Of a stretch of 64,000 nucleotides of DNA, positions 1-64,000 are shown in pieces. Under the pieces are notes generated by a model, which saw only the letters and a list, made by a program, of their open reading frames with translations, did not search any database and was not told the DNA's origin. The position numbers and the translations under genes were made by a program. The stretch is taken from NCBI GenBank assembly GCA_019873625.1, contig JAIOAW010000008.1, positions 1 through 64,000 on the forward strand. Reading direction: 5' to 3'. The DNA is from Chloroflexota bacterium (GTDB lineage: Bacteria; Chloroflexota; Anaerolineae; UBA1429). Numbering within the stretch: position 1 is the stretch's first letter; the number at the start of each line of letters is the position of its first letter.

Positions 1-323
1 AAAAGGTGCGCACGCTCATCAAAGAGGATTTTGACCGCGCCTTGGAGGTGTGCGATGCCCTCATCGCGCCCACCACGCCGAGCGTGGCCTTCCGCATCGG
101 CGAAAAGGTGGAGGATCCCCTGCAAATGTACTTGCAGGACGTGTTCACCCTTTCGCTCAACCTAGCCGGGCTGTGTGGCATCTCCATCCCCTGCGGGTTT
201 GCCGAAGGGCTGCCTATCGGGGTTCAAGTCTTGGGGGGCGCCTATCAGGAGGAGACCATCTTGCGGGTGGCCTATGCGTATGAGCAGGCCACCGATTGGC
301 ACCTCCGCAAGCCGGCGCTCTAG
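1..323 (+). CDS. gatA: Amidase / Asp-tRNA(Asn)-Glu-tRNA(Gln) amidotransferase subunit A, C-terminal part
   Basis: The reading frame is open from the left edge (frame of base 3), so the start and the catalytic Ser-cisSer-Lys part lie outside the window. The visible 106 residues contain APTTP, then [24 protein letters not shown] and [11 protein letters not shown], the usual closing pattern of GatA, the glutaminase subunit that releases ammonia to amidate mischarged Glu-tRNA or Asp-tRNA. The DVFT...NLAG...SIPCG pattern fits GatA better than general amidases, but another amidase-signature enzyme cannot be excluded without the N-terminus. Only 25 bases separate its stop from the next gene, so the two may be cotranscribed. 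Confidence 0.8.
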
Positions 324-348
324 ATTTCTCTGTGCGAAAGGCTGCAAG

Positions 349-1326
349 ATGAAGATCATTATGCCGATGGCCGGTCTGGGCAAGCGGATGCGCCCGCACA
401 CCTGGTCGAAACCGAAACCCCTCCTGCAGGTGGCCGATAAGCCCGTGCTCGGGCACATCCTCGACAAGTTCGTGCCCCTCAAGAACCTGGAAGAGGTCGT
501 CTTTATCGTGGGGTGGATGGGCGACCAGATTCGCGAGTACGTCGAGAAACATTACCACTTTGACGCGCGCTTTGTGACGCAAGAGGAGTTGATGGGCCAG
601 GCCCACGCCGTATACCTGGCCCGCGAATATTTGCACGGCCCTTGCCTCATCCTGTTTGTAGATACCCTCTTTGAGGCGGACCTGGCCAAGTTGGAAACTT
701 GCACGGCGGATGGAGTCATCTTTGTCAAAGAGATGGACGACCCACGCCCCTTTGGCGCCATCGTGGAGGAAAACGGCCGCATCGTCCGTTACATCGAAAA
801 GCCGCCCACCTGCGAATATCGCAAGACGACCATCGGGGTTTTTTATGTGCGCGAGGGCGCCGAGTTAGAGCGCGCCATCGCCTACCTATTGGAGCATAAC
901 ATCCGCACGCGGGGCGAGTTCTATATGGCCGACGCCTTTCAGCGGATGATGGATTGGGGGGCCTATTTCATCAGCGAGCCGGTGGAGGTGTGGGAAGATT
1001 GTGGCCAGCCGGAGACGCTCCTCCACACGAACCGCTACCTCCTCGAGCATGGTCATGCCCATATGCCCGCCGGGGCGAGGGCGCTCTTTATCCCGCCCGT
1101 GTATGTGGCCGATTCGGCGATCATCGAAGATGCCGTCATCGGGCCGTATGCCAGCGTGGGAGAGGGGGTCACCATCCGCGAGGCCATCGTGCGTGATGCG
1201 ATCATCGAATCGGGCGCTCACATCGAACGGGCGCTCATCGAGCATTCCCTCATCGGGCGCAACGCCCGCGTGCAGGGTGCGATGCGTCATCTCAACATTG
1301 GGGACGATGACGTCCTCGAACTATAA
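349..1326 (+). CDS. Sugar-phosphate nucleotidyltransferase with left-handed beta-helix tail
   Basis: 325 residues when started at the ATG after GAAAGGCTGCAAG; a longer in-frame extension runs back into gatA and is not credible. The N-terminus MKIIMPMAGLGKRMRPHT followed by SKPKPLLQVADKPV is the nucleotide-binding signature of RmlA/GlmU-type NTP-transferases, which join a sugar-1-phosphate to an NTP. From about residue 245 short isoleucine/valine-rich hexapeptide repeats (ADSAII, EDAVIG, ASVGEG, DAIIES) form a beta-helix as in GlmU or GlmU-like proteins. The substrate sugar and nucleotide cannot be read from sequence. It is followed 23 bases later by alanine dehydrogenase. Confidence 0.88.
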   Translation: MKIIMPMAGLGKRMRPHTWSKPKPLLQVADKPVLGHILDKFVPLKNLEEVVFIVGWMGDQIREYVEKHYHFDARFVTQEELMGQAHAVYLAREYLHGPCLILFVDTLFEADLAKLETCTADGVIFVKEMDDPRPFGAIVEENGRIVRYIEKPPTCEYRKTTIGVFYVREGAELERAIAYLLEHNIRTRGEFYMADAFQRMMDWGAYFISEPVEVWEDCGQPETLLHTNRYLLEHGHAHMPAGARALFIPPVYVADSAIIEDAVIGPYASVGEGVTIREAIVRDAIIESGAHIERALIEHSLIGRNARVQGAMRHLNIGDDDVLEL

Positions 1327-1349
1327 GGACCAAGGGAGGTTACTAGGTT

Positions 1350-2474
1350 ATGATTATCGGCGTTCCGCGAGAGATTAAAGACCAGGAATACCGCGTTGCG
1401 CTGACCACGGGCGGCGTGGAGTCGCTCGTTCACGCCGGGCACCAGGTGCTCGTAGAAAGCGGCGCGGGGCTGGCCAGCGGGTTCAGCGATGACCAGTACC
1501 TGGAGAGCGGCGCGCACATCGTTCCGAGCGCCGCCGACGTCTATGCCAATGCGGAGATGATCGTCAAGGTCAAAGAGCCTCTGTCGCAGGAATATGACCT
1601 CCTGCGCCCGGGGCAGATCCTCTTTACCTATCTTCACCTGGCGGCCAACGAGGAGTTGACGCGTTGCCTGCTCGATCGTGGCGTGGTGGCCCTCGCCTAT
1701 GAGACGGTTCAGCGCGCCGATGGTTCGTTGCCTCTCCTCACGCCGATGAGCGAGATCGCCGGCCGTATGGCCGTGCAGATCGGCGCGCACTTTCTCGAAT
1801 ATCCCCACGGCGGGCGGGGCATCCTTTTGGGTGGCGTGCCCGGCGTGCGCGCGGGGAGCGTGGTCATCCTCGGCGCGGGCACGGTGGGCACGAACGCGGC
1901 CCAGGTGGCACTCGGGCTGGGGGCGCGCGTTACGGTGATTGACATCAACCTCGACCGCCTGCGCTACCTCGATTTCGTCACCCAAGGGCGGCTGAACACC
2001 ATCGCCTCTAACCGGCGGAACATTATGGAGGCCGTGCGGCGCGCCGAATTGGTCATCGGCGCGGTGCTCGTGCCGGGCGCCAAGGCGCCCACCCTTGTTA
2101 CGGACGAGATGATCGCGTCCATGGCGCCGGGGTCCGTCGTGCTCGATGTGGCCGTGGATCAAGGGGGTTGCATCGAGACGATCCACCCCACCACGCATAC
2201 TGCGCCCACCTATCTGGTGCACGGCGTGGTGCATTACGCCGTGCCAAACATCCCCGGCGCCGTGCCACGCACGGCGACCTATGCCCTTTCGAACGCCACG
2301 CTCGCCTATATTAGCGCCGTGGCGAACAAGGGCCTGGCTCAAGCCCTGGCAGAAGATGCCGCGCTCGAGCGCGGGTTGAACATCTGCGCCGGGCGCATAA
2401 CGCATCAGGCGGTAGCCCGGGCCTTCCATACGCCCTACACCCCACCCCAAGAGGCCCTGGCCTTGCTCAGTTAG
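1350..2474 (+). CDS. ald: Alanine dehydrogenase
   Basis: 374 residues, the normal length for the NAD-dependent alanine dehydrogenase that interconverts L-alanine and pyruvate plus ammonia. MIIGVPREIKDQEYRVALTT at the N-terminus contains the substrate-binding Arg, KVKEP near residue 75 carries the catalytic Lys region, and the Rossmann loop GAGTVGTNAAQVALGLGA sits near residue 175. The C-terminal NIPGAVPRTAT segment is characteristic of Ald rather than of transhydrogenase PntA. A GGGAGG site precedes the ATG. It supplies pyruvate or reassimilates ammonia; the tight spacing on both sides suggests an operon with the following lipoprotein and glycerol kinase genes. Confidence 0.95.
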   Translation: MIIGVPREIKDQEYRVALTTGGVESLVHAGHQVLVESGAGLASGFSDDQYLESGAHIVPSAADVYANAEMIVKVKEPLSQEYDLLRPGQILFTYLHLAANEELTRCLLDRGVVALAYETVQRADGSLPLLTPMSEIAGRMAVQIGAHFLEYPHGGRGILLGGVPGVRAGSVVILGAGTVGTNAAQVALGLGARVTVIDINLDRLRYLDFVTQGRLNTIASNRRNIMEAVRRAELVIGAVLVPGAKAPTLVTDEMIASMAPGSVVLDVAVDQGGCIETIHPTTHTAPTYLVHGVVHYAVPNIPGAVPRTATYALSNATLAYISAVANKGLAQALAEDAALERGLNICAGRITHQAVARAFHTPYTPPQEALALLS

Positions 2475-2482
2475 GAGGGAAG

Positions 2483-3061
2483 ATGAAAAGATCTGGCCAC
2501 ACGCGTTGGGGGTGGATTCTTCTCTTGAGCGCGCTCCTGTGGGTGGGGGCCGGGGCTTGCTCCTGCGCGAACCTCTTGGCGCGTTTCCGTCCTCAGCCCA
2601 CAGCCGCGCCCCCTACATTGGCCCCTACGGCCACCCTTTTGGCGCCGCAGGGCGCCCAACCGGTCGAGATCACCTGGACCCAGGAAGAGTTGAATGACTA
2701 CCTCGCCGGCCAAGTACTGAACCAACAGGGGCTGGAGGTGGGAGACGTCCAGGCTACGCTGGGGCAGGGGGAGGTGATCGTTTCGTTCTATGCCCGCCAT
2801 GCCCAATCGGGCCTGAGCGGGGAGGTCACGGTACGGGGCAAACCCTTCGTCTCTGAGGGGAAGGTCTATGTCCAGATTGAGGACGTTACGCTCGGCCCCT
2901 CCTTTTCGGGGTTCACGCGGCTCATCGCCGAAAATCTCATCAAAGAGGCCCTCAAACAATACAGCGGCGAGCAGGGCATCCCCGTGCCGGCGGAGGGGAT
3001 CGTCGTCGAATCGGTCGAGATCACGCCGGGCCAGATGATCGTCCGGGGATACAAACCCTAA
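2483..3061 (+). CDS. Predicted lipoprotein of unknown function
   Basis: 192 residues. A basic start and hydrophobic stretch (residues 9-24) lead to GAGAC, a plausible lipobox, so the mature protein is probably tethered outside the membrane by a lipidated Cys. A proline/threonine-rich spacer (residues 36-53) follows, then a compact domain of about 130 residues with alternating hydrophobic strands (QATLGQGEVIVSFYARH, GEVTVRGKPFVSEGKVYVQI), which looks like a lipid- or ligand-binding beta sheet of the LppX/DUF2993 kind. That fold guess is inference only. The gene starts 8 bases after ald and ends 18 bases before glpK, with GGAGG sites on both. Confidence 0.75.
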   Translation: MKRSGHTRWGWILLLSALLWVGAGACSCANLLARFRPQPTAAPPTLAPTATLLAPQGAQPVEITWTQEELNDYLAGQVLNQQGLEVGDVQATLGQGEVIVSFYARHAQSGLSGEVTVRGKPFVSEGKVYVQIEDVTLGPSFSGFTRLIAENLIKEALKQYSGEQGIPVPAEGIVVESVEITPGQMIVRGYKP

Positions 3062-3079
3062 ACACCCAGGAGGGGACGT

Positions 3080-4570
3080 ATGCCACGCTACATCGCGGCC
3101 ATTGACCAAGGCACCACGGGGACGCGTTGTATGTTGTTTGATCACAGCGGCCAACCGGTGGCCTTCCATTACAAGGAACACGAACAGATCTTCCCCCAAC
3201 CCGGCTGGGTGGAGCACGACCCTTTGGAGATTTGGCACGCCGTGCAGGAAGTGGTACACGGTGCCCTCGGCAAAGCAGGGGTCCGGCCTGGCGAAATCGC
3301 CGCCCTGGGCATCACGAACCAGCGCGAGACGACCGTCGTCTGGAACCGCCGCACGGGGCGGCCTTACTACAACGCCATCGTCTGGCAATGCACGCGCACC
3401 CAGCCCCTCTGCCAAGATCTCATCAACCGGGGCTTGGAAGCGCGCTTTCGCGAGCGCACGGGGCTAGTCATTGCCACCTATTTTTCCGGCCCCAAGATCC
3501 GTTGGCTTTTGGATCACGTCCCCGGGTTGCGCGAGGATGCCGAACGCGGCGAGGCGCTCTTTGGCACCATAGATACCTGGCTCATCTGGAACCTCACCGG
3601 CGCGCACGTGACGGATGTAACAAACGCCTCGCGCACGATGTTGATGAACCTGCGCGCGTTGGATTGGGATGAGGAACTCCTGGAGATCCTCGGCATCCCG
3701 CGCGCAATGCTCCCCGAAATCCGCCCCTCCAGCGCGGTCTATGGGATGACCTCCCCCGACCTTCTCGGCGCCTCGGTGCCCGTGTGCGGCGACTTGGGGG
3801 ACCAACAGGCGGCCCTAGTGGGGCAGACCTGTTTCGCCCCCGGCGAGGCCAAAAATACCTACGGCACGGGGTCTTTTCTCCTGATGAACACGGGCGCCCA
3901 GCCGGTGCCCTCGCCGAGCGGCCTCCTCACCACGGTGGCCTATAGCCTGGGCCAAGGGCAGTGCACCTATGCCTTGGAAGGCTCCATCGCCGTAACGGGC
4001 GCAGCCGTGCAGTGGCTACGAGATAACTTGGGCCTCATCCAAAACGCCGCCGAGACGGAGAGCATCGCCGCCACCGTGCCCGATGCCGGCGGGGCCTATT
4101 TCGTGCCGGCCTTCTCGGGGCTGTTCGCGCCCCACTGGGATATGTACGCGCGCGGGGCCATCTTGGGGCTGACGCGCTACATCACCAAGGCCCACTTGGT
4201 GCGCGCCACGCTGGAGGCCATCTGTTACCAAACGCGCGAAGTGCTGGAGGCGATGGAACAGGATTCGGGCATCGCCCTGCAAAGCCTGCGCGTGGATGGC
4301 GGCGCCTCGGCGAATAACCTCCTGATGCAACTGCAAGCCGATATCCTCGATAAGACGGTCATCCGCCCCCGCGTGGGCGAGACGACCTCCCTCGGCGCGG
4401 CCTATGCGGCGGGGCTGGCCATCGGCTTTTGGGAAAACTTGGATGACCTGCGCCGCAACTGGCAAATCGAGCGCACCTTCGAGCCGACCTGGCCCGAAGA
4501 GCGCCGCGCCCAAGGCTATGCCGGCTGGAAAAAGGCCGTGGAGCGCGCCAAGGGTTGGGTGGACCGTTGA
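3080..4570 (+). CDS. glpK: Glycerol kinase
   Basis: 496 residues, typical of GlpK, which phosphorylates glycerol with ATP to sn-glycerol 3-phosphate in the cytoplasm. [14 protein letters not shown] at the N-terminus is the phosphate-binding loop; the paired glycerol-binding residues appear in [10 protein letters not shown] and in the [11 protein letters not shown]-type region (here [14 protein letters not shown]). [11 protein letters not shown] and [19 protein letters not shown] are FGGY-family signatures near residues 265 and 405. No glpF facilitator or glpD dehydrogenase is adjacent; instead it lies in a run of amino-acid and hydroxyacid enzymes. Confidence 0.95.
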
Positions 4571-4590
4571 TCGCACCGAGGAGGTGCCCT

Positions 4591-5595
4591 ATGGCCGAAT
4601 ATCGCGTTTTGGTGAGCATCCCTGAGCCGCTGCGCTCGCGCCTTTTTTCTGAAGACACGCTCGCCAAACTGCGTGCCTTAGGCCGCATCACTTTCAACGA
4701 GGACGGCCGCAATTGGAGCGGCGAGGAATTGGCGCGCCATTTGCCCGGGCAGGACGTGCTCTTGGCGAGTTGGGGGGTGGCGCGGCTCTCGCCGGAGGTG
4801 CTTGCAAGCGCGGATCGCCTGCGCCTGGTGGCTTACGCCGCCGGCAGCGTCAAGGGGTTTGTGAGCGAGGCCCTCTTTGAGCGGGGCATCGCCGTGACGC
4901 ACGCCGCGGCGCGCATCGCCGATTCGGTGGCCGAGATGACCCTCCTTTTGGCCCTCTTGGGCTTGCGCCGCGCCCACGAGTTCGACCGCCGTATGAAGGC
5001 GGGCGAACCCTGGCCGAAAGACCTGGGGGCCAAGACGTTCGAGATTCGCGGCAAGCGCGTGGGCCTTCTGGGGATGGGCTACGTGGGCCGCCGCGCGGCG
5101 CGGCTCTTCCAGGCCGTGGGGGCGGAGGTCTGGTGTTATGACCCCTACCTTTCGGAGGATGCCGCCAAGGCCCTCGGCGTGCACAAGGCCGCGCTCGATG
5201 ATCTCCTGCGCACCTGCCCCATCATCTCGGTGCATTTGCCCATCACGGAGGAGACGCATCACCTCCTCGGTGTGCGGGAATTGGCGCTCCTGCAAGATGG
5301 CGCCCTGTTCATCAACACGGCGCGCGCCTGGGCCGTGGATGGCGAGGCGCTGTTGCGGGAACTGGAGACAGGGCGCTTCTGGGCGGCCCTCGACGTGTTC
5401 GATGAAGAACCCCTCCCGGCCGATAGCCCTCTGCGCCGGTTAGGGAACGTCCTCCTCACGCCGCATATCGCCGGGCAGACGGTGGATGCCTATTACGGCT
5501 TGGGCGAATGCATGGTGGATGAAATCGAACGCTTTATCACGGGCCAGCCGCTCCAATACCTGATCCGCCCCGAGGCCCTCGCCCATATGGCCTAA
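4591..5595 (+). CDS. D-isomer-specific 2-hydroxyacid dehydrogenase
   Basis: 334 residues from the ATG that follows GAGGAGGTGCCCT; the upstream in-frame ATG lies inside glpK. The NAD-binding loop GLLGMGYVGRRAARLF is near residue 158, and the catalytic triad positions are visible: Arg in INTARAWAVD, Glu in DVFDEEPLP and His in LTPHIAGQT. The family reduces 2-keto acids such as glyoxylate, hydroxypyruvate or phosphonopyruvate with NAD(P)H. The usual VNTARG is INTARA here, a mild variation. The substrate is not assignable; the neighbouring glycerol kinase and D-amino-acid-type enzyme suggest a role in three-carbon or serine-family metabolism. Confidence 0.9.
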   Translation: MAEYRVLVSIPEPLRSRLFSEDTLAKLRALGRITFNEDGRNWSGEELARHLPGQDVLLASWGVARLSPEVLASADRLRLVAYAAGSVKGFVSEALFERGIAVTHAAARIADSVAEMTLLLALLGLRRAHEFDRRMKAGEPWPKDLGAKTFEIRGKRVGLLGMGYVGRRAARLFQAVGAEVWCYDPYLSEDAAKALGVHKAALDDLLRTCPIISVHLPITEETHHLLGVRELALLQDGALFINTARAWAVDGEALLRELETGRFWAALDVFDEEPLPADSPLRRLGNVLLTPHIAGQTVDAYYGLGECMVDEIERFITGQPLQYLIRPEALAHMA

Positions 5596-5619
5596 CTTGC
5601 CCCTGTAAGGAGGAAAAAG

Positions 5620-6711
5620 ATGGATACTTACCCCATCGGGCTGCGCCGAGAGGAACTCGATACCCCGACCCTCTGCCTGGATGCGGACGCGCTCGAGCGG
5701 AACATCGCGCGTATGGCTGACTTTCTGCGGGCCCGAGGGGTGGGCCTGCGCCCCCATTCCAAGACGCACAAATGCTCCACCATCGCTTGGAAGCAACTCC
5801 GGGCCGGCGCGGTGGGCATTACCTGCGCCAAGGTGAGCGAGGCGGAGGTGATGGCCCAGGCGGGGATTCGCGACATCCTCATCGCTAACCAAATCGTAAC
5901 GCCCCACAAGATCGCGCGGTTGGTGAACCTGGCCGCCTATACGGAAGTGATGGTGGCCGTGGAGGATTGGGCCAATGCCCAGGCCCTCTCTGAGGCGGCC
6001 CAGGCCAAAGGGGTGAAACTGCGCACCATCATCGAGGTGGACGTGGGCATGGGCCGCTGCGGCACGGCCCCCGGCGAGCCGACCTTGGCCCTAGCCCAAA
6101 AGGTGCTCGCCCTCAAGGGGTTGGATTTTCGCGGCCTGATGGGTTACGAAGGGCACGCCGTGATGATCCCCGATCTTGAGGCGCGCCGCCAGGCCGTGGA
6201 GGCGGCGATGAGGCGCCTCTTGGAGACGCGCGACCTTTTGCTGCACCACAGCATCCCCGTGGAGGTCGTTTCTGCCGGGGGCACGGGCACTTACCAGATG
6301 ACCTCCCAATATCAAGGCATTACCGACCTCCAATGCGGCTCTTATGCCACGATGGATGCCAAATACCGCTCCGTGGGGATTGACTTTGAGCCGGCCCTGA
6401 CGGTCATCGCGCGGGTCATCAGCGTGCGGGGGGCCGACCACGCCGTGATTGATGCGGGGATGAAGGCGCTCACCACGGAATTCGGCCTGCCGCAGGTCAT
6501 CCATCCCCAGGGTTGGGCCTTGACGCGCCTTTCGGAGGAACACGGCATCCTGGCCCGCCAAGGGGGCGATCCCCTCTCGCGGGGAGATTTGATCGAGATC
6601 GTCCCTTCGCACGGGTGCACCACCATCAACCTGCACGGGGCCTATACCGTCCTTCGCCAAGGGGTGGTCGAGGCCGTATGGCCCATCGCAGCGCGCGGGT
6701 GCGTGCAATGA
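5620..6711 (+). CDS. D-threonine aldolase / D-serine dehydratase-like PLP enzyme
   Basis: 363 residues of the alanine-racemase-N, DSD1-like fold (fold type III PLP enzyme). The PLP lysine lies in RPHSKTHK near residue 48, and the C-terminal metal-binding motif is PSHGCTTINLHG near residue 328, as in metal-activated D-threonine aldolases and eukaryotic-type D-serine dehydratases. Such enzymes cleave D-3-hydroxyamino acids or deaminate D-serine. An AAGGAGGAAAAAG site precedes the ATG. It is the last gene of the forward run that begins before ald; an imperfect hairpin follows its stop codon. Confidence 0.87.
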   Translation: MDTYPIGLRREELDTPTLCLDADALERNIARMADFLRARGVGLRPHSKTHKCSTIAWKQLRAGAVGITCAKVSEAEVMAQAGIRDILIANQIVTPHKIARLVNLAAYTEVMVAVEDWANAQALSEAAQAKGVKLRTIIEVDVGMGRCGTAPGEPTLALAQKVLALKGLDFRGLMGYEGHAVMIPDLEARRQAVEAAMRRLLETRDLLLHHSIPVEVVSAGGTGTYQMTSQYQGITDLQCGSYATMDAKYRSVGIDFEPALTVIARVISVRGADHAVIDAGMKALTTEFGLPQVIHPQGWALTRLSEEHGILARQGGDPLSRGDLIEIVPSHGCTTINLHGAYTVLRQGVVEAVWPIAARGCVQ

Positions 6712-6717
6712 GTTTGG

Positions 6718-6741
6718 AGTGCGGCGGTAAGCCTCCGCACT
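6718..6741 (+). terminator. Possible weak terminator hairpin
   Basis: AGTGCGG pairs with CCGCACT just after the D-threonine-aldolase-like gene; the stem can be lengthened by two pairs with one mismatch. There is no T-run behind it, so it may only weakly stop transcription before the promoter of the next gene. Confidence 0.35.
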
Positions 6742-6751
6742 GAAATTGGGC

Positions 6752-6780
6752 TTGACAGGCGCCCTTCTCTCATAGTAAAT
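6752..6780 (+). promoter_or_regulatory. Possible promoter of the aldehyde ferredoxin oxidoreductase gene
   Basis: A perfect TTGACA (6752-6757) is followed by AT-richer sequence CATAGTAAATAAG, but no good -10 box falls at the ideal spacing; TAGTAA at 15 bases is the closest. The -35 and the position 75 bases upstream of the gene support a promoter; the exact -10 is uncertain. Confidence 0.4.
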
Positions 6781-6831
6781 AAGGCCCTAGTGCGCCGTAG
6801 GTCTCGACAATGCCACAAAAGGAGGATAGCC

Positions 6832-8706
6832 ATGGTCAAAGGGTATGCGGGACGGATCTTGCATGTAGATTTGAGCGCGAACAAGACCTGGGTGGAGGAA
6901 CCGCCGGAGACCTTTTACCGGCGCTACCTGGGCGGGAACGGTTTCATCGCTTACTATTTGTTGAACGAGGTGCCCAAGGGGGCCGATCCTCTGGGGCCGG
7001 AGAACCGCTTGATCTTCGCCAATGGGACGTTTACCGGCAACCCTATCGCCGGCGCGGGTCGGAGTATGGTAGGCGCCAAATCGCCCCTTACGGGCGGCTA
7101 TGGCGAGGCGGATGTGGGCGGCTTTTTCGGCGCCGAGATGAAACTGGCCGGGTTCGATGCCATTGTCGTCAAGGGCGTGGCAGAATCGCCGGTGTATCTC
7201 TATTTGCACGATGGCGAGGCGGAAATTCGCCCTGCAGACCATCTGTGGGGGATGACTACGCTGGATACCCAAAACGCCATCCAATCGGAGTTGGGCGATA
7301 GCCGCGTGCGCCTGGCGATGATCGGCCCGGCGGGCGAAAAGTTGGTGCGCACGGCCTGCGTCATCAATGACCTGCGCCATGCAGCGGGGCGCTGCGGCAT
7401 CGGCGCGGTGATGGGGTCCAAAAAACTCAAAGCCGTGGCGGCGCGCGGGCGAGGCCCCGTGGAAGTGGCCAACCCCGAAAAACTCCGCGAACTGGCCCGT
7501 TGGATGGTCGAGCATTGGAAGGAGAAGGCCTGGAACCTGCACGATACGGGCACCGACGGCGGCCTGATTGACCTGCACGAGGCCGGCCAACTCCCCACGC
7601 GCAACTTCCAAGATGGGCAGTTCGAGGGCGCCCAAAAGATCACCGGCACGACGATGCGCGATACCATCCTTACCGGCCGCGAGGGCTGCTACGCCTGCCC
7701 CATCCGCTGCAAGCGCGTGGTCAAGGTGGATGATGCCGACTACAAGGTGGACCCCATCTATGGCGGCCCCGAGTATGAGACGGTCGGCTCTTTTGGCTCC
7801 AACTGCGGCGTAGATGACCTGCGGGCCATCGCCAAGGCCCACGAACTGTGCAACGCCTACGGCGCGGATACCATCTCCACGGGGATGGCCGTATCCTTTG
7901 CGATGGAGTGCTACGAAAAGGGTATCCTCACCAAAGAGGATACGGGCGGCCTTGACCTGCGCTTCGGCAATGGCGAGGCGATGGTGGAACTCACGCGGCG
8001 CATTTGCCTGCGCGAGCCGGGGTTGGGCGACCTCTTGGCCGAGGGGCCGGTCATCGCGGCGAAAAAGATCGGCAAGGGCGCCGAGGCCTATGCCATCCAC
8101 GTCAAGGGCCAGCCCTTCCCGATGCACGAATGCCGCACGCGGCATGGCCAGGCGCTGGGCTATGCCGTCTCGCCCACGGGCGCCGACCATATGCACAACT
8201 TTTGGGATGGGAGCCTCGATAAGGAACCCCTCTCCGAAGAGATGCGGTCTTTGGGAATCTATACGCCCGTTCCGCAGACGGTGCTCAACGCCGATAAAGT
8301 GCGCGCCTATACCTTTGTCGTCAACTGGCAGTGGCTCCACAACCATCTGGGGAACTGTATGTTCGTCCCCTGGACGCGCGACCAGATGGTGGACATCGTA
8401 CGCGCCCTGACGGGCTGGGAGACCAACCAGTGGGAGATGATGAAGGCAGGCGAGCGCGGCGTGACGCTGGCGCGCATCTTTAACTTGCGCGAGGGCTTTA
8501 CGCGCAAAGATGACGTCTTGCCGTGGCGGATGAACACGCCCTTTGTGAGCGGCTCGGTGAACGAAAAGCCCGTGGACCCCGAAGTGCTCGATGAGCACTT
8601 GAGCCTCTTTTACGGGATGATGGGCTGGGACGAAACGACGGGCGTGCCCAAACTGGCTACCCTGCACGAGTTGGACATCGCCTGGGCGGCCGCGCATCTG
8701 CCGTAA
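6832..8706 (+). CDS. aor: Aldehyde ferredoxin oxidoreductase (tungsten-pterin family)
   Basis: 624 residues from the ATG after AAAAGGAGGATAGCC. The N-terminal domain (GYAGRILHVDLS, YLGGNGFIAYYLL) and GRSMVGAKSPLTGGYGEADV are AOR-family signatures; the iron-sulfur motif CYACPIRC is near residue 285 and its likely fourth Cys is in HNHLGNCMF near residue 510. The family oxidises aldehydes to acids with ferredoxin, using tungsto-bispterin, in strict anaerobes. The two pterin-binding motifs, DxxGLD and DxxGLC in the archetype, read NAYGAD and NHLGNC here, so this is a paralogue whose substrate is open. No ferredoxin or pterin genes are adjacent. Confidence 0.93.
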   Translation: MVKGYAGRILHVDLSANKTWVEEPPETFYRRYLGGNGFIAYYLLNEVPKGADPLGPENRLIFANGTFTGNPIAGAGRSMVGAKSPLTGGYGEADVGGFFGAEMKLAGFDAIVVKGVAESPVYLYLHDGEAEIRPADHLWGMTTLDTQNAIQSELGDSRVRLAMIGPAGEKLVRTACVINDLRHAAGRCGIGAVMGSKKLKAVAARGRGPVEVANPEKLRELARWMVEHWKEKAWNLHDTGTDGGLIDLHEAGQLPTRNFQDGQFEGAQKITGTTMRDTILTGREGCYACPIRCKRVVKVDDADYKVDPIYGGPEYETVGSFGSNCGVDDLRAIAKAHELCNAYGADTISTGMAVSFAMECYEKGILTKEDTGGLDLRFGNGEAMVELTRRICLREPGLGDLLAEGPVIAAKKIGKGAEAYAIHVKGQPFPMHECRTRHGQALGYAVSPTGADHMHNFWDGSLDKEPLSEEMRSLGIYTPVPQTVLNADKVRAYTFVVNWQWLHNHLGNCMFVPWTRDQMVDIVRALTGWETNQWEMMKAGERGVTLARIFNLREGFTRKDDVLPWRMNTPFVSGSVNEKPVDPEVLDEHLSLFYGMMGWDETTGVPKLATLHELDIAWAAAHLP

Positions 8707-8715
8707 AATATGCGC

Positions 8716-8748
8716 ACCCTCCCGCAGGGTTCAACCCTGCGGGAGGGT
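8716..8748. repeat. Palindromic repeat type B, possible terminator
   Basis: ACCCTCCCGCAGGGT and ACCCTGCGGGAGGGT form a 15-base perfect stem with a TCA loop, 9 bases after the AOR stop. Similar stems occur at 8848, 21753 and 48772. It could end AOR transcription, though no T-run follows. Confidence 0.75.
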
Positions 8749-8754
8749 AAAAAG

Positions 8755-8794
8755 CCCTCACCCTAACCCTCTCCCGCGCTGGCGCGGGAGAGGG
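8755..8794. repeat. REP-like palindrome type A (single)
   Basis: CCCTCACCCTAACCCTCTCCC opens the element and CCCTCTCCCGCGC pairs with GCGCGGGAGAGGG over a TG loop. It is the same REP unit that appears as inverted pairs at 51250-51361 and 53078-53187. Confidence 0.8.
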
Positions 8795-8798
8795 AAGG

Positions 8799-8843
8799 AG
8801 CGTGAGGCGAGAGCCTCGCGTGCGGGCCGGGAGGCCCGCACGC
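8799..8843. repeat. Palindromic repeat type C
   Basis: Two adjacent small stems: GAGGC/GCCTC around GAGA, then GCGTGCGGGCC/GGCCCGCACGC around GGGA (8818-8843). Related sequences occur near 48812-48848 and 63709-63735. Confidence 0.7.
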
Positions 8844-8847
8844 CACA

Positions 8848-8884
8848 AACCCTCCTGCAGACTTGGGGCCTGCGGGAGGGTTTT
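8848..8884. repeat. Degenerate type B palindrome
   Basis: AACCCTCCTGCAG and CTGCGGGAGGGTT form an imperfect stem followed by TTATATT. It closes the cluster of four palindromes between AOR and the DUF3800 gene. Confidence 0.55.
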
Positions 8885-8950
8885 ATATTCTGGCCCCTCG
8901 CCTTCTTTTCGTTTAGAATCGCTTCCATCAAAATGCTAGGGATACAAACG

Positions 8951-9811
8951 ATGACTAGAACTTCCATCAACCGCAACATCAAAGTTCGTCACTATTTTGT
9001 AGATGAAGGTGGTGATGGTACGCTGTTTGATGGCAGAGGGAACGTGATCATTGGTGAAGAGGGTTGTTCGCGTTTTTTCATTTTGGGCTTGTTGGATGTA
9101 GCCGATCCTGGGAAATTGAAGCAGAGCCTCGATGATTTGCGGGGGAGGTTATTGAGCGATCCTTATTTCAAAGGAGTGCCGTCTATGCAACCCCAGGCCC
9201 GAAAGACGGCACTGGCCTTTCACGCTAAAGACGATTTGCCTGAAGTGCGACGGGAAGTGTTCGCGCTGTTGCGAAATATCGAGGGGCTGCGCTATTTCGC
9301 CGTTGTTGCGGATAAATGGCAGGTGCTGGAGTATGTCCGTCAACGAAATCTGCGTGATCCCGATTATCGGTATCACTCCAACGAACTGTACGATTTTTTA
9401 GCGCGCCGCTTATTCAGAAACCTGCTCCACAAAGATCATGAATATGAGATCATCTTTGCCAAAAGAGGGACTTCTGATCGTACATCTGCGCTGCGGGCGG
9501 CTCTTGAAATGGCGCGTGAACGCTTTACCCAGAAGTGGGGCATTGTATCGAGTGCTCCTATTCACGTATCTGCATCCACACCCGTGAAACAAGTCGGCCT
9601 TCAGGCGGCAGATTACTTTACATGGGCTTTGCAGCGCTTATACGAAAGGGGAGAAGAGCGATATTTGGGCTACCTATGGCCTTCTATTCATCTGGTGTTG
9701 GATATTGATGATAAACGCAAGAAGGATTATGGAGTCTATTACACGCGGAAAAACCCACTCACGGCAGCGGCTCTGGAATGGCGGAGGCAAAATAAAACGC
9801 CAGGGATATAG
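8951..9811 (+). CDS. DUF3800 domain protein
   Basis: 286 residues if started at the ATG preceded by AGGGA at good spacing; an ATG 18 bases upstream (8933) is also possible. The start YFVDEGGDGTLFDGRG and the later GTSDRTSALRAAL, QVGLQAADYFTWALQRLYER and DGVY-like positions match DUF3800, a RNase H-like family of unproven function found in mobile and defence-associated regions; the conserved acidic Asp-Glu of the first strand is present. The gene is visibly more AT-rich than its neighbours, uses more A/T-ending codons and is flanked by repeats, which suggests recent acquisition. Confidence 0.82.
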   Translation: MTRTSINRNIKVRHYFVDEGGDGTLFDGRGNVIIGEEGCSRFFILGLLDVADPGKLKQSLDDLRGRLLSDPYFKGVPSMQPQARKTALAFHAKDDLPEVRREVFALLRNIEGLRYFAVVADKWQVLEYVRQRNLRDPDYRYHSNELYDFLARRLFRNLLHKDHEYEIIFAKRGTSDRTSALRAALEMARERFTQKWGIVSSAPIHVSASTPVKQVGLQAADYFTWALQRLYERGEERYLGYLWPSIHLVLDIDDKRKKDYGVYYTRKNPLTAAALEWRRQNKTPGI

Positions 9812-9838
9812 GGTTACAGCGACCGTAGCCCTGTAACC
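9812..9838 (+). terminator. Hairpin after the DUF3800 gene
   Basis: GGTTACAG (9812-9819) pairs with CTGTAACC (9831-9838) directly after the stop codon. There is no T-run; the rest of the 129-base gap to the next gene shows nothing else I can name. Confidence 0.45.
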
Positions 9839-9940
9839 ACACGGCATGAAGCCGAGTTTTGTCCACTGGCATTTATATTATAGGAACCTTTGAGAATGTC
9901 GTCAAATGGTTGGGCAAGGCCCGATATCTAAAATCCCTTC

Positions 9941-11149
9941 CTAATCCTCCGCCAGGAGCCGTCGCTCGCCCTCGAGGGCGCGCAAGGGGGCGATATCTTG
10001 CGTCACCTCCAGCACGCCGCGGTAGTTCCCCTCCGCATCGCGCACGGCAAAGTAGCGGATGTGGACAAACTTTTCGCCCATCGGAATCCAAAAGGAGGCC
10101 ACATCGCGTTTGCCCTCGCGCATCTCTTGGATAAGGCGGTTGACGACGTGCACGCTGGCCGGCGGGTGGCAGTTCTGCACCTTGCGCCCGATGATGGCCG
10201 GCGTGCGCGGGAAGAGGCGCTCCCCTCGGCCTTGGGAATAAAAGCGCACCGTGTCGGATTCGTCCACAAAGGTCAGTTCCACCGGCAGGTGGTTCAAAAG
10301 GAGGTTCACTTGCTCCGGCGTGAGGAGGCCCACATCGAGGCGGAATTCCCCCGTGGGGGCCTGGCCATAGGCCGGTGCTGGAGCGGGCGCCTCAACCGGC
10401 GGCACGCTCGGCTGCCAAACGGCCAAGGGGCGCACCAGGCAGTAACCGATCTCGTCGCTCTGCTGGTAGATGGCCGCCCATTCGGCCTCGGAGAGCATCT
10501 TGAGCGCGGCGGGGTAGAGCACCTGCTCCTCTTTGATGATCATCTGGCGGATGGCCTGGGCGAGGGGCGCAAACGCCTCTCGAATGGGGGCCTCCTCGCC
10601 CTGGCGCACGGCCTCTTGGAACGCCTTGAGCAGCGCGCGAATGTCATCATGAGAGGCCCACATCACCTTCGAGGGGCCAGATACGCCGTGCTTCTCTAAG
10701 AAGGGAAAGAGGAGATTCTCTTTGCGCAGATAAATCTTGTTGATCTCCCCCAACTGTTCGGCAAAGGTGCGCAGTTGGGCCAGGGCCTGTTCGTCGGGCA
10801 GGCGGGAGAGGGCCTGTTCGATGAGCGTCAAGAGTTCCTGAACGGCGAAATTCTCATATTGGAAGGTATGCACGGGGTGGCCGGGCGGCACCGTCTGCCC
10901 ACCCACCTCCGCGATGGCCCCCTGAAAGATGGAGACGTGCACATCGCACAGGGCCTTGATCTCTTCGGCGGGCATCCCCTCGGCGATGAGTTGTTGTTCC
11001 ATCTCGGCGATTTCGACGGCGCTCACGCTGCTGAATTCCCGGCGAAAGCGCGCCTTGACGGCCTCCGGGTCGGCGCCGGCGTGCAGATCTCGGATCATCT
11101 CTCGCAGGGCGGCTAGGCGTTTCGAAGAGTTGTTGATATACTCGCTCAT
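9941..11149 (-). CDS. DUF438 / hemerythrin / PAS domain sensor protein
   Basis: 402 residues, starting at MSEYINNS behind AAGGAGCAAACCT. Residues about 8-75 match DUF438 (KRLAALREMIRDLHAG), residues 80-235 a hemerythrin-like four-helix bundle with His and Glu ligands (HPVHTFQYEN, LRKENLLFPFLEKHG, HDDIRALL, IKEEQVLYP), and residues 280-390 a PAS_10 domain (LPVELTFVDESDTVRFYS). This architecture is common in anaerobes and is thought to sense oxygen, nitric oxide or redox state through a di-iron site and a small ligand. No kinase or output domain is attached, so its partner is unknown. It is divergent from the following small membrane protein. Confidence 0.88.
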   Translation of the reverse strand: MSEYINNSSKRLAALREMIRDLHAGADPEAVKARFRREFSSVSAVEIAEMEQQLIAEGMPAEEIKALCDVHVSIFQGAIAEVGGQTVPPGHPVHTFQYENFAVQELLTLIEQALSRLPDEQALAQLRTFAEQLGEINKIYLRKENLLFPFLEKHGVSGPSKVMWASHDDIRALLKAFQEAVRQGEEAPIREAFAPLAQAIRQMIIKEEQVLYPAALKMLSEAEWAAIYQQSDEIGYCLVRPLAVWQPSVPPVEAPAPAPAYGQAPTGEFRLDVGLLTPEQVNLLLNHLPVELTFVDESDTVRFYSQGRGERLFPRTPAIIGRKVQNCHPPASVHVVNRLIQEMREGKRDVASFWIPMGEKFVHIRYFAVRDAEGNYRGVLEVTQDIAPLRALEGERRLLAED

Positions 11150-11239
11150 AGGTTTGCTCCTTTTGAAGGGTTCTACCCTCATTCTAGCCCGCAAGAGCAG
11201 CCCTGGCTGTAACTCTTGTCACATCGGAGGGACGTTCCT

Positions 11240-11482
11240 ATGCTTGACCCGCGCTGTTGGCGCGAAGTGTTCATCCGCACGGGGATGACGCTCATCCTCG
11301 TGGCCGTGCTTTACGTTTGGCTCAAAGCGCCGGCCTGGGTATGGCTGGTGCCCCCGGCTATGGCGGGTTTGGTCATCTTGAAATGGGCCGTGCGGCCCGA
11401 AGAACCCCCTGAAAAGGCCGCCGATCAGCCCTCCTCCGAGGGGCCGACGGCAGGTCCTGGCTCCCAACCCTCGGCAAAGTAA
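11240..11482 (+). CDS. Small membrane protein
   Basis: 80 residues from the ATG behind a CGGAGGG site. Two hydrophobic helices are visible (TLILVAVLYVWL and VWLVPPAMAGLVILKWAV) followed by a charged, Pro/Ser-rich tail, so it is a probable two-pass inner-membrane protein with a cytoplasmic tail. No family is recognised. Its 3' end overlaps the end of the convergent fucosidase gene by 58 bases, so the last 20 codons are shared with that gene in antisense; a shorter protein ending earlier is not possible in this frame. Confidence 0.6.
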   Translation: MLDPRCWREVFIRTGMTLILVAVLYVWLKAPAWVWLVPPAMAGLVILKWAVRPEEPPEKAADQPSSEGPTAGPGSQPSAK

Positions 11483-12654
11483 TCGAGAAAGCGCGGCTCC
11501 TCGGCGAACTCGACTACGATCACCGTATCGAGCGGGTCCGGCGCGCGGCCGGGGAGATCGCGCAAAAAGAGGCGATCGCCCTTTTGCTCGAACTTGATGG
11601 GCTTGCCCTCGGCCAAGAGGCTCACCGAAAGCACTTTGCTCATCAGGCGCGGCACCACCAACTCCTTACCGGGCCACCGCAAGACGTGCACATAGAGGGT
11701 ATGCCCCTTGAGGGTGCATAGGCCGGTGGAGGTGGATATTGGGCAGCGCTCCGTGCCGTAAATGGCACCGCCGTTGCGCCCGAGCCACTCCCCCACCTGG
11801 CGCAAGATGCGCTCCGACTCGGGGGGGATCGTCCCATCTGCCTTGGGGCCGACGTTCAAGAGCAAGTTCCCCCCGCCGCTCGCGCACTGTACGAGGTGGG
11901 TGATGACCTGCTTGGGAGGCTTCCAGGCGTCATCGGCGGCGTTATAGCCCCAACTGTTGTTGAGCGTCATACACGCCTCCCACGGGCGGCCCGGAGGCGA
12001 GGCGTGAATATGCTGTTCGGGCGTATCGAAATCCTCAGGGAGTTGGGAGCGGTTGTTAATGAGGATATCCGGCTGGAGGCTGCGCACCATAGCGTTCAAC
12101 TCCGCCGAACGCCAATCTTCCGCCGTATAGGGCCAACCGCCGTCATACCAGAGGATGTCTATCTTGCCATAGTTGGTGCACAGTTCGCGCACCTGAGCGT
12201 GGACGTACTCCACGAGATTGGCCCACCCCTCCGGGTCCTTTTGCGGGCCGCGGAAATAGGCTCCGTAGCGCCAATCCAAGAGGGAGTAATAGAACCCCAC
12301 GCGCATCCCGCCGCGGTGGCAGGCCTCCACATAGGCGCGCACCAGGTCGCGCTTGGCGGCCGTCTTGGGGGCGGTGAAATCCGAAACTTGGCTGTCAAAA
12401 AGCGAAAAGCCGTCATGGTGGCGCGTGGTGAGCACCATATAGCGCATCCCCGCCTCGCGCGCCAGGCGCACCCAGGCATCGGGGTCGAATTTGCTGGGGT
12501 TGAACTCCTTAGCAAAGCGGGCATATTCCTCGTGGGGGATGTGCTCCTGATACATCACCCATTCCCCGCGCGCCGGGATGGCATACACCCCCCAATGGAT
12601 GAACATCCCGAATCGGGCCTCTTGCCACCACTGAAGCCGTGCCTCGCGAGTCAT
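11425..12654 (-). CDS. Alpha-L-fucosidase (GH29)
   Basis: 409 residues. WWQEARFGMFIHWGVYAIPARGEW-type start (residues 9-32), TTRHHDGFSLFDS near residue 75 and the nucleophile region KIDILWYDGGWPY near residue 163 are GH29 signatures; SASGGGNLLLNVGPKADG follows near residue 260. The family removes alpha-linked fucose from glycans by a retaining mechanism. No signal peptide is visible, so it probably acts in the cytoplasm on imported oligosaccharides. Its promoter is seen at 12688-12716. The gene is divergent from hypA and has no sugar transporter beside it. Confidence 0.93.
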   Translation of the reverse strand: MTREARLQWWQEARFGMFIHWGVYAIPARGEWVMYQEHIPHEEYARFAKEFNPSKFDPDAWVRLAREAGMRYMVLTTRHHDGFSLFDSQVSDFTAPKTAAKRDLVRAYVEACHRGGMRVGFYYSLLDWRYGAYFRGPQKDPEGWANLVEYVHAQVRELCTNYGKIDILWYDGGWPYTAEDWRSAELNAMVRSLQPDILINNRSQLPEDFDTPEQHIHASPPGRPWEACMTLNNSWGYNAADDAWKPPKQVITHLVQCASGGGNLLLNVGPKADGTIPPESERILRQVGEWLGRNGGAIYGTERCPISTSTGLCTLKGHTLYVHVLRWPGKELVVPRLMSKVLSVSLLAEGKPIKFEQKGDRLFLRDLPGRAPDPLDTVIVVEFAEEPRFLDYFAEGWEPGPAVGPSEEG

Positions 12655-12687
12655 CGCGCACCTCCTTTATGGCCAAATCTCTAGGGG

Positions 12688-12716
12688 ATGGTAGCCCGCT
12701 TGAGGAGGCGCGTCAA
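12688..12716 (-). promoter_or_regulatory. Promoter of the fucosidase gene
   Basis: On the reverse strand TTGACG (12716-12711), 17 bases, then TACCAT (12693-12688), 34 bases ahead of the fucosidase ATG. Spacing is ideal and four of six -10 bases match. Confidence 0.6.
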
Positions 12717-12729
12717 CCTCAAGGCCGTT

Positions 12730-12757
12730 TTGCCCAGTTTGCCCCCCAACATATAAT
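12730..12757 (+). promoter_or_regulatory. hypA promoter giving a near-leaderless transcript
   Basis: TTGCCC (12730-12735), 16 bases, TATAAT (12752-12757). The hypA ATG begins only 8 bases after the -10 box, so transcription should start within about two bases of the codon and there is no room for a ribosome binding site. The start codon itself is secure because Met-His-Glu is invariant in HypA. Confidence 0.7.
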
Positions 12758-12765
12758 AAGTTCAT

Positions 12766-13110
12766 ATGCATGAATTAGCCGTTACCGAGAGCATCGTTGA
12801 GATTGCTTGCCGCCATGCCAAGCGCGCCAAGGCCAAACGCATCCTCCGCATCAACCTGGTGATCGGCGACCTGTCGAGCATCGTCGATGAGAGCGTGCAG
12901 TTTTATTTTGATTTCGTCAGCCAAGATACCCTGGCCCAAGGCGCTGAGTTGACCTTTCGCCGCATCCCGGTCGAACTTGTCTGCGGGGCCTGTGGGCACC
13001 GTTGGAACCCGCCCGATGCGGATTGGGTCTGCCCGCAGTGCGGCGAACGGGAGGGGCGTGTTACGGCGGGGCGCGAGTTCTACGTAGAAAGCATCGAGGT
13101 AGATACATGA
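12766..13110 (+). CDS. hypA: Hydrogenase nickel chaperone HypA
   Basis: 114 residues. MHELAVTESIVEI at the N-terminus carries the invariant nickel-binding Met1-His2-Glu3, and a structural zinc site is formed by CGACG (near residue 74) and CPQCG (near residue 90). HypA delivers nickel to [NiFe]-hydrogenase precursors with HypB. The gene opens a tightly coupled hypA-B-F-C-D-E run; its stop overlaps the hypB start as ATGA. The promoter upstream predicts an almost leaderless mRNA, which is unusual among the neighbours, where AGGAGG-like sites are the rule. Confidence 0.95.
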   Translation: MHELAVTESIVEIACRHAKRAKAKRILRINLVIGDLSSIVDESVQFYFDFVSQDTLAQGAELTFRRIPVELVCGACGHRWNPPDADWVCPQCGEREGRVTAGREFYVESIEVDT

Positions 13111-13760
13111 GCCATATTCCCGTCGTCGAACGCATTATGAGCCAGCACGATCGCGTCGCACTCCGCAACCGTGCCTTGTTGGACGAGCGCGGCGTTCACG
13201 CCATCAACGTGATGGCTGCCCCCGGCGCGGGGAAGACGTGTTTCATCCTGGCAACGGCGGAGCGCGTGCGAGACCGCTTGCGTTTAGCCGTTATCGAGGG
13301 CGACCTTGCCTCCTCGGTGGATGCGGATAAGGTGCGCGCCGCCGGCCTGCCCGCCGTGCAGATCAATACGGGCGGCAACTGCCATCTGGATGCCATCCAA
13401 GTGGGGCAGGCGCTCGCCCAACTCCCCTTGGAGGAGATAGACCTTCTCCTCATCGAAAACGTGGGGAACCTCGTCTGCCCGGCGACTTTTGCCCTGGGCG
13501 AGCATACGCGGCTGGCCATCTCCAGCATCCCCGAAGGGGATGACAAACCGTTCAAGTATCCCTTCATCTTTGCCAATGTGGATGTGCTCATCCTGAACAA
13601 GATGGATCTTCTCCCCTACATCCCCTTTGACGTGGATGCCTTTTGCCGCACGGTGCGCGGCCTGAACCCCGATATCGCCTTCTTTCCCGTCTCGTGCGTG
13701 ACGGGCGAGGGGCTGGAGGCCTGGGTCGAGTGGCTCTTGCAGAGGGTGCAGCGCCTATGA
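13107..13760 (+). CDS. hypB: Hydrogenase nickel-incorporation GTPase HypB
   Basis: 217 residues. The start overlaps the hypA stop (ATGA); longer in-frame versions run inside hypA. P-loop APGAGKT near residue 33, the metal site GGNCHLDA near residue 89 and LVCPATF near residue 120, and the guanine-specificity motif NKMD near residue 161 are all in place. HypB hydrolyses GTP to drive nickel transfer. The His-rich N-terminal nickel store found in some HypB is absent, so storage may lie elsewhere, for example in the His-rich tail of the LarC encoded downstream in the same run. Confidence 0.95.
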   Translation: MSHIPVVERIMSQHDRVALRNRALLDERGVHAINVMAAPGAGKTCFILATAERVRDRLRLAVIEGDLASSVDADKVRAAGLPAVQINTGGNCHLDAIQVGQALAQLPLEEIDLLLIENVGNLVCPATFALGEHTRLAISSIPEGDDKPFKYPFIFANVDVLILNKMDLLPYIPFDVDAFCRTVRGLNPDIAFFPVSCVTGEGLEAWVEWLLQRVQRL

Positions 13761-16075
13761 CCGCTCTTGCCCAGGGGCGACGTTTCGCCATCCGAGGCGT
13801 GGTGCAGGGGGTCGGCTTCCGGCCCTTTGTCTATCGGTTAGCGCACGCCTGCGGCCTGCGAGGCTGGGTGCGGAACACCTCCTGGGGGGTGGAAATCGAG
13901 GTGGTGGGCGAAGAGGCGGCCCTGGCGCGCTTTGCCCAAGGCCTGCGGGAGGAAGCGCCGCCCCTGGCGCGCATCGAGGCCCTGGAGAGCGCGCCGATTG
14001 AACACCCCGCGCCCTATACCACTTTTGAAATCCTCCACAGCGAGGCGCAGGCGGGGGCATATCAACTCGTCTCTCCGGATATCGCCACCTGCCCAGACTG
14101 CCTGCGCGAGATACGCGATCCGCATAACCGCCGCTACCGCTACCCCTTTACGAATTGCACGAACTGCGGGCCGCGTTTCACCATCATCGAGGCCATCCCT
14201 TACGATCGCCCCAAGACGACGATGAAGGCCTTTACGATGTGCCCGGCCTGCCAGCGGGAGTATGACGATCCGCTCGATCGGCGCTTTCACGCCCAGCCAA
14301 ACGCCTGCCCCGCCTGCGGGCCGCACCTTACTTTGCTCGATGCCCACGGGCACCCTTTGGCCGAGCGCGATGAGGCGCTCCGCGAGGCGGAATGGCTCAT
14401 CCGCGAAGGGAAGATCGTCGCCATCAAGGGGCTGGGGGGGTTCCAACTGGCCTGCGATGCCACGAACGAGGTGGCCGTCTCCCTGTTGAGGCAGCGCAAG
14501 CGCCGGCCGCATAAACCGTTCGCCGTGATGATGGCCGACCTCGAAACCATCTCACGGCATGCTTTCCTCTATGCCGAGGAGCACGGGCTGCTCGTCTCTC
14601 CGGCGGCGCCCATCGTCCTTGTAGAGCGCCGGCCGGAGAGCGACCTAGCCCCGAGCATTGCCCCCGGCAGCCGCGTCATCGGCGTGATGCTCCCTTATAC
14701 CCCGCTCCATCATCTCCTCTTGGGCGATTTGCAAATCCCCTTGGTGATGACGAGCGGCAACTTGAGCGAGGAACCCATTGCCCGCGAAAACGACGAGGCT
14801 TTGCGGCGCTTGGGGGCCATTGCGGATGCCTTCCTTCTCCACAACCGCGAAATCTATGCCCGCTACGACGATAGCGTTTGGTTCGTGCCCGTGGGCGGGC
14901 CTCAGCCCGTGCGGCGAGCGCGAGGGTACGCGCCCTTCCCCCTGCGCCTACCCTTCGCCGCGCGGCCCATCTTGGCCTGCGGCGCGGAACTCAAGAACAC
15001 CTTCTGCCTGACGCGCGATCGCTATGCCTTCCTAAGCCAGCACATCGGCGATATGGAGAACCTGGAGACGGAGGCCTTTTGGCAAGAGGCGCTGGCCCTC
15101 TACGAGCGCCTGTTCGAGATCGCGCCAAAAATCATCGCCACCGATATGCATCCGGATTACCGCGCCACGCGCCTGGGCCGGCGCCTCCAAGGTGAGCAGA
15201 TCGCCATCCAGCATCACCATGCCCACCTTGCCGCTTGCCTGGCCGATAACGCTTCGCTTGAGCCGGCCATCGGGGTCATTTTGGATGGCACGGGCTATGG
15301 GCTGGATGGGCGCATCTGGGGCGGCGAGTTCCTCATCGGCGATGGGCGCGGGTTCTGCCGCGCTGCACACCTGGAATATTTGCCCTTGCCCGGTGGAGAT
15401 CAGGCCGTGCACCACCCGGCGCGGCTGGCCTGGGCCTACGTGCGCACGTTAGCCCCCCAAGAGGCCGAGGGCCTCGAGGTGGGCCTGACCCCGGCCGAAC
15501 GCCAGGCGCTGGAGGGGATGATCGCGCGGGGCGTGAACACACCCAAGACCTCCTCGGCCGGCCGGCTGTTCGATGCCGTCTCGGCGCTCCTCGGCATTTG
15601 CCGAGAGGCGAGTTACGAGGCGCAGGCGGCCATCGAACTGGAGATGGCCGCCCAATCTGGCTCGGTCGCCAAGCCGTATCCCTTTGAGGTGATCCCGACC
15701 GGCGCGCCCCTGGCCTGGGGCCGGCCGCCGGCAGCGGTTCCGGAGGGCTTGGAGGTGCGCTTGGCACCTTTGTTCGAGGGCATCTTGGCGGATGTGTGCG
15801 GCCAAGCGCCGGTGGGCGCCATCGCGTGGCGGTTCCATTGCACGGTGGCGGAGATCATTGTACAAATCTGCCAGCGCCTAGCCCGCCAGACGGGCCTTCG
15901 GCGCGTGGCCTTGAGCGGGGGGTGCTTCCAGAATCGCCTCCTTTTGGAATTGGCCGTGCCCGCGCTAAAATCGGCGGGGTTTGAGGTGCTCTTGCACCGC
16001 CAGGTGCCCTGCAATGACGGCGGCCTGGCCCTGGGGCAGGCCGTGGTGGCCCATTATGCCATAGAGGGAGCGTGA
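13757..16075 (+). CDS. hypF: Carbamoyltransferase HypF
   Basis: 772 residues from the ATG overlapping the hypB stop. Domains in order: acylphosphatase (residues 5-95, GVVQGVGFRPFVYRLA), two zinc-finger motifs with CPDC, CTNCG, CPAC and CPACG (about 110-185), a YrdC-like domain (195-380, KGLGGFQLACDA) and a Kae1-like domain containing the metal motif HHHAH near residue 485. HypF turns carbamoyl phosphate into a thiocarbamate on HypE, the source of the cyanide ligands of the [NiFe] site. Length and motifs are complete, so the enzyme should be active. Confidence 0.95.
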   Translation: MTALAQGRRFAIRGVVQGVGFRPFVYRLAHACGLRGWVRNTSWGVEIEVVGEEAALARFAQGLREEAPPLARIEALESAPIEHPAPYTTFEILHSEAQAGAYQLVSPDIATCPDCLREIRDPHNRRYRYPFTNCTNCGPRFTIIEAIPYDRPKTTMKAFTMCPACQREYDDPLDRRFHAQPNACPACGPHLTLLDAHGHPLAERDEALREAEWLIREGKIVAIKGLGGFQLACDATNEVAVSLLRQRKRRPHKPFAVMMADLETISRHAFLYAEEHGLLVSPAAPIVLVERRPESDLAPSIAPGSRVIGVMLPYTPLHHLLLGDLQIPLVMTSGNLSEEPIARENDEALRRLGAIADAFLLHNREIYARYDDSVWFVPVGGPQPVRRARGYAPFPLRLPFAARPILACGAELKNTFCLTRDRYAFLSQHIGDMENLETEAFWQEALALYERLFEIAPKIIATDMHPDYRATRLGRRLQGEQIAIQHHHAHLAACLADNASLEPAIGVILDGTGYGLDGRIWGGEFLIGDGRGFCRAAHLEYLPLPGGDQAVHHPARLAWAYVRTLAPQEAEGLEVGLTPAERQALEGMIARGVNTPKTSSAGRLFDAVSALLGICREASYEAQAAIELEMAAQSGSVAKPYPFEVIPTGAPLAWGRPPAAVPEGLEVRLAPLFEGILADVCGQAPVGAIAWRFHCTVAEIIVQICQRLARQTGLRRVALSGGCFQNRLLLELAVPALKSAGFEVLLHRQVPCNDGGLALGQAVVAHYAIEGA

Positions 16076-16078
16076 GCG

Positions 16079-16366
16079 ATGTGCTTGGCCGTGCCTTTGC
16101 GGGTGGTGGCCATCGAAGGAACGATGGCCGAGGTGGAGATGGGCGGCGTGCGGCGCCGCGTGAGCCTGGTGCTCGTGCCCGAGACGCAGGTAGGAGATTA
16201 TGTGCTCGTCCACACCGGGTTTGCCATCTCCCGCCTCGATGAAGAGGAGGCCCAAGAGACCCTGGCCCTCTTTGAGGAGATGGCCCAGGCCGCACGCGAG
16301 GAGGAAGACGAACGCCCCTCGCCCACGGCCCCCGATGGCCCAGACGGAGAGGGAACGAGCGGATGA
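16079..16366 (+). CDS. hypC: Hydrogenase maturation chaperone HypC
   Basis: 95 residues starting MCLAVP, where Cys2 is the residue that binds the iron of the Fe(CN)2CO unit with HypD. The core OB-like fold (VVAIEGTMAEVEMGGVRRRV, VGDYVLVHTGFAI) is followed by an acidic, Pro-rich tail of about 30 residues that is longer than in most HypC. Three bases separate it from hypF and its stop overlaps the hypD start, so the set is translated in step. Confidence 0.94.
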   Translation: MCLAVPLRVVAIEGTMAEVEMGGVRRRVSLVLVPETQVGDYVLVHTGFAISRLDEEEAQETLALFEEMAQAAREEEDERPSPTAPDGPDGEGTSG

Positions 16367-17460
16367 CCCAAGCCGCCTTGCGCGACCCCGTCCTCGCCCA
16401 AAGGCTCGCCGGTGAGATCCTCAAGATGGCCGCGCGCCCCGTGCGCCTGATGGAATTCTGCGGGGGGCATACCCACGCCATCCTGCGGTTCGGCATTCGC
16501 GCGCGCCTTGAGCCAAAGGTGCGCCTCCTTTCGGGGCCGGGTTGCCCCGTCTGCGTCACGGCTACGGCCGATATAGATGCGGCCATCGCCCTGGCGCACC
16601 TCCCCGGCGTGGCGGTGGCCACCTTTGGCGATATGCTCCGCGTGCCGGGGAGCCGCAGCACGCTGATGCAGGCCCGTGCCGAGGGGGCCGATGTGCGCGT
16701 AGTCTATTCCGCGCTGGATGCGCTCGATTTGGCCCGGCGCGAACTTCAGCGCCAGGTGGTGATGCTTGGCATCGGCTTTGAGACGACGGCCCCCACCGTG
16801 GCCGCCACCATCCGCGAGGCCGCAGCCGAGGGGGTGCCGAATTACACCGTCTTTTCGCTGCACAAACTCACCGGCCCGGCGATGCGCGCGATTCTCGATG
16901 CGGGCGAGGTCCGTTTGGATGGGATCATCGGCCCCGGCCACGTGACGACCATCACGGGCACGCAGGCCTGGGAGTTCCTGCCCGAGGAATATGGCATCTC
17001 CTGCGCGGTGGCCGGGTTTGAGCCGCTGGATATCCTGCGCGCGGTGCGTTCGCTCGTGCTCGCCATCGCCGAAGGGCGGCCGCGCGTGACGAACGATTAC
17101 CCCCGCAGCGTGAGCCGCGAGGGGAACCGCGTGGCCCAAGCCTTGATGGCCGAGGTCTTTACCGTGGAAAGCGCCCTATGGCGCGGCTTGGGGCGCGTGC
17201 CCGCGAGTGGCCTCGCCATCGGCGAGCGGTACGCCGCCTATGATGCACGCCGGCGTTTTGCCGAGGCCTTTGCGGGCGTATTGTACGACGCGCCCGAGCC
17301 GCCGGGGTGCTGCTGCGGCGAGGTGCTGAGGGGGGTGCTGGAACCGACGGAATGCCCGCTCTTTCGCCGCGTGTGCACGCCGGCGCACCCCGTGGGGCCG
17401 TGTATGGTCTCCTCCGAGGGGGCCTGCGCCGCCCATTATCACTATGGAGGCGCCCTATGA
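16363..17460 (+). CDS. hypD: Hydrogenase maturation scaffold HypD
   Basis: 365 residues. FCGGHTHAI near residue 27 and GPGCPVCVT near residue 58 hold the conserved cysteines for iron binding and redox chemistry; the C-terminal cysteine set (CCCGEVLRG, ECPLF, VCTP, GPCMVSSEGAC) binds the [4Fe-4S] cluster. With HypC it assembles Fe(CN)2CO. The start overlaps hypC and the stop overlaps hypE, both ATGA. All expected motifs are intact. Confidence 0.95.
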   Translation: MTQAALRDPVLAQRLAGEILKMAARPVRLMEFCGGHTHAILRFGIRARLEPKVRLLSGPGCPVCVTATADIDAAIALAHLPGVAVATFGDMLRVPGSRSTLMQARAEGADVRVVYSALDALDLARRELQRQVVMLGIGFETTAPTVAATIREAAAEGVPNYTVFSLHKLTGPAMRAILDAGEVRLDGIIGPGHVTTITGTQAWEFLPEEYGISCAVAGFEPLDILRAVRSLVLAIAEGRPRVTNDYPRSVSREGNRVAQALMAEVFTVESALWRGLGRVPASGLAIGERYAAYDARRRFAEAFAGVLYDAPEPPGCCCGEVLRGVLEPTECPLFRRVCTPAHPVGPCMVSSEGACAAHYHYGGAL

Positions 17461-18488
17461 AGGGGGGGCGCATCCTTTTGGGCCACGGGAGCGGCGGCAC
17501 CCTAGGGCACGAACTCGTGCGCGACCTTTTTTTGCGCCATTTTCAGGACCCCGCCCTGGCCCGCCTGGAAGATGCCTCGGACATCTCCTTGGCCGATGAG
17601 GCAGGCCGCCTGGAGGGGCAGGTGGTGCTCACCACCGATTCGTACGTCGTCAAGCCGCGCTTTTTCCCCGGCGGAGACATCGGCCGGCTGGCCGTGTGCG
17701 GCACGGTGAACGATTTGGCTATGCGCGGGGCGCGCCCCTTGTACCTCACGGCGGGGTTCATCCTCGAGGAGGGCCTGCCCTTGGCCGATTTGGAGCGCGC
17801 CGTGCGCTCGATGGCTGAGGCGGCCCGCGAGGCCGGCGTGCGCATCGTGGCGGGCGATACCAAGGTAGTGGAGCATGGCGGGGCCGACGGCCTATTCATC
17901 AACACGGCGGGCGTGGGCCTGGTGCCGCCGGGCGTGCATATCCACGGTGCGGGCGCGCGGCCGGGAGATGCCATCCTTGTGAGCGGCGCCGTGGGCGACC
18001 ACGGCCTGACCATTATGACCCACCGCGAGGGCCTGGCCTTCGAGAGCACCCTGGAGAGCGACTGCGCCCCGCTCAACGGCCTGGTGGAGGCCCTCCTCGC
18101 CGCCGTGGGGCCGGCCCTACATACCCTGCGCGACCCCACGCGGGGTGGCCTGGCCACTACCCTATGCGAAATCGCCGAGCAATCGGGCGTGGGGATGGTG
18201 GTGGACGAACTCTCCATCCCCATCCATGACGCCGTGCGGGCGGCGAGCGAACTCCTCGGGCTGGACCCGCTCTACGTGGCCAACGAGGGGAAACTGGTGG
18301 CCATCGTCGCAGGCCCTTATGCCGAGGCGGCGCTTGCGGCGATGCGGGCGCACCCCTTGGGCCGCGAGGCAGCCCTGATCGGGCGGGTCGTCTCCGAGCA
18401 CGCCGGCACGGTGGCCTTGCGCACCCTTTTGGGCACCCACCGCATTTTGGATATGCTTGCGGGCGAGCAATTGCCGCGCATTTGCTAA
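17457..18488 (+). CDS. hypE: Hydrogenase maturation dehydratase HypE
   Basis: 343 residues from the ATG that overlaps the hypD stop. ILLGHGSGGTLGHELV at the N-terminus and the ATP-binding segments LTTDSYVVKPRFFPGGDIG and GDTKVV follow the AIRS/PurM fold. The protein ends in PRIC, the C-terminal Cys that HypF carbamoylates and that HypE then dehydrates to a thiocyanate using ATP. Complete. No hydrogenase large or small subunit or maturation protease lies within the window, so the target enzyme is encoded elsewhere. Confidence 0.95.
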   Translation: MKGGRILLGHGSGGTLGHELVRDLFLRHFQDPALARLEDASDISLADEAGRLEGQVVLTTDSYVVKPRFFPGGDIGRLAVCGTVNDLAMRGARPLYLTAGFILEEGLPLADLERAVRSMAEAAREAGVRIVAGDTKVVEHGGADGLFINTAGVGLVPPGVHIHGAGARPGDAILVSGAVGDHGLTIMTHREGLAFESTLESDCAPLNGLVEALLAAVGPALHTLRDPTRGGLATTLCEIAEQSGVGMVVDELSIPIHDAVRAASELLGLDPLYVANEGKLVAIVAGPYAEAALAAMRAHPLGREAALIGRVVSEHAGTVALRTLLGTHRILDMLAGEQLPRIC

Positions 18489-18509
18489 GATACCGAGCAA
18501 AGGGGAGAT

Positions 18510-19718
18510 ATGGAGCGGGATACGAAACGCGTCCTTTTAGGTGAGGCCCTAGGCCACGCCTTACACGACTCTTGGTATGGCGTGGCCCCGGTGCTCCTTG
18601 CGGCGCTGAGCGCCCAGATGGCCCTCAATAATGCGGATATCGCCTTGGCCATCCTTCTCTATCAAATCGTCTCGTCCATTACTCAGCCCTTCTTTGGCCG
18701 CTTTTCCGAGCGTTTCGGCGGGCGCCCCTTTGCCGTCGGCTCCATCGTGTGGACGACGGCGATGTTCTCCATCGTCCTCTTTACGAATTCGAAACTCGTC
18801 CTGATGGGCTGCATCGCTGCGGCGGGGTTGGGGTCAGGCGCGTGGCACCCGCAGGGCACGGTGAACTCTACAGTGGCGGGCGGCCGGCGCTGGGGGGCGA
18901 CGGCGGCCTCCATCTTTTTCTTCGGGGGCACGCTGGGCACCTCGCTTTTGGGTGCGGCCTTGGGAGGGTTTCTGATTGATGCCTTCGGGCGGCAATCTCT
19001 CCTGGGCCTTTCGGCGCTGACCATCCTCCTCGCCCTCACCATCGTGCGCTCCACCGTGCCCCGCACCCTCGCCGTGCAGGATGAGGCACATATCCGCGAG
19101 CAGGCCGCCGCGAGCGGCGGGAGCGACCGGCTCTTTTGGGTTATGGTCGCCGTGCTCCTAGTGGGGGTAGCCCTGCGGTCGCTCGTGCAGTTCACGCTGA
19201 ACACCTTTGTGCCCAAATACCAGCAGGATATGGGCGTCTCGCCCACGGTGTACGGGGGGCTGATGTCCGCCTTCCTGTTCGGCAATGCCATCGGCGGCGT
19301 CATCGGCTCTTATGCGGCGGATCATATCGGCATCCGCCGCATCCTCCTGGCCTCGCTCATCTTGGGGGGCCTGTGCTTTTACGGCTTCCTCATCGCGCAG
19401 GGGATATGGAGTTACCTCCTCTTTGCGCTAGGGGGGATTTTCTTCGGCCCTTCGCATACGCTGTTCCTCGTCTCCGGGCAAAGGCGCTTCCCTCAGCGGA
19501 TGGCGACCGTCTCGGGCCTTTTGCTCGGGTTCATCTTTGTGAGCGGCGCAGGCGGGGCGTGGATCTTGGGGTTGGTGGCCGACCGCATCGGCCTGGCCAG
19601 GGTTTTGGCCGTGGTGCCCTGGGCGATGCTGGGCGCGGCCATTGCCGCCTTTATCTCCGTGCCTCAACAAGCGCCTGCCCCTGCCGTTCGTGAATCGGCC
19701 GAGGTGCAGGCCCGCTAA
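18510..19718 (+). CDS. Major facilitator superfamily transporter
   Basis: 402 residues with about 12 hydrophobic helices. The N-terminal HALHDSWYGVAPVLLAAL and WHPQGTVNSTVAGGRRWG segments resemble the fosmidomycin-resistance (Fsr) branch of MFS, which exports small molecules by proton antiport. It starts 22 bases after hypE behind AAAGGGGAGAT and is followed 18 bases later by larC, so it sits inside a nickel-enzyme operon. Whether it moves a metal, a metal chelate or an unrelated compound cannot be told; no metal-binding motif stands out. Confidence 0.85.
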   Translation: MERDTKRVLLGEALGHALHDSWYGVAPVLLAALSAQMALNNADIALAILLYQIVSSITQPFFGRFSERFGGRPFAVGSIVWTTAMFSIVLFTNSKLVLMGCIAAAGLGSGAWHPQGTVNSTVAGGRRWGATAASIFFFGGTLGTSLLGAALGGFLIDAFGRQSLLGLSALTILLALTIVRSTVPRTLAVQDEAHIREQAAASGGSDRLFWVMVAVLLVGVALRSLVQFTLNTFVPKYQQDMGVSPTVYGGLMSAFLFGNAIGGVIGSYAADHIGIRRILLASLILGGLCFYGFLIAQGIWSYLLFALGGIFFGPSHTLFLVSGQRRFPQRMATVSGLLLGFIFVSGAGGAWILGLVADRIGLARVLAVVPWAMLGAAIAAFISVPQQAPAPAVRESAEVQAR

Positions 19719-19736
19719 AAAGGAAAGGGAATTTCG

Positions 19737-20567
19737 ATGACCCACCGCATAGCCTATTTCGACTGCTTTTCCGGCGCGAGCGGCGATATGCTCGTGGGCG
19801 CTTTGCTCGATGCCGGCCTCCCCTTCGAGGCCTTGCAGGAGGATATCGCCCGGCTCGGCCTGGGGGCCGTGCGGCTCGCCTGCACGCGCCAGGTGCGCCG
19901 GGGCATCTCGGGCGTCAAGTTCGATGTGCTCGATGAAGGCCAAGACCGCCCGGCGCGCAACCTCCAAGCCGTGGAGGAGATCATCGGCCGGGCTGACTTG
20001 CCCGAACCCGTGCGCGAGATGAGCCTGAAGGTCTTTCGCCGCCTGGCCGAGGCCGAGGCCCGCGTGCACGGCACCACGGTGGAGCACGTGCACTTTCATG
20101 AGGTGGGCGCGGTGGATTCGTTGGTGGATATCGTGGGGTTCTGCGCCGGCCTCTACCGCCTGGAGATCGCTCATCTATACGCCTCGCCCCTCCCCACGGG
20201 GGGTGGCAAGGTGCGCACCGAGCACGGCCTTTTGCCCGTGCCCGCGCCGGCTACACTTGCCCTGCTGGCGGAGGCCCAGGCGCCCCTCGTCCCCTTGGAG
20301 GTGCAGGGGGAGTTGGTGACGCCCACCGGCGCGGCGCTCCTCACCACGCTCGCTACCTTCCGCCAACCGGCGATGCGCGTGCAGGCTGTGGGGTATGGCT
20401 TTGGCACCAAGGAGTTCGACTGGCCTAACGCCGTGCGCGTCTGGATCGGCGAGGAGATGGCAGCGAGCGCGCCTGCCCCCCACGAGCACGCCTATGAGCA
20501 CGAGCACCCCCACGCCCATAAGCACGACCACCCTTATGAGCACGAACACAGAGAGGATCCCGCCTGA
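19737..20567 (+). CDS. larC: LarC N-terminal (LarC1-type) nickel-insertion protein with His-rich tail
   Basis: 276 residues. The start RIAYFDCFSGASGDMLVGAL and EHVHFHEVGAVDSLVDIVG, PLPTGGGKVRTEHGLLPVPAPAT are LarC signatures. LarC inserts nickel into the pincer cofactor of lactate racemase; full proteins have about 390-430 residues, with a CTP-binding LarC2 domain after a His-rich linker. Here the chain ends right after a tail with ten His in residues 249-271, and no LarC2 sequence follows in any frame. It may be a nickel store or carrier for the hyp pathway rather than a cofactor synthase; larA, larB and larE are not in the window. Its end overlaps the next gene by 32 bases. Confidence 0.88.
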   Translation: MTHRIAYFDCFSGASGDMLVGALLDAGLPFEALQEDIARLGLGAVRLACTRQVRRGISGVKFDVLDEGQDRPARNLQAVEEIIGRADLPEPVREMSLKVFRRLAEAEARVHGTTVEHVHFHEVGAVDSLVDIVGFCAGLYRLEIAHLYASPLPTGGGKVRTEHGLLPVPAPATLALLAEAQAPLVPLEVQGELVTPTGAALLTTLATFRQPAMRVQAVGYGFGTKEFDWPNAVRVWIGEEMAASAPAPHEHAYEHEHPHAHKHDHPYEHEHREDPA

Positions 20568-21726
20568 GGCGCCTCCTATACGTATCGCCCTGCTCGAGCC
20601 GTATGATACCGGGTCGCATGGCGCTTGGCTGCGCGGCTACGCCCGCTTCAGCCGGCATCGCGTTATCCCCCTCACGCTCAAGGGGCAGTTTTGGAAGTGG
20701 CGTATGCACGGCGGGGCCGTGACCCTGGCCCGGATGTACCGCGAACGGTTTCTGCACGGGCCGCAGCCCGATGTGCTCCTCGCCACGGATATGCTTGACG
20801 TAACCACCTTTCTCGCCCTCACGCGCGACCTCACACACGGCCTGCCTGTGGCGCTCTATATGCACGAAAATCAACTCACCTATCCCCCCAGGCCGGGCGA
20901 AAAACGCGATTTGCATTACGGCTTTATCAACTATGCTTCGATGCTCGCCTCGGATCGCATCCTCTTCAACTCGCGCTACCATCTGGAGGCCTGGTTTGAG
21001 GAACTGCCTCGCCTCCTCAAACACTTTCCGGATTACAACGAACTCCACACGGTGGGCGAACTCCGCGCGCGCAGCCGCGTGCTCCCTTTGGGCCTCGACC
21101 TCGACGCGTTGGATGCCTATCGCGTGGCAAGGGGGCCTGGCCCTTTGCTCATTCTCTGGAACCACCGTTGGGAGTACGACAAGGCGCCGGAGGTCTTTTT
21201 CGAAGCGCTCTATGCCTTGCAGGCCAAGGGGGTGCCCTTCCACGTGGCGCTCTTGGGGGAGCGGTTTGTGCGCGTGCCGCCCGCCTTTGAGGAGGTTCGC
21301 CAGCGCCTGGGAGAACGGGTTGTGCAGTTTGGCTATGTGGAATCTTTTGCGGAATATGCCCGCTGGCTGTGGCGGGCCGATGTGGTGGTGAGCACGGCCA
21401 TCCAGGATTTTTTTGGCGCGGCGGTGGTGGAGGCGATGTATTGCGATACGGTGCCCATCTTGCCGAACCGCTTGGCCTACCCGCAGTTTATCCCCGAGGG
21501 CTGGCGGGAAGTTTGCCTGTATGAGGACCTCGATGGCCTGATGGAGCGCCTGGAGCGCGCCGCGCGGGACGTGCCCTGGTGCCGGAGCCTATCCTTCCGC
21601 GAGGCCGTGGCGCCCTACGCCTGGAGCCGCCTGGCGCCGGAGTATGACGCGGTTTTTGCGGCACTCGCCCAGGGCCGTCAAGATGCGGGAAGGGCCTATG
21701 ATCCCGCCCCATCACGAGGGCCTTAG
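20536..21726 (+). CDS. tRNA-queuosine mannosyltransferase-like glycosyltransferase (DUF3524 family)
   Basis: 396 residues from the ATG inside the larC tail; a start further upstream would only add residues read from the His codons in another frame. ALLEPYDTGSHGAWLRGYA, FWKWRMHGGAVTLA and YMHENQLTYP followed by ERDxxYG-like KRDLHYGFINYASMLASD match the DUF3524 N-domain of human GTDC1 (QTMAN), which mannosylates queuosine in tRNA-Asp. A GT-B C-terminal domain follows (ILWNHRWEYDKAPEVFFEAL, STAIQDFFGAAVVEAMYCDT). The bacterial substrate is inferred by homology; no queuosine genes are adjacent. Confidence 0.85.
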   Translation: MSTNTERIPPEAPPIRIALLEPYDTGSHGAWLRGYARFSRHRVIPLTLKGQFWKWRMHGGAVTLARMYRERFLHGPQPDVLLATDMLDVTTFLALTRDLTHGLPVALYMHENQLTYPPRPGEKRDLHYGFINYASMLASDRILFNSRYHLEAWFEELPRLLKHFPDYNELHTVGELRARSRVLPLGLDLDALDAYRVARGPGPLLILWNHRWEYDKAPEVFFEALYALQAKGVPFHVALLGERFVRVPPAFEEVRQRLGERVVQFGYVESFAEYARWLWRADVVVSTAIQDFFGAAVVEAMYCDTVPILPNRLAYPQFIPEGWREVCLYEDLDGLMERLERAARDVPWCRSLSFREAVAPYAWSRLAPEYDAVFAALAQGRQDAGRAYDPAPSRGP

Positions 21727-21752
21727 GGGGCGCAAGGCCCCTGCTTTATGAA

Positions 21753-21785
21753 ACCCTCCCGCAAGTTCCGAACCTGCGGGAGGGT
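21753..21785. repeat. Type B palindrome, possible terminator of the hyp-lar run
   Basis: ACCCTCCCGCA (21753-21763) pairs with TGCGGGAGGGT (21775-21785). It stands 27 bases after the glycosyltransferase stop, like the copy after AOR, and may mark the 3' end of the operon. Confidence 0.65.
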
Positions 21786-21801
21786 AAAGAACACGCGGCA
21801 A

Positions 21802-21830
21802 TTGACATAGGCCCCCAAAACGGCTAGTAT
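21802..21830 (+). promoter_or_regulatory. Promoter of the sugar isomerase gene
   Basis: TTGACA (21802-21807), 17 bases, TAGTAT (21825-21830), 40 bases ahead of the next ATG. A consensus -35 and ideal spacing make this a strong sigma70-type candidate. Confidence 0.7.
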
Positions 21831-21870
21831 GCGCTCATCGAGATGCTTCGATTCAGAAAGGGGTCGAGAG

Positions 21871-22629
21871 ATGGCAAAGGTTCCTGTGGCGTTGCAGTTG
21901 TACACGGTGCGCGATGAGACGGCCAAAGATTTCGCTGGCACGGTGCGCAAGGTGGCCCAGGTGGGCTATGCCGGCGTGGAGTTCGCCGGCACGGGCGGCC
22001 TCTCGGTGGAGGCGATGCGCGAACTCTTGGAAGAGACGGGCCTGCAAGCGGCCGGGGCGCATGTGGGCCTGAACCTCTTTCAGGAGGATCTCGACGGACA
22101 GTTGGCCTATTACAAGGCCCTGGGCAGCCGCTTCATCGGCGTGCCCTACCTGCCCCGCGAGATGCACAACCCGGCCGGTTTTCGGCAGGCCGCCGCGCTG
22201 ATGAACCGCTTCGGCGCCGAGGCCAAGGCCGCCGGCCTGACGCTTTATTACCACAACCACGCCTTCGAGTTCGAAACGGTGGAGGGCGAGCGCGGTTGGG
22301 ATATCCTCGTGGCCGAACTCGACCCCTCCCTCGTGCAGTTTGAGATAGATTGCTACTGGGCGCATTACGCCGGGGTAGATCCAGCCGGCCTCATCCGCGG
22401 CCTAGCGGGGCGCTTCCCGCTCATCCACCTCAAGGATATGACGGGCCAGGGCGAGAACCGCACCTTTGCCGAGGTGGGCGAGGGCGTGATAGATTGGCAG
22501 CCCATTTTCGCCGCGAGCGAGGCCCAAGGCGCCCAGTGGTACGTGGTGGAGCAGGATCGCTGCGCGCGCCCCAGCCTAGAAAGCGCCGCGCTCAGCCTGG
22601 CGAACCTGCGCAAGTGGGGCAAGGCCTAA
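21871..22629 (+). CDS. Sugar phosphate isomerase/epimerase (xylose isomerase-like TIM barrel)
   Basis: 252 residues from MAKVPVALQLYTVRDE behind AGAAAGGGGTCGAGAG. The QLYTVRD start, GYAGVEFAGTGG, YYHNHAFEFE (near residue 128), FEIDCYWAHYAGVDP and LIHLKDM are typical of the AP_endonuc_2/xylose isomerase-like family, with His, Glu and Asp metal ligands in place. Members isomerise or epimerise sugars, inosose or keto sugars; the substrate is unknown. It has its own promoter and is closed by a strong hairpin, so it looks monocistronic. Confidence 0.87.
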   Translation: MAKVPVALQLYTVRDETAKDFAGTVRKVAQVGYAGVEFAGTGGLSVEAMRELLEETGLQAAGAHVGLNLFQEDLDGQLAYYKALGSRFIGVPYLPREMHNPAGFRQAAALMNRFGAEAKAAGLTLYYHNHAFEFETVEGERGWDILVAELDPSLVQFEIDCYWAHYAGVDPAGLIRGLAGRFPLIHLKDMTGQGENRTFAEVGEGVIDWQPIFAASEAQGAQWYVVEQDRCARPSLESAALSLANLRKWGKA

Positions 22630-22662
22630 GGGCATTCCCTTTTTGCGCTCGATGAACGAGCG

Positions 22663-22699
22663 GCACGATCCGGAGAGGCGAGGCGTCTCCGGATCGTGC
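22663..22699 (+). terminator. Strong hairpin terminator
   Basis: GCACGATCCGGAGA (22663-22676) pairs perfectly with TCTCCGGATCGTGC (22686-22699) around a 9-base loop, 33 bases after the isomerase stop, followed by a T-containing stretch TCTATATCACCTTC. It separates the isomerase from the aconitase gene. Confidence 0.75.
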
Positions 22700-22732
22700 T
22701 CTATATCACCTTCTATGTGGAGTAAGCACGGT

Positions 22733-24658
22733 ATGGGCGAGACGATAACGCACAAGATCATCCGCGAGCATCTCGTCTTTGGCGAGATGAAGCCGGGCCG
22801 AGAGATCGGCCTGCGCATTGACCAGACCCTCACGCAAGATGCCACGGGGACGATGACCTATCTCCAGTTCGAGGCGATGGGCCGCGACCGCGTGCGCACC
22901 GAACTCTCGGTGAGTTATGTGGACCACAATATGCTCCAGACGGACTTTCGCAACGCGGATGATCACCGCTATTTGCAGACGGTGGCAGCCCGCTATGGCC
23001 TCTACTTCTCGCGGCCGGGGAACGGCATCTGCCACCAGGTGCACCTGGAGCGCTTTGGCGTGCCCGGCAAGACGCTCCTCGGCTCCGATAGCCACACGCC
23101 CACCGCTGGGGGCTTGGGGATGCTCGGCATCGGCGCGGGCGGGCTGGATGTGGCCGTCGCTATGGCCGGCGCGCCCTTTTATGTAACAATGCCGAGGGTC
23201 GTCTTGGTCTACCTCGAGGGGCGGCTGGGGCCGTGGGTCTCGGCCAAAGACGTCATCTTGGAACTGCTCCGCCGCCTCACCGTCAAAGGGGGCGTGGGGA
23301 AAGTGTTCGAATACGGCGGGCCGGGCGTCGAGACGTTGAACGTGCCCCAACGGGCCACCATCACGAATATGGGCGCGGAACTCGGCGCTACCTCGTCTAT
23401 CTTCCCCAGCGATGAGCGCACCCGCGAATTCCTGGCCGCCCAAAACCGCGCCGGAGCCTGGCGCCCCTTGGCCGCCGACCCCGACGCCGAATACGACGAG
23501 GTTATCACGATAGACCTCTCGGCGCTTGAGCCGCTCATCGCCTGCCCACACAGCCCAGATCGCGTAGTCCCCGTGCGCGAGGTGGCCGGCCGGCCCCTCG
23601 ACCAGGTGTGCATCGGCAGTTGCACGAATTCCTCCGTGGCCGATTTGGAAGTGGTGGCTGCCATCTTGCGGGGGAAGACGGTGCATCCCCGCGTCTCGCT
23701 CACCATCAGCCCTGGCAGTAAACAAGCCCTGACGATGATCGCCCAGAGCGGGGCGTTGGCGGCGCTCGTGGCCGCCGGCGCGCGCATCTTGGAGGCGGGG
23801 TGCGGCCCCTGCATCGGTATGGGGCAGGCCCCCGTGAGCGGCGGCGCGTCGCTGCGCTCCTTCAACCGCAACTTTCAAGGGCGCAGCGGCACGGAGGATG
23901 CCCAACTCTACCTCGCCAGCGCCGAGGTATGCGCCGCGAGCGCCTTGGCGGGCGCCATCACCGACCCGCGCGACCTGGGCGCCCCGCCCCAGGTCGCCCT
24001 GCCGCGCTCCTTCGTGGTGGATGATAATATGATCATCCCGCCGCCGGCGGATGGCCGAAACATCGAGATCGTCCGTGGGCCGAACATCAAGCCGCTGCCG
24101 ACGCGCGGCCCGCTGGAGGATGTCATCGAGGGCGAACTCCTCCTCGTCGCGGGGGATCACATCACGACGGATCACATTATGCCCGCCGGCGCGGAGATCT
24201 TGCCCTACCGGTCGAACATCCCGGCGCTCAGCAACTATGCCTTCACGCGGCTTGACCCCACCTTCCCCGAACGGGCACGGCGGGCCGGAAAGGGGTTCGT
24301 CATCGGTGGAGAGAACTATGGCCAGGGTTCCAGCCGAGAGCACGCCGCGCTCGTGCCGATGTACTTGGGCGTGCAGGCCGTGCTCGTCAAGAGTTTTGCG
24401 CGCATTCACCGCGCGAATCTGGTCAATGTAGGCATCTTGCCGCTCACCTTCCAAAATCCGGCCGACTATGCGCGCTTCCGCCAAGGAGATCGCCTGCGCT
24501 TGGAGGATGTGCGCCGCGCCCTCCAAGCGGGGGAACCGCTGAGGGTGATCAACCTCACCCAAGGGTTCGAGTGCCTGGCCGTGGCCGGCCTTTCGCCGCG
24601 CGAGGTGGAGGTCCTTTTGGCCGGCGGGATGCTCAACTATATCAAACAGCAAGCCTAA
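22733..24658 (+). CDS. acn: Aconitate hydratase
   Basis: 641 residues from the ATG that follows GGAGTAAGCACGGT; an ATG 18 bases earlier is possible. [21 protein letters not shown] (near residue 118), IGSCTNSS and [10 protein letters not shown] hold the three [4Fe-4S] cysteines, and the C-terminal swivel domain has [14 protein letters not shown] near residue 524. This is the monofunctional mitochondrial-type aconitase that isomerises citrate to isocitrate. It is followed 22 bases later by isocitrate dehydrogenase, giving two consecutive citric-acid-cycle steps in one unit; citrate synthase is not adjacent. Confidence 0.94.
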
Positions 24659-24680
24659 CCGAGGGAGGGATTACGCACTT

Positions 24681-25700
24681 ATGGCTCACACCGTTACGCT
24701 CATCCCGGGCGATGGCATTGGCCCGGAGGTTACCCAGGCGATGTGCCGCGTGGTGGAGGCCACCGGCGTCCAAATCGAGTGGGAAGTGCACGAGGCCGGC
24801 GAGCCGGCCATCGCCCGCTACGGCACCCCCCTGCCGGAGCACGTGCTGGAATCCATCCGCCGCAACAAGGTGGGCCTCAAAGGCCCCATCACCACGCCCA
24901 TCGGCAAGGGGTTTCGCAGTGTCAATGTGGGGCTAAGGCAGGCGCTGAACCTTTATGCCAATTTGCGCCCCTGCAAGACGATCCCCGGCGTACCCTCGCG
25001 CTATGAGAATGTGGATCTCGTAGTGGTGCGCGAAAACACCGAGGGGATGTATGTGGGCATCGAGCATGAGGTCATCCCCAACGAGGCGGCTGAGGCCGTG
25101 CGCATCATCACGCGGCGTGCCTCGGAGCGCATTGTGCGGTTTGCCTTCGACTATGCCCGCGCCCATGGCCGCAAACTGGTAACCGCCGTGCACAAAGGGA
25201 ACATCTTGAAGATCACGGACGGCCTCTTTTTGCGCTGCGCCCAAGAGGTGGCCGCCCAATACCCCGATATCGCCTATAACGAGCGCATCGTAGATAACCT
25301 TTGTATGCAGTTGGTGCAGCGCCCGCACGAGTATGACGTGCTCGTCCTCACGAACCTTTTTGGCGATATCGTGAGCGACCTCTGCTGCGGTCTGGTGGGG
25401 GGCCTGGGCGTGGCGCCGGGGGCGAACATCGGCGATGGCGTGGCTGTGTTCGAGCCGGTGCACGGCTCAGCGCCCAAATACGCCGGGCAGAACAAGGTCA
25501 ACCCCACGGCAATGATCCGCTCGGCGGCGATGATGCTCGAATACATCGGCGAGGTGGAGGCCGCCCGCCGCATCGAGGCCGCCGTAGAGAAGGTCATCGC
25601 CGCCGGCGAAAAGGTAACCTATGATCTCAAACCCTCGCGCGATGACCCCACGGCCGTGGGCACCCAAGAGATGGCCGAGGCCATCATCGCGGCCTTGTAG
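24681..25700 (+). CDS. icd: Isocitrate dehydrogenase, NAD-type
   Basis: 339 residues of the beta-decarboxylating dehydrogenase family. [10 protein letters not shown] at the start, [17 protein letters not shown] near residue 108, [20 protein letters not shown] near residue 226 and [21 protein letters not shown] near residue 256 identify the family; its short length and position after aconitase favour isocitrate dehydrogenase over 3-isopropylmalate dehydrogenase. It converts isocitrate to 2-oxoglutarate and CO2. The coenzyme is probably NAD but the determining residues were not modelled. A GAGGGAGGG site precedes the ATG. Confidence 0.9.
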
Positions 25701-25722
25701 GCCTTAAGAGAGGCCTCGTCAC

Positions 25723-25746
25723 GGGGGAGCCGGCTACGGCTCCCCC
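25723..25746. terminator. Bidirectional hairpin between convergent genes
   Basis: GGGGGAGCCG (25723-25732) pairs with CGGCTCCCCC (25737-25746) around GCTA, midway between the ends of icd and the convergent sulfatase gene. No clear T-run on either side. Confidence 0.65.
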
Positions 25747-25756
25747 TCCGCGTCGT

Positions 25757-27232
25757 TTAGAGGCCTTTGAGGCCCCACATTGGCCCAAAGGGCGCGAGGC
25801 CCACGGTGATATAGTTGTTGCTGGCGATATCCTCCTCCTCGTAAGCGCGCCGCCACATCTTGTGGCACATCTCGGAGAGGACCTCCCGATAGCGCGGGTC
25901 GTGGGCGAGGTTGCGCATACAGTGAGGGTCTTCGGCGAGGTTGTAGAGTTCGTCCCAATCGAACCCGTTATAGACGTACTTCCAGGTGTGCGTGCGCACA
26001 AAGCGCTGGGTGTAATAGAGTTCCACGCCGTTGAATTGGCTATAGAGCGCGTCGGGCCAATCGGCCGGGGTCTCGTCTCGCAAAAAGGGCACTAGGCTGC
26101 GCCCGCTCGTGCGGGGCATCTCGGCGCCGGCGAGCGCGGCCAAGGTTGGGGCAAAGTCGGCGTGGTTCACAAAGGCGTCTACCGTGCGGCCGGGGTTTTT
26201 AATGCCGGCGGGCCAGCGCATCACACAGGGGATGTGGTAACACTCATCGAAGGCGGCCACGCCCTTGGCAAACAGGCCGTGCGCCCCGGCATAGTCGCCG
26301 TGGTCGGAGGTAAAGATTACGAGCGTGTTCTCGGCCTGGCCCGTTTTCTCTAGGGCCTCCAGCACCAGGCCCAGGAGGTCGTCCTGCATCGTGCAGTAGC
26401 CCCAATAATGGGCGATAGCCTCGCGATATTCGTCCTCGCTCATCTGCCCCCAAACCTGCTCACGCTGACGCTGGTAGATGCGCGGCTTATCGGCCAAGGT
26501 ATCCCAAAAACTCGGCGGGAGGGGCACATCGGCTGGATCATACATCTTGGCGTAATATGCGGGGATGATGTAGGGGTCATGGGGGCCATTCGGGCCAATG
26601 TAAAGGCACCAGGGCTTATCCCCTTCGGCCAGGTCTCGCAGGGCGCGCAGGCCCGCCTGGACGATGCGCCAATCGCCGCTCTCAAAGGGGGCCGCTTCGG
26701 GTGTGGTGGGCCGCGTGCCGTAGGTGCGGTAGCGCCCCCACCCTGGGCGGATGATCTCTCCCCGGCCGCGCGGCGCCGTATCCTCCTCCGTGCGGGCGCG
26801 CTCCAGCCACTCTTCCCAACGCAGGCCGTGAAAATCGGCCCCGGTGGAGGTGGCCAGGTATTCTTGCCAGCCGCGATCTTTGGGGGTCTCATCCGCACAG
26901 ACGTGCCATTTGCCCGCGTAGGCCAATGCATAACCCGCCTCCCTCAAGACCTCGCTAAAAAGGGTTACGCCGGGTGCAAGCGAGGTATGGATGGCCGCCG
27001 GGTTGAGGACGTTGTTGTAGATGCCGTGGCGCGAGGGGTACAATCCGGACATAAAGGTGGCCCGCGAGGGGCAGCAGTGCGCCGTCGTGGTGTAGGTCTG
27101 GCTGAAGCGCAGCCCCTCTCGCGCTAGGCGGTCGGCATTCGGCGTGCGGCAGGGGTGGCCAGGGGCCACCACGCCGCCCTGCTCCTGGTCATTTTGGAAG
27201 ATAAGGATGTTCGGGCGATCATCGCGGGGCAT
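25757..27232 (-). CDS. Sulfatase (Cys-type, formylglycine-dependent)
   Basis: 491 residues. PNILIFQNDQEQGG at the start holds metal ligands, and CCPSRATFMSGLYPSRHG contains the C-x-P-S-R motif with Cys53 as the residue converted to formylglycine. NTLVIFTSDHGDYAGAHG near residue 315 completes the metal site. The family hydrolyses sulfate esters of sugars or aryl compounds. No signal peptide is seen, so it is probably cytoplasmic. No sulfatase-maturing radical SAM or FGE enzyme is adjacent. Its promoter overlaps a palindrome (27253-27270), suggesting repression by a specific regulator. Confidence 0.93.
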   Translation of the reverse strand: MPRDDRPNILIFQNDQEQGGVVAPGHPCRTPNADRLAREGLRFSQTYTTTAHCCPSRATFMSGLYPSRHGIYNNVLNPAAIHTSLAPGVTLFSEVLREAGYALAYAGKWHVCADETPKDRGWQEYLATSTGADFHGLRWEEWLERARTEEDTAPRGRGEIIRPGWGRYRTYGTRPTTPEAAPFESGDWRIVQAGLRALRDLAEGDKPWCLYIGPNGPHDPYIIPAYYAKMYDPADVPLPPSFWDTLADKPRIYQRQREQVWGQMSEDEYREAIAHYWGYCTMQDDLLGLVLEALEKTGQAENTLVIFTSDHGDYAGAHGLFAKGVAAFDECYHIPCVMRWPAGIKNPGRTVDAFVNHADFAPTLAALAGAEMPRTSGRSLVPFLRDETPADWPDALYSQFNGVELYYTQRFVRTHTWKYVYNGFDWDELYNLAEDPHCMRNLAHDPRYREVLSEMCHKMWRRAYEEEDIASNNYITVGLAPFGPMWGLKGL

Positions 27233-27252
27233 AGGGGGTCTCCTTTTGGGCT

Positions 27253-27270
27253 AAAATGCGAGCGCATTTT
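27253..27270. promoter_or_regulatory. Operator-like palindrome in the sulfatase promoter
   Basis: AAAATGCG and CGCATTTT are perfect 8-base arms around AG. The right arm overlaps the sulfatase -10 box and the site spans the expected transcription start, the classic place for a repressor. It lies between the sulfatase and the divergent sigma factor gene. Confidence 0.65.
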
Positions 27271-27294
27271 ACGCCGTGACCTGAGGCGTGTCAT
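27266..27294 (-). promoter_or_regulatory. Sulfatase promoter
   Basis: Reverse strand ATGACA (27294-27289), 17 bases, TAAAAT (27271-27266): five of six consensus bases in each box with ideal spacing, 34 bases from the sulfatase ATG. Confidence 0.7.
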
Positions 27295-27303
27295 ATTCGT
27301 TAT

Positions 27304-27843
27304 ATGAGTAGGCAAGGGCGTCAGCAAGGGGCAGAAATGGCCGGCTCCACCGACCCAGAGCGGGATGCGCTCTTTGAGCGGCTCTTCCGCGAGTTTCAGG
27401 GGGTTATGGTGAACTATCTCTATCGCCTGACGGGAGATGCCGCGCAAGCGGAGGAACTGGCGCAGGACGTTTTTGTGCGCGCCTACCAGGCCCTGCCGAG
27501 GTTGAAAGAGGGATCAAACTATCGCGCCTGGCTCTACCGCATCGCCACGCATACCGCGTATGATGCGCTCCGGCGCAAGCGGCTGGTGCACTTTTTGCCC
27601 CTTGAGGCACATGATGCCGCCCCTGCCGCCCCAAGCGATGTGCGCGATGCCGTTCAAGAAGCCCTTCTGCGCTTGCCGCCGGAGTACAGGGTGCCGCTTG
27701 TATTGTATAGCGTGCAGGGTTATTCCACGGCGGAAATCGCCGAAATGCTGGGGATTTCGATAGGCGCCGTCAAGACGCGCCTGTACCGGGCGCGGGAGGC
27801 GTTCCGCCGCATCTATCAAGGGGATGAAGGGGATGGTGTGTAA
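27304..27843 (+). CDS. ECF-type RNA polymerase sigma factor
   Basis: 179 residues; the ATG at 27337 is an alternative start. Region 2 is YRLTGDAAQAEELAQDVFVRAYQ with YRAWLYRIATHTAYDALRRKR, and region 4 is LPPEYRVPLVLYSVQGYSTAEIAEMLGISIGAVKTRLYRARE, a helix-turn-helix for the -35 box. These are the two domains of extracytoplasmic-function sigma factors. The 3' end overlaps the next gene, a zinc-finger membrane protein, which is the usual arrangement for an ECF sigma factor and its anti-sigma factor. Confidence 0.93.
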   Translation: MSRQGRQQGAEMAGSTDPERDALFERLFREFQGVMVNYLYRLTGDAAQAEELAQDVFVRAYQALPRLKEGSNYRAWLYRIATHTAYDALRRKRLVHFLPLEAHDAAPAAPSDVRDAVQEALLRLPPEYRVPLVLYSVQGYSTAEIAEMLGISIGAVKTRLYRAREAFRRIYQGDEGDGV

Positions 27844-28837
27844 GAGGTTCCAGCGCGAGTTGGCGCACTACCGCGAACTGGCCCCCGCGCAGCGTCAGGC
27901 GCTCGATGAGCACCTGCGCACCTGCGCCCATTGCCGCCGCGCCCTCGCCGCCTATGCCCGGCAAGATGCCCTTCTGGGGGGCCTTGCGCCCGTCCAACCC
28001 TCTCCCGAGTGGGCGCGGCGGGTGCGAGAGCGCCTCTCTGCCCAAGGGGAGCGGCCCAAGGCCGCTCACCCGGCCTGGGCCAGGGCTTGGGCCTTGGCCT
28101 TGTTAGCCGCCCTCCTCCTTTTTGGCTCGACGCTCGCCGTATCGGCCAACGCCTTGCCGGGCCAACCCCTCTATGCGCTCAAACGGACGCAGGAGGAACT
28201 CCGCCTGCGCCTGCTCGCCGAGGGCACGCCCCGCGCGGAATACGCCCAAACCCTGGCCGAGCGCCGCCGCGAGGAGGCCAAGCGGCTGATTCAGAAAGGG
28301 GGCACGGCGGAACTCGCCTTCGAGGGGCCGGTGGAGGCGATGCAAGGGGCCTGGTGGCGTGTGGGGGGCGTGGAGGTGCAGGTAATGGGTACGGTTCGCC
28401 CCGATCCTCTGCCCGCCCTGGGCGAGCGGGTTTCCCTCCGCGTGCGCATTCAGGGCGGCCATGCCGTGGCCCTGGCCGTTTTTCGCGCGGCGCCCTCTCC
28501 CACGCCGAATGGCGGGGGGCCTCAGCCCACGCTCACACAAGAAGCGCCTTCCGCCACGGCCCGCCCCTCGGAGGCCACACCCACGCCGCGCCGCGAAGGG
28601 CAAATGCCCTCCCGCGCCTTGCCGCCGGCGCCCTCTATCACGCCTGCGCCAAGCGCCTTGCCCACTTTTGTGCCGCCTGGCCAACAAAAAAAGGCGCTCC
28701 AACCCACGCCCCCTGTGCCTACGCCCACGGCCCCGGCGGGCGAGGGGCAAACTCCCTCCTCGCCAGGGGGGAAAGGCCCAACAGAGAGCAAAAGGCCGAC
28801 CGAAGCGCCCGGTGGGGCGCCGCGCGGCCGGCCGTAA
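27824..28837 (+). CDS. Probable anti-sigma factor, zinc-finger membrane protein with Pro/Thr-rich tail
   Basis: 337 residues from the first ATG (27824); 27833 is equally possible. The N-terminus has the zinc anti-sigma motif H-x3-C-x2-C in DEHLRTCAHCRRAL near residues 27-40. A transmembrane helix (ALALLAALLLFGSTLAVSA) spans about residues 87-105. Outside lie a DUF5667-like segment (GQPLYALKRTQEELRLRLL), a DUF5666-like beta domain (VEVQVMGTVRPDPLPALGE) and about 100 residues rich in Pro, Thr and Ser. It overlaps the sigma gene by 20 bases, so it probably holds that sigma factor at the membrane until a signal releases it. Confidence 0.85.
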   Translation: MKGMVCKRFQRELAHYRELAPAQRQALDEHLRTCAHCRRALAAYARQDALLGGLAPVQPSPEWARRVRERLSAQGERPKAAHPAWARAWALALLAALLLFGSTLAVSANALPGQPLYALKRTQEELRLRLLAEGTPRAEYAQTLAERRREEAKRLIQKGGTAELAFEGPVEAMQGAWWRVGGVEVQVMGTVRPDPLPALGERVSLRVRIQGGHAVALAVFRAAPSPTPNGGGPQPTLTQEAPSATARPSEATPTPRREGQMPSRALPPAPSITPAPSALPTFVPPGQQKKALQPTPPVPTPTAPAGEGQTPSSPGGKGPTESKRPTEAPGGAPRGRP

Positions 28838-28845
28838 AATAAAAA

Positions 28846-28870
28846 GGGCCAGAAGCGATCCTTCTGGCCC
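28846..28870 (-). terminator. Intrinsic terminator of the glycyl-radical activase gene
   Basis: GGGCCAGAAG pairs with CTTCTGGCCC around a 5-base loop. Read on the reverse strand it is followed directly by TTTTTATTTTA, a textbook rho-independent terminator 25 bases after the activase stop. It may also slow forward transcription from the anti-sigma gene. Confidence 0.88.
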
Positions 28871-28894
28871 TCGGTTTGCCGAAATGTGACCGCA

Positions 28895-29857
28895 TTACCC
28901 GTGGCGTGCGCGGATGCCGTACTCTGCTGCCACACGCGTCAGTTCATCCATCGTGGCCTTGGAGGGCGGCTTGAGGGTCCGCGCGCGGTATTCCATATCC
29001 AGCCCGTCATATTTGCTCGTGGCCATCGGGTGGAAGGGCAACAGTTCGTAATAGACGAGGTTGGGCAATTGGGCCACAAAGGCGGCGATGGCCGCCACCT
29101 CCTCGGGCGTATCGTTCACGCCGGGGATGATCGGCGTGCGCACGATGAGGGGAATGGGCTGTTCGCCCAAGCGCTTGGCATTTTCCAAGATGCGCTCGTT
29201 CGGCACGCCAGTGCACTCGCGATGTTTGGCCGAATCCATCAATTTGATATCCATCATCACGAGGTCCGTCACCGGCAAGATCGAGGCGATCCTTTCCCAC
29301 GGAAAGTTCGCCGCCGTCTCGATGGCGGTGTGGATGCCCTCTTCACGGCAGACGGCCAAAATGCCATAGGTGAAATCGCGCTGGAGGAGCGGCTCTCCGC
29401 CGGAGAGGGTTACGCCGCCTTTGGAGGTCTCATAAAAGGCGCGGTCTCGCAGCACCTCTTCGACCACTTGATCCACCGTCTTGACCTCGCCGACGATTTG
29501 CAGGGTCTGGGCGTAGCACGTCTCGGCGCAGGCGCCGCAGGCGATGCACTTTTCGCGCAGGAATTTGCGCTGGCCATCTACAATGACGTGCGCCCCTTGG
29601 GCGCAGCGCTTGAAGCACTCCCCACAGCCGATGCAGCGGCTCGCAAAGATCTGCAATTCGGGCTGGGGCCGCAGGGTCTCGGGGTTGTGGCACCAAAAAC
29701 AGCGCAGGTTGCACCCCTTGAGAAAAACGGTGGTGCGGATGCCCGGCCCATCGTGAATGGAAAACCGTTGGATATTCGTAATCGTCCCCGTTACGGTGCC
29801 CCACTGGGCGCGCGCGCTGACCTTCTCTTGTTGTAAAACCTTGTCCGATGGCTCCAT
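28895..29857 (-). CDS. Glycyl-radical enzyme activating protein (radical SAM)
   Basis: 320 residues. FSIHDGPGIRTTVFLKGC leads into CNLRCFWC, the CxxxCxxC radical SAM motif near residue 49; two ferredoxin-like clusters follow (CIGCGECFKRC and CIACGACAETC, about residues 75-115), the layout of activases for non-PFL glycyl-radical enzymes. It abstracts hydrogen from the glycyl residue of its partner using S-adenosylmethionine. The likely partner at 42319-44682 is 13 kb away, whereas such pairs are usually adjacent. The gene is monocistronic, with a clear promoter, a LacI-like operator and a terminator. Confidence 0.92.
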   Translation of the reverse strand: MEPSDKVLQQEKVSARAQWGTVTGTITNIQRFSIHDGPGIRTTVFLKGCNLRCFWCHNPETLRPQPELQIFASRCIGCGECFKRCAQGAHVIVDGQRKFLREKCIACGACAETCYAQTLQIVGEVKTVDQVVEEVLRDRAFYETSKGGVTLSGGEPLLQRDFTYGILAVCREEGIHTAIETAANFPWERIASILPVTDLVMMDIKLMDSAKHRECTGVPNERILENAKRLGEQPIPLIVRTPIIPGVNDTPEEVAAIAAFVAQLPNLVYYELLPFHPMATSKYDGLDMEYRARTLKPPSKATMDELTRVAAEYGIRARHG

Positions 29858-29901
29858 CTCTATTCCCTCATTTTGAACACTGCTGGGGTGCCGTTCCTTC
29901 T

Positions 29902-29917
29902 ATGTGAACGTTCACAT
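29902..29917. promoter_or_regulatory. LacI/GalR-like operator
   Basis: ATGTGAACGTTCACAT is a perfect 16-base palindrome with the central CG and the TGTGAACG half-site style of LacI-family operators. It touches the -10 box and covers the expected transcription start of the activase gene. Confidence 0.72.
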
Positions 29918-29944
29918 CATACACCCGTTAGGATGGGAGGTCAA
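29916..29944 (-). promoter_or_regulatory. Promoter of the glycyl-radical activase gene
   Basis: Reverse strand TTGACC (29944-29939), 17 bases, TATGAT (29921-29916), 59 bases ahead of the activase ATG. Both boxes match consensus at five of six positions. Confidence 0.75.
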
Positions 29945-29973
29945 ATCGCGCCCGCGGCCTCCCTTGGGCCTTC

Positions 29974-30855
29974 TCAGGCGCCCTGATCATCCCCCACCAG
30001 GCGGTCATACAGGGCCTGCAAATCCTCTTCGGAGTAAAAGTGGATGACCAACTTGCCCCCTCTTCGGCTGCGGAAGAGATCCACCTTGGTGCCCAACGCC
30101 TCGCGGAAGCGGCGCTCGAGATCCTCCGTCTCCGGCGCACGGGTACGCGCCGGCGCGCCCGTGCCGCTCGCAGCGGTGAGCCGCCGCACGAACTCTTCCG
30201 TCTGGCGGACGGAAAGGCCCCTTTTGAGCACGGCGCGGAAGGCGAGGATTTGTTCCTCCTCCGTTTCGGCCATCAGAAGGGCGCGCGCGTGCCCCTCGGT
30301 GATGCGCCCCGCCGAGATGGCCTGGCGGATCTCCTCCGGCAGTTTCAGAAGGCGCATCGTGTTCGTCACGCTCACGCGGCTGCGCCCCACGCGCTCGGCG
30401 ATTTGCTCCTGGGTCATCCCAAACTCTTCGGCCAGTTGCAGATAGGCATTCGCCTCTTCCAAGGGGTTCAGGTCGGCCCGCTGGATGTTCTCAATGAGGG
30501 CCAATTCCAACATCTCGCGCGGCGAGGCCTCTTTGACGATGACATCCACGTGTTGAAGGCCGGCCAGGCGCGCCGCGCGCCAGCGCCGCTCGCCGGTGAT
30601 GAGTTGGTAGCGCGGGGGTTGGGCGGGATCCTCTTGCCCGGAGATTTGCTGGACGATGAGCGGCTGGATCAAGCCCACCTCGCGGATGGAGGCGGCGAGT
30701 TCTTGCAGGGCCTCCGCATCGAACGAACTTCGCGGCTGGCGAGGGTTGGGCACGATGGCATCAATATGCACTTTGCGCAGGCCCTGCGGAGGCGCGCTGG
30801 AGGGGATGAGCGCCTCCAGCCCCCGGCCAAGGCCCTTCTTGCTACTGGGTGCCAT
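29974..30855 (-). CDS. parB: Chromosome partitioning protein ParB
   Basis: 293 residues from the ATG eight bases after GGAGGT; a GTG three codons earlier lies within that binding site. KKGLGRGLEALIP is the usual ParA-stimulating N-terminus, GERRWRAARLAG the CTPase/ParB box, and MTQEQIAERVGRSRVSVTNTMRLL the DNA-binding helix-turn-helix (near residue 135). ParB loads on parS sites near the origin and with ParA segregates the chromosome. It ends the reverse cluster that begins at rpmH; no parS site was noticed by eye in the window. Confidence 0.95.
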   Translation of the reverse strand: MAPSSKKGLGRGLEALIPSSAPPQGLRKVHIDAIVPNPRQPRSSFDAEALQELAASIREVGLIQPLIVQQISGQEDPAQPPRYQLITGERRWRAARLAGLQHVDVIVKEASPREMLELALIENIQRADLNPLEEANAYLQLAEEFGMTQEQIAERVGRSRVSVTNTMRLLKLPEEIRQAISAGRITEGHARALLMAETEEEQILAFRAVLKRGLSVRQTEEFVRRLTAASGTGAPARTRAPETEDLERRFREALGTKVDLFRSRRGGKLVIHFYSEEDLQALYDRLVGDDQGA

Positions 30856-30902
30856 AGGAATCACCTCCGCTCATATGCGCGGCGGGGACGCGCTCACCCC
30901 GC

Positions 30903-31676
30903 CTAGCGATCGGCCCATTCGGTGCTCAGGAACTCTTCGCACAGGGCGGCATAGGCCTGCCCTCCGCTCGACTCGGGCGCGAAGGTCAAGAGCGGCTCGC
31001 CAAAACTCGGCGCCTCGCTCACCTTGACGCTGCGGGGGATGACCACTCGAAACGCCGTGGAGGGGAAATGTTGGCGGATCTCCTCCACCACCTGCCGCGA
31101 GAGGTTTGTGCGCGCATCGAACATCGTCAAGACGAGGCCGCGGATGAACAAATCTGGGTTCAGGTTCTGGCGCACGAGTTCCACGGTGCGCAAGAGTTGC
31201 GTTAGCCCCTCCAAAGGGAGGTATTCGCATTGGATGGGGATGAGCACGCCATCCGCCGCCGTGAGCGCGTTGACCGTCAACAACCCGAGGCTGGGCGGCG
31301 TATCAATGAGCACAAAGTCATAACGCGCACGGATGGGGTCCAAGGCACGCCGCAGGCGGAACTCGCGGCCGGCCATTTCGACGAGTTCGATCTCGGCGCC
31401 GGCCAGCGGAGGCGCCGAGGGGAGCAGGTCCAGCCCTTTGCAGTTCGTTAGGGTGATGAGGCTAGCGGCTGGCTCGGCGCCGACGAGCATATCATAGATG
31501 GAGCGCTTGAGGGCATATTTGTTGATGCCGAGGCTGCTCGTGGCGTTCGCCTGAGGGTCCGCATCCACCAAGAGGACGCGCTTGCCCGCATAGGCCAGAA
31601 AAGCGCCGAGGTTGACGGCCGTGGTCGTTTTGCCCACGCCACCCTTTTGGTTGGCTAACGCATAGATGCGGCCCAT
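30903..31676 (-). CDS. parA: Chromosome partitioning ATPase ParA (Soj)
   Basis: 257 residues from MGRIYALANQKGGVGKTTT, behind GAGGGGGAA; longer in-frame versions run into the PfkB gene. The deviant Walker A motif KGGVGKTT (residues 11-18), LLVDADPQANATSSLG and the Walker B FVLIDTPPSLGLL are all present. It is a dimerising DNA-bound ATPase that moves ParB-parS complexes. The gene is 47 bases upstream of parB and 26 bases downstream of the PfkB kinase gene, all on the reverse strand. Confidence 0.96.
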   Translation of the reverse strand: MGRIYALANQKGGVGKTTTAVNLGAFLAYAGKRVLLVDADPQANATSSLGINKYALKRSIYDMLVGAEPAASLITLTNCKGLDLLPSAPPLAGAEIELVEMAGREFRLRRALDPIRARYDFVLIDTPPSLGLLTVNALTAADGVLIPIQCEYLPLEGLTQLLRTVELVRQNLNPDLFIRGLVLTMFDARTNLSRQVVEEIRQHFPSTAFRVVIPRSVKVSEAPSFGEPLLTFAPESSGGQAYAALCEEFLSTEWADR

Positions 31677-31702
31677 TTCCCCCTCGACCGTGCCCGATCC
31701 GC

Positions 31703-32569
31703 TTATGTTCTGAGGCGCCCATACCGCAGGCGATATTCCACTTGCTCGCGGGTGGGGAGGTTGGAGGCGCCCACACCTTCTACGCAGAACGAGGCGACGC
31801 AGTTGGCAAAACGGGCCGCTTCGAGGGCATCGCCCGTCTCGTAATAGCGGATGAAAAAGGCCGCCGCAAAGGTATCGCCTGCGCCGGTGGGGTCCACCTC
31901 GGTTACCTCGTAGGCCGGCACGTGGGTCGGCTCCCCCCGCTGGTATACGATAGCCCCGTTCGCACCGATCGTCAATACCAAAAGGCGGGCCTTGCGCACA
32001 TAACGCGCCAACTGGTCCTGGTCGCCGCCCACATCGGGCAAACTGAGCACCACGACGTCGGCCCGTTCGAGCATACGGTCGGCGCAGGCCCAAACCGTGG
32101 GCGAGACCAGCCCATCGGCATCCCAACGGCGCAAAAACCCCTGCGGGGTGATGCCCAAAAGGGAATGGGGGAAGGCGTCCACGAGGTCCTCGGCCACTTC
32201 TTGGCAGACGGGCCCAATATGGACGATGGCCGCCCGTTCCCAGCCCGGCAGAAGGTCGGCGGCCGTCAAAACCTCAGCGAGGGCGCGGATGTACTGCTTG
32301 CGGTGGCTGCCTGTGTAAATATTCTCAAAAATCGTCGTTTGCAGCGCGGGGCGCTGATGCACGGCGATCGAAGGCTCCTCGGCAAAAGGGGCAATGTGGC
32401 CGTTCGTGCTGGTGAGCACGCCCACCCTCAGCCCCAACCGGGCGGCGGTCAAGGCCGAATAGGCAGCCGTGCCCCCCAGCCGAAAGGAACGGTCGGGCTG
32501 GAGGTCCTGGGTGATGTGCCCGATGACAAGGTACTGTGGCGGCGCGTTTCGCGCGGGCTGTTCGCTCAT
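31703..32569 (-). CDS. PfkB-family sugar or nucleoside kinase
   Basis: 288 residues. The N-terminal YLVIGHITQDL and GGTAAYSALTAARLG, and the C-terminal VDPTGAGDTFAAAFF (anion hole and catalytic Asp) identify the ribokinase/PfkB family, which phosphorylates sugars or nucleosides with ATP. It is slightly short for the family. The start overlaps the stop of jag by four bases (ATGA), and parA follows, so a metabolic kinase is translationally coupled inside the RNA-binding/chromosome-partition cluster. The substrate is unknown. Confidence 0.88.
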   Translation of the reverse strand: MSEQPARNAPPQYLVIGHITQDLQPDRSFRLGGTAAYSALTAARLGLRVGVLTSTNGHIAPFAEEPSIAVHQRPALQTTIFENIYTGSHRKQYIRALAEVLTAADLLPGWERAAIVHIGPVCQEVAEDLVDAFPHSLLGITPQGFLRRWDADGLVSPTVWACADRMLERADVVVLSLPDVGGDQDQLARYVRKARLLVLTIGANGAIVYQRGEPTHVPAYEVTEVDPTGAGDTFAAAFFIRYYETGDALEAARFANCVASFCVEGVGASNLPTREQVEYRLRYGRLRT

Positions 32570-33360
32570 GCGGATTTGGGGATGATCTGCACTTTGCGGT
32601 TTTCGCCCTCGCCGGTGCTTTCGGTGTACACGTCGGGGTCATCGCGCAGGGCCAAGTGCACGATGCGCCGTTCGTGGGCCGGCATCGGCTCGAGCACGAC
32701 CATCTGTTTGGTTTGGCGCACCTGGTCTGCCATCCGCCGCGCGAGCGCCTGCAAAGCCTGCACGCGCTTGGCCTTGTACCCTTCGACGTCCACCACGATG
32801 TTGGGCCATACGCCCAGCCGCCGGCTGAGGATGAGCCGCACGATGAACTGAAAGTTGCGCAAGGTCTCACCGCGGCGGCCGATGAGCATCCCCAAGTCAT
32901 CGCCGATGATGTTTAGGCACAGAGGGCTAACCTCGTTCGACAGGGAGTCCACCTTGCCGCCGGGGGCCACCACTTCCACGGCGGCATAAAGGCCCATCTT
33001 ATCCAATAGGGTAGAGATGACCTCTGTGGCCGTCTCTTCAAGTTCGGGGGGATTATGGGTCACGGCCTTTTGGGCGAGGCCGGGGATCTCTTCTGCCTCT
33101 TCCTCTTCTTCCATAGCCAGGGCAGAAAGGGCTGCCCCCGTTGGGGGAGAGGCGGGTTCCGCCGGGCTTGGCTGCCACATCACGCGCACGGTGACCTCGC
33201 CACGGCGCACCAACCCCAAGATGGTGCGCGTCGTATCCCGAACGACCTCATACTCCAAGGCCTCGGTGGGGAGGCCCAACTCCTGCGAGGCCTGTTTGAG
33301 GGCCTCTTCGAGCGTCTTTGCGGTGAATTCAGCGCTTTGCTTTGCGAGCCTTTTTTCCAT
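32566..33360 (-). CDS. jag: RNA-binding protein Jag / KhpB
   Basis: 264 residues. The N-terminal Jag domain (TAKTLEEALKQASQELGLP), a KH domain (LCLNIIGDDLGMLIGRRGETLRNFQFIV with the GxxG-like IGRRGE loop, near residue 158) and an R3H domain (RRIVHLALRDDPDVYTESTGEG at the C-terminus) are in the standard order; an acidic linker of about 50 residues separates the first two. Jag/KhpB binds RNA and affects cell division and envelope synthesis. Its start lies 32 bases inside the end of yidC. Confidence 0.94.
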   Translation of the reverse strand: MEKRLAKQSAEFTAKTLEEALKQASQELGLPTEALEYEVVRDTTRTILGLVRRGEVTVRVMWQPSPAEPASPPTGAALSALAMEEEEEAEEIPGLAQKAVTHNPPELEETATEVISTLLDKMGLYAAVEVVAPGGKVDSLSNEVSPLCLNIIGDDLGMLIGRRGETLRNFQFIVRLILSRRLGVWPNIVVDVEGYKAKRVQALQALARRMADQVRQTKQMVVLEPMPAHERRIVHLALRDDPDVYTESTGEGENRKVQIIPKSA

Positions 33361-34240
33361 CTGTGACCTTCTCTATCCCGGTGGCGGCATTGGATGCCGG
33401 CGCCTTGGGGGCGATGGGGCCTTCGAAGCGCTCGATGGCCCACTGCATCACAATGCCGATGACGTTCGAGATGACGAAATAGATCGCCAGGCCCGATGAG
33501 AATTGGGTGGTAAAGTAGCCGAACATCAGCGGCATCATCAACTGCATCGTCTGGTTCATCGAGGCCTGCTGAGGGTCGGTGGCGGGTTGGGTCATCAACT
33601 TTTGCTGGAGCCACATCGTGCCCGCCACGAGCACGGGCAAGACGAACGGCGTGGGGTCAGGCCGGGCCAGGTTCAGCCAGAGGAAGTGGCTTTGCAAGGG
33701 GAGGATATCCACAATGGCCCGGAACCCGGCATAGACGTTCTTGGCCAGGCTCATCAACTCCAGCGGCGTATCCGCCAAGATGCTGTTGATGGATTGGTAC
33801 AGGCCGATCCAGATGGGGAACTGGATGAGGGTGGGCAAACAGCCCCCCAAGGGGCTGACGCCCGCCTCTTTGTAAAGGCGCTGCTGCTCCTGCACCAGGC
33901 GTTCTTTATCGCCGCTGTACTTTTTCTGCAGTTCGGCCATCTTGGGTTGGACTTCGGCCATCTTGCGCGAGGCGCGCACCTGTTTGATGGTCAAAGGGAG
34001 GGTGATAAGCCGCAACAAGATGGTAAAGACGGCGATGGCAATGACGAAACTATGCCCTAAATAGGCATAGAGGAAGAGGAGCGTATTCAACATAGGCCGA
34101 ATGAGGCCCTCTTGCCAGATGGTGCCCCACCCCACCCGAGAAATCACCAAGATAGCTGCGCCGATGAGGAGCCACGTCAAGAGGGATTTGCGCAGTTGCT
34201 TGGGGTTCACTTGAACTGGTCTCGCTGCCTGAGCCGACAT
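33329..34240 (-). CDS. yidC: Membrane protein insertase YidC
   Basis: 303 residues from MSAQAARPVQ behind GGAGGTTTG; the longer in-frame version has no binding site. The core LYAYLGHSFVIAIAVFTILL-RLITLPLTIKQ contains the conserved Arg of the hydrophilic groove, and KYSGDKERLVQEQQRLYKEAGVSPLGGCLPTLIQFPIW is the typical cytoplasmic hairpin plus next helix. It is a short YidC without the large periplasmic domain of Gram-negative forms. It inserts and folds membrane proteins. A propeller lipoprotein gene lies just upstream in the same direction. Confidence 0.95.
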   Translation of the reverse strand: MSAQAARPVQVNPKQLRKSLLTWLLIGAAILVISRVGWGTIWQEGLIRPMLNTLLFLYAYLGHSFVIAIAVFTILLRLITLPLTIKQVRASRKMAEVQPKMAELQKKYSGDKERLVQEQQRLYKEAGVSPLGGCLPTLIQFPIWIGLYQSINSILADTPLELMSLAKNVYAGFRAIVDILPLQSHFLWLNLARPDPTPFVLPVLVAGTMWLQQKLMTQPATDPQQASMNQTMQLMMPLMFGYFTTQFSSGLAIYFVISNVIGIVMQWAIERFEGPIAPKAPASNAATGIEKVTDGKKARKAKR

Positions 34241-34260
34241 CAAACCTCCAGCATTCCCAT

Positions 34261-35400
34261 TTACTTGCTGCTGGGCGGGTAAACCCATAGGAGCGGGTCG
34301 CGGCGGGTTACGTCCAGCGCGTACACGCGCCCCGAGGCGGCCCCTACAAAGATGCGGTCGCCCACCACCGCCGGCCGCGAAAGGACGCCGCCGTTAATCT
34401 GATCGTACACCATATCGCGCTCGCCCGTCTCTTTGTGGATGCTATAGAGCCGGCCGGCATCGGTGCCCACGATGAGGTTCTGCCCTTGAGATACGGGGCC
34501 AGCGCGCACCGCCCCCTCTACGGCGACGGGTTCCCAACGCGGCGAGCCATCGGCAACGCGCAGGCCGTACATATGCCCGCCGAGCGTGCCAAAATACACA
34601 TAGCCCTCTTCTACGAGGGCCTCGCCCCACACCCAGCCATCGAGTTCACCCGTCTTCCACAGTTCCGAGCCATCCTCCGCCTTGAGGACGTGGAGCCGTT
34701 TATCCACGCCTCCTACAAAGAGCAGCCCGTCGGCGAGCGTTACACTGCCGGGGATCGAGCAGCCTACGTCATAGCGCCAAATCTCCCGCCCCGTCTGCCG
34801 GTCGAGCGCATAGACGTAATGATCCATCGAGCCGACGTAAACGCGTGCCTCATCCACCGCTGGCGCGCCCCAGACGCGATCGCCCGTGGCAAAAGGGGCC
34901 TCCCAGGCGAGTTTCTGGGTGGCCAAATCCACGGCGTAGACGCGATGATCCGCTGAGCCGAAATAGGCCACGCCGCCCACCAACGTAACGCCCCCGATGA
35001 TGGAATCTTCGGCGGAGAAATCCCACTGTTTGGCACCCGTATTGCGGTCGAAGGCATAGAGGCGGCGATCAAACGAGGTAATGAGGAGAAGGCCATCGGA
35101 GACGACGGGCGTGCCGTACACCGCATCGAGCAGGGTGGCGGAATCCGAGGAGCGGCGGGCGATGGCACAGGCCGGCCCAGAGGATGGCGAGGCCGGCGGA
35201 TAGGACCATAGCACCTCGCCCCCCTTGGCGGCATCGAGCGCCACGACCTGCCCCGTCGAAAGGGCCGCATAGACGACGTCTTCTTGGACGGTAACCACCG
35301 TCCAACCGGGGTTCGTCAACCCCCCGCCCATACAGCCGGCCAAGGTAATGGCCGTCAGCAATAAAAGGGCCACAAGCCCGCGTTTTTTGAAAATCCTCAA
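34261..35400 (-). CDS. PQQ-type beta-propeller lipoprotein (BamB-like)
   Basis: 379 residues. A signal peptide ends at the lipobox LAGC (Cys22), so it is exported and lipid-anchored. Repeats of the type VYALDAATGxxxW (for example VVALDAAKGGEVLWSY, LYAFDRNTGAKQWDF, VYALDRQTGREIWRY) build a seven- or eight-bladed propeller as in BamB and PQQ dehydrogenases; no catalytic dehydrogenase residues are apparent. It sits between yidD and yidC, with 20 bases to the yidC start, which suggests a role in folding or receiving exported proteins. That role is inference. Confidence 0.87.
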   Translation of the reverse strand: MRIFKKRGLVALLLLTAITLAGCMGGGLTNPGWTVVTVQEDVVYAALSTGQVVALDAAKGGEVLWSYPPASPSSGPACAIARRSSDSATLLDAVYGTPVVSDGLLLITSFDRRLYAFDRNTGAKQWDFSAEDSIIGGVTLVGGVAYFGSADHRVYAVDLATQKLAWEAPFATGDRVWGAPAVDEARVYVGSMDHYVYALDRQTGREIWRYDVGCSIPGSVTLADGLLFVGGVDKRLHVLKAEDGSELWKTGELDGWVWGEALVEEGYVYFGTLGGHMYGLRVADGSPRWEPVAVEGAVRAGPVSQGQNLIVGTDAGRLYSIHKETGERDMVYDQINGGVLSRPAVVGDRIFVGAASGRVYALDVTRRDPLLWVYPPSSK

Positions 35401-35479
35401 GGCGCGAACCTCCTTACTCGAACGTCAGGGCCGCTGCAAGGCCCTGGGCACCCTCTCCGCGGGCGGTGGCACAGCCATT

Positions 35480-35692
35480 TTAGGGGACCGGGTCATACCC
35501 ACCGGGATGAAAAGGATGACAGCGCGAAAGCCGTTTCAGGCCCATCCAAACCCCTTTGGGCACGCCGTATTTGGCCACGGCCTCATACATATACTCGGAG
35601 CACGTGGGCACATAGCGGCAACTGGGCGGGAACATCGGCGAGATAACGCGTTTATAAAACCTCAACCCCTGTAATACGGCTTGCCGAAACAT
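35480..35692 (-). CDS. yidD: Membrane protein insertion efficiency factor YidD
   Basis: 70 residues, starting [20 protein letters not shown]; a longer in-frame ORF runs into rnpA and is not used. [16 protein letters not shown] with its conserved Cys residues and [17 protein letters not shown] at the end are the YidD signatures. The protein sits at the inner face of the membrane and assists YidC. It follows rnpA by 10 bases, the standard order. Confidence 0.94.
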
Positions 35693-35702
35693 CGTTGGGG
35701 CA

Positions 35703-36068
35703 TCACTCCGCCACGCAAGGCTCTTGTTCACGATCAAATAACTGCGCCATACTGAAAAGGCCCGTAACCGCCTGCTGAATCTCCGCCCACTCGGCGCGGA
35801 CAATCCCAGCTCGGGCGATAAGCACCACATCCCACCCAGGTGCGGTAAGGTCGCAGAGCGGCCGCACGGCCTCGCGCAAAAGACGCTTGACGCGATTCCG
35901 CACGACCGCTTTGCCGATCCGTTTGCTCACCGAGAACCCAAACCGCGAATGAGGTAAGCCGTTGGGAGATTTACAGATGACGAGAATGCGATTCGACCAA
36001 CAGCGCCCCTCGGCATGCACACGTTCGAAATCCGCTGATTTGGTAAGCCGATACCTCTTGGGTAACAC
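35703..36068 (-). CDS. rnpA: Ribonuclease P protein component
   Basis: 121 residues. [18 protein letters not shown] and the RNR motif region [18 protein letters not shown] (near residue 54) identify RnpA, the basic protein that helps RNase P RNA remove 5' leaders from tRNA precursors. It lies 15 bases after rpmH, on the same transcript from the promoter at 36301-36330. The catalytic RNA gene is not in the window. Confidence 0.95.
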
Positions 36069-36083
36069 GCCTGCGCAAGGGCG

Positions 36084-36239
36084 CTACACGGTGTAGTGCT
36101 TCTGAACCGTCAGCCGTTTGCGGCCCTTTTCGCGGCGCGCCTTGAGGACCCTGCGCCCCGTTCGGGTGGCCATACGCGCGCGAAAGCCGTGTACCCGCAT
36201 ACGACGACGCTTCTTGGGCTGCCATGTTCGCTTGGGCAT
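36084..36239 (-). CDS. rpmH: 50S ribosomal protein L34
   Basis: 51 residues: [19 protein letters not shown] is the universal L34 start, followed by [20 protein letters not shown] and KRLTV, with an extra QKHYTV tail of six residues. It is very basic and binds 23S rRNA. The start is fixed by MPKRT and a GAGTAGAG-type purine tract upstream. It is the first gene of the reverse cluster ending at parB. Confidence 0.97.
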
Positions 36240-36281
36240 GCTCTACTCCTCGATGTTCTTGCCAGCGGCAAGGGTTTCTAT

Positions 36282-36321
36282 GGTGCCTAGACGATTGGTG
36301 ATTATACCTGGCCTAGGCACC
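36282..36321. promoter_or_regulatory. Inverted repeat bracketing the rpmH -10 box
   Basis: GGTGCCTAG (36282-36290) and CTAGGCACC (36313-36321) are perfect 9-base inverted repeats about 31 bases centre to centre, three helical turns. One half lies in the promoter spacer, the other just past the start site, an arrangement that fits a looping or dimeric regulator, or a 5'-leader stem if transcription starts further upstream. Confidence 0.6.
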
Positions 36322-36330
36322 TATTGTCAA
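36301..36330 (-). promoter_or_regulatory. Strong promoter of the rpmH cluster
   Basis: Reverse strand TTGACA (36330-36325), 18 bases, TATAAT (36306-36301): both boxes are perfect consensus, 62 bases ahead of rpmH. It is the best sigma70-type promoter in the window, as expected for ribosomal-protein expression. Confidence 0.9.
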
Positions 36331-36360
36331 GTTTACGGCCCAAGGGGTTGGCGCAACCGT

Positions 36361-37425
36361 CTAGAACGTGGTCTCCAGGCGGATGGTGCACCCCTTCTCG
36401 GCCGCCTCGGGCGCCCGTGTCATAATCTCCACCAGGTGCCGGCCATGCTCAGCCGTCAGGAGGAGGGGCTTGCCCTCGCGCAAACAATCCACCACGTGGA
36501 GCACGCCCAAATCGCGGGTTGGCTCTTCGGGTTCCACGGGCACCTCGGCCCATTCGTGGGTCTTGCTCTGGTACATCTCTAGGAGGGTTATGCCCCGCTC
36601 GCCCCCTAGGCTGATGGTCCCCTCGCTCCCAAAGATTTGGAGCCTCGGTCCGCGCGCCGCCTCGACGCAATAGGTCGCATCGAGGAAGGCAAAGGTGGCC
36701 TGGCCAAAATCGAGCATCAGGAGCGAGTTGTCATCAATCTCCACGTCAATCCGCTTGCCGGCAAAAGGCCCCGCCGTGATGTAGCGTACCGGCAGAGACC
36801 TCCCCGAAAAGCAGGCCAGCGCTTGCACCGGCCCGAGGATGCTCGTGATCTGCGACAAGCCGTGCACACCCAGGTCTAAGATAGGGTTCGAGCCGGGTTT
36901 GTAATACCAGGTCGAATCGCGCGGCACCTGGTGTTTTTCGGGGCCATCGTGCGAGGCGCGCACCGTGGCAAAGGCCACTTTGCCGATGGCTCCCCCCTGG
37001 ACGAGGTCGCGGATTTTGCAGACGACTTTGCGCACGCGGTGCTCCGGCGCGGAGGCTAACAGGAGGTTGCGCTGCTTGGCCTCTTCGATGAGGATGGTGG
37101 CCTCTTCGACGGAGGTGGTCATCGGCTTTTGCGTATAGACGTGTTTGCCAGCGCGCAGGCCCTTGAGGCTCACCTGAAAATGCTCGGGGATGCGCGTCAG
37201 GTTGACGAGGAGGTCAAACTCAGCCTCGGCGAGCATCTTGTCCAGGTCCGTATAATAGGCCGGCACGCCGAACTTTTCGCTGATGTATTGGGCGCGCTCC
37301 TCGAGGACGTCGCACACGGCCACCACCTCGCACTTGCCCATAGCCTCGATGGCCTTCATCCCCGGCAGGTGCATCCCCTCGGCGATCGCTCCGCACCCTA
37401 CCACACCGATTCGAACTTTTTCCAT
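36361..37425 (-). CDS. Gfo/Idh/MocA-family oxidoreductase
   Basis: 354 residues from MEKVRIGVVG, with GGGAGG six bases before it; an adjacent upstream ATG is an alternative. The Rossmann motif GVVGCGAIAEGMHLPG is at residues 6-21 and the catalytic lysine lies in YTQKPMTTSVEEA near residue 97; a C-terminal dimerisation sheet follows (LQIFGSEGTISLGG). The family oxidises or reduces sugars and inositols with NAD(P). Its substrate is unknown. It occupies the place next to rpmH where dnaA is often found. Confidence 0.9.
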   Translation of the reverse strand: MEKVRIGVVGCGAIAEGMHLPGMKAIEAMGKCEVVAVCDVLEERAQYISEKFGVPAYYTDLDKMLAEAEFDLLVNLTRIPEHFQVSLKGLRAGKHVYTQKPMTTSVEEATILIEEAKQRNLLLASAPEHRVRKVVCKIRDLVQGGAIGKVAFATVRASHDGPEKHQVPRDSTWYYKPGSNPILDLGVHGLSQITSILGPVQALACFSGRSLPVRYITAGPFAGKRIDVEIDDNSLLMLDFGQATFAFLDATYCVEAARGPRLQIFGSEGTISLGGERGITLLEMYQSKTHEWAEVPVEPEEPTRDLGVLHVVDCLREGKPLLLTAEHGRHLVEIMTRAPEAAEKGCTIRLETTF

Positions 37426-37486
37426 CATCACCCTCCCAAGATGCGTGTTGCCCGTATGATACCCCTCAAAGGGCTGGGCGCGAAAA

Positions 37487-37509
37487 AGGCCGGGGAATCT
37501 CCCCGGCCT
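37487..37509 (-). terminator. Intrinsic terminator of the MoxR gene
   Basis: AGGCCGGGGA pairs with TCCCCGGCCT around three bases; on the reverse strand it is followed by TTTTTCG, 20 bases after the MoxR stop codon. Confidence 0.82.
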
Positions 37510-37528
37510 CAAGGCCCATCGAAAAGGG

Positions 37529-38488
37529 TTACCGCGCCTCGGCGCGTACGCGCGTGCCCGGCACGGGCACGGTGCTCAAAATCTCCTGCACCACCTGGCG
37601 CGTATCCACATTGCGGATGCGCGCCGATGGGCTGACGATGATGCGATGCGCGAGCACCACCTCGGCCAGCGCCTTGATGTCATCGGGCAAGACGAAATCT
37701 CGCCCCCGCAGGGCGGCGAGCGCCTGCCCGGTTTTATAGAGGCCGAGCGAGCCGCGCGGGCTGGCGCCAAGGTAAACATCGGGGTAGTCTCGCGTGGCCT
37801 GCACAAGCGCCACGATATACTCTTTGACCAGGGCATCCACATAGACCTGCTTGACCAGATTCTGCGCCTCGATGAGCATCTCCACCGAGATGACCTGGTC
37901 AATCGTCTCGATGGGGTGGATGAACTGCTGGGCATCGAGGATGCGGATTTCCTCCCCCGCCTTGGGGTAGCCCAGGCTGATGCGCATCAAAAAGCGGTCC
38001 AACTGGGCCTCAGGCAGTGGGAAGGTGCCCTCATACTCGATGGGGTTCTGCGTCGCGAGCACCATAAACGGCTGGGGCAGGCGGTAGGTGCGCTCATCCA
38101 CCGTAACCTGGTGCTCCTCCATCGCCTCGAGGAGCGCCGATTGCGTTTTGGGCGTGGCGCGGTTGATTTCATCCGTCAGGACGATCTGGGCCATAATCGG
38201 CCCAGGGCGGAATTCGAAATCTCGCGTTTTGGGGTTGAACACCGAGACGCCGGTGATATCGCTGGGGAGGAGGTCCGGCGTGAACTGGATGCGCCGGAAG
38301 GTGCACCCCACCGATTTGGCGAGGGACCGGGCGAGCATCGTCTTGCCGACGCCGGGCACATCTTCGATGAGGATATGGCCTTGGCAGAGCATAGCCACAA
38401 AGGCCAACTCCACCTCGCGCCGTTTGCCGATAATGACTTTTTCGACGTTATTGATTACCAAATCGCCTATCTCTTGAACGCGGCCCAT
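37529..38488 (-). CDS. MoxR-family AAA+ ATPase
   Basis: 319 residues from MGRVQEIGD behind TTAGGAGGTTTT; two earlier in-frame ATGs lack a binding site. Walker [13 protein letters not shown] (near residue 42), Walker [24 protein letters not shown] (near residue 106), sensor 1 [22 protein letters not shown] and the lid domain ending in a VPVPG-containing tail are standard. MoxR ATPases act as chaperones that insert cofactors or activate partner complexes, often with von Willebrand A proteins; no such partner is adjacent here. It has its own promoter (38524-38552) and terminator. Confidence 0.93.
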
Positions 38489-38523
38489 AAAACCTCCTAA
38501 GGAACGCTCCATAAAGCCCACAC

Positions 38524-38552
38524 AAGATACACGATAAAAAGCCCCCTGTCAA
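38524..38552 (-). promoter_or_regulatory. MoxR promoter
   Basis: Reverse strand TTGACA (38552-38547), 17 bases, TATCTT (38529-38524), 35 bases before the MoxR ATG. Confidence 0.72.
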
Positions 38553-38589
38553 AGCGGAGGCGACATAACAAAAATGATTCTCTCCGGCC

Positions 38590-38766
38590 TTACCGGAGGC
38601 CAAGGCCCTGAAGCCACAGCCGTACCTTGAGGATGAACTCCGTGAGATGGCCCCCCACGGCCTGCAGTAAGGCAAAGAAGGCGATGGTCAGGATGAGGGT
38701 AACGATGACCCATTCCAGCCATTCGGCGCCGCGTTCTTGGTGCCAAGAGGCCCTTCCCCCCCACAT
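38590..38766 (-). CDS. Small single-pass membrane protein, pilin-like
   Basis: 58 residues from MWGGRASWHQE behind GGGGAGCGACGT. HQERGAEWLEWVIVTLILTI resembles the glycine-glutamate entry and hydrophobic helix of Flp or TadE-type pilin-like proteins (residues 9-36), followed by an amphipathic stretch (LTEFILKVRLWLQGL). No prepilin peptidase or secretion ATPase genes are near, so this is only a resemblance. A promoter with good spacing lies 80 bases upstream, which supports that the gene is real. Confidence 0.6.
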   Translation of the reverse strand: MWGGRASWHQERGAEWLEWVIVTLILTIAFFALLQAVGGHLTEFILKVRLWLQGLGLR

Positions 38767-38846
38767 ACGTCGCTCCCCTTGCAGCCTCAGATGATGCGCT
38801 ATCCCCCACGGCGCGAATTGACGCCGCACCGCAAGGCGTGTAGAGT

Positions 38847-38875
38847 AGTTTACCGTAAGATGGCGATCTTGCCAA
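38847..38875 (-). promoter_or_regulatory. Promoter of the pilin-like small gene
   Basis: Reverse strand TTGGCA (38875-38870), 17 bases, TAAACT (38852-38847). Five of six and four of six matches; 81 bases ahead of the small gene. Confidence 0.55.
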
Positions 38876-38909
38876 CCCAAGGGGATGCGCGAGCCGCCTT
38901 GGCTCGAGA

Positions 38910-38939
38910 TTGGACGATTCGCCCAAAGCGCGATAAGAT
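38910..38939 (+). promoter_or_regulatory. Promoter of the S1-domain gene
   Basis: TTGGAC (38910-38915), 18 bases, TAAGAT (38934-38939), 75 bases upstream of the S1-domain ATG. It is divergent from the promoter at 38847-38875. Confidence 0.55.
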
Positions 38940-39014
38940 ACCGTTTGTGCCGTGTGGGCCCGGCCAAGGCGCCCAGGGCACAAAGGCGATTCAAGATGAT
39001 GAGGGTTTATAGGT

Positions 39015-40004
39015 ATGGACGGGTATAATCTCAATTCTTTGGCCGATTTCCTTCAAAAAGCCCTTGATCGCTACCGTGGCAATGGGGAGGCCCCCCGCGG
39101 CGTGCCCCCTAGAAAGGCGCGTTCTATCACCGCCTTGGGCGAGGGGCAATACGCCCCGGGCGCGCCCTTGCGCGACGCGGCGTTCGAGGCGGCCTGGAAG
39201 GACCTCGAAGCCCTTTGGCAAAGGGGAGAAGTAACCACCGCCATCGTAACAGGGTGGAACCGAGGCGGCCTGCTCGTGCGCTGGAACGACCTGCAAGGCT
39301 TTGTGCCCGCCTCGCAACTCAAAGAGGTGCCCATCTTTGAGAGCGAAGAGGCGCGCGATGAGGTGCTTTCTCGCTGGGTAGGCGAGGAACTGCGGCTCAA
39401 AGTCATCGAGTTGGACCCCTCGCGCAACCGCCTGGTGTTTTCGGAACGGGCCACCCTCTGGGGGCCGGGCGATGCGGAACGGCTCCTTGCCGAACTCAAG
39501 CCCGGAGATATCCGCGAGGGCTATGTGAGCAACCTGTGCGACTTTGGCGCCTTTGTGGATTTGGGCGGTGTCGATGGGTTGATCCATATTTCCGAACTTT
39601 CGTGGGGGCGGGTCGTCCATCCGGCCAAGCATCTCAGTTTGGGGCAGAGGGTGCGCGTCTTGGTCCTCTCGGTGGATCGCGAAGAGCGGCACGTCAGCCT
39701 GAGCCTGAAGCGCCTCCTGCCGAACCCGTGGGCCTATGTGGAAGAAAAGTACGCGCCAGACCAAGTGGTGGAGGCGACCGTAACCCACGTGGTGGATTTT
39801 GGCATCTTTGTGCAACTCGAAGAGGGCCTCGAAGGGTTGGTGCACATCTCGGAAATCTCCGATGAGCATATCGCCGATTTACATCGCCTCGCTTCCCCGG
39901 GCGATCGGGTGCGGGTGCGCATCCTGCACATTGACGCGCCCAAACACCGCCTTAGCCTGAGTATGCGCGAGCCGCTGAGCGGCTCACAGGGCGAAGGCGA
40001 ATAG
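39015..40004 (+). CDS. S1 RNA-binding protein with three S1 domains
   Basis: 329 residues. Three S1 OB-folds are visible: residues about 70-140 (GEVTTAIVTGWNRGGLLVRW, QGFVPASQL), 160-232 (GDIREGYVSNLCDFGAFVDL, GLIHISELSW) and 245-318 (VVEATVTHVVDFGIFVQLEE, LVHISEISDE). The N-terminal 65 residues are low in structure. This is shorter than ribosomal protein S1 (four to six domains) and resembles the S1-like proteins of GC-rich Gram-positives; it probably binds mRNA during translation or decay. A GAGGG sequence lies 11 bases before the ATG, a rather long spacing. Confidence 0.9.
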   Translation: MDGYNLNSLADFLQKALDRYRGNGEAPRGVPPRKARSITALGEGQYAPGAPLRDAAFEAAWKDLEALWQRGEVTTAIVTGWNRGGLLVRWNDLQGFVPASQLKEVPIFESEEARDEVLSRWVGEELRLKVIELDPSRNRLVFSERATLWGPGDAERLLAELKPGDIREGYVSNLCDFGAFVDLGGVDGLIHISELSWGRVVHPAKHLSLGQRVRVLVLSVDREERHVSLSLKRLLPNPWAYVEEKYAPDQVVEATVTHVVDFGIFVQLEEGLEGLVHISEISDEHIADLHRLASPGDRVRVRILHIDAPKHRLSLSMREPLSGSQGEGE

Positions 40005-40043
40005 GGAAGGCTCCTTCTAACCCACGTATCGGCTTGACCCACG

Positions 40044-42305
40044 ATGAAACGCAAAACAACCCCTCGCAAAAAGGCCCCGCCGCCCAAACATCCGGCGATT
40101 CCTTGGAAAGAGATCGCCGGCACGCTTGGACGTTGGCTGCGCCGCCAGGAACTATGGGGCCTGGTCATCACCGTGCTCGGCGCGATGACGCTCGTCGCGC
40201 TGACCTCGCGCGACCAAGGGGCCTTGGGCCAGGCTTGGTCGCTCGCCCTGCGCCGTGCCTTTGGCCTGGGCGCCTACCCGCTTGCCGTGATCCTCATCGT
40301 GGGGGGACTCTTTCTTATGGTGCGCAATGCCCTGCAATCCTCTTGGCGCCCGCGCTGGCAGGCCGTGGTCGGGTGGGAACTCGTCTTCTTTGGCCTACTC
40401 GGGTTCATCCACATCCTGGCCAAGGCCTCGCCGCTCACCTTGGCCGAAGAGGGCAAGCGCGGCGGGTTCATCGGCTGGGCCTTGTGGCGCCTCATGGTGC
40501 CCTACTTGGGCAAAGCGCCCAGCGCTTTTCTTCTCTTTTTGGTCATCCTTGGGGGAGTGTATCTCGCTTCGGGCGTCCCTTGGGCCAAGGTCGTCTGGGG
40601 AGTGCGTTGGGCCTGGGCGCAAATCGGCATGCGCTGGCGTGCTCGCGTTGTGCGGCGGCGCCTCGCCGAACGGCAGGCTGCCTCCGCGGAACGGGCCGCG
40701 GGAGCGGCACCCCGGGCGCCCCGCAAAGCCGCGCCGGAACCCGCGCCGCGCCCCGCGCCGTCCCCCTCGCTCAAAGGGGAGGCACCCTCACTGCCCGCGC
40801 AGGAACCCTCTTTTCTCCACCCCGATGCGCCCCCCGAGGCGCTCCCGCCGCTCACCCTCCTTTCGCCCGACCGCACCGTAGAAAGCGATGAGGCCGAGGC
40901 CCGTGAACGCGCCCGCCTCATCGAAGAGACGTTGGCCGCCTTCGGCATCCCGGCGGAGGTGGTGGAGTGGAACCGAGGGCCGGTGGTTACGCAGTTCGGC
41001 GTGGAGCCGGGGTTCGTCGAACGGCCCGACCGCGACGGCACGCCGCGCCGCCAAAAGGTGCGTGTGAGCCAGATTTTGGCCTTGCAAAACGACCTGGCCT
41101 TAGCCCTGGCGGCGGTGCCCATCCGCATCGAGGCCCCCGTGCCGGGGCGATCGCTCGTGGGCATCGAGGTGCCCAACGAGGTCAAGGCCACGGTGGGCCT
41201 GCGCGGCGTGATGGAATCTCCCCAATTCCGGCAGATGCGCTCGCCCTTGCGCCTGGCGCTGGGGCGCAGCGTCTCTGGCGAGCCGGTGGTGGCCGACCTG
41301 ACGGCTATGCCGCACCTGCTCATCGCCGGGGCCACGGGCACGGGCAAGAGCGTCTGCCTGAACGCCATCCTCATCGCGCTCCTGTGCCAAAATACGCCGG
41401 AGCAACTCCGCCTTTTGCTCATTGACCCCAAACGCGTCGAGTTCACGGCCTATAACGGCATCCCGCACCTCCTCTCGCCCGTGGTGGTGGAGCCGGAGCG
41501 GGTGGTCTCGGCGCTGAAATGGGTGGTGCGCGAGATGGAACGGCGCTACCGCGAGTTCGCCCAGGTGGGCGCTCGCAACCTGGCGGCCTATAACCGCACC
41601 GTGGCCAAGCGCCGCGCGGCACCGCTCCCGATGATCGTGGTGATCATTGACGAACTGGCCGACCTGATGCTCGCCGCGCCGGAGGAGGTGGAGCGCACCA
41701 TCTGCCGCATCGCCCAAATGGCCCGCGCCACGGGGATCCATCTCGTCATCGCCACGCAGCGCCCTTCGGTAGACGTGGTAACGGGCCTCATCAAGGCCAA
41801 CTTTCCGGCGCGCATCAGTTTCGCCGTGAGTTCCCAGGTAGATTCGCGCGTGGTGCTCGATGCCCCCGGCGCCGAAAAACTCTTGGGGCGCGGCGATATG
41901 CTCTTTATGGCGCCCGATTCGCCGCGCCTTCAACGCATCCAGGGGTGTTTCGTCTCCGACCAAGAGGTGCGCAACGTGGTCAACTTTTGGCGCGCGCGGG
42001 CGGCACAAGGGGTGCAGGAACCCTTGCCGCTCCAAGAGGAGGCCCCTCCTTGGGAATCTGCCGAGGCCGAGGCAGAGGAGGATGACGAACTTTTGCAAAG
42101 GGCCATCGCCTTGGTGCGCGAACGGCGCCAGGCCTCGGCCTCGTTCCTCCAGCGCCATATGCGCATCGGCTACCCGCGCGCGGCGCGGCTGATGGATCAA
42201 CTGGAAAAGATGGGCATCGTCGGCCCGGTGGAGGCGGGTGGCCGTTCGCGCGTGGTGCTCGACGCGGAGGGCAAGCCGCTCACTTCCCCGAACGAGGAGG
42301 CCTAG
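40044..42305 (+). CDS. ftsK: DNA translocase FtsK/SpoIIIE
   Basis: 753 residues. Four hydrophobic helices lie in residues 30-165 (WGLVITVLGAMTLVAL, AYPLAVILIVGGLFLMV and others), a Pro/Ala-rich linker covers about 205-270, then the motor: Walker A GATGTGKSVCLNAIL (near residue 432) and Walker B MIVVIIDELADLML (near residue 532). The C-terminal gamma winged helix (SASFLQRHMRIGYPRAARLMDQLEKMG) recognises polar DNA motifs. It pumps chromosomal DNA through the closing septum. It starts 39 bases after the S1 gene, on the same strand. Confidence 0.95.
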   Translation: MKRKTTPRKKAPPPKHPAIPWKEIAGTLGRWLRRQELWGLVITVLGAMTLVALTSRDQGALGQAWSLALRRAFGLGAYPLAVILIVGGLFLMVRNALQSSWRPRWQAVVGWELVFFGLLGFIHILAKASPLTLAEEGKRGGFIGWALWRLMVPYLGKAPSAFLLFLVILGGVYLASGVPWAKVVWGVRWAWAQIGMRWRARVVRRRLAERQAASAERAAGAAPRAPRKAAPEPAPRPAPSPSLKGEAPSLPAQEPSFLHPDAPPEALPPLTLLSPDRTVESDEAEARERARLIEETLAAFGIPAEVVEWNRGPVVTQFGVEPGFVERPDRDGTPRRQKVRVSQILALQNDLALALAAVPIRIEAPVPGRSLVGIEVPNEVKATVGLRGVMESPQFRQMRSPLRLALGRSVSGEPVVADLTAMPHLLIAGATGTGKSVCLNAILIALLCQNTPEQLRLLLIDPKRVEFTAYNGIPHLLSPVVVEPERVVSALKWVVREMERRYREFAQVGARNLAAYNRTVAKRRAAPLPMIVVIIDELADLMLAAPEEVERTICRIAQMARATGIHLVIATQRPSVDVVTGLIKANFPARISFAVSSQVDSRVVLDAPGAEKLLGRGDMLFMAPDSPRLQRIQGCFVSDQEVRNVVNFWRARAAQGVQEPLPLQEEAPPWESAEAEAEEDDELLQRAIALVRERRQASASFLQRHMRIGYPRAARLMDQLEKMGIVGPVEAGGRSRVVLDAEGKPLTSPNEEA

Positions 42306-42318
42306 AAGGGGATAACCC

Positions 42319-44682
42319 ATGCTGACCGACCGCGTGCAGAGGCTCCGCCAGAGGAGTTTTGAGGCCGAACCGAGCCTTTCGGGCGAGAGGGCCAGGCTCA
42401 TCACCGAGTTCTACCGCGCCAACGAGGGCAAGCACTCGCCGCCCGTGATGCGCGCCCTGGCCTTCTACCACCTCTGCGCCCACAAGACGATTTACCTCGG
42501 CGAGGACGAACTCATCGTGGGCGAACGCGGCCCCTTCCCCAAGGCCACGCCCACCTACCCCGAACTCACCTGCCACAGCCTGGACGATTTGCAGACCCTC
42601 CACTCGCGCCCCAAGACGCGCTATACCGTGAGCGATGAGACCTTCCGCCTCTATGAGGAGGAGATCATCCCCTACTGGTGGGGGCGTTCAATGCGCGACC
42701 GCATTTTCGAACGTATGGAACCGGAATGGCTGGGTTGCTACCACGCCGGCCTTTTCACCGAGTTTATGGAGCAACGCGCCCCCGGCCACACCTCGCTGGA
42801 TGGCAAAATCTACCAAAAGGGCCTGCTCGACTTTAAGCGAGAGATCGCCGCAAGCCTCGCCAAACTCGATTTTGCCCGCGACCCCTTGGCCCACGATAAG
42901 CGCGAAGAACTCGTGGCGATGGATATCGCCTGCGATGCGGCCATCCTTTTTGCCGAGCGATATGCCGCCCTGGCCGAAGAGATGGCCGCCCGCGAGGAGC
43001 GCCCCGAACGGCGGCGCGAGTTGCGGCGCATCGCCCAAGTGTGCCGCTGGGTGCCCGCCCACGCCCCGCGCGACTTTTGGGAAGCGCTCCAGATGTATTG
43101 GTTCATCCATCTGGGCGTCATCACCGAACTGAACGGGTGGGATGCCTTCAACCCCGGCCATTTGGATCAGCACCTTTATCCCTTTTACCAGCGCGGCCTG
43201 CGCGAGGGCACGCTCACGCGCGAGGAGGCCAAGGAACTCCTCTCCTGCTTGTGGATCAAATTCAACAATCAGCCGGCTCCCCCCAAGGTGGGCGTGACGG
43301 CCGCCGAAAGCGGCACGTATAACGACTTCGTGAACATCAACATCGGCGGCCTGGCGGCGGATGGCTCCGATGGGGTGAACGACCTCTCTTACCTCCTCCT
43401 CGAAGTGGTGGATGAGATTCATCTCCTCCAGCCGGGTTGCAATATCCAGCTCAGCCGCCGCAACCCCGACCGTTTTCTGGAGGCAGCCTGCCGGGTCATC
43501 CGCAAAGGGTACGGCTATCCTTCGGTGTTCAATGCCGACCTCGTGGTGGAAGAGTTGGTGCGTATGGGCAAGGATATCGCCGATGCGCGCCAGGGCGGCA
43601 CAAGCGGCTGTGTGGAGACGGGTTGCTTCGGCAAAGAGGCCTACATCCTCACGGGGTACCTCAATCTGCCCAAAGTGCTGGAACTCGCCTTGAACGACGG
43701 CGTGGACCCCCTCACGGGGAAGCGACTTGGCCCCCAAACGGGCGACCCCAGGGCCTTCCGCACGTTTGAGGAGGTGATGGCCGCCTTTGAGGCGCAATTG
43801 CGGCACGTCATCGAGGTCAAAATCCGTGGGAACCAGGTCATCGAGCGGATGTACGCCACGACGATGCCGGCGCCCTTCCTTTCGGTGGTGATTGACGATT
43901 GCATCGCCAAGGGGATGGACTATAACGCCGGCGGGGCGCGCTACAATACGAGTTACATCCAGGGCGTGGGCATCGGCACCGTGACGGATAGCCTCGCCGC
44001 CCTCGCTCAGCACGTGTTTGACGAGCGCACCGTTACGATGGCCGATCTCCTCGAGGCCCTGAGGGGCAACTTCCGCGGCCAAGAGGCGCTCAGGGCCTTG
44101 CTCCTCAACCGCACCCACCGTTATGGGAACGATGACGATTATGCCGATGCCCTGATGCGGCGCGCCTTTGACGCCTTCTACCGGCTGGTGGAGGGGCGCC
44201 CCAACACGCGCGGCGGCGAATACCACATCGATATGTTGCCCACCACCTGCCACATCTATTTTGGGGTGATGACCGGCGCCACGCCCGACGGCCGCCTGGC
44301 CCACCAACCCCTCTCCGAGGGCATCTCCCCCGTGCAGGGGGCCGATCGGCGCGGCCCCACGGCGGTGATCCGCTCCGCCGCCAAGATGGATCACGTGCGC
44401 ACCGGCGGCACGCTCCTCAACCAAAAGTTTATGCCGCGCCTCCTCGAGACCGACGAGGGCTTGGCGAACCTGGCGCAACTCATCCGCACCTATTTTGCCC
44501 TGGGCGGGCACCACATCCAATTCAACGTGGTGAGCGCCGAGACGCTCCGCGAGGCCCAACGGCGCCCGCAAGATTACCGCGACCTCATCGTACGCGTGGC
44601 GGGCTACAGCGACTACTTCTGCGACCTGGGCCGCGACCTGCAAGAGGAGATCATCTCTCGCACGGAGCAGGCGAGTTTTTGA
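42319..44682 (+). CDS. Glycyl-radical enzyme, dehydratase/lyase type (PFL-like family)
   Basis: 787 residues, standard for the family. The catalytic thiyl Cys is Cys431 in TSGCVETGC, with Glu433 two residues on; the Cys-x-Glu pair marks dehydratases and lyases (glycerol, diol, hydroxyproline, choline) and differs from the Cys-Cys of pyruvate formate-lyase. The radical glycine is Gly762 in RVAGYSDYF near the C-terminus. The substrate is not fixed; hydroxyproline dehydratase and diol or sulfonate lyases are candidates. The likely activase is at 28895-29857, not adjacent. The gene starts 13 bases after ftsK and has only a weak binding site. Confidence 0.9.
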   Translation: MLTDRVQRLRQRSFEAEPSLSGERARLITEFYRANEGKHSPPVMRALAFYHLCAHKTIYLGEDELIVGERGPFPKATPTYPELTCHSLDDLQTLHSRPKTRYTVSDETFRLYEEEIIPYWWGRSMRDRIFERMEPEWLGCYHAGLFTEFMEQRAPGHTSLDGKIYQKGLLDFKREIAASLAKLDFARDPLAHDKREELVAMDIACDAAILFAERYAALAEEMAAREERPERRRELRRIAQVCRWVPAHAPRDFWEALQMYWFIHLGVITELNGWDAFNPGHLDQHLYPFYQRGLREGTLTREEAKELLSCLWIKFNNQPAPPKVGVTAAESGTYNDFVNINIGGLAADGSDGVNDLSYLLLEVVDEIHLLQPGCNIQLSRRNPDRFLEAACRVIRKGYGYPSVFNADLVVEELVRMGKDIADARQGGTSGCVETGCFGKEAYILTGYLNLPKVLELALNDGVDPLTGKRLGPQTGDPRAFRTFEEVMAAFEAQLRHVIEVKIRGNQVIERMYATTMPAPFLSVVIDDCIAKGMDYNAGGARYNTSYIQGVGIGTVTDSLAALAQHVFDERTVTMADLLEALRGNFRGQEALRALLLNRTHRYGNDDDYADALMRRAFDAFYRLVEGRPNTRGGEYHIDMLPTTCHIYFGVMTGATPDGRLAHQPLSEGISPVQGADRRGPTAVIRSAAKMDHVRTGGTLLNQKFMPRLLETDEGLANLAQLIRTYFALGGHHIQFNVVSAETLREAQRRPQDYRDLIVRVAGYSDYFCDLGRDLQEEIISRTEQASF

Positions 44683-44751
44683 GGCGTAGGACGAGCCGTC
44701 GCTCCCCGCACCCGCGTGTTGCGCTAGCCCTGATGGGGACCCAATGGCACG

Positions 44752-46302
44752 TTACCCCCTCAACCTCGCCAGGGCCTGAAAATCCTCTCGGACGTGCTCG
44801 TACAGGCGTTTGTAGAGCGCGAAATACTCCATATAGAGGACGTGGCGGGAGGGGTCGGGGGCCATCGGCTCGATGTATTCGGCCCACTCGCGCGCCACGT
44901 CGAAACCGGGCAAAACCCCCGTGGCCACGCCGGCGAGGATGGCATCGCCGTAGGGCGCACCCGTGCGTCGCTTGACGAGGACGATGGGCACGTCGAACAC
45001 ATCGCAGATGATCTGCCGCCACAGGCGGCTCACCGCGCCGCCCTCGTTGAGCACCAGGGGGAACTGAATCGGCAGGCCCGATTCCTTGATGAGGCGGTAG
45101 GAGTCATACATCGCATAGGCCACGGCCTCCATCATAGCCCGTACCAGGTGCCCCCGCCCATGGTGGAGCGACAGGCCGAACACCACGCCGCGCGCCTGCA
45201 CATCCCAAATGGGGGTGCGCTCGCCCATCAAAAAGGGCAAGACGAGGAGGCCCTCGCTGCCGGGCGGCACGCGCTCCGCCTCGGCGTTCAAGAGGTCATA
45301 GACCGGAGTGCCGCCCTGCCGTTCAGCCTCCATCTCGGCGCGGGCGAACTGATCGCGCAGATAGCGGATGGAAAGGCCACCCGTCATCGTAGTGGGGATG
45401 GTTACAAAGGTGTGCGCCGAATCCACCGTGTAGGCGCAGTTGATCATCACCCGCCCCACGTCGGAAAAGATAAAGTCGAGGCGGTTGTGCACCACGCCAA
45501 AGTTCCCCACGCTCCCCAGGTTCGATTGGATGGCCCCCGGCGCGATGGCCCCGGCCCCCACCCAGCCGGCGTTGCAATCCACCTGGCCGGCGGCCACCGG
45601 CGTGCCGGCGGCTAGGCCCGTCTCCTCGGCGGCCTCCGGCGTCAGTTCGCCCACGATATCGGTGCAGTCATACAGAGGGGGCATCATCTCCAAAGGGATG
45701 CCGATGGCCTCCAGCAAATCCGCCTGGTAGCGCCGTTCGCGCAGGTTGTAGGCCGGGCCATAAAACCCCGCGCCGGAATGGTGCAGGGCCGGGGCGCCGG
45801 TGAGCCGCCGCGTGATGTAGCCATCTATGGTCAGGGCCTTATCCACCTGGCGGAAGAGTTCGGGCCGGTGGCGCATCTCCCAGATGAGGTTGACGAGCGT
45901 GGGGTGATCCTCCAGGCGGTTGCCGGAGACCTGAAAGAGATAGTCCTCGCCGAACTCGCGCCTCAACCAGGCCACCTCCTCGGTGGCGCGGCGATCCATC
46001 AGGTTGTAGGCGTTCGCCAACGGTCGGCCGGTGCGATCCACCAGTACGAGTGAGGGCAGCGCCGAGGAGACGGCCACAGCGCGCACCTCGCGCGCTGTGG
46101 CGCCGGCCTGCGCCATCACCTGGCGGATCAACCGGCAGGCGATGGGCCAATAGAGTTGGGCATCGTGCTCCGACCAGCCGGGGTGTTGGTGGATAAAGGG
46201 GTACTCCTCAAAGGCAAAGCCGAGCACCTCGCCCTCCGTATTGATGAGGCAGGCTTTGGCTCCGCCCGTGCCGTAATCCATCCCGAGGAGATACGCGGCC
46301 AT
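44752..46302 (-). CDS. FGGY-family carbohydrate kinase (xylulokinase-like)
   Basis: 516 residues from [19 protein letters not shown] behind GGAGGGAAGAA; the longer in-frame ORF upstream has no support. The phosphate loop DYGTGGAK is at residues 9-16, with [10 protein letters not shown] and [17 protein letters not shown] (near residue 240) and [18 protein letters not shown] (near residue 427) as FGGY signatures. It phosphorylates a pentulose, polyol or similar sugar with ATP. Its 3' end faces the glycyl-radical enzyme gene; a 70-base spacer shows no clear terminator. No transporter or isomerase is adjacent. Confidence 0.9.
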
Positions 46303-46470
46303 TTCTTCCCTCCTATGCCACGCCTTTGTTCGAGAACGCCAAGCGCCCTTAGGATACCTCGAAAATATGAAGCGCGGAAGCCCTGCCTCCGCCCCTTCTC
46401 TGAAGCGGGGCTTCAAAAGGGAACGCAGAGGCACAAGGGCAAAACAAAATCTCGCCTGCAGGAGGGTTTG

Positions 46471-47295
46471 CTACGGCGCGGCGCCATCGGGAAGGGGCAG
46501 GCCTGCCTGGCGCAGGGCGGCGCACATCGCCCTCATCCACGGCTCAAGCGCGCGGATATCCAGCGCCTCTTTGGGGCGCGCGCCACGGTAGATAGCCAAG
46601 GCCGCCTCGATGGGCGGGCGCAGGCCCTCCGCGAGGTGCGCCAGCGCCCATTCGCCCCCTTCCGCCTTGGAGAGAATGCGCCCCTCGCGCAGATAGGCGA
46701 GCGTCCGGCACATATTCAGGATGGCGTAGGTGGGGTTTTCCGCCAGGCGCTCCAGGCCCCAGCCCACATCCTCGGCGATGGAGGCCAGATAGTCCTCCCT
46801 CGGCACGGGCGGAAAGACCTCCGCAATGGGCGCCCCCGCCAGGCACACCCCCCTTGCGCGGAGCACCGTGATGTGCGCGGCCAGGTCGGGGTCGCGGGGC
46901 GTGGGGCCTTCCCACCGCCTCCACCCCTCGCCGGCGAGGTCTTGCGCGTATTGGGCGCGCCAGGCCTCGCTATAGTGCAAATCAAACGGCGTGGGGTACT
47001 GCCAAGGGGCGAGGTGGGGCCGGGCGAGGAAACTCACCTCAATGGGCGCGGGCCGGCCTGAGAGGTTCAAAAGGGAGGCGATGATCTCCCGCTTGGCCTC
47101 CAGAGGTAGCGGCGTTTCGGTTACGACGAGGAGGTCAAGGTCGCTGGAGGCGGGGTTGAAACAACCCATGGCGAGCGACCCGTGAAGGTAGGCTCCCACG
47201 AACCCCTCGCCCAAAATCTGTTGTATCCCCTCGATGAACCGTTCGATTTGGTCGCGCACCGCTTGCGGGGCGCTTTCCCACGCGTAGGGGGGCAT
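46471..47295 (-). CDS. Aminoglycoside nucleotidyltransferase-like protein (ANT(9)/AadA type, DUF4111)
   Basis: 274 residues. GAYLHGSLAMGCFNPASSDLDLLVV near residue 34 is the nucleotidyltransferase GS-x(n)-DxD motif with both metal-binding Asp, and the C-terminal helical domain (EDVGWGLERLAENPTYAILNMCRTLAYL) resembles DUF4111 of AadA-type enzymes that adenylylate spectinomycin or streptomycin. Chromosomal homologues need not confer resistance and their substrates are often unknown. The gene starts four bases after an MFS transporter gene, so the two are probably coexpressed. Confidence 0.87.
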   Translation of the reverse strand: MPPYAWESAPQAVRDQIERFIEGIQQILGEGFVGAYLHGSLAMGCFNPASSDLDLLVVTETPLPLEAKREIIASLLNLSGRPAPIEVSFLARPHLAPWQYPTPFDLHYSEAWRAQYAQDLAGEGWRRWEGPTPRDPDLAAHITVLRARGVCLAGAPIAEVFPPVPREDYLASIAEDVGWGLERLAENPTYAILNMCRTLAYLREGRILSKAEGGEWALAHLAEGLRPPIEAALAIYRGARPKEALDIRALEPWMRAMCAALRQAGLPLPDGAAP

Positions 47296-47298
47296 CGC

Positions 47299-48648
47299 TC
47301 ACCCCTTGGCTAAAATGCGGCCGCCCGCCAGGGCGCTTTCCGTCTCGGGCATCTCTTCGCGCCGCGCAAAGGCTCCACGCAGGATGAGGCTCAAGAACAT
47401 CAGCCCGCCCATCCCACGACCGATGGTGGAAAGGATGAGGTTCACGGTAAACCCGTAGCGCGCATAGATGATCCCCGCCGGCAGGGGGCCAAGGATGGCG
47501 GCCACCCCCACCACCATATTGAAAAAGGCGATATACTGCGCCCGATAGCGCGCCGGCGTGATGCGCAAAAGGAGCGCCGTGGCCGCGACGTGCACCCCGG
47601 CCCAGGCGATGTTCCCATAGGAGCGCACCAGGCCCACGGTGAAAGGCGTCCGCGCAAAGATCCAGAAAAAGGGCATCAGGGGCACGAGGAGCATCCCCAC
47701 CATCGTGACGCGTTCCGGCCCTTTGCGGTCCACAAGGGGCCCGGCCAGCCGCACCGCCACGACGTTCACGATAGTGCTGACGGTGGCCAGGAGCGAGATG
47801 GTATCCACCTGGAAGCCCAGCGTCTGCACCATATGCACGGTAAAGAACGGCCCCGAAAGTTGGATGCCTACGTTCCACACGAAATGGATGAGGCAGTAAA
47901 AGAGAAAGAAGCGGTCGCGGATAAAGTGTCGGAACCCCTCGCGGAAGCCGGCTCCCTGGCCGTGTTTGATACTTTCCGGCGCCTCTGGCTCGGGGATGCG
48001 CGCGTAGAACGAGGTGGCCACAAAGCCGATGAGCGCCGCGAGGGCGATGGTGACCTGGTAACCCTGCATCCCGCCGATGGCCTTGATCATCCACCCGGCC
48101 AGGGGGATGATCCCCACGCGCACCAGGTTGGCGGCCATCATCTGCAAGCCTACGAACCGCCCGCGCACCCCGATGGGCACGATATCGCCAAAGAGGGAAT
48201 TCGCCGCCGGCGTGGAGAGGGAACCCATCAGCGCTTGGATGGCAATGAGCACCACATAGGCCCACGCCGCCGCTGGCCCCTGCAAGAGAAAGGGGATGCA
48301 CACCGTGAGGAGCAAACACAGCCGGCCGATACCCCCGCCCCCTAAGATGACCCACAGTTTGCGCCGCCCGGTGCGAGCCACCAGCCAGGCCCCGATAAGC
48401 GGCGCGAGGAGCGAGAGGGCGCTGTTGATAGAAGAGCGCATCCCAACCAGCGTAGAAGAGGCCCCCAAGGCCAAAAAGTAGAGGACCTCGAAATCCGCAT
48501 AGAACCCACCGCTGAGGGCCGAAAACAGATTATCGAGCCAGAGCATCCGCATACCGTGGCGCTGGGGCGGCGTAGCCCCCTCCACGGGGTAGGGCTGGGT
48601 TATGAGTTGCTGGATGACGCGCCAGCGCCTTTTGAGGGCCTCTCGCAC
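47299..48648 (-). CDS. Major facilitator superfamily transporter
   Basis: 449 residues with 12 probable membrane helices; the signature between helices 2 and 3 is GAWLVARTGRRKLWVI. Other marks are NSLFGDIVPIGVRGRFVGLQ and LRITPARYRAQYIAFFNMVVG, common in permeases of the major facilitator superfamily found near carbohydrate genes. A 45-residue hydrophilic N-terminus precedes helix 1. It is upstream of and nearly overlapping the aminoglycoside-nucleotidyltransferase-like gene, suggesting joint function in export or detoxification; import of a sugar is the alternative. Confidence 0.85.
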   Translation of the reverse strand: MREALKRRWRVIQQLITQPYPVEGATPPQRHGMRMLWLDNLFSALSGGFYADFEVLYFLALGASSTLVGMRSSINSALSLLAPLIGAWLVARTGRRKLWVILGGGGIGRLCLLLTVCIPFLLQGPAAAWAYVVLIAIQALMGSLSTPAANSLFGDIVPIGVRGRFVGLQMMAANLVRVGIIPLAGWMIKAIGGMQGYQVTIALAALIGFVATSFYARIPEPEAPESIKHGQGAGFREGFRHFIRDRFFLFYCLIHFVWNVGIQLSGPFFTVHMVQTLGFQVDTISLLATVSTIVNVVAVRLAGPLVDRKGPERVTMVGMLLVPLMPFFWIFARTPFTVGLVRSYGNIAWAGVHVAATALLLRITPARYRAQYIAFFNMVVGVAAILGPLPAGIIYARYGFTVNLILSTIGRGMGGLMFLSLILRGAFARREEMPETESALAGGRILAKG

Positions 48649-48748
48649 AGCGTCTCCTCAGGTGAGCGGTTCACCCTGGGGGAATCATTACCGCGAAAGT
48701 ATAGCCAGAAGGGGGCCAGTTGTCACGTTGGCCTATGCCGGCTCCCCC

Positions 48749-48908
48749 CCTCACCCTGGCCCTCTATCCTTCCGCAGGTTTTGAACCTGCGGGAGGGTTG
48801 GGATGTGGAGCGCGGGCCTCTGGCCCGCACGCGAGGCGGTAGCCTCGCGCTCCCCCTCACCCTGACCCTCTCCCACTCGACGTGGGAGAGGGAACGCCAC
48901 ACGGCAGG
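48749..48908. repeat. Composite palindromic repeats in the 48649-49030 gap
   Basis: This gap of 382 bases holds a degenerate type A unit (48749-48767), a type B stem CCGCAGGTT/AACCTGCGG (48772-48792), type C stems GCGGGCC/GGCCCGC (48812-48828) and GCGAGGC/GCCTCGC (48831-48848), then a type A REP (48854-48892, CCCTCTCCCAC/GTGGGAGAGGG) with the linker AACGCCACACGGCAGG (48893-48908) found in the REPINs at 51250 and 53078. The second, inverted REP is missing here. The rest of the gap is promoter and leader of the next gene. Confidence 0.75.
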
Positions 48909-48967
48909 TACCTCGTGCTCCGAGGCCCTTCGCAAGGGCGTGGTCTCCACTGCCCCGTACCCTCTCT

Positions 48968-48995
48968 TTGAACCTCTGCTGCTTTCGGCTATTAT
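48968..48995 (+). promoter_or_regulatory. Promoter of the GH42-like gene
   Basis: TTGAAC (48968-48973), 16 bases, TATTAT (48990-48995), 35 bases upstream of the ATG, which itself follows GAGGAGGAGCAAG. Confidence 0.62.
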
Positions 48996-49030
48996 TGAAG
49001 TCATCCTAGCCCATCTCGAGGAGGAGCAAG

Positions 49031-51241
49031 ATGACCACGAGCAAGGTGGCCCTTTACAAGGGCCTGCCCACCCTCTTTCTAAACGACGAACCGCTTGCCC
49101 CCGTGGCGGCCTATGTGGGGCCGCACCATACGGGCACCTTCGCCCAGGCCGGCATCCAACTCTATACCTTTAGCGTGCGCGGCACGTGGTGGCTCGGCCC
49201 GGGCGAGTACGATTTCAGCGCGATAGACGCTTTTATTGCGGATTACGTCGCGCGCATCCCCGAGGGGTATTTTATGCCGCGCATTGACCTGGCCCGCCAA
49301 GGCCACCCCTGGTGGGGCGAACTCCACCCGGAGGAGATGGTCGTCCTCAGGAGCATTGAGACGGGCGAACCCATTAGCCCCTATGACCCAGACCCCCGCG
49401 TGGTGGATTACCTCGGCCACGAGGTGCACCTCGAGGCGCTCAACTTGCACTCCTTCCATTCGGAGGTATGGCGGCGCGAGGCGGCCCAGGCCGTGTATGA
49501 CCTCATCGCCCACTGCGAGGCGCAGCCCTATGCCGAGCGCCTCTGGGCCTGGCACCTGTGCGACGGCCTCTTTTGCGAGTGGTTCCATTGGAACGAGTAC
49601 AACTTTGCCGGGATGGCCGATTACTCGCCGGCGGCGGTGGCCGACTTTCGCCGCTGGCTGCGCGCCACCTACAAGAACGATCTAGCCGCCCTGCGCCGCG
49701 CCTGGGGCAAGCCCGACGTAACCTTTGAGAATGCGGAAATCCCCTTACCCCAAGAGCGCGCCAAGGCCTTCCATTATGACCTGTACCATCCCGTCATCAA
49801 CCGCCCGACGATTGACTACCATCAGTGTATGAGCGACGCCACGGTGGATTGCATCCTGGCCGTGTGCCAGGCCGCCAAGCGCGCCCTGCCCCAGCCCAAG
49901 GTGACGTGCGTCTTTTACGGCTACCAGTTCAGCAATATGCCGCGCCCGCAGTTGAACGGCCACTACGCCCTTCAGCGCCTCCTCGCCTCCGACGCGGTGG
50001 ATATGATCGCCAGCCCCCACTGCTACGGCAACCGCGGCGAGGGCGGCTACCATGCCCCGCAATCTCTGGCGGAGACCATTCGCCGCGCGGGCAAAATCCA
50101 CTTTGACGAGATAGACTGCAAAACGGTGTGGACGCCCCCCACCGTCACCTGGAAGCGCCACATCAGCCAGCCCACCACGGTCGAGGGCACCATCGAGATG
50201 CTCAAGAAGGATGCCGCCTACGCCATCGCTTCCGGCACGGCCCAGTGGTGGATGGATCTCACCGACCAAGGCTGGTTTGACGCCCCCGAACTCGTGGAAC
50301 CCCTGCGCAAACTGCGCGTCATCGCCGAGCGCGTGCGCGAGATGGAACCGAAATCCTTCGGCGAAATCGCCCTGGTGGTGAGCCAGCGGGCGATGATGTA
50401 CCTGCCGCCGCGCGAGGGCCTGCATAACGCCGTGCAAAAGATGCTCCGCAACTGGCACCTGAGCCGCGTCGGCGCCCCGTTCGATCTACTCACCGTGGAA
50501 GAACTGACCCGGCCCGATGTGCCGCGTTACAAACTCTATATTATGGCGAACCTCTTTTACCTTTCGGAGCGCGAACGGGCCATCTTGGCGGATATCTTGC
50601 AGACGGGCCTGCGCAAAACGGCCCTCTGGATGTACGCCCCCGCGCTCCTCACCGATGCGGATACCAGCCTGGGGAGTATGGAATACCTCACGGGCCTGCG
50701 CTTCGGGGCCGAGGCGGTGGAGGCGGAACTCGATGTGGAGATCATTCGCAACGACCATCCCATCACCCAGGGCCTGCCCATCGGGATGCGCTACGGCACA
50801 GGGGTGGATCGCGAGCAGTATCTCCTCCCGCCCAAGATCCAGTACCTCCCCGAGACCAAGATGACGCTCCACTTTTACGTCCAAGAGGGGTGGGGAGAGA
50901 CCTTGGGCCTCTCTTGCGCTACGGGCAAGCCGGGGTTGGTGGTGCGCGAACTAGGGGGGCTGCAATCCGTCTACAGCGCGGCGCCGGTGCTCTCTTGGCA
51001 GGTGTTGCGCAACATCGCCCAATATGCCGGCGTGCACCTCTACACGGAGGGCGGCCATATGGTGTGGGGGAACGACCGCTTCCTGGCCATCTACGCCCAG
51101 GGCGAGGGCGACCTGGTGGTGCGCTTCCCCAAGGCGGTGGATGTGGAAGATGCCTATGAGGATCGCCTCCTTGGGCAAAAGGTAACGCGCCTTACCCTGC
51201 CTATGAAAAAGTGGGAGACGCGCCTCCTCATCCTCAAATGA
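49031..51241 (+). CDS. Beta-galactosidase-like glycoside hydrolase (GH42-type)
   Basis: 736 residues. The N-terminal barrel begins AAYVGPHHTGTFAQAGIQLYT and has the acid/base region HLCDGLFCEWFHWNEYNFAGM near residue 180 and the likely nucleophile region IHFDEIDCKTVW near residue 360; a GATase-like trimerisation domain follows from about residue 440 (EIALVVSQRAMMYL, FDLLTVEELTRPDVPRYKLY). This layout is that of GH42 beta-galactosidases and related hydrolases. No signal peptide, so cytoplasmic. Sequence departs enough from classic GH42 that the sugar released is uncertain. Confidence 0.85.
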   Translation: MTTSKVALYKGLPTLFLNDEPLAPVAAYVGPHHTGTFAQAGIQLYTFSVRGTWWLGPGEYDFSAIDAFIADYVARIPEGYFMPRIDLARQGHPWWGELHPEEMVVLRSIETGEPISPYDPDPRVVDYLGHEVHLEALNLHSFHSEVWRREAAQAVYDLIAHCEAQPYAERLWAWHLCDGLFCEWFHWNEYNFAGMADYSPAAVADFRRWLRATYKNDLAALRRAWGKPDVTFENAEIPLPQERAKAFHYDLYHPVINRPTIDYHQCMSDATVDCILAVCQAAKRALPQPKVTCVFYGYQFSNMPRPQLNGHYALQRLLASDAVDMIASPHCYGNRGEGGYHAPQSLAETIRRAGKIHFDEIDCKTVWTPPTVTWKRHISQPTTVEGTIEMLKKDAAYAIASGTAQWWMDLTDQGWFDAPELVEPLRKLRVIAERVREMEPKSFGEIALVVSQRAMMYLPPREGLHNAVQKMLRNWHLSRVGAPFDLLTVEELTRPDVPRYKLYIMANLFYLSERERAILADILQTGLRKTALWMYAPALLTDADTSLGSMEYLTGLRFGAEAVEAELDVEIIRNDHPITQGLPIGMRYGTGVDREQYLLPPKIQYLPETKMTLHFYVQEGWGETLGLSCATGKPGLVVRELGGLQSVYSAAPVLSWQVLRNIAQYAGVHLYTEGGHMVWGNDRFLAIYAQGEGDLVVRFPKAVDVEDAYEDRLLGQKVTRLTLPMKKWETRLLILK

Positions 51242-51249
51242 ACGCGCCC

Positions 51250-51361
51250 CCCTCGTCCTGGCCCTCTCCCACTTGAGGTGGGAGAGGGAACGCCATACGG
51301 CAGGGGCCTTGCGCTCCGTTCCCCTCTCCCGCGCTGGCGCGGGAGAGGGCTGGGGTGAGGG
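51250..51361. repeat. REPIN-like element (inverted pair of REP units)
   Basis: A left unit CCCTCGTCCTGGCCCTCTCCC (51250-51270) and a right unit in inverted orientation (51341-51361, GGGAGAGGGCTGGGGTGAGGG) flank a linker containing AACGCCATACGGCAGG (51289-51304). Each unit carries its own inner stem: CCCTCTCCCAC/GTGGGAGAGGG and CCCTCTCCCGCGC/GCGCGGGAGAGGG. The element is very similar to that at 53078-53187. It fills the gap between convergent genes. Confidence 0.8.
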
Positions 51362-51418
51362 CCGAGTGCGGAAGCACATTACCCTCTCCTCCGCCCTGAT
51401 CGCCTACCTTCCAAAAAC

Positions 51419-51454
51419 GGCTCCCCGCGCAGTGGGCGCGCTGCGCGGGGAGCC
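51419..51454 (-). terminator. Intrinsic terminator of the radical SAM gene
   Basis: GGCTCCCCGCGCAG and CTGCGCGGGGAGCC form a perfect 14-base stem around 8 bases. On the reverse strand GTTTTTGG follows, so it ends the radical SAM transcript 25 bases after its stop; it can also stop the convergent GH42 transcript. Confidence 0.85.
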
Positions 51455-51478
51455 GAGATGGAGAGGAGAGACATGCCC

Positions 51479-52972
51479 TTAATCGCTGGTAGAGCCTACA
51501 TAGAGCTCGCAGATGCGGCGGAAGTGGAAGCCGTAGATGGCAAACGTCACCGCATCGGGGAAGAGGCGCGGGCGGCGTAGAAGCGTCCACAACAAAAGGC
51601 GCCAATACTCAATGCGTTCCTTGCCGCGTATCCCCAAGGCCACGATGGAACGCAAAAAGGCCAGGAAGTAATCCCACGTGAGGTGCGGCCGCACATAGTG
51701 TGCCTTGCGGTATTCGCGCAAGAAGGCGCGCACGCGTTCATAGTAGGCCTTGGGCGAGTAGATGGTCATCAAAATGCGCCGATAGCCCTCGTGCAGGATT
51801 TGGGGGTCCATCTTGGGCAAAAAGTTCATCGTGTTATCCGTGTTATTCCCGGTAAAGCGCTTGAGAAGGCGCCCCTCTTGCTTGAGCCGCTCGTAAAGGC
51901 GCGTGCCATAGGGCGCTTGCAAAAGGCCCACCATCGCCGTGACGATGCCGCTCTTTTGGATAAACTCGATTTGCCGCTGGAAGATGGAGGGCGTGTCGCT
52001 ATCGAACCCCACGATGAACCCGCCCTGCACCTCTAGGCCGGCGTGCTGCATCGCCTTGACGGCGGAAAGGAGGTCGCGCCCTTTGTTCTGCACCTTGTTG
52101 CATTCGGCGAGGCTGTTCTCATCGGGCGTCTCGATCCCCACAAAGACCTTGTCAAACCCCGCCCGCACCATCAGGTCCATCAATTCGGGGTCATCGGCCA
52201 GGTTGACGGAGACCTCCGTCTGAAAGCCCATCCCGCGTTTGCCCTGCCGCCAGGCGATGAGCGCAGGGAGCACTTCGCGCTTGAGGATGACCTTGTTGCC
52301 GATAAAGTTGTCATCCACGAAAAAGACGCCCCCCCTCCAACCGCGCTGGTAGAGCGCGTCGAGTTCGGCCACGATCTGCGCGGCCGTTTTCGTGCGCATC
52401 TTGCGGCCGAGCATCGCCGTGATGTTGCAGAAATCGCAGTTGAAGGGACAGCCGCGCGAAAACTGCACGCACATCGAGGAATATTGGCGAAAGTCCACTA
52501 AATCCCACATCGGCATAGGGGAGGAGGCCATATCGGCGAACCCCTCGGCCTGATACACGCGGCGGGCCTGGCCGCGCTCGAGATCCGCCAAGAAGGGCGG
52601 GAGCGAGAGTTCCCCCTCGCCGAGCACGAAATGGTCCACCTGGGGGAAATCCTCCCACTCGGCCAGGAAGAGCGGCCCGCCGGCCACTACCTTCAATCCC
52701 TTTTCCTTACAGCGGGCGATGACCTGCCGCGTGCTCTCGCGTTGGGCCACCATCGCGCTCACCAGGGCGATATCGGCCCAGGCCAGGTCTTTATCCGTCA
52801 AGTGGGTGACGTTCATATCCACCAGGCGCTTTTCCCAAGAGGCGGGCAAGAGCGAGGCTACCGTGAGCAGCCCCAGCGGCGGGAAGGAGGCCTTCTTGCG
52901 GATGAAGGGCAGGGCGTGTTTGAAACTCCAAAACGTATCTGGGAACTCGGGGTAAATCAGCAAAGCGCGCAT
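51479..52972 (-). CDS. B12-binding radical SAM protein (DUF4070 family)
   Basis: 497 residues from MRALLIYPEFPDTFWSFKHA. The N-terminal 140 residues are a cobalamin-binding-like Rossmann domain (LGLLTVASLLP, DLAWADIALVSAM, VVAGGPLF); the radical SAM Cys motif RGCPFNCDFCNI lies near residue 180; the C-terminal part with VGFDSDTPSIFQRQIEFIQ and GLLQAPYGTRLYERLKQEGRL matches DUF4070. Such enzymes methylate unreactive carbons or rearrange lipids and natural products, with cobalamin. The substrate is unknown. It is monocistronic, ended by the hairpin at 51419-51454. Confidence 0.9.
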   Translation of the reverse strand: MRALLIYPEFPDTFWSFKHALPFIRKKASFPPLGLLTVASLLPASWEKRLVDMNVTHLTDKDLAWADIALVSAMVAQRESTRQVIARCKEKGLKVVAGGPLFLAEWEDFPQVDHFVLGEGELSLPPFLADLERGQARRVYQAEGFADMASSPMPMWDLVDFRQYSSMCVQFSRGCPFNCDFCNITAMLGRKMRTKTAAQIVAELDALYQRGWRGGVFFVDDNFIGNKVILKREVLPALIAWRQGKRGMGFQTEVSVNLADDPELMDLMVRAGFDKVFVGIETPDENSLAECNKVQNKGRDLLSAVKAMQHAGLEVQGGFIVGFDSDTPSIFQRQIEFIQKSGIVTAMVGLLQAPYGTRLYERLKQEGRLLKRFTGNNTDNTMNFLPKMDPQILHEGYRRILMTIYSPKAYYERVRAFLREYRKAHYVRPHLTWDYFLAFLRSIVALGIRGKERIEYWRLLLWTLLRRPRLFPDAVTFAIYGFHFRRICELYVGSTSD

Positions 52973-53077
52973 CGCACCACTCCTTGTGAGCAAACAATTC
53001 ACCCTCTATGACACGCCGGCGCACAAAAGGTTGCACCGAGAGGGAATTTTGGGGCGCGAGGATGGAGCCTCGCGCCC

Positions 53078-53187
53078 CCCTCACCCTGACCCTCTCCCAC
53101 CTAACGTGGGAGAGGGAACGCCACACGGCAGGGGCCTCGCGCTCTCGTCCCCTCTCCCGCTCCAGCGGGAGAGGGCTAGGGTGAGGG
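53078..53187. repeat. REPIN-like element (inverted pair of REP units)
   Basis: CCCTCACCCTGACCCTCTCCC (53078-53098) and its inverted mate GGGAGAGGGCTAGGGTGAGGG (53167-53187) enclose a linker with AACGCCACACGGCAGG (53117-53132). Inner stems are CCCTCTCCCAC/GTGGGAGAGGG and CCCTCTCCCGCT/AGCGGGAGAGGG. Structure and linker match the copy at 51250-51361. It occupies much of the 346-base gap (52973-53318), the rest of which is the promoter region of the terminase cassette. Confidence 0.85.
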
Positions 53188-53242
53188 CCGGTGTGTATGG
53201 GGGGCGGGTATCTGCGAATTTTCACTTTTGTGAACAAAACCC

Positions 53243-53271
53243 TTGCGTTCCGGGGCGAATTCTGCTATGAT
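53243..53271 (+). promoter_or_regulatory. Promoter of the terminase cassette
   Basis: TTGCGT (53243-53248), 17 bases, TATGAT (53266-53271). The expected start (about 53278) lies in the LexA-type box that follows. A shorter inverted pair TTTTG/CAAAA (53226-53239) stands just upstream of the -35 box and could be a second protein site. Confidence 0.75.
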
Positions 53272-53276
53272 GGGAA

Positions 53277-53292
53277 TAGAACAAATGTTCTA
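53277..53292. promoter_or_regulatory. LexA-type SOS box
   Basis: TAGAACAAATGTTCTA has perfect 7-base arms and contains GAAC-N4-GTTC, the core of Bacillus-type LexA boxes. It starts 6 bases after the -10 box, over the predicted transcription start, and 27 bases before the first gene of the cassette. LexA bound here would block transcription until DNA damage. Confidence 0.78.
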
Positions 53293-53318
53293 ATCTCGCT
53301 CAAAGGAGAGATACCCCT

Positions 53319-53801
53319 ATGCCCCGGAACCCCGCCAAACGCCGCTGCACCTTCCCCGGCTGCCGCGCCTGGGCGCGGCGCGGGTCCGATTGGTGCGCCT
53401 CGCATGAGCGGTCTCGCGCCCTGCAAGAGGGCGCGGACCTCGTGCTCCCGCTCCTGCGCGCCCTGGCCCACAAGGAAAGCACTCCACCCCCTCTCGATGA
53501 CGACCTCGCCCTCATCGAAGAGGAGTTGAAGCGCCTGTTTGAGGCGCGCCAGCAGTTCCTGGCCTGGGTGGCCAAGGCCCGCGAGGAAAATGATCGCGTA
53601 ACGCCCACCCAATTCTTGCGCGCCTGGAACGACTCCACGGCGCGGGTCATCCAACTCTTGCGGGCGCGGCGAGACCTGACGGGCGGCGGTTCAGCGGAGG
53701 ATGGCCTGTTCAACGCCGTGTATGACGCCTTGGAAGCCCTCCTCCCCAAGGAGAGCGTGCCAGAAGGAGGCAGCGATGCCCACACGACCGCTGCCCAATA
53801 A
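53319..53801 (+). CDS. Zinc-knuckle protein preceding terminase, possible small terminase subunit
   Basis: 160 residues behind AAAGGAGAGATACCCCT. Residues 9-30 hold C-x4-C...C-x2-H (RRCTFPGC, DWCASHE), a short zinc knuckle seen in phage-type proteins encoded before terminases. The middle is helical and charged (EEELKRLFEARQQFLAWVAKAREEN) and likely oligomerises. No family name can be given with confidence. Its 3' end overlaps the terminase start by 26 bases and it is the first gene after the SOS-type promoter, so a DNA-recognition role for the terminase is a reasonable guess. Confidence 0.75.
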   Translation: MPRNPAKRRCTFPGCRAWARRGSDWCASHERSRALQEGADLVLPLLRALAHKESTPPPLDDDLALIEEELKRLFEARQQFLAWVAKAREENDRVTPTQFLRAWNDSTARVIQLLRARRDLTGGGSAEDGLFNAVYDALEALLPKESVPEGGSDAHTTAAQ

Positions 53802-55272
53802 CGGCCGACGGCGCGCCTTGGTGGAGGCGATGTCCACCATCGAGGCCTTCAGCCGGCAGGTGCTCCGTCGCCCTCTGCGTGCCTACCAACTCGAGCCGGC
53901 CCGCGCCATCGTCGAATCCGTCCTGCGTGGGGAGGGGCTGCTCTTTGCCGTAATGATGCCCCGCCAGGCCGGCAAGAACGAGACCTCCGCCCAAATCGAG
54001 GCGATGCTCCTCAACCTCTACCGGCGCAAGGGGGGCTATCTCGTCAAGGCGGCGCCCACCTTTCGGCCCCAGGCCCTCAACAGCCTTCAGCGGCTGGAAT
54101 CTCTCTTGGAATCGAGCGCCCTGGGCGCGCCCCAGCGCGAGGAGGGGTACATCCTGCGCGTGGGGCGGGCGCGGGCCGTCTTCCTTTCGGGCGCGCCGGG
54201 GGCGAACGTGGTGGGCGCCACGGCGAACATCCTCTTGGAGGGGGATGAGGCGCAGGATCTCGACGCCGAGGTATGGAACAAGGCCTTCCGCCCTATGGCC
54301 GCCTCGACGAACGCCACCACCGTCCTTTGGGGCACCGCCTGGACGCGCACCACCCTCCTCGCGCAGACCATCCGCGCCCTGCGCCACCTGGAGGCGCAGG
54401 ATGGCCGGCGACGGGTGTTCATCATCCCCTGGGAGCGCGTGGCGGCTGAGGTGCCCGCCTACGGCACCTATGTGCGCGGCGAGATCGCCCGCCTCGGGCG
54501 CGAGCACCCGCTCATCCGCACGCAGTACCTACTGGAGGAGATCGAGGCCGAAAGCGGGATGTTCCCGCCCGCCACGCGGCGGCTTATGGAGGGGACGCAT
54601 CCTCGCCAGCACGCCCCACGGCCCGGCGGGCGTTACGCCCTTCTCGTGGATGTGGCCGGCGGCGCCGAAGAGGGGACCTTTTTTCGCGGCGAGGCCTTAC
54701 GCGCCGCGCAACCCCGCAAAGATTCCACGGCCCTGACCGTGGTGGAGATCGTGCCCACCGCTGGCCTGCCGCGTTACCACGTGGTGGATCGCGCCGCGTG
54801 GACGGGCGCCCCCCAGGAGGAGTTGTGCGGAGCGCTCGTGCGCCTGGCCGAGCATTGGGGAGCAGAACGCCTCATCATAGACGCCACCGGTCTGGGTGCG
54901 CCTTTGGCGCACGCCTTGGCGCGCTACCTTGGGGGGCGCGTGCGGCCCTTTACCTTCACGGCGCCTTCAAAGAGCGCCCTAGGGTGGGCCTTCTTGGGCT
55001 TGTGCAACGCGGGGCGCTTTCGAGATCACGCCCCCGAGCCGGAACCGGCAAAGGATGGCACGCGCGCCCAATTCTGGCGTGAGGTGGCCGCCGCCGAGTT
55101 CGAGGTGCTGGATGGCCCCCAGCGCCTGATGCGTTGGGGCGTGAGCGACCCGGCCCTCCACGATGATTTTCTGATGTCGGCCGCTCTGTGCGCCCTTTTG
55201 GAAGAGGAAGCGGCCGGGCCGGCCCAACCCTCGCTCGTCATCGAGGCAGGGGACCCCTTGCAAGGGGCCTAG
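53776..55272 (+). CDS. terL: Phage-type terminase large subunit (orphan)
   Basis: 498 residues from MPTRPLPNNG. ATPase: Walker A-like PRQAGKNE at residues 62-69 and Walker B ILLEGDEAQD at 152-161. Nuclease (RNase H fold): Asp292 in LLVDVAGG, Asp369 in LIIDATGLG and Asp463-Asp464 in HDDFLMSA, so all metal ligands are kept. Such proteins cut concatemeric DNA and pump it into capsids. No portal, capsid, protease or tail gene lies within the window, and neighbours on both sides are metabolic. The intact motifs argue against decay; function in packaging for elements elsewhere or in a non-capsid process is open. Confidence 0.88.
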   Translation: MPTRPLPNNGRRRALVEAMSTIEAFSRQVLRRPLRAYQLEPARAIVESVLRGEGLLFAVMMPRQAGKNETSAQIEAMLLNLYRRKGGYLVKAAPTFRPQALNSLQRLESLLESSALGAPQREEGYILRVGRARAVFLSGAPGANVVGATANILLEGDEAQDLDAEVWNKAFRPMAASTNATTVLWGTAWTRTTLLAQTIRALRHLEAQDGRRRVFIIPWERVAAEVPAYGTYVRGEIARLGREHPLIRTQYLLEEIEAESGMFPPATRRLMEGTHPRQHAPRPGGRYALLVDVAGGAEEGTFFRGEALRAAQPRKDSTALTVVEIVPTAGLPRYHVVDRAAWTGAPQEELCGALVRLAEHWGAERLIIDATGLGAPLAHALARYLGGRVRPFTFTAPSKSALGWAFLGLCNAGRFRDHAPEPEPAKDGTRAQFWREVAAAEFEVLDGPQRLMRWGVSDPALHDDFLMSAALCALLEEEAAGPAQPSLVIEAGDPLQGA

Positions 55273-55285
55273 GAGGAAGGATGTT

Positions 55286-55912
55286 ATGGATGGATCGCTC
55301 TCCGAAGGAGAACTCGTCGCCCTCTGGCAGGTGGCCTGGGAGATGGCCCGCCGCCTCTGCGCGGGCACGCTGGCGCGCCTAGCGCGGGGCGAGGGCGGGT
55401 TCTATGAGGCAGAGGATTTCTATCAAGACCTCTTTATCGAGTTCTGGCGGCTGGCGCGCGTGTGGCGGCGGCACGATGGCTCCGCCGAGGCCCTCTGGCG
55501 CGCCTGGCGCCGCCGGTTATGGGGCGGGGGCCGGCGCATTTTGCGGAGGGCGCCCCAACGCCTTTGGCATAACCCCGAATACCCCATCAACCCCCTGGAG
55601 ATGGCCTTGGCTGGGCCGGGAGATGGCGAAAGGGAGCCATCTATCGCCAATATCCCCGCCTTAGAGGCCCTCACCCAGCCGGAGGATGCCGAAACGGCCC
55701 AAGCGCGAAGCGCCGATCTCCAAGCGTTAGAAGAGGCCCTCTGGGCGCTCCGCCCCGCCCAACGGCAAATCCTCTATATGGCCGCCGTGCTCGAGACCTC
55801 CCCTAGCGAGGTCGCTCAGATGCTGCACCTCGGCAATGCCAAGGAGGTCTATCAGCACTTGTACCGCGCGCGGCGCGCTCTGCGCCGCCATCTCTCCAAG
55901 GAGGCCCCATGA
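55286..55912 (+). CDS. Sigma-70-like factor of the terminase cassette
   Basis: 208 residues, 13 bases after terL and preceded by TAGGAGGAAGGATGTT. Region 2-like YEAEDFYQDLFIEFWRLARVW near residue 40 and region 4-like LRPAQRQILYMAAVLETSPSEVAQMLHL then YQHLYRARRALRRHL near residues 152-203 place it with sigma-70 family factors, although the linker (about residues 85-140) is unusual and Trp/Arg-rich. Phage late-gene activators of this kind exist. It may direct RNA polymerase to late genes located elsewhere. It overlaps the next gene by four bases. Confidence 0.72.
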   Translation: MDGSLSEGELVALWQVAWEMARRLCAGTLARLARGEGGFYEAEDFYQDLFIEFWRLARVWRRHDGSAEALWRAWRRRLWGGGRRILRRAPQRLWHNPEYPINPLEMALAGPGDGEREPSIANIPALEALTQPEDAETAQARSADLQALEEALWALRPAQRQILYMAAVLETSPSEVAQMLHLGNAKEVYQHLYRARRALRRHLSKEAP

Positions 55913-56148
55913 CTCCTCCCGAAGAACGGCTGGAACGCCTGAGTCGCCGCCTCGAACGGGAAAATGCCCTGTTCCTCAGCCTCCTGGGGCGGGGCTGCAC
56001 CGTCGAAGAGGCCGAAAGGGCCTTGCGGGCCTGCGAGATGTGGATTCTCTGGGGCCTGCGGCCGCCCCAGGCGATGCTCAAGGGGGCTTGGCGAGGGGCT
56101 GCTTTGCGCTATAATCTCCCCCAGCCGGCCCCGGCCGGCCATTTTTGA
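55909..56148 (+). CDS. Small protein, last gene of the terminase cassette
   Basis: 79 residues with an ATGA start overlapping the sigma-like gene. It is mostly helical and charged ([22 protein letters not shown]), followed by [22 protein letters not shown], which looks like a helix-turn-helix-sized segment. No family recognised. Translation coupling indicates that it acts with the sigma-like factor, for example as a partner or regulator. The promoter of the following mannonate dehydratase gene lies inside its last codons. Confidence 0.65.
56088..56115 (+). promoter_or_regulatory. Promoter of the mannonate dehydratase gene
   Basis: TTGGCG (56088-56093), 16 bases, perfect TATAAT (56110-56115), 70 bases ahead of the ATG at 56186. 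It lies within the 3' end of the preceding small gene. Confidence 0.65.
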
Positions 56149-56185
56149 GGGCGACCGGAACGCCCCAACAGAAAGGATTCTGCCG

Positions 56186-57169
56186 ATGATCCAGATTGCC
56201 GAAGTTCTGCCGCCGCAACCCTCTCCCTTGTGGCGTATGGTCAAGCAGTGCGGCGTAGACCACGTGGTGGGAGTGATGGATTTCAGCCGTGGGCTGGACG
56301 TGCCCAAAGAGGAACTCCCCTGGGCCTTTATGCCCCTCCTGCGCCTCAAGACGGCCTATGAGGATTTCGGCTTTACGTTCGCCGTGCTGGAGAGCCGCCC
56401 GCCCCTCACCAAGGCCAAACTTGGCCTGCCCGGGCGCGATGAGGAAATCGAGCACGTCATCACGCTCATCCGCAATTTGGGGAGGTTGGGAATCCCTTGC
56501 TGGTGCTACGAGTGGATGCCCGTCCTGAACTGGACGCGCACCTCCACCACGGTGCCCACGCGCGGCGGGGCGCTCGCCACAGCCTTTGATAATGACCTGA
56601 TGCGCCGCGCGCCCCTCACGGAATACGGCGTGGTGCCCGAAGAGCGCCTGTGGGAGACGCTGGAGTATTTTCTCAAGGCCGTCATCCCCGTGGCCGAGGA
56701 AGCGGGCGTGAAACTCGCCATGCACCCCGATGACCCGCCCCTTTCGCCCATCCGCGGCCTGGGGCGTATTATGCGCAGCATCGAGAACTTTCAGCGCCTC
56801 CTCGACCTTTACCCCAGCCCTATGAACGGCATCGCGCTCTGCCAGGGCAACTTTACCTTGATGACGGACGATCTACCGGGGGCCATCCGCCATTTTGGCC
56901 AGCAAGGCAAGATCTTTTTCGTCCACTTTCGCGATGTGCGCGGCACCCCCGAAAAGTTCGTCGAGACCTTCCACGACGATGGCCAGACGGATATGGTCGA
57001 GTGTATGCGCGCCTACCGCGATATCGGGTTCGAGGGCGTCCTGCGGCCGGATCACGTCCCCACGATGGAGGGGGATTCGAACGACCGGCCGGGCTATTCC
57101 TCCATCGGGCGGCTGTTCGCCATCGGCTATGTGAAGGGCCTGCGCGAGGCGGTGTATCGGGAGAAATGA
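56186..57169 (+). CDS. uxuA: Mannonate dehydratase (UxuA family)
   Basis: 327 residues from [10 protein letters not shown] behind AGAAAGGATTCTGCCG. It is a TIM barrel with the UxuA metal ligands visible: His in MHPDDPP (near residue 180), Cys in [10 protein letters not shown], His in [10 protein letters not shown] and Asp/His in [11 protein letters not shown] (near residue 293). The enzyme dehydrates D-mannonate to 2-keto-3-deoxygluconate in hexuronate breakdown. It is somewhat shorter than E. coli UxuA (about 390). Its stop overlaps the start of a GH105-like gene, which fits a pectin- or uronate-degrading pair. Confidence 0.9.
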
Positions 57170-58323
57170 GACCCAGGGGGATGCGGTTCCTTCTCCGCGC
57201 AGCGGTGCTCCTTCTGGCGGCGATGGCGCCATCTTGCGCCGCGCCGCGCCCGGCGTGGGGCGCGCGCCTGGCCGATTGGGTTATGGCCACTTGGCCCAAC
57301 CCGTGGGAAATCCACAGCGGCGGCTGGGAATATAACGCCGGCATCGTCCTTTACGGGATGGGGCAAATCTACCGCCGCACGGGCGAGGCGCGCTATTTCG
57401 AATATATCCGCCGTTGGGTAGATCACTTTGTGGATGGCGAGGGGCACCTCCTTTTGGAGGGGCCTCCGAACCTCGATCTCATCCAACCGGGGATGGTGCT
57501 CCTCTTGGTATATGAGGAGACGGGCGAGGCGCGTTACCGCCTCGCGGCGGAGGAACTTTTGGCGCGCCTGCGGGCACACCCGCGTAACGCCGTGGGCGGG
57601 TTTTGGCACAAGGAAATCTACCCGCAGGAGATGTGGGTGGATGGCCTCTATATGGCCGGCCCCTTTTGTGTGCGCTATGCGCGCCTCTTTGGCCCAAACG
57701 ACCTCTGCCCCGATGAGGCCGTGCGCCAGGCCGTGCTCCTTGCCGAGCATGCCCAAGACCCTCAAACCGGCCTATTGCGCCATGCCTGGGATGCCGACGC
57801 CTCTGCCCCTTGGGCAGACCCGGTTACGGGCCTTTCGCCGGAGGTATGGGGGCGCGGAATGGGCTGGTATACGATGGCCTTGGTGGAGATGCTCCAAGAC
57901 CTGCCGCCCGAGCACCCAGGCCGCGAGGAACTGCTCGGCATTTTGCGATGGGCCGCTCGCGGGCTAGAGGCGACGCAGGACCCCCACACCGGCCTGTGGC
58001 ACCAGGTGCTGGGGAAGGGTTCCCTCCCCGATAACTGGCTAGAGACCTCGGCGAGCGCGATGTTCGTCTACGCCCTGAAGGTGGGGGCTGAACGCGGCTA
58101 CCTCGAGGCGCGGTATGAACGCATCGCCCGGCGCGGCTGGCGGGGCCTTCAAACCAAGTTGCGCCTCGAGGCAGATGGCACCCCGCGCGTGCTCGACGCG
58201 GTGGAGGGGATGGGCGTCCAGCGCGACTATGCGGCCTATGTGAGCAAGGCGCGCCTCACGAATTCCACGCACGGCCTAGCCGCCGCGATGCTCGCCGCGA
58301 GCGTTATGGAATATGCCCGCTGA
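57166..58323 (+). CDS. Unsaturated uronyl hydrolase-like protein (GH105/GH88)
   Basis: 385 residues from the ATGA overlap with uxuA; a start at 57181 is the alternative. A hydrophobic N-terminus (residues 6-20, [15 protein letters not shown]) followed by SCAAPR suggests export, with a weak lipobox. The six-hairpin barrel shows [44 protein letters not shown], and [18 protein letters not shown], which are GH105 (YteR/RhiN-like) signatures with the catalytic Asp in WVDGLYM. The family hydrolyses unsaturated rhamnogalacturonyl or glucuronyl oligosaccharides made by polysaccharide lyases; no lyase is in the window. Confidence 0.87.
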
Positions 58324-58331
58324 GGCGCGCC

Positions 58332-58763
58332 CTATTTCACCAGAACCTGCACATCGAGCCGCCAGGCGCCCTTATCGCCGCCCTGCCATGGCTGGCTGTA
58401 CGTGAAGGCGACGGACGTCTCTCCCTTTTGGAGCGCGCGGAAGGTCCACACTTGCGCGCCCGGTGCGCCCACGAGGTAGGTCTTGGCCCGCTCGCCCGCC
58501 AGATAGACCTCATCTGCCACTTCGAGCACGGTGGGGTTGGCGATGCGGGCGTCTTCCCAACTGTAACCGGTGGAGAGGTTGGCGCACAGCGTCACGCGGA
58601 GGGAGCCTTTCGCATCCAGGGTCACCTGGCGCGTTTGCACAGGCTCAGCCTGAAAGGCCTCGCAATCAATGGCCAAGGCCGGCTGGGCCTGCGCTCGGCC
58701 GCAGCCGCCAAGCAAGAGGGCCGAAAGGGCAAGGGCAAGCAAAAGGGCGTATGGGCGATGCAT
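58332..58763 (-). CDS. Chagasin-family (I42) cysteine protease inhibitor-like lipoprotein
   Basis: 143 residues from MHRPYALLLAL; a Met seven codons earlier lies inside the AAGGAGG binding site and is not used. The signal peptide ends in LLGGC (lipobox, Cys near residue 20). NLSTGYSWE, near residue 70, matches the NPTTGYSW loop of chagasin-type inhibitors, and GAQVWTFRALQKGETSVAFTY followed by SQPW resembles their second and third inhibitory loops. These proteins block papain-family proteases; a lipid-anchored form would protect the cell surface. Its end converges on the GH105 gene with 8 bases between stops. Confidence 0.8.
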   Translation of the reverse strand: MHRPYALLLALALSALLLGGCGRAQAQPALAIDCEAFQAEPVQTRQVTLDAKGSLRVTLCANLSTGYSWEDARIANPTVLEVADEVYLAGERAKTYLVGAPGAQVWTFRALQKGETSVAFTYSQPWQGGDKGAWRLDVQVLVK

Positions 58764-58827
58764 AGGGCGCGCCTCCTTCTCCATGGGGCCTACTTGTAAG
58801 ACGGCGAACCTTCCTCTCAGGTTCCCT

Positions 58828-59643
58828 CTACGATAACCCCCACAGCCAAAGAGGATGCGCCCCGAAACCGAACATCAAGCGCGCCCACAAAAAAAGGGCC
58901 ACGATGCCTACCACCATGCCGAGCACGGCCCAATCCACAAGGCGCAAGCGGAGCTGCCGCAAATAGGTGCGCCGCCTCCGCGCCCCCAGGGCGCGCGCTT
59001 CCAGGGCATAGGCCAGGTTCTGCGCCGTGCGCAGGGCATAGATGAGCATCGCTACCGTGATGGGGATGTAATTGCGCGCCCGCCGCACCAAGCCGCCGCG
59101 CGAGAGGTCCAAAGCGCGGGCCTGCTGGGCCTCGGAGATCATACGGAAGGCGCTCGCCATAGTGGGCAAATAGCGGAGCGCCATCGTGAGCATCAACCCC
59201 CAAGAGAAGGGCACCCCCAGCGCCACAAGGCCCAGCATAAGGCTGGCCTGGTCGGTGGTAAAAAGCCAGGCAAAGATGATGAGCGCGAGGAGGGCGATGC
59301 GCAGGGCCATGGCCACGGCCTCGGCCAAGTTGGCCGGCGTTATGGAGATGACCCACCAGGTAAACCACGGTTCGCCCTCGCCACGGTAAACGAGCACCCA
59401 TAGGAGGGCGATCATCGCCATAGGGAAGGCTGCCACACGCCAAACCCAGGCGATCCGCCCACGGCTGAGGCGCGCGCTCCACAGGATGGCCTGCACCGAC
59501 GCCACCCCTATGAGGATGAGCCACACGTTGCGCGTGAAAAAGACGGCCAAACAGCCCAGGCAGGCGCCGAACATCTTGATGCGAGGGTCCAAGCGGTGGA
59601 GCCAAGAGCGGCCGGGCTGGTACAGGTCATATGCAGTGCTCAT
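58828..59643 (-). CDS. ecfT: ECF transporter transmembrane component T
   Basis: 271 residues from MSTAYDLYQPGRSWLHRLDP behind GGAGACCT. Hydrophobic helices are followed by the CbiQ/EcfT coupling motifs SEAQQARALDLSRGG (near residue 172) and ALEARALGARRRRTY (near residue 223), the Ala-Arg-Ala type motifs that contact the ATPases. It joins the substrate-binding S protein to the two ATPases. The start overlaps the upstream ATPase stop by four bases. Confidence 0.92.
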   Translation of the reverse strand: MSTAYDLYQPGRSWLHRLDPRIKMFGACLGCLAVFFTRNVWLILIGVASVQAILWSARLSRGRIAWVWRVAAFPMAMIALLWVLVYRGEGEPWFTWWVISITPANLAEAVAMALRIALLALIIFAWLFTTDQASLMLGLVALGVPFSWGLMLTMALRYLPTMASAFRMISEAQQARALDLSRGGLVRRARNYIPITVAMLIYALRTAQNLAYALEARALGARRRRTYLRQLRLRLVDWAVLGMVVGIVALFLWARLMFGFGAHPLWLWGLS

Positions 59644-60500
59644 AGGTCTCCTGCCCCGCTGCGCCGTGCGCGTTCTAGGGCCTCGCCGTAGGCCGTGCAG
59701 AAATCCCCCACCGTCAGGCACCCCGGCCTCACACCGAGGTCGCGCAAGCGCTGGGCCAACTGGGTTACTTGGGGAGGGGCGATTTGCGCGCGCGCCAAGG
59801 CCTCCGCCTCCGCCATAATCTGGCGCGTTTCGCCGTAGGCGAGGACGCGCCCCTCGTGCATCACGAGCGTCTCTGAGGAGTATTCGGCCACCCACTGCAT
59901 ATCGTGCGTCACCAAAAGGATGGTGTGCCCTTGGGCGTTCAGGTGCGCCATACGATCCAAAAGGTCGCGGGCGCTCCGGCGATCCAGCCCGGCCGTGGGT
60001 TCATCGAGCACAAAGACTTGCGGGCGCATCGCATAGACGGCTGCTGTGCAGATGACGCGCCGCAGCCCGAAACTGAGCACGGCCGGGGGCAATTCCGCAT
60101 AAGGGCCAAGGCCAAAGGCCTCCAGCGCCTCTTGGGTGCGCTCTGCCACCTCCGAGGGCGCCAACCCCAAGTTGCGCAGGCCGAAGGCGATCTCCTCGCG
60201 CGTGGTGGCGCAAAAGATCTGATGATCCGGGTTTTGGAAGACGTACCCCACCGTGCGGGCGAGTTCCCCCACCGTGGCCGTAGAGGTATCGCGCTCGAAT
60301 ACCCAGACGTGCCCCGAGGTGGGCCGTAGGAGGCCGTTGAAATGCTTAACGAGGGTCGTCTTGCCGGAGCCGTTTTGCCCGATGATGGCGAGAAAGGTCC
60401 CCTCGGCGATGGCCACATCTACGCCGTTCAGCGCGGGAATCTCGCCGTTGTAATGGTAATGCAGGGCCTCAGTGCGGAGCGCAATGCGGCGGGCGGCCAT
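59640..60500 (-). CDS. ecfA2: ECF transporter ATPase (EcfA2-like)
   Basis: 286 residues. Walker A IGQNGSGKTTLVKHFNG near residue 38, Q-loop FQNPDHQIFCATTREEI, Walker B QVFVLDEPTAGLDRRS near residue 160 and the switch His in LLVTHDMQWV. The ABC signature reads LSFGLRRVICTAA rather than LSGGQKQRVAIA, an unusual form in which the usual Gly-Gly-Gln is lost; the paired ATPase keeps LSGGQ. The heterodimer hydrolyses ATP to drive vitamin uptake. The C-terminus extends about 50 residues past the ATPase core, with LAQRLRDLGVRPGCLTV-type regulatory sequence. Confidence 0.92.
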   Translation of the reverse strand: MAARRIALRTEALHYHYNGEIPALNGVDVAIAEGTFLAIIGQNGSGKTTLVKHFNGLLRPTSGHVWVFERDTSTATVGELARTVGYVFQNPDHQIFCATTREEIAFGLRNLGLAPSEVAERTQEALEAFGLGPYAELPPAVLSFGLRRVICTAAVYAMRPQVFVLDEPTAGLDRRSARDLLDRMAHLNAQGHTILLVTHDMQWVAEYSSETLVMHEGRVLAYGETRQIMAEAEALARAQIAPPQVTQLAQRLRDLGVRPGCLTVGDFCTAYGEALERARRSGAGDL

Positions 60501-61378
60501 CAGGAGCGCCTCCCTTGGGCGGCCAAAAGGTCGCGCCGGAGGGCGGATTCCGCCTCGTTCAGGCGCGTGAAGCGGTAGGCCGTGCCCCAGCGGCGGTTGA
60601 GCGCCTCCGCCACCTGGGTCACTTGGGGGGCGGCCAGGCCGGCCTGCTCTAAGGCGCCTTTTTGCATAAAGACGGTTCCCGGCGCCCCATCACAGAGGAT
60701 GCGCCCCTCGGCCATAATGGCCACGCGGTCGGCGAACTCGGCGACGTGTTCTGCATCTTGGCTGACCCAAACGATGGTCATCTGCCGCCGGCGGCAGAGG
60801 TTTTCGATGACGCTCAGAACCTCCGCCTGGCCGATGGGGTCAAGGCCGGCCGTCGGCTCGTCTAAAATGAGCACCTCGGGGAGCATAGCCAGGGCCGCCG
60901 CGATGGCCACACGCTGCTTCTGCCCGCCCGAAAGTTGCCAAGGGGCGCGGTCTCGGTAAGGGGTCATACCCACCACATCGAGCGCCCAGGCGACGCGTTC
61001 GGCGATCTCTCCGGGCGGGAGGGCGAGGTTTTCTGGCCCAAAGGCCACCTCCGCCTCCACCGTGGAGGTAAAGAGTTGGCTTTCGGCATCTTGAAAGACG
61101 AAGCCCACCTCGGCGGCGAGTTCCGCCACGGGCACGGTGCGCGGATCTTTGCCGAGCACCTCCACCCGCCCACGGATGACGCCCCCCGTGGCCTGGGGCA
61201 CCAGGCCGTTCAGGGCCAGGCAGAGGGTCGTCTTCCCCACGCCGGTCGGCCCCATAAGCGCTAGGAACTCGCCGCGTTCTACGGTGAGGTTCACGCCGCG
61301 CAAAACGGGCACCTCCCCCCACCCAGGGATGGGTGGCGGGTAGGCATAGTGCAATTCCTCCACGCGGATGATGCTCAA
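60500..61378 (-). CDS. ecfA1: ECF transporter ATPase (EcfA1-like)
   Basis: 292 residues. Walker A MGPTGVGKTTLCLALNG near residue 41, Q-loop FQDAESQLFTSTVEAEV, canonical signature LSGGQKQRVAIAAALAML, Walker B VLILDEPTAGLDPIG near residue 170; the switch position shows VWVSQDAEHVAEF, with Gln where His is common. It forms the heterodimer with the next ATPase. Its C-terminal tail (GLAAPQVTQVAEALNRR) repeats the ApQVTQLA pattern of its partner. The stop codon and next start share one base (60500). Confidence 0.92.
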   Translation of the reverse strand: MSIIRVEELHYAYPPPIPGWGEVPVLRGVNLTVERGEFLALMGPTGVGKTTLCLALNGLVPQATGGVIRGRVEVLGKDPRTVPVAELAAEVGFVFQDAESQLFTSTVEAEVAFGPENLALPPGEIAERVAWALDVVGMTPYRDRAPWQLSGGQKQRVAIAAALAMLPEVLILDEPTAGLDPIGQAEVLSVIENLCRRRQMTIVWVSQDAEHVAEFADRVAIMAEGRILCDGAPGTVFMQKGALEQAGLAAPQVTQVAEALNRRWGTAYRFTRLNEAESALRRDLLAAQGRRS

Positions 61379-61416
61379 AAGGCTCCCCTGCCTCCTCCGA
61401 ACCGAGATGGGGAGGA

Positions 61417-61950
61417 TTACTTTTCCTCTCGCCAGGTGGGGCGCTCACCCAGGCGCACGATGGGCGGGTAGGCGCTCCGCACCGCGTAAAAGAGCGGGAT
61501 GCCCACCACCGCGCCGACGGCGCTTTGCAGGAGGTTGGCCGGCACCTCTGCCACGGCCGGCCCCCACCCCGTGAGCACTAGGCCCTCGCCCAAGAAATAG
61601 ACGGCTACCATCACCAGGCCGCCGGCCAGCCAGGCCAAGAGGAGGCCGGGCAACCTCCGCCCGCGCCCCAAGAGGCCCGCCACCAGGCCCTCCAACCCGT
61701 GGGCGAAAAGGGTGAGGATGGCCCACTGCGGGTAGCCGCCGACGACATCGGCGATGGCCGCGCCCACCCCGCCGGAGACCAACCCAATCCACGGGCCAAA
61801 GGTGAAGGCGCTAAAATTGATGGCCACGCTGGAAAAGTTGAAATATCCCTGGGTGGCGGGGATGGGAATGCGCACGAGCAGGGTAAACACCGTCGTGACC
61901 GCGATCATCATGGCGCCAATAGCGACCAGAAATGGCGTTGAGCGTTTCAT
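61417..61950 (-). CDS. ECF transporter substrate-binding component S
   Basis: 177 residues with five or six hydrophobic helices. RIPIPATQGYFNFSSVAINFSAF (near residue 27) and GLVSGGVGAAIADVVGGYPQW are typical of S components of the HmpT/QueT-like group, and it starts behind GGAGGGCCTG. S proteins bind a vitamin or its precursor (thiamine and queuosine precursors, riboflavin, hydroxymethylpyrimidine). The exact vitamin cannot be told. With the two ATPases and T downstream it makes a complete group-I ECF importer. The upstream gap shows no riboswitch that I can recognise. Confidence 0.87.
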   Translation of the reverse strand: MKRSTPFLVAIGAMMIAVTTVFTLLVRIPIPATQGYFNFSSVAINFSAFTFGPWIGLVSGGVGAAIADVVGGYPQWAILTLFAHGLEGLVAGLLGRGRRLPGLLLAWLAGGLVMVAVYFLGEGLVLTGWGPAVAEVPANLLQSAVGAVVGIPLFYAVRSAYPPIVRLGERPTWREEK

Positions 61951-61977
61951 CAGGCCCTCCCTATTCTAAGCGGCTCG

Positions 61978-61999
61978 ACGCAGGCTGGGGGCCTGCGTC
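61978..61999 (-). terminator. Hairpin downstream of mazG
   Basis: GACGCAGGC (61978-61986) pairs with GCCTGCGTC (61991-61999) around four bases, between the mazG stop and the S-component start. It lacks a T-run on either strand, so it may attenuate rather than end transcription. Confidence 0.5.
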
Positions 62000-62032
62000 G
62001 GCATACGGCATAACCCCCGGTTGCGCGTGGCG

Positions 62033-63478
62033 TTACGCCTCGCCTTTGGCCGCTTCCCAAAGGGCGTCCATCTCCGCGAGAGACATCTCCTCCAGCGCGC
62101 GCCCCATTTCGGCGGCGCGGCGCTCCAGCGCCATAAAGCGCTGGGTAAAGCGCCCGCAAGCCTCTCGCAGGGCGCTCTCGGCGTCTATCTCATACCAGCG
62201 GGCCAGGTTCACCAGGCTAAAGAGGATATCGCCCATCTCGGCGGCGCGCTCTGGGGCGCTCTCGGCGCGGCGGAATTCCTCCAACTCTTCGCGCACCTTG
62301 TCGAGCACCGGCTCGGCGGCGGGCCAATCGAACCCGACGCGCGCTACGCGCCGCTGAATCTCCATCGCCTGCGAAAGGGCCGGCAGGGCCTTGTTCAAGC
62401 CCGAAAGCATCGAGGTAAAGGCCTCGCCCTTCTCTTCTCGCTTGATTTGTTCCCAATTGCGCAGCACCTCCTCGGCCCCGCTCACCGTCGAGCCGCCAAA
62501 GACGTGCGGATGCCGGCGCACCAATTTGGCGATGGCATCGGCGGCGCTATCCACCAGTTTGAAATCGCCCTCCTCGGTGGCGATTTGCGCGTGGAGCAGC
62601 ACTTGCAGGAGGAGGTCCCCCAGTTCCTCGCGGAGCATCGTCATATCGTCGGCATCCAAGGCGGCCAGCACCTCGTAGGTCTCCTCCAGCAAATAGGGGC
62701 GGAGGGATTGATGCGTCTGGGCGCGATCCCACGGGCAGCCATCCGGCGCGCGCAAGTGGGCCACCACATCTTGGTAACTGGCCAGCGACCCCCTGCGCGC
62801 CAAGGGAGGGATATAGAGGGAGGTGAGGTGGTCGAGATCCTCCTGCCGATCCAGGGCGTAAAGGGGGATCGAGCGCACCGTCTGGCCCTCAAGGCCGGCC
62901 GCGCGCACCAGCGTCACAGGGTGATCGTCATGGTAAAGGTTCATCAGGGTCATCTTGAGGTCGGCGGCCAAGGTGCGGCTGTACACCTGGGCCACAAGGG
63001 CCGGCACGTCGGGGTCGAGGTTCGGATGGTAGCGGGCGGCGAGCACCGTCGCATCGCAAATCTGTAAGCCGTCGAGGGCGTCTATCCCCAGGGCGGCGAG
63101 GGCTGGCTCGAGGAAACTCAACCCGGCCACCAGCCGCACCGGGAGGCCCTTTTCCCTCGCCCGCTCGAGGATGAGGCGCACCGACGTCTCTCCCACCAAG
63201 GGGTGCCCTGGCACGGCGTAGCACACGCCCTCCGGCCGTTCGCCCAGGGTTACAATCCGCCGGGCGATCTCGGCATACACGGCGTCGAACGTCTCCAAAG
63301 ACTCGTACAGATCGTCGAAAGAATGGTAGTCCGGCCCTTTGGGGAGGCCCTCCACCGTGGGGTGGCGTGCCGTGCGCAGGTAGACCTCTTTGGCGCTTTC
63401 CAAAAGGCGCCAGGCTTCTCGGGTTAGATGGTCTGGGTTGCCCGGCCCCAGGCCAATGATCGTAATCCCAGCGGACAT
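62033..63478 (-). CDS. mazG: MazG-type nucleotide pyrophosphohydrolase fused to tetrapyrrole-methylase domain (YabN-like)
   Basis: 481 residues from MSAGITIIGLGPGNPDHLT behind GGAAGGAGCACGT. Residues 1-220 are a SAM-dependent tetrapyrrole-methylase fold (GLGPGNPD, VCYAVPGHPLVGE) that in this fusion is normally not catalytic. The C-terminal half holds two MazG modules, each with its metal-binding EExxD-type helices (EETYEVLAALD, REELGDLLLQVLLHAQ near residue 285 and REELEEFRRAE, AAEMGDILFSLVNLARW near residue 420). It hydrolyses NTPs to NMP and pyrophosphate, clearing damaged or excess nucleotides. The promoter is at 63506-63533. Confidence 0.93.
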   Translation of the reverse strand: MSAGITIIGLGPGNPDHLTREAWRLLESAKEVYLRTARHPTVEGLPKGPDYHSFDDLYESLETFDAVYAEIARRIVTLGERPEGVCYAVPGHPLVGETSVRLILERAREKGLPVRLVAGLSFLEPALAALGIDALDGLQICDATVLAARYHPNLDPDVPALVAQVYSRTLAADLKMTLMNLYHDDHPVTLVRAAGLEGQTVRSIPLYALDRQEDLDHLTSLYIPPLARRGSLASYQDVVAHLRAPDGCPWDRAQTHQSLRPYLLEETYEVLAALDADDMTMLREELGDLLLQVLLHAQIATEEGDFKLVDSAADAIAKLVRRHPHVFGGSTVSGAEEVLRNWEQIKREEKGEAFTSMLSGLNKALPALSQAMEIQRRVARVGFDWPAAEPVLDKVREELEEFRRAESAPERAAEMGDILFSLVNLARWYEIDAESALREACGRFTQRFMALERRAAEMGRALEEMSLAEMDALWEAAKGEA

Positions 63479-63505
63479 ACGTGCTCCTTCCAGGGGGATA
63501 CGTGC

Positions 63506-63533
63506 ATTATAGGCCATTTGCTGGGGGCCTCAA
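63506..63533 (-). promoter_or_regulatory. mazG promoter
   Basis: Reverse strand TTGAGG (63533-63528), 16 bases, perfect TATAAT (63511-63506), 27 bases before the mazG start. Confidence 0.75.
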
Positions 63534-63581
63534 AGGTTCCTCCTTGAGCGGCCCTTATTGGCGGGCCGGGAGGGTGTTTGG

Positions 63582-63735
63582 CCCTCACCCGCGCTAGCGC
63601 AGGAGAGGGCTAGGGTGGGGGGAGCGCGAGGCACCTGCCTCGCGGGGGAGGCCTCCCTATGGCCCAACAAGGGGGTTCCCTGGTGTGCGGGTAAGGCGCC
63701 TTGCGGCGCGTGCGGGCCGGGAGGCCCGCGCTCCG
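63582..63735. repeat. Degenerate composite palindromic repeats
   Basis: The 353-base gap 63518-63870 holds a decayed type A element (63582-63620, with GCGCTAGCGC at its centre and GGAGAGGGCTAGGGTG), a GCGAGGCACCTGCCTCGC stem (63625-63645), and a type C element GCGTGCGGGCC/GGCCCGCGC (63709-63731). They lie between the divergent mazG and aminotransferase promoters and resemble the 8716-8884 cluster. Confidence 0.65.
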
Positions 63736-63764
63736 GATGACCCTCTCGAGAGAAACGCTTCGAG

Positions 63765-63793
63765 TTGACACGGCGGCTTCGCTTGCCTATAGT
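63765..63793 (+). promoter_or_regulatory. Promoter of the aminotransferase gene
   Basis: TTGACA (63765-63770), 17 bases, TATAGT (63788-63793), 77 bases upstream of the ATG. Consensus -35 and spacing make it one of the better promoters in the window. Confidence 0.78.
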
Positions 63794-63870
63794 GTGCGCC
63801 ATCCTATCAGGTGCCGCGCAATGGGGCGGGGGAATTCCCCTCGCCTTTTTTCATCATAAGGAGGCCTCCA

Positions 63871-64000
63871 ATGGGCGTCGCGTGGGATACTCTCTATGCC
63901 AAACGGCTGCGGTGGATGACCACCTCCGTCATCCGCGAGATTCTCAAAGTAGCCCAATCGCCTGACGTCATCTCGATGGCGGGCGGCTGGCCCGATGCGG
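63871..64000 (+). CDS. PLP-dependent aminotransferase, N-terminal part
   Basis: The gene starts at ATG after AAGGAGGCCTCCA and runs off the right edge; 43 codons are visible. The sequence MGVAWDTLYAKRLRWMTT then VIREILKVAQSPDVISMAGG matches the start of class I/II aminotransferases of the LysN/2-aminoadipate or MocR-like group (typically xxxREILKLxxxPxIISFAGGxP). Substrate unknown from this fragment. It is divergent from mazG with its own strong promoter. Confidence 0.78.
   Translation, partial: MGVAWDTLYAKRLRWMTTSVIREILKVAQSPDVISMAGGWPDA

Follow-up and report, generated by a model that had tools for sequence, protein, structure and literature searches.

Gene transfer agents (GTAs) are built from tailed-phage-derived proteins, form particles like tailed virions and package mostly random host DNA, which is delivered to other cells (PMC9662315). 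Their genes are fully endogenised, often at multiple loci; their own genome is not fully packaged, the head being too small, and descent is mostly vertical, in co-diversification with the host (PMC9662315). Beyond alphaproteobacteria, experimentally found GTAs come from Brachyspira, Desulfovibrio and Methanococcus (PMC11841831). In the alphaproteobacterial agents RcGTA and CcGTA the phage-derived genes are spread across several loci (PMC9662315, PMC11841831). The direct activator of RcGTA, GafA, has a sigma-factor-like C-terminal domain (PMC6363796), and in R. capsulatus LexA acts through CckA, according to work cited in PMC6363796. VSH-1 of Brachyspira hyodysenteriae is a GTA with a divided genome (Stanton 2009, as cited in PMC11841831).

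Here we describe packaging and head genes of tailed-phage origin in a genome of Chloroflexota, starting from the window, i.e. the whole stretch of 64,000 nucleotides that was analysed. As in RcGTA and CcGTA, such genes lie at several host loci. In contrast to these agents, the Chloroflexota system belongs to another phylum and another phage lineage, its terminase operon codes for a stand-alone ECF-like sigma factor, LexA boxes lie directly at the packaging operon, and terminase and capsid are encoded at separate loci. The regulator logic nevertheless appears close to that of RcGTA, if the cassette sigma factor is compared with the sigma-like GafA. The divided arrangement is also that of VSH-1, from which our system is set apart, by description, in phylum and phage origin. 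Homologues of its terminase small subunit (TerS), large terminase (TerL), portal, protease/capsid fusion, adaptor and tail hub are found in uncultivated Anaerolineae phages and prophages (IMG/VR loci L177-L256 and L361-L363); there, however, the genes are mostly linked and one has a recombination gene, and no relative of the cassette sigma factor was found in IMG/VR. Among deposited phages, Bacillus phage vB_BboS-125 has the nearest TerL (33% identity to that of the window), but it is a distant relative, deposited as a 58.5 kb phage genome.

A terminase-sigma cassette among host genes

An earlier note on this DNA had described four coupled genes, and four reading frames were indeed found at 53319-56148, all on the + strand and with coupled or overlapping starts. 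The first (53319-53801, +) codes for a TerS-like protein of 160 aa, with an N-terminal CCCH-type zinc motif followed by helices. A profile grown from this product matches a protein in 138 TerL loci, a homologue matches the PHROG terminase small subunit (E 2.5e-4), and in alignment the zinc motif is common to many homologues from phage-like loci. The AlphaFold model (pLDDT 85) is all-helical beyond the zinc motif and gave no significant match to the PDB. The second frame (53776-55272, +) codes for TerL, 498 aa, which matches phrog_5909, terminase large subunit (E 2.3e-5); the match to the Pfam Terminase_6C nuclease (E 0.0033) fails the cut-off, and the Pfam TerL_ATPase profile misses this protein. 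Its ATPase and nuclease motifs are intact, as had been claimed: columns invariant across 12 homologues include R63-Q64, G66-K67-N68, L154-E155, D157-E158, D292, D369 and D463-D464.

The third gene (55286-55912, +; 208 aa), earlier read as a sigma-70-like factor, codes for an ECF-like sigma factor by its matches to Pfam Sigma70_r4_2 (above cut-off, E 2.1e-7) and to the sigma factor family phrog_1740 (E 5.8e-10). The fourth (55909-56148, +) overlaps the sigma stop codon and codes for a small helical protein of 79 aa with no family match in Pfam or PHROG; weak homologues occupy the same place in G002, G006 and G009, and a similar small ORF is present at this position in the G012 cassette. The cassette is flanked by metabolic genes with no phage gene adjacent, which agrees with the earlier description.

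LexA-type box at the cassette promoter

The sigma70 promoter and LexA-type palindrome reported earlier could be read directly. The -35 element TTGCGT (53243-53248, +) is separated by 17 bp from the extended -10 element TGcTATGAT (53263-53271, +), and the LexA-type box AGAACAAATGTTCT (53278-53291; strand not applicable) lies over the start site. Most family cassette promoters have a TATGAT/TATGCT-like -10. With at most one mismatch, LexA-type palindromes occur at 27 sites in this genome against 37 for a control pattern, so that a single such site is no more than chance would give in a genome this large, and conservation is what counts. In 9/9 family loci with readable upstream DNA, the motif GAAC-N4-GTTC stands just past the -10 of the cassette promoter. 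In the window's genome the box upstream of lexA, at a distance of about 70 bp, is AGAACATCTGTTCC, and that upstream of recN is AGAACGATTGTTCC; since both genes carry it, GAAC-N4-GTTC is very probably the LexA box of this organism. No exact box occurred within the recA region examined in this genome. The cassette promoter thereby has the operator of lexA itself, conserved in relatives, and the SOS-type control suggested earlier gains support.

Portal and capsid genes on another contig

Profiles made from the portals (A2) and protease/capsid fusions (A3) of Anaerolineae phage relatives were searched in 41 genomes. The window's genome (G000) has exactly one portal plus protease/major-capsid locus, at G000:C42:4542-7540 (E 4.6e-138 and 9.1e-215). 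In this locus (L289, on contig C42), where genes were called by a simple script as in the other loci, the portal gene spans 4470-5573 and is adjacent to the protease/major-capsid fusion at about 5585-7549; by PHROG, the first is a portal and the second a head maturation protease/major head protein. Next come a small holin-like membrane protein, a head-tail adaptor (7996-8625), a small protein and a tail hub truncated at the contig end, with host genes around. A relative of the hub in G007 is predicted to adopt the fold of Mu gp44/VgrG-type hubs and to have a beta-propeller as well. All nine family capsids checked retain the protease His and Ser, and the portals of the family fall short of phage portals by about 60-100 aa. 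The tetranucleotide signature of C42 is that of the host (r 0.95, as compared to 0.26 and 0.53 for two related phage contigs), which makes a stray phage contig in the bin unlikely.

The first linked TerL relative to be seen was that of G031 (L027); its portal and capsid were also used as queries and found neither in the window's genome nor in other relatives. That capsid is of another lineage, so this result does not mean that capsid genes are absent; profiles of the right lineage found them. Thus the claim that capsid genes are lacking holds for the surroundings of the cassette, but not for the genome, where capsid, portal and tail genes lie on another contig; the proposal that structural genes sit elsewhere proved right. 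Integrase, replication or partition genes were not recognised at the cassette or at C42-type loci, nor were tape measure, tail tube or lysin genes at either locus. With head and terminase genes unlinked, and no integrase, replication or lysin gene recognised, the system does not have the makeup of an intact prophage.

Two unlinked loci in one family

Forty relatives were searched for TerL. One open-frame copy was present in 10 of the 14 other family members (59-68% identity), which places the cassette in 11/15. In each of the 11 genomes with the cassette a portal, a capsid or both were found, and in no case on the contig that holds the cassette. Since the family is known from draft assemblies throughout, distances between the loci should be read as minimum values, and an absence from one genome carries little weight. 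In G000 both ends of the cassette's contig (89,862 bases) are more than 33 kb away from it. Family TerL loci are surrounded by host genes, never by portal or capsid, and the sigma gene comes next after TerL in every locus long enough to show sequence there. The earlier note had proposed to look for such synteny, which is kept for TerL and the sigma gene. It had also named two outcomes that would speak against its reading. As to loss of reading frames in close relatives, the TerL frame is open in the 10 other members that have it. Capsid genes beside homologous cassettes are absent in the family but usual in the wider class: of 174 class-wide TerL loci, taken from genomes and from IMG/VR, 116 lie near a portal and 103 near a protease/capsid fusion. 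Linked clusters are also present in the cultured strains Leptolinea tardivitalis and Flexilinea flocculi. Because these more distant homologues are mostly linked to portal and capsid, the split into two loci is probably a derived state of one family.

Some members depart from this pattern. Neither half is present in G004 and G010, and G007 (81% complete) has the capsid module only, without TerL. Neighbouring genes are shared between genera in two cases: G011 and G012 have in common an adjacent SDR gene (79%) as well as a response regulator in divergent orientation (52%), and G001 and G008 a nucleotidase beside the portal (73%).

Control sites at the two loci

A LexA box is present at the portal operon of G002, G006 and G012; that of G001 has one with a single mismatch, and that of the window's genome has none. 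Class-wide, a box matching at no fewer than 11 of 12 positions was found within 1,250 bp upstream of TerL in 39/71 other genome loci, against 0/71 for a control stretch, so SOS control seems older than the split of the two loci. The portal region of G011 has a LexA box that seems to go with a divergent HTH gene. This HTH gene was considered as a general regulator and rejected, being absent from the window's genome.

A second palindrome, TTCACTTTTGTGAA (53221-53234; strand not applicable), lies 8 bp upstream of the -35 element and is a candidate site of a dedicated regulator. Its presence there is a new observation, absent from the earlier note. This is the one exact copy of TTCAC-N4-GTGAA in the whole 2.76 Mb genome. 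The same palindrome occurs in the cassette promoters of G002, G003 and G012, with a variant, TTCGC-N4-GCGAA, in G014, and it is found again upstream of the portal in G012 and G014. On the simplest reading, it would be bound by a regulator dedicated to the two-locus system.

The earlier note had placed the structural genes under the cassette sigma factor, to be recognised by one promoter motif common to the distant portal loci. The best two-block motif upstream of the portal operons was found in 6/8 others as compared to 4-5 in shuffles and consisted of G/C-rich words only, hence no convincing motif rose above the shuffles. Sigma-factor control of the structural genes thus found no support in sequence; instead, the portal operons of several relatives carry LexA boxes.

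Selection, descent and phages in the same clade

In the same-genus pair G003/G013, dN/dS was 0.09 for a TerL fragment, 0.08 for the portal and 0.09 for a host transporter; by this measure both loci are under purifying selection. Distances were compared with those of RpoB, as RecA distances were too flat to inform. TerL (Mantel r 0.72) and portal (r 0.71) follow RpoB, with p 0.0005; capsid distances do so more weakly (r 0.33, p 0.09). The low dN/dS and the agreement of TerL and portal with RpoB speak for the maintained unit that had been proposed.

These data bear on whether the genes are a prophage remnant broken by rearrangement, its surviving pieces slowly decaying. The usual linkage of TerL to portal and capsid in the class is what a remnant would lead one to expect, and so are the portal fragment that is all G008 retains, the insertion between portal and capsid in G001, and the portal of G015, which has a stop codon and no capsid beside it. 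Against this stand, across the family, conserved catalytic residues, open TerL frames, a dN/dS of about 0.09, a LexA box retained in 9/9 loci and the joint occurrence of the two loci; random decay would not be expected to preserve a packaging motor in one place and a capsid in another. We consider a remnant unlikely.

In an early tree the family clade was free of viral tips. That picture was given up when a scan of IMG/VR with family portals placed three contigs inside the portal and capsid clade of the family. L362 has an ERF recombinase gene, L361 by inspection a different terminase, and in L363 portal, adaptor, TerS, TerL and capsid are linked, with TerL apparently frameshifted. With an ERF recombinase in one and another terminase in a second, these contigs look like real phages. 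The family as one clade, with the IMG/VR contigs outside, is a possible grouping that AU tests did not reject (p 0.24 and 0.30). Since three such contigs fall in the same clade, the family system may have recent phage ancestry or may have exchanged genes with phages.

Phages with the same portal/capsid module therefore exist, and the in-clade branching that leaves the AU p values at 0.24 and 0.30 would also suit a bipartite selfish phage-like element packaging mainly its own DNA. Such an element is, in our view, quite improbable, as its genes sit at two distant sites where integrase, replication and partition genes were not recognised, have host composition and show distances that follow RpoB.

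Working model

Taken from gene content and regulatory sites, the most credible account, and probably the right one, is that of a bipartite, SOS-controlled, domesticated tailed-phage system working like a GTA. Locus 1, in the window, would supply the packaging motor TerS and TerL, the sigma factor and the small protein. Locus 2, on C42, would supply the portal, the protease/major capsid fusion, the small holin-like membrane protein, the head-tail adaptor and the tail hub. In undamaged cells LexA is predicted to sit on the start site of locus 1. Upon DNA damage, cleavage of LexA would allow the motor genes and the sigma factor to be made. Locus 2 may then be turned on through the cassette sigma factor, as we infer for the window's species, or, in those relatives whose portal promoter carries a LexA box, directly through loss of LexA. 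Heads would assemble and be filled with DNA by TerL, so that the presumed particles could carry it to other cells. The cargo would be host DNA, because the genes of the element lie at two places, and self-packaging of the whole element is unlikely since the two loci are distant.

Short portals, a hub with a sugar-binding-type propeller and the lack of a recognised tail tube could instead point to a terminase and capsid reused under SOS outside DNA transfer, for instance in a killing particle, in a compartment or in the processing of DNA. To this we assign little probability: the ATPase and nuclease residues of TerL are invariant and its TerS partner has been retained, both of which favour genuine packaging of DNA. 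Some phage satellites typically have packaging and regulator genes without adjacent capsids. The cassette shares this makeup, but that it is a satellite diverting helper-phage capsids to package itself is scarcely credible, given that every cassette-bearing family genome encodes a portal, a capsid or both, of the same phage lineage, at a locus of its own, that no integrase was recognised at either locus, and that the cassette occurs in 11/15 members with distances following RpoB.

The GTA-like account agrees with two features of the definition given in PMC9662315. TerL, portal and protease/capsid fusion match phage families, and the genes are endogenised at two loci, each on its own contig, amid host genes and with host composition. 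As to co-diversification, TerL and portal distances follow RpoB (p 0.0005), those of the capsid do so weakly (p 0.09), and three phage contigs lie in the clade. Because only these two features of the definition are found, we speak of resemblance and not of membership: the Chloroflexota system, known here from its genes, resembles a GTA in anatomy and regulation.

Significance

Genomics cannot yet separate new GTAs from prophage remnants, partly due to scattered loci (PMC11841831). Here the split itself can be used as a test, in that unlinked loci co-occur, keep in step with the host and have SOS and palindrome sites in common. Full-text searches of the open-licence literature found no paper with a GTA in Chloroflexi, Chloroflexota or Anaerolineae in its title or abstract. 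Whether these genes represent an undescribed, SOS-switched GTA family of Chloroflexota (Anaerolineae) is, as we judge it, evenly balanced. Such a family would, in most of the class, consist of one linked, LexA-boxed cluster, present also in cultured strains, and would here be split into a motor/sigma and a shell locus, coordinated by LexA, by its own sigma factor and by a regulator binding TTCAC-N4-GTGAA. If this is true, GTAs would gain a phylum, transfer of DNA would be linked directly to DNA damage, and the cultured Anaerolineaceae with linked versions would be open to experiments.

Portals and the arrangement of packaging genes

Portal proteins of the family, in which the terminase cassette and the portal/capsid locus sit on separate contigs (L289, L290, L291, L293-L296, L298, L300, L302), were about 60-100 aa shorter as compared to those of phage relatives. 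Nine of the ten were 364-402 aa long, against a phage-type median of 463, and the part mostly absent from the shorter portals was the C-terminal end. The closest linked relative of this two-locus system was the IMG/VR contig L363, where portal, adaptor, TerS, TerL and capsid genes lie near one another (217-5108) and TerL is apparently frameshifted. In G015, a member of another family (L026:8958-13150 and L306:11230-12531), adaptor and tail hub genes are present beside TerL, the portal gene lies at a separate place and contains a stop codon, and no capsid was found by profile search of the genome. This is a split unlike that of the family, apparently in decay.

Other LexA-box and sigma factor genes

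In the window's genome, a perfect LexA box (GAAC-N4-GTTC type) at position 27971 of contig C23 immediately precedes an FtsK/HerA-like DNA-pumping ATPase gene (L047:8568-9947), and two LexA-like boxes (L053:9913-9953, contig C18) precede a gene that may encode a small membrane protein, perhaps an SOS division inhibitor. In family member G011, the gene divergent from the portal gene encodes a Crp-type HTH protein and has a LexA box in its promoter (L290:4017-4592); it was absent from the window's genome. An ordinary ECF sigma factor gene, followed by a probable anti-sigma gene (window 27304-28837), showed only superfamily-level similarity to the cassette sigma factor.

Linked clusters in Anaerolineaceae

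TerS-TerL-portal-capsid genes were linked in Anaerolineaceae and relatives (L117, L127, L130, L133, L139, L146, L150, L156, L160, L161 and others), including Leptolinea tardivitalis and Flexilinea flocculi, frequently with LexA boxes upstream. Different genomes often shared chromosomal neighbours of these clusters (L129/L130/L134/L142; L156/L160/L161), and seven loci had the same downstream gene. These linked clusters may be gene transfer agents as well.
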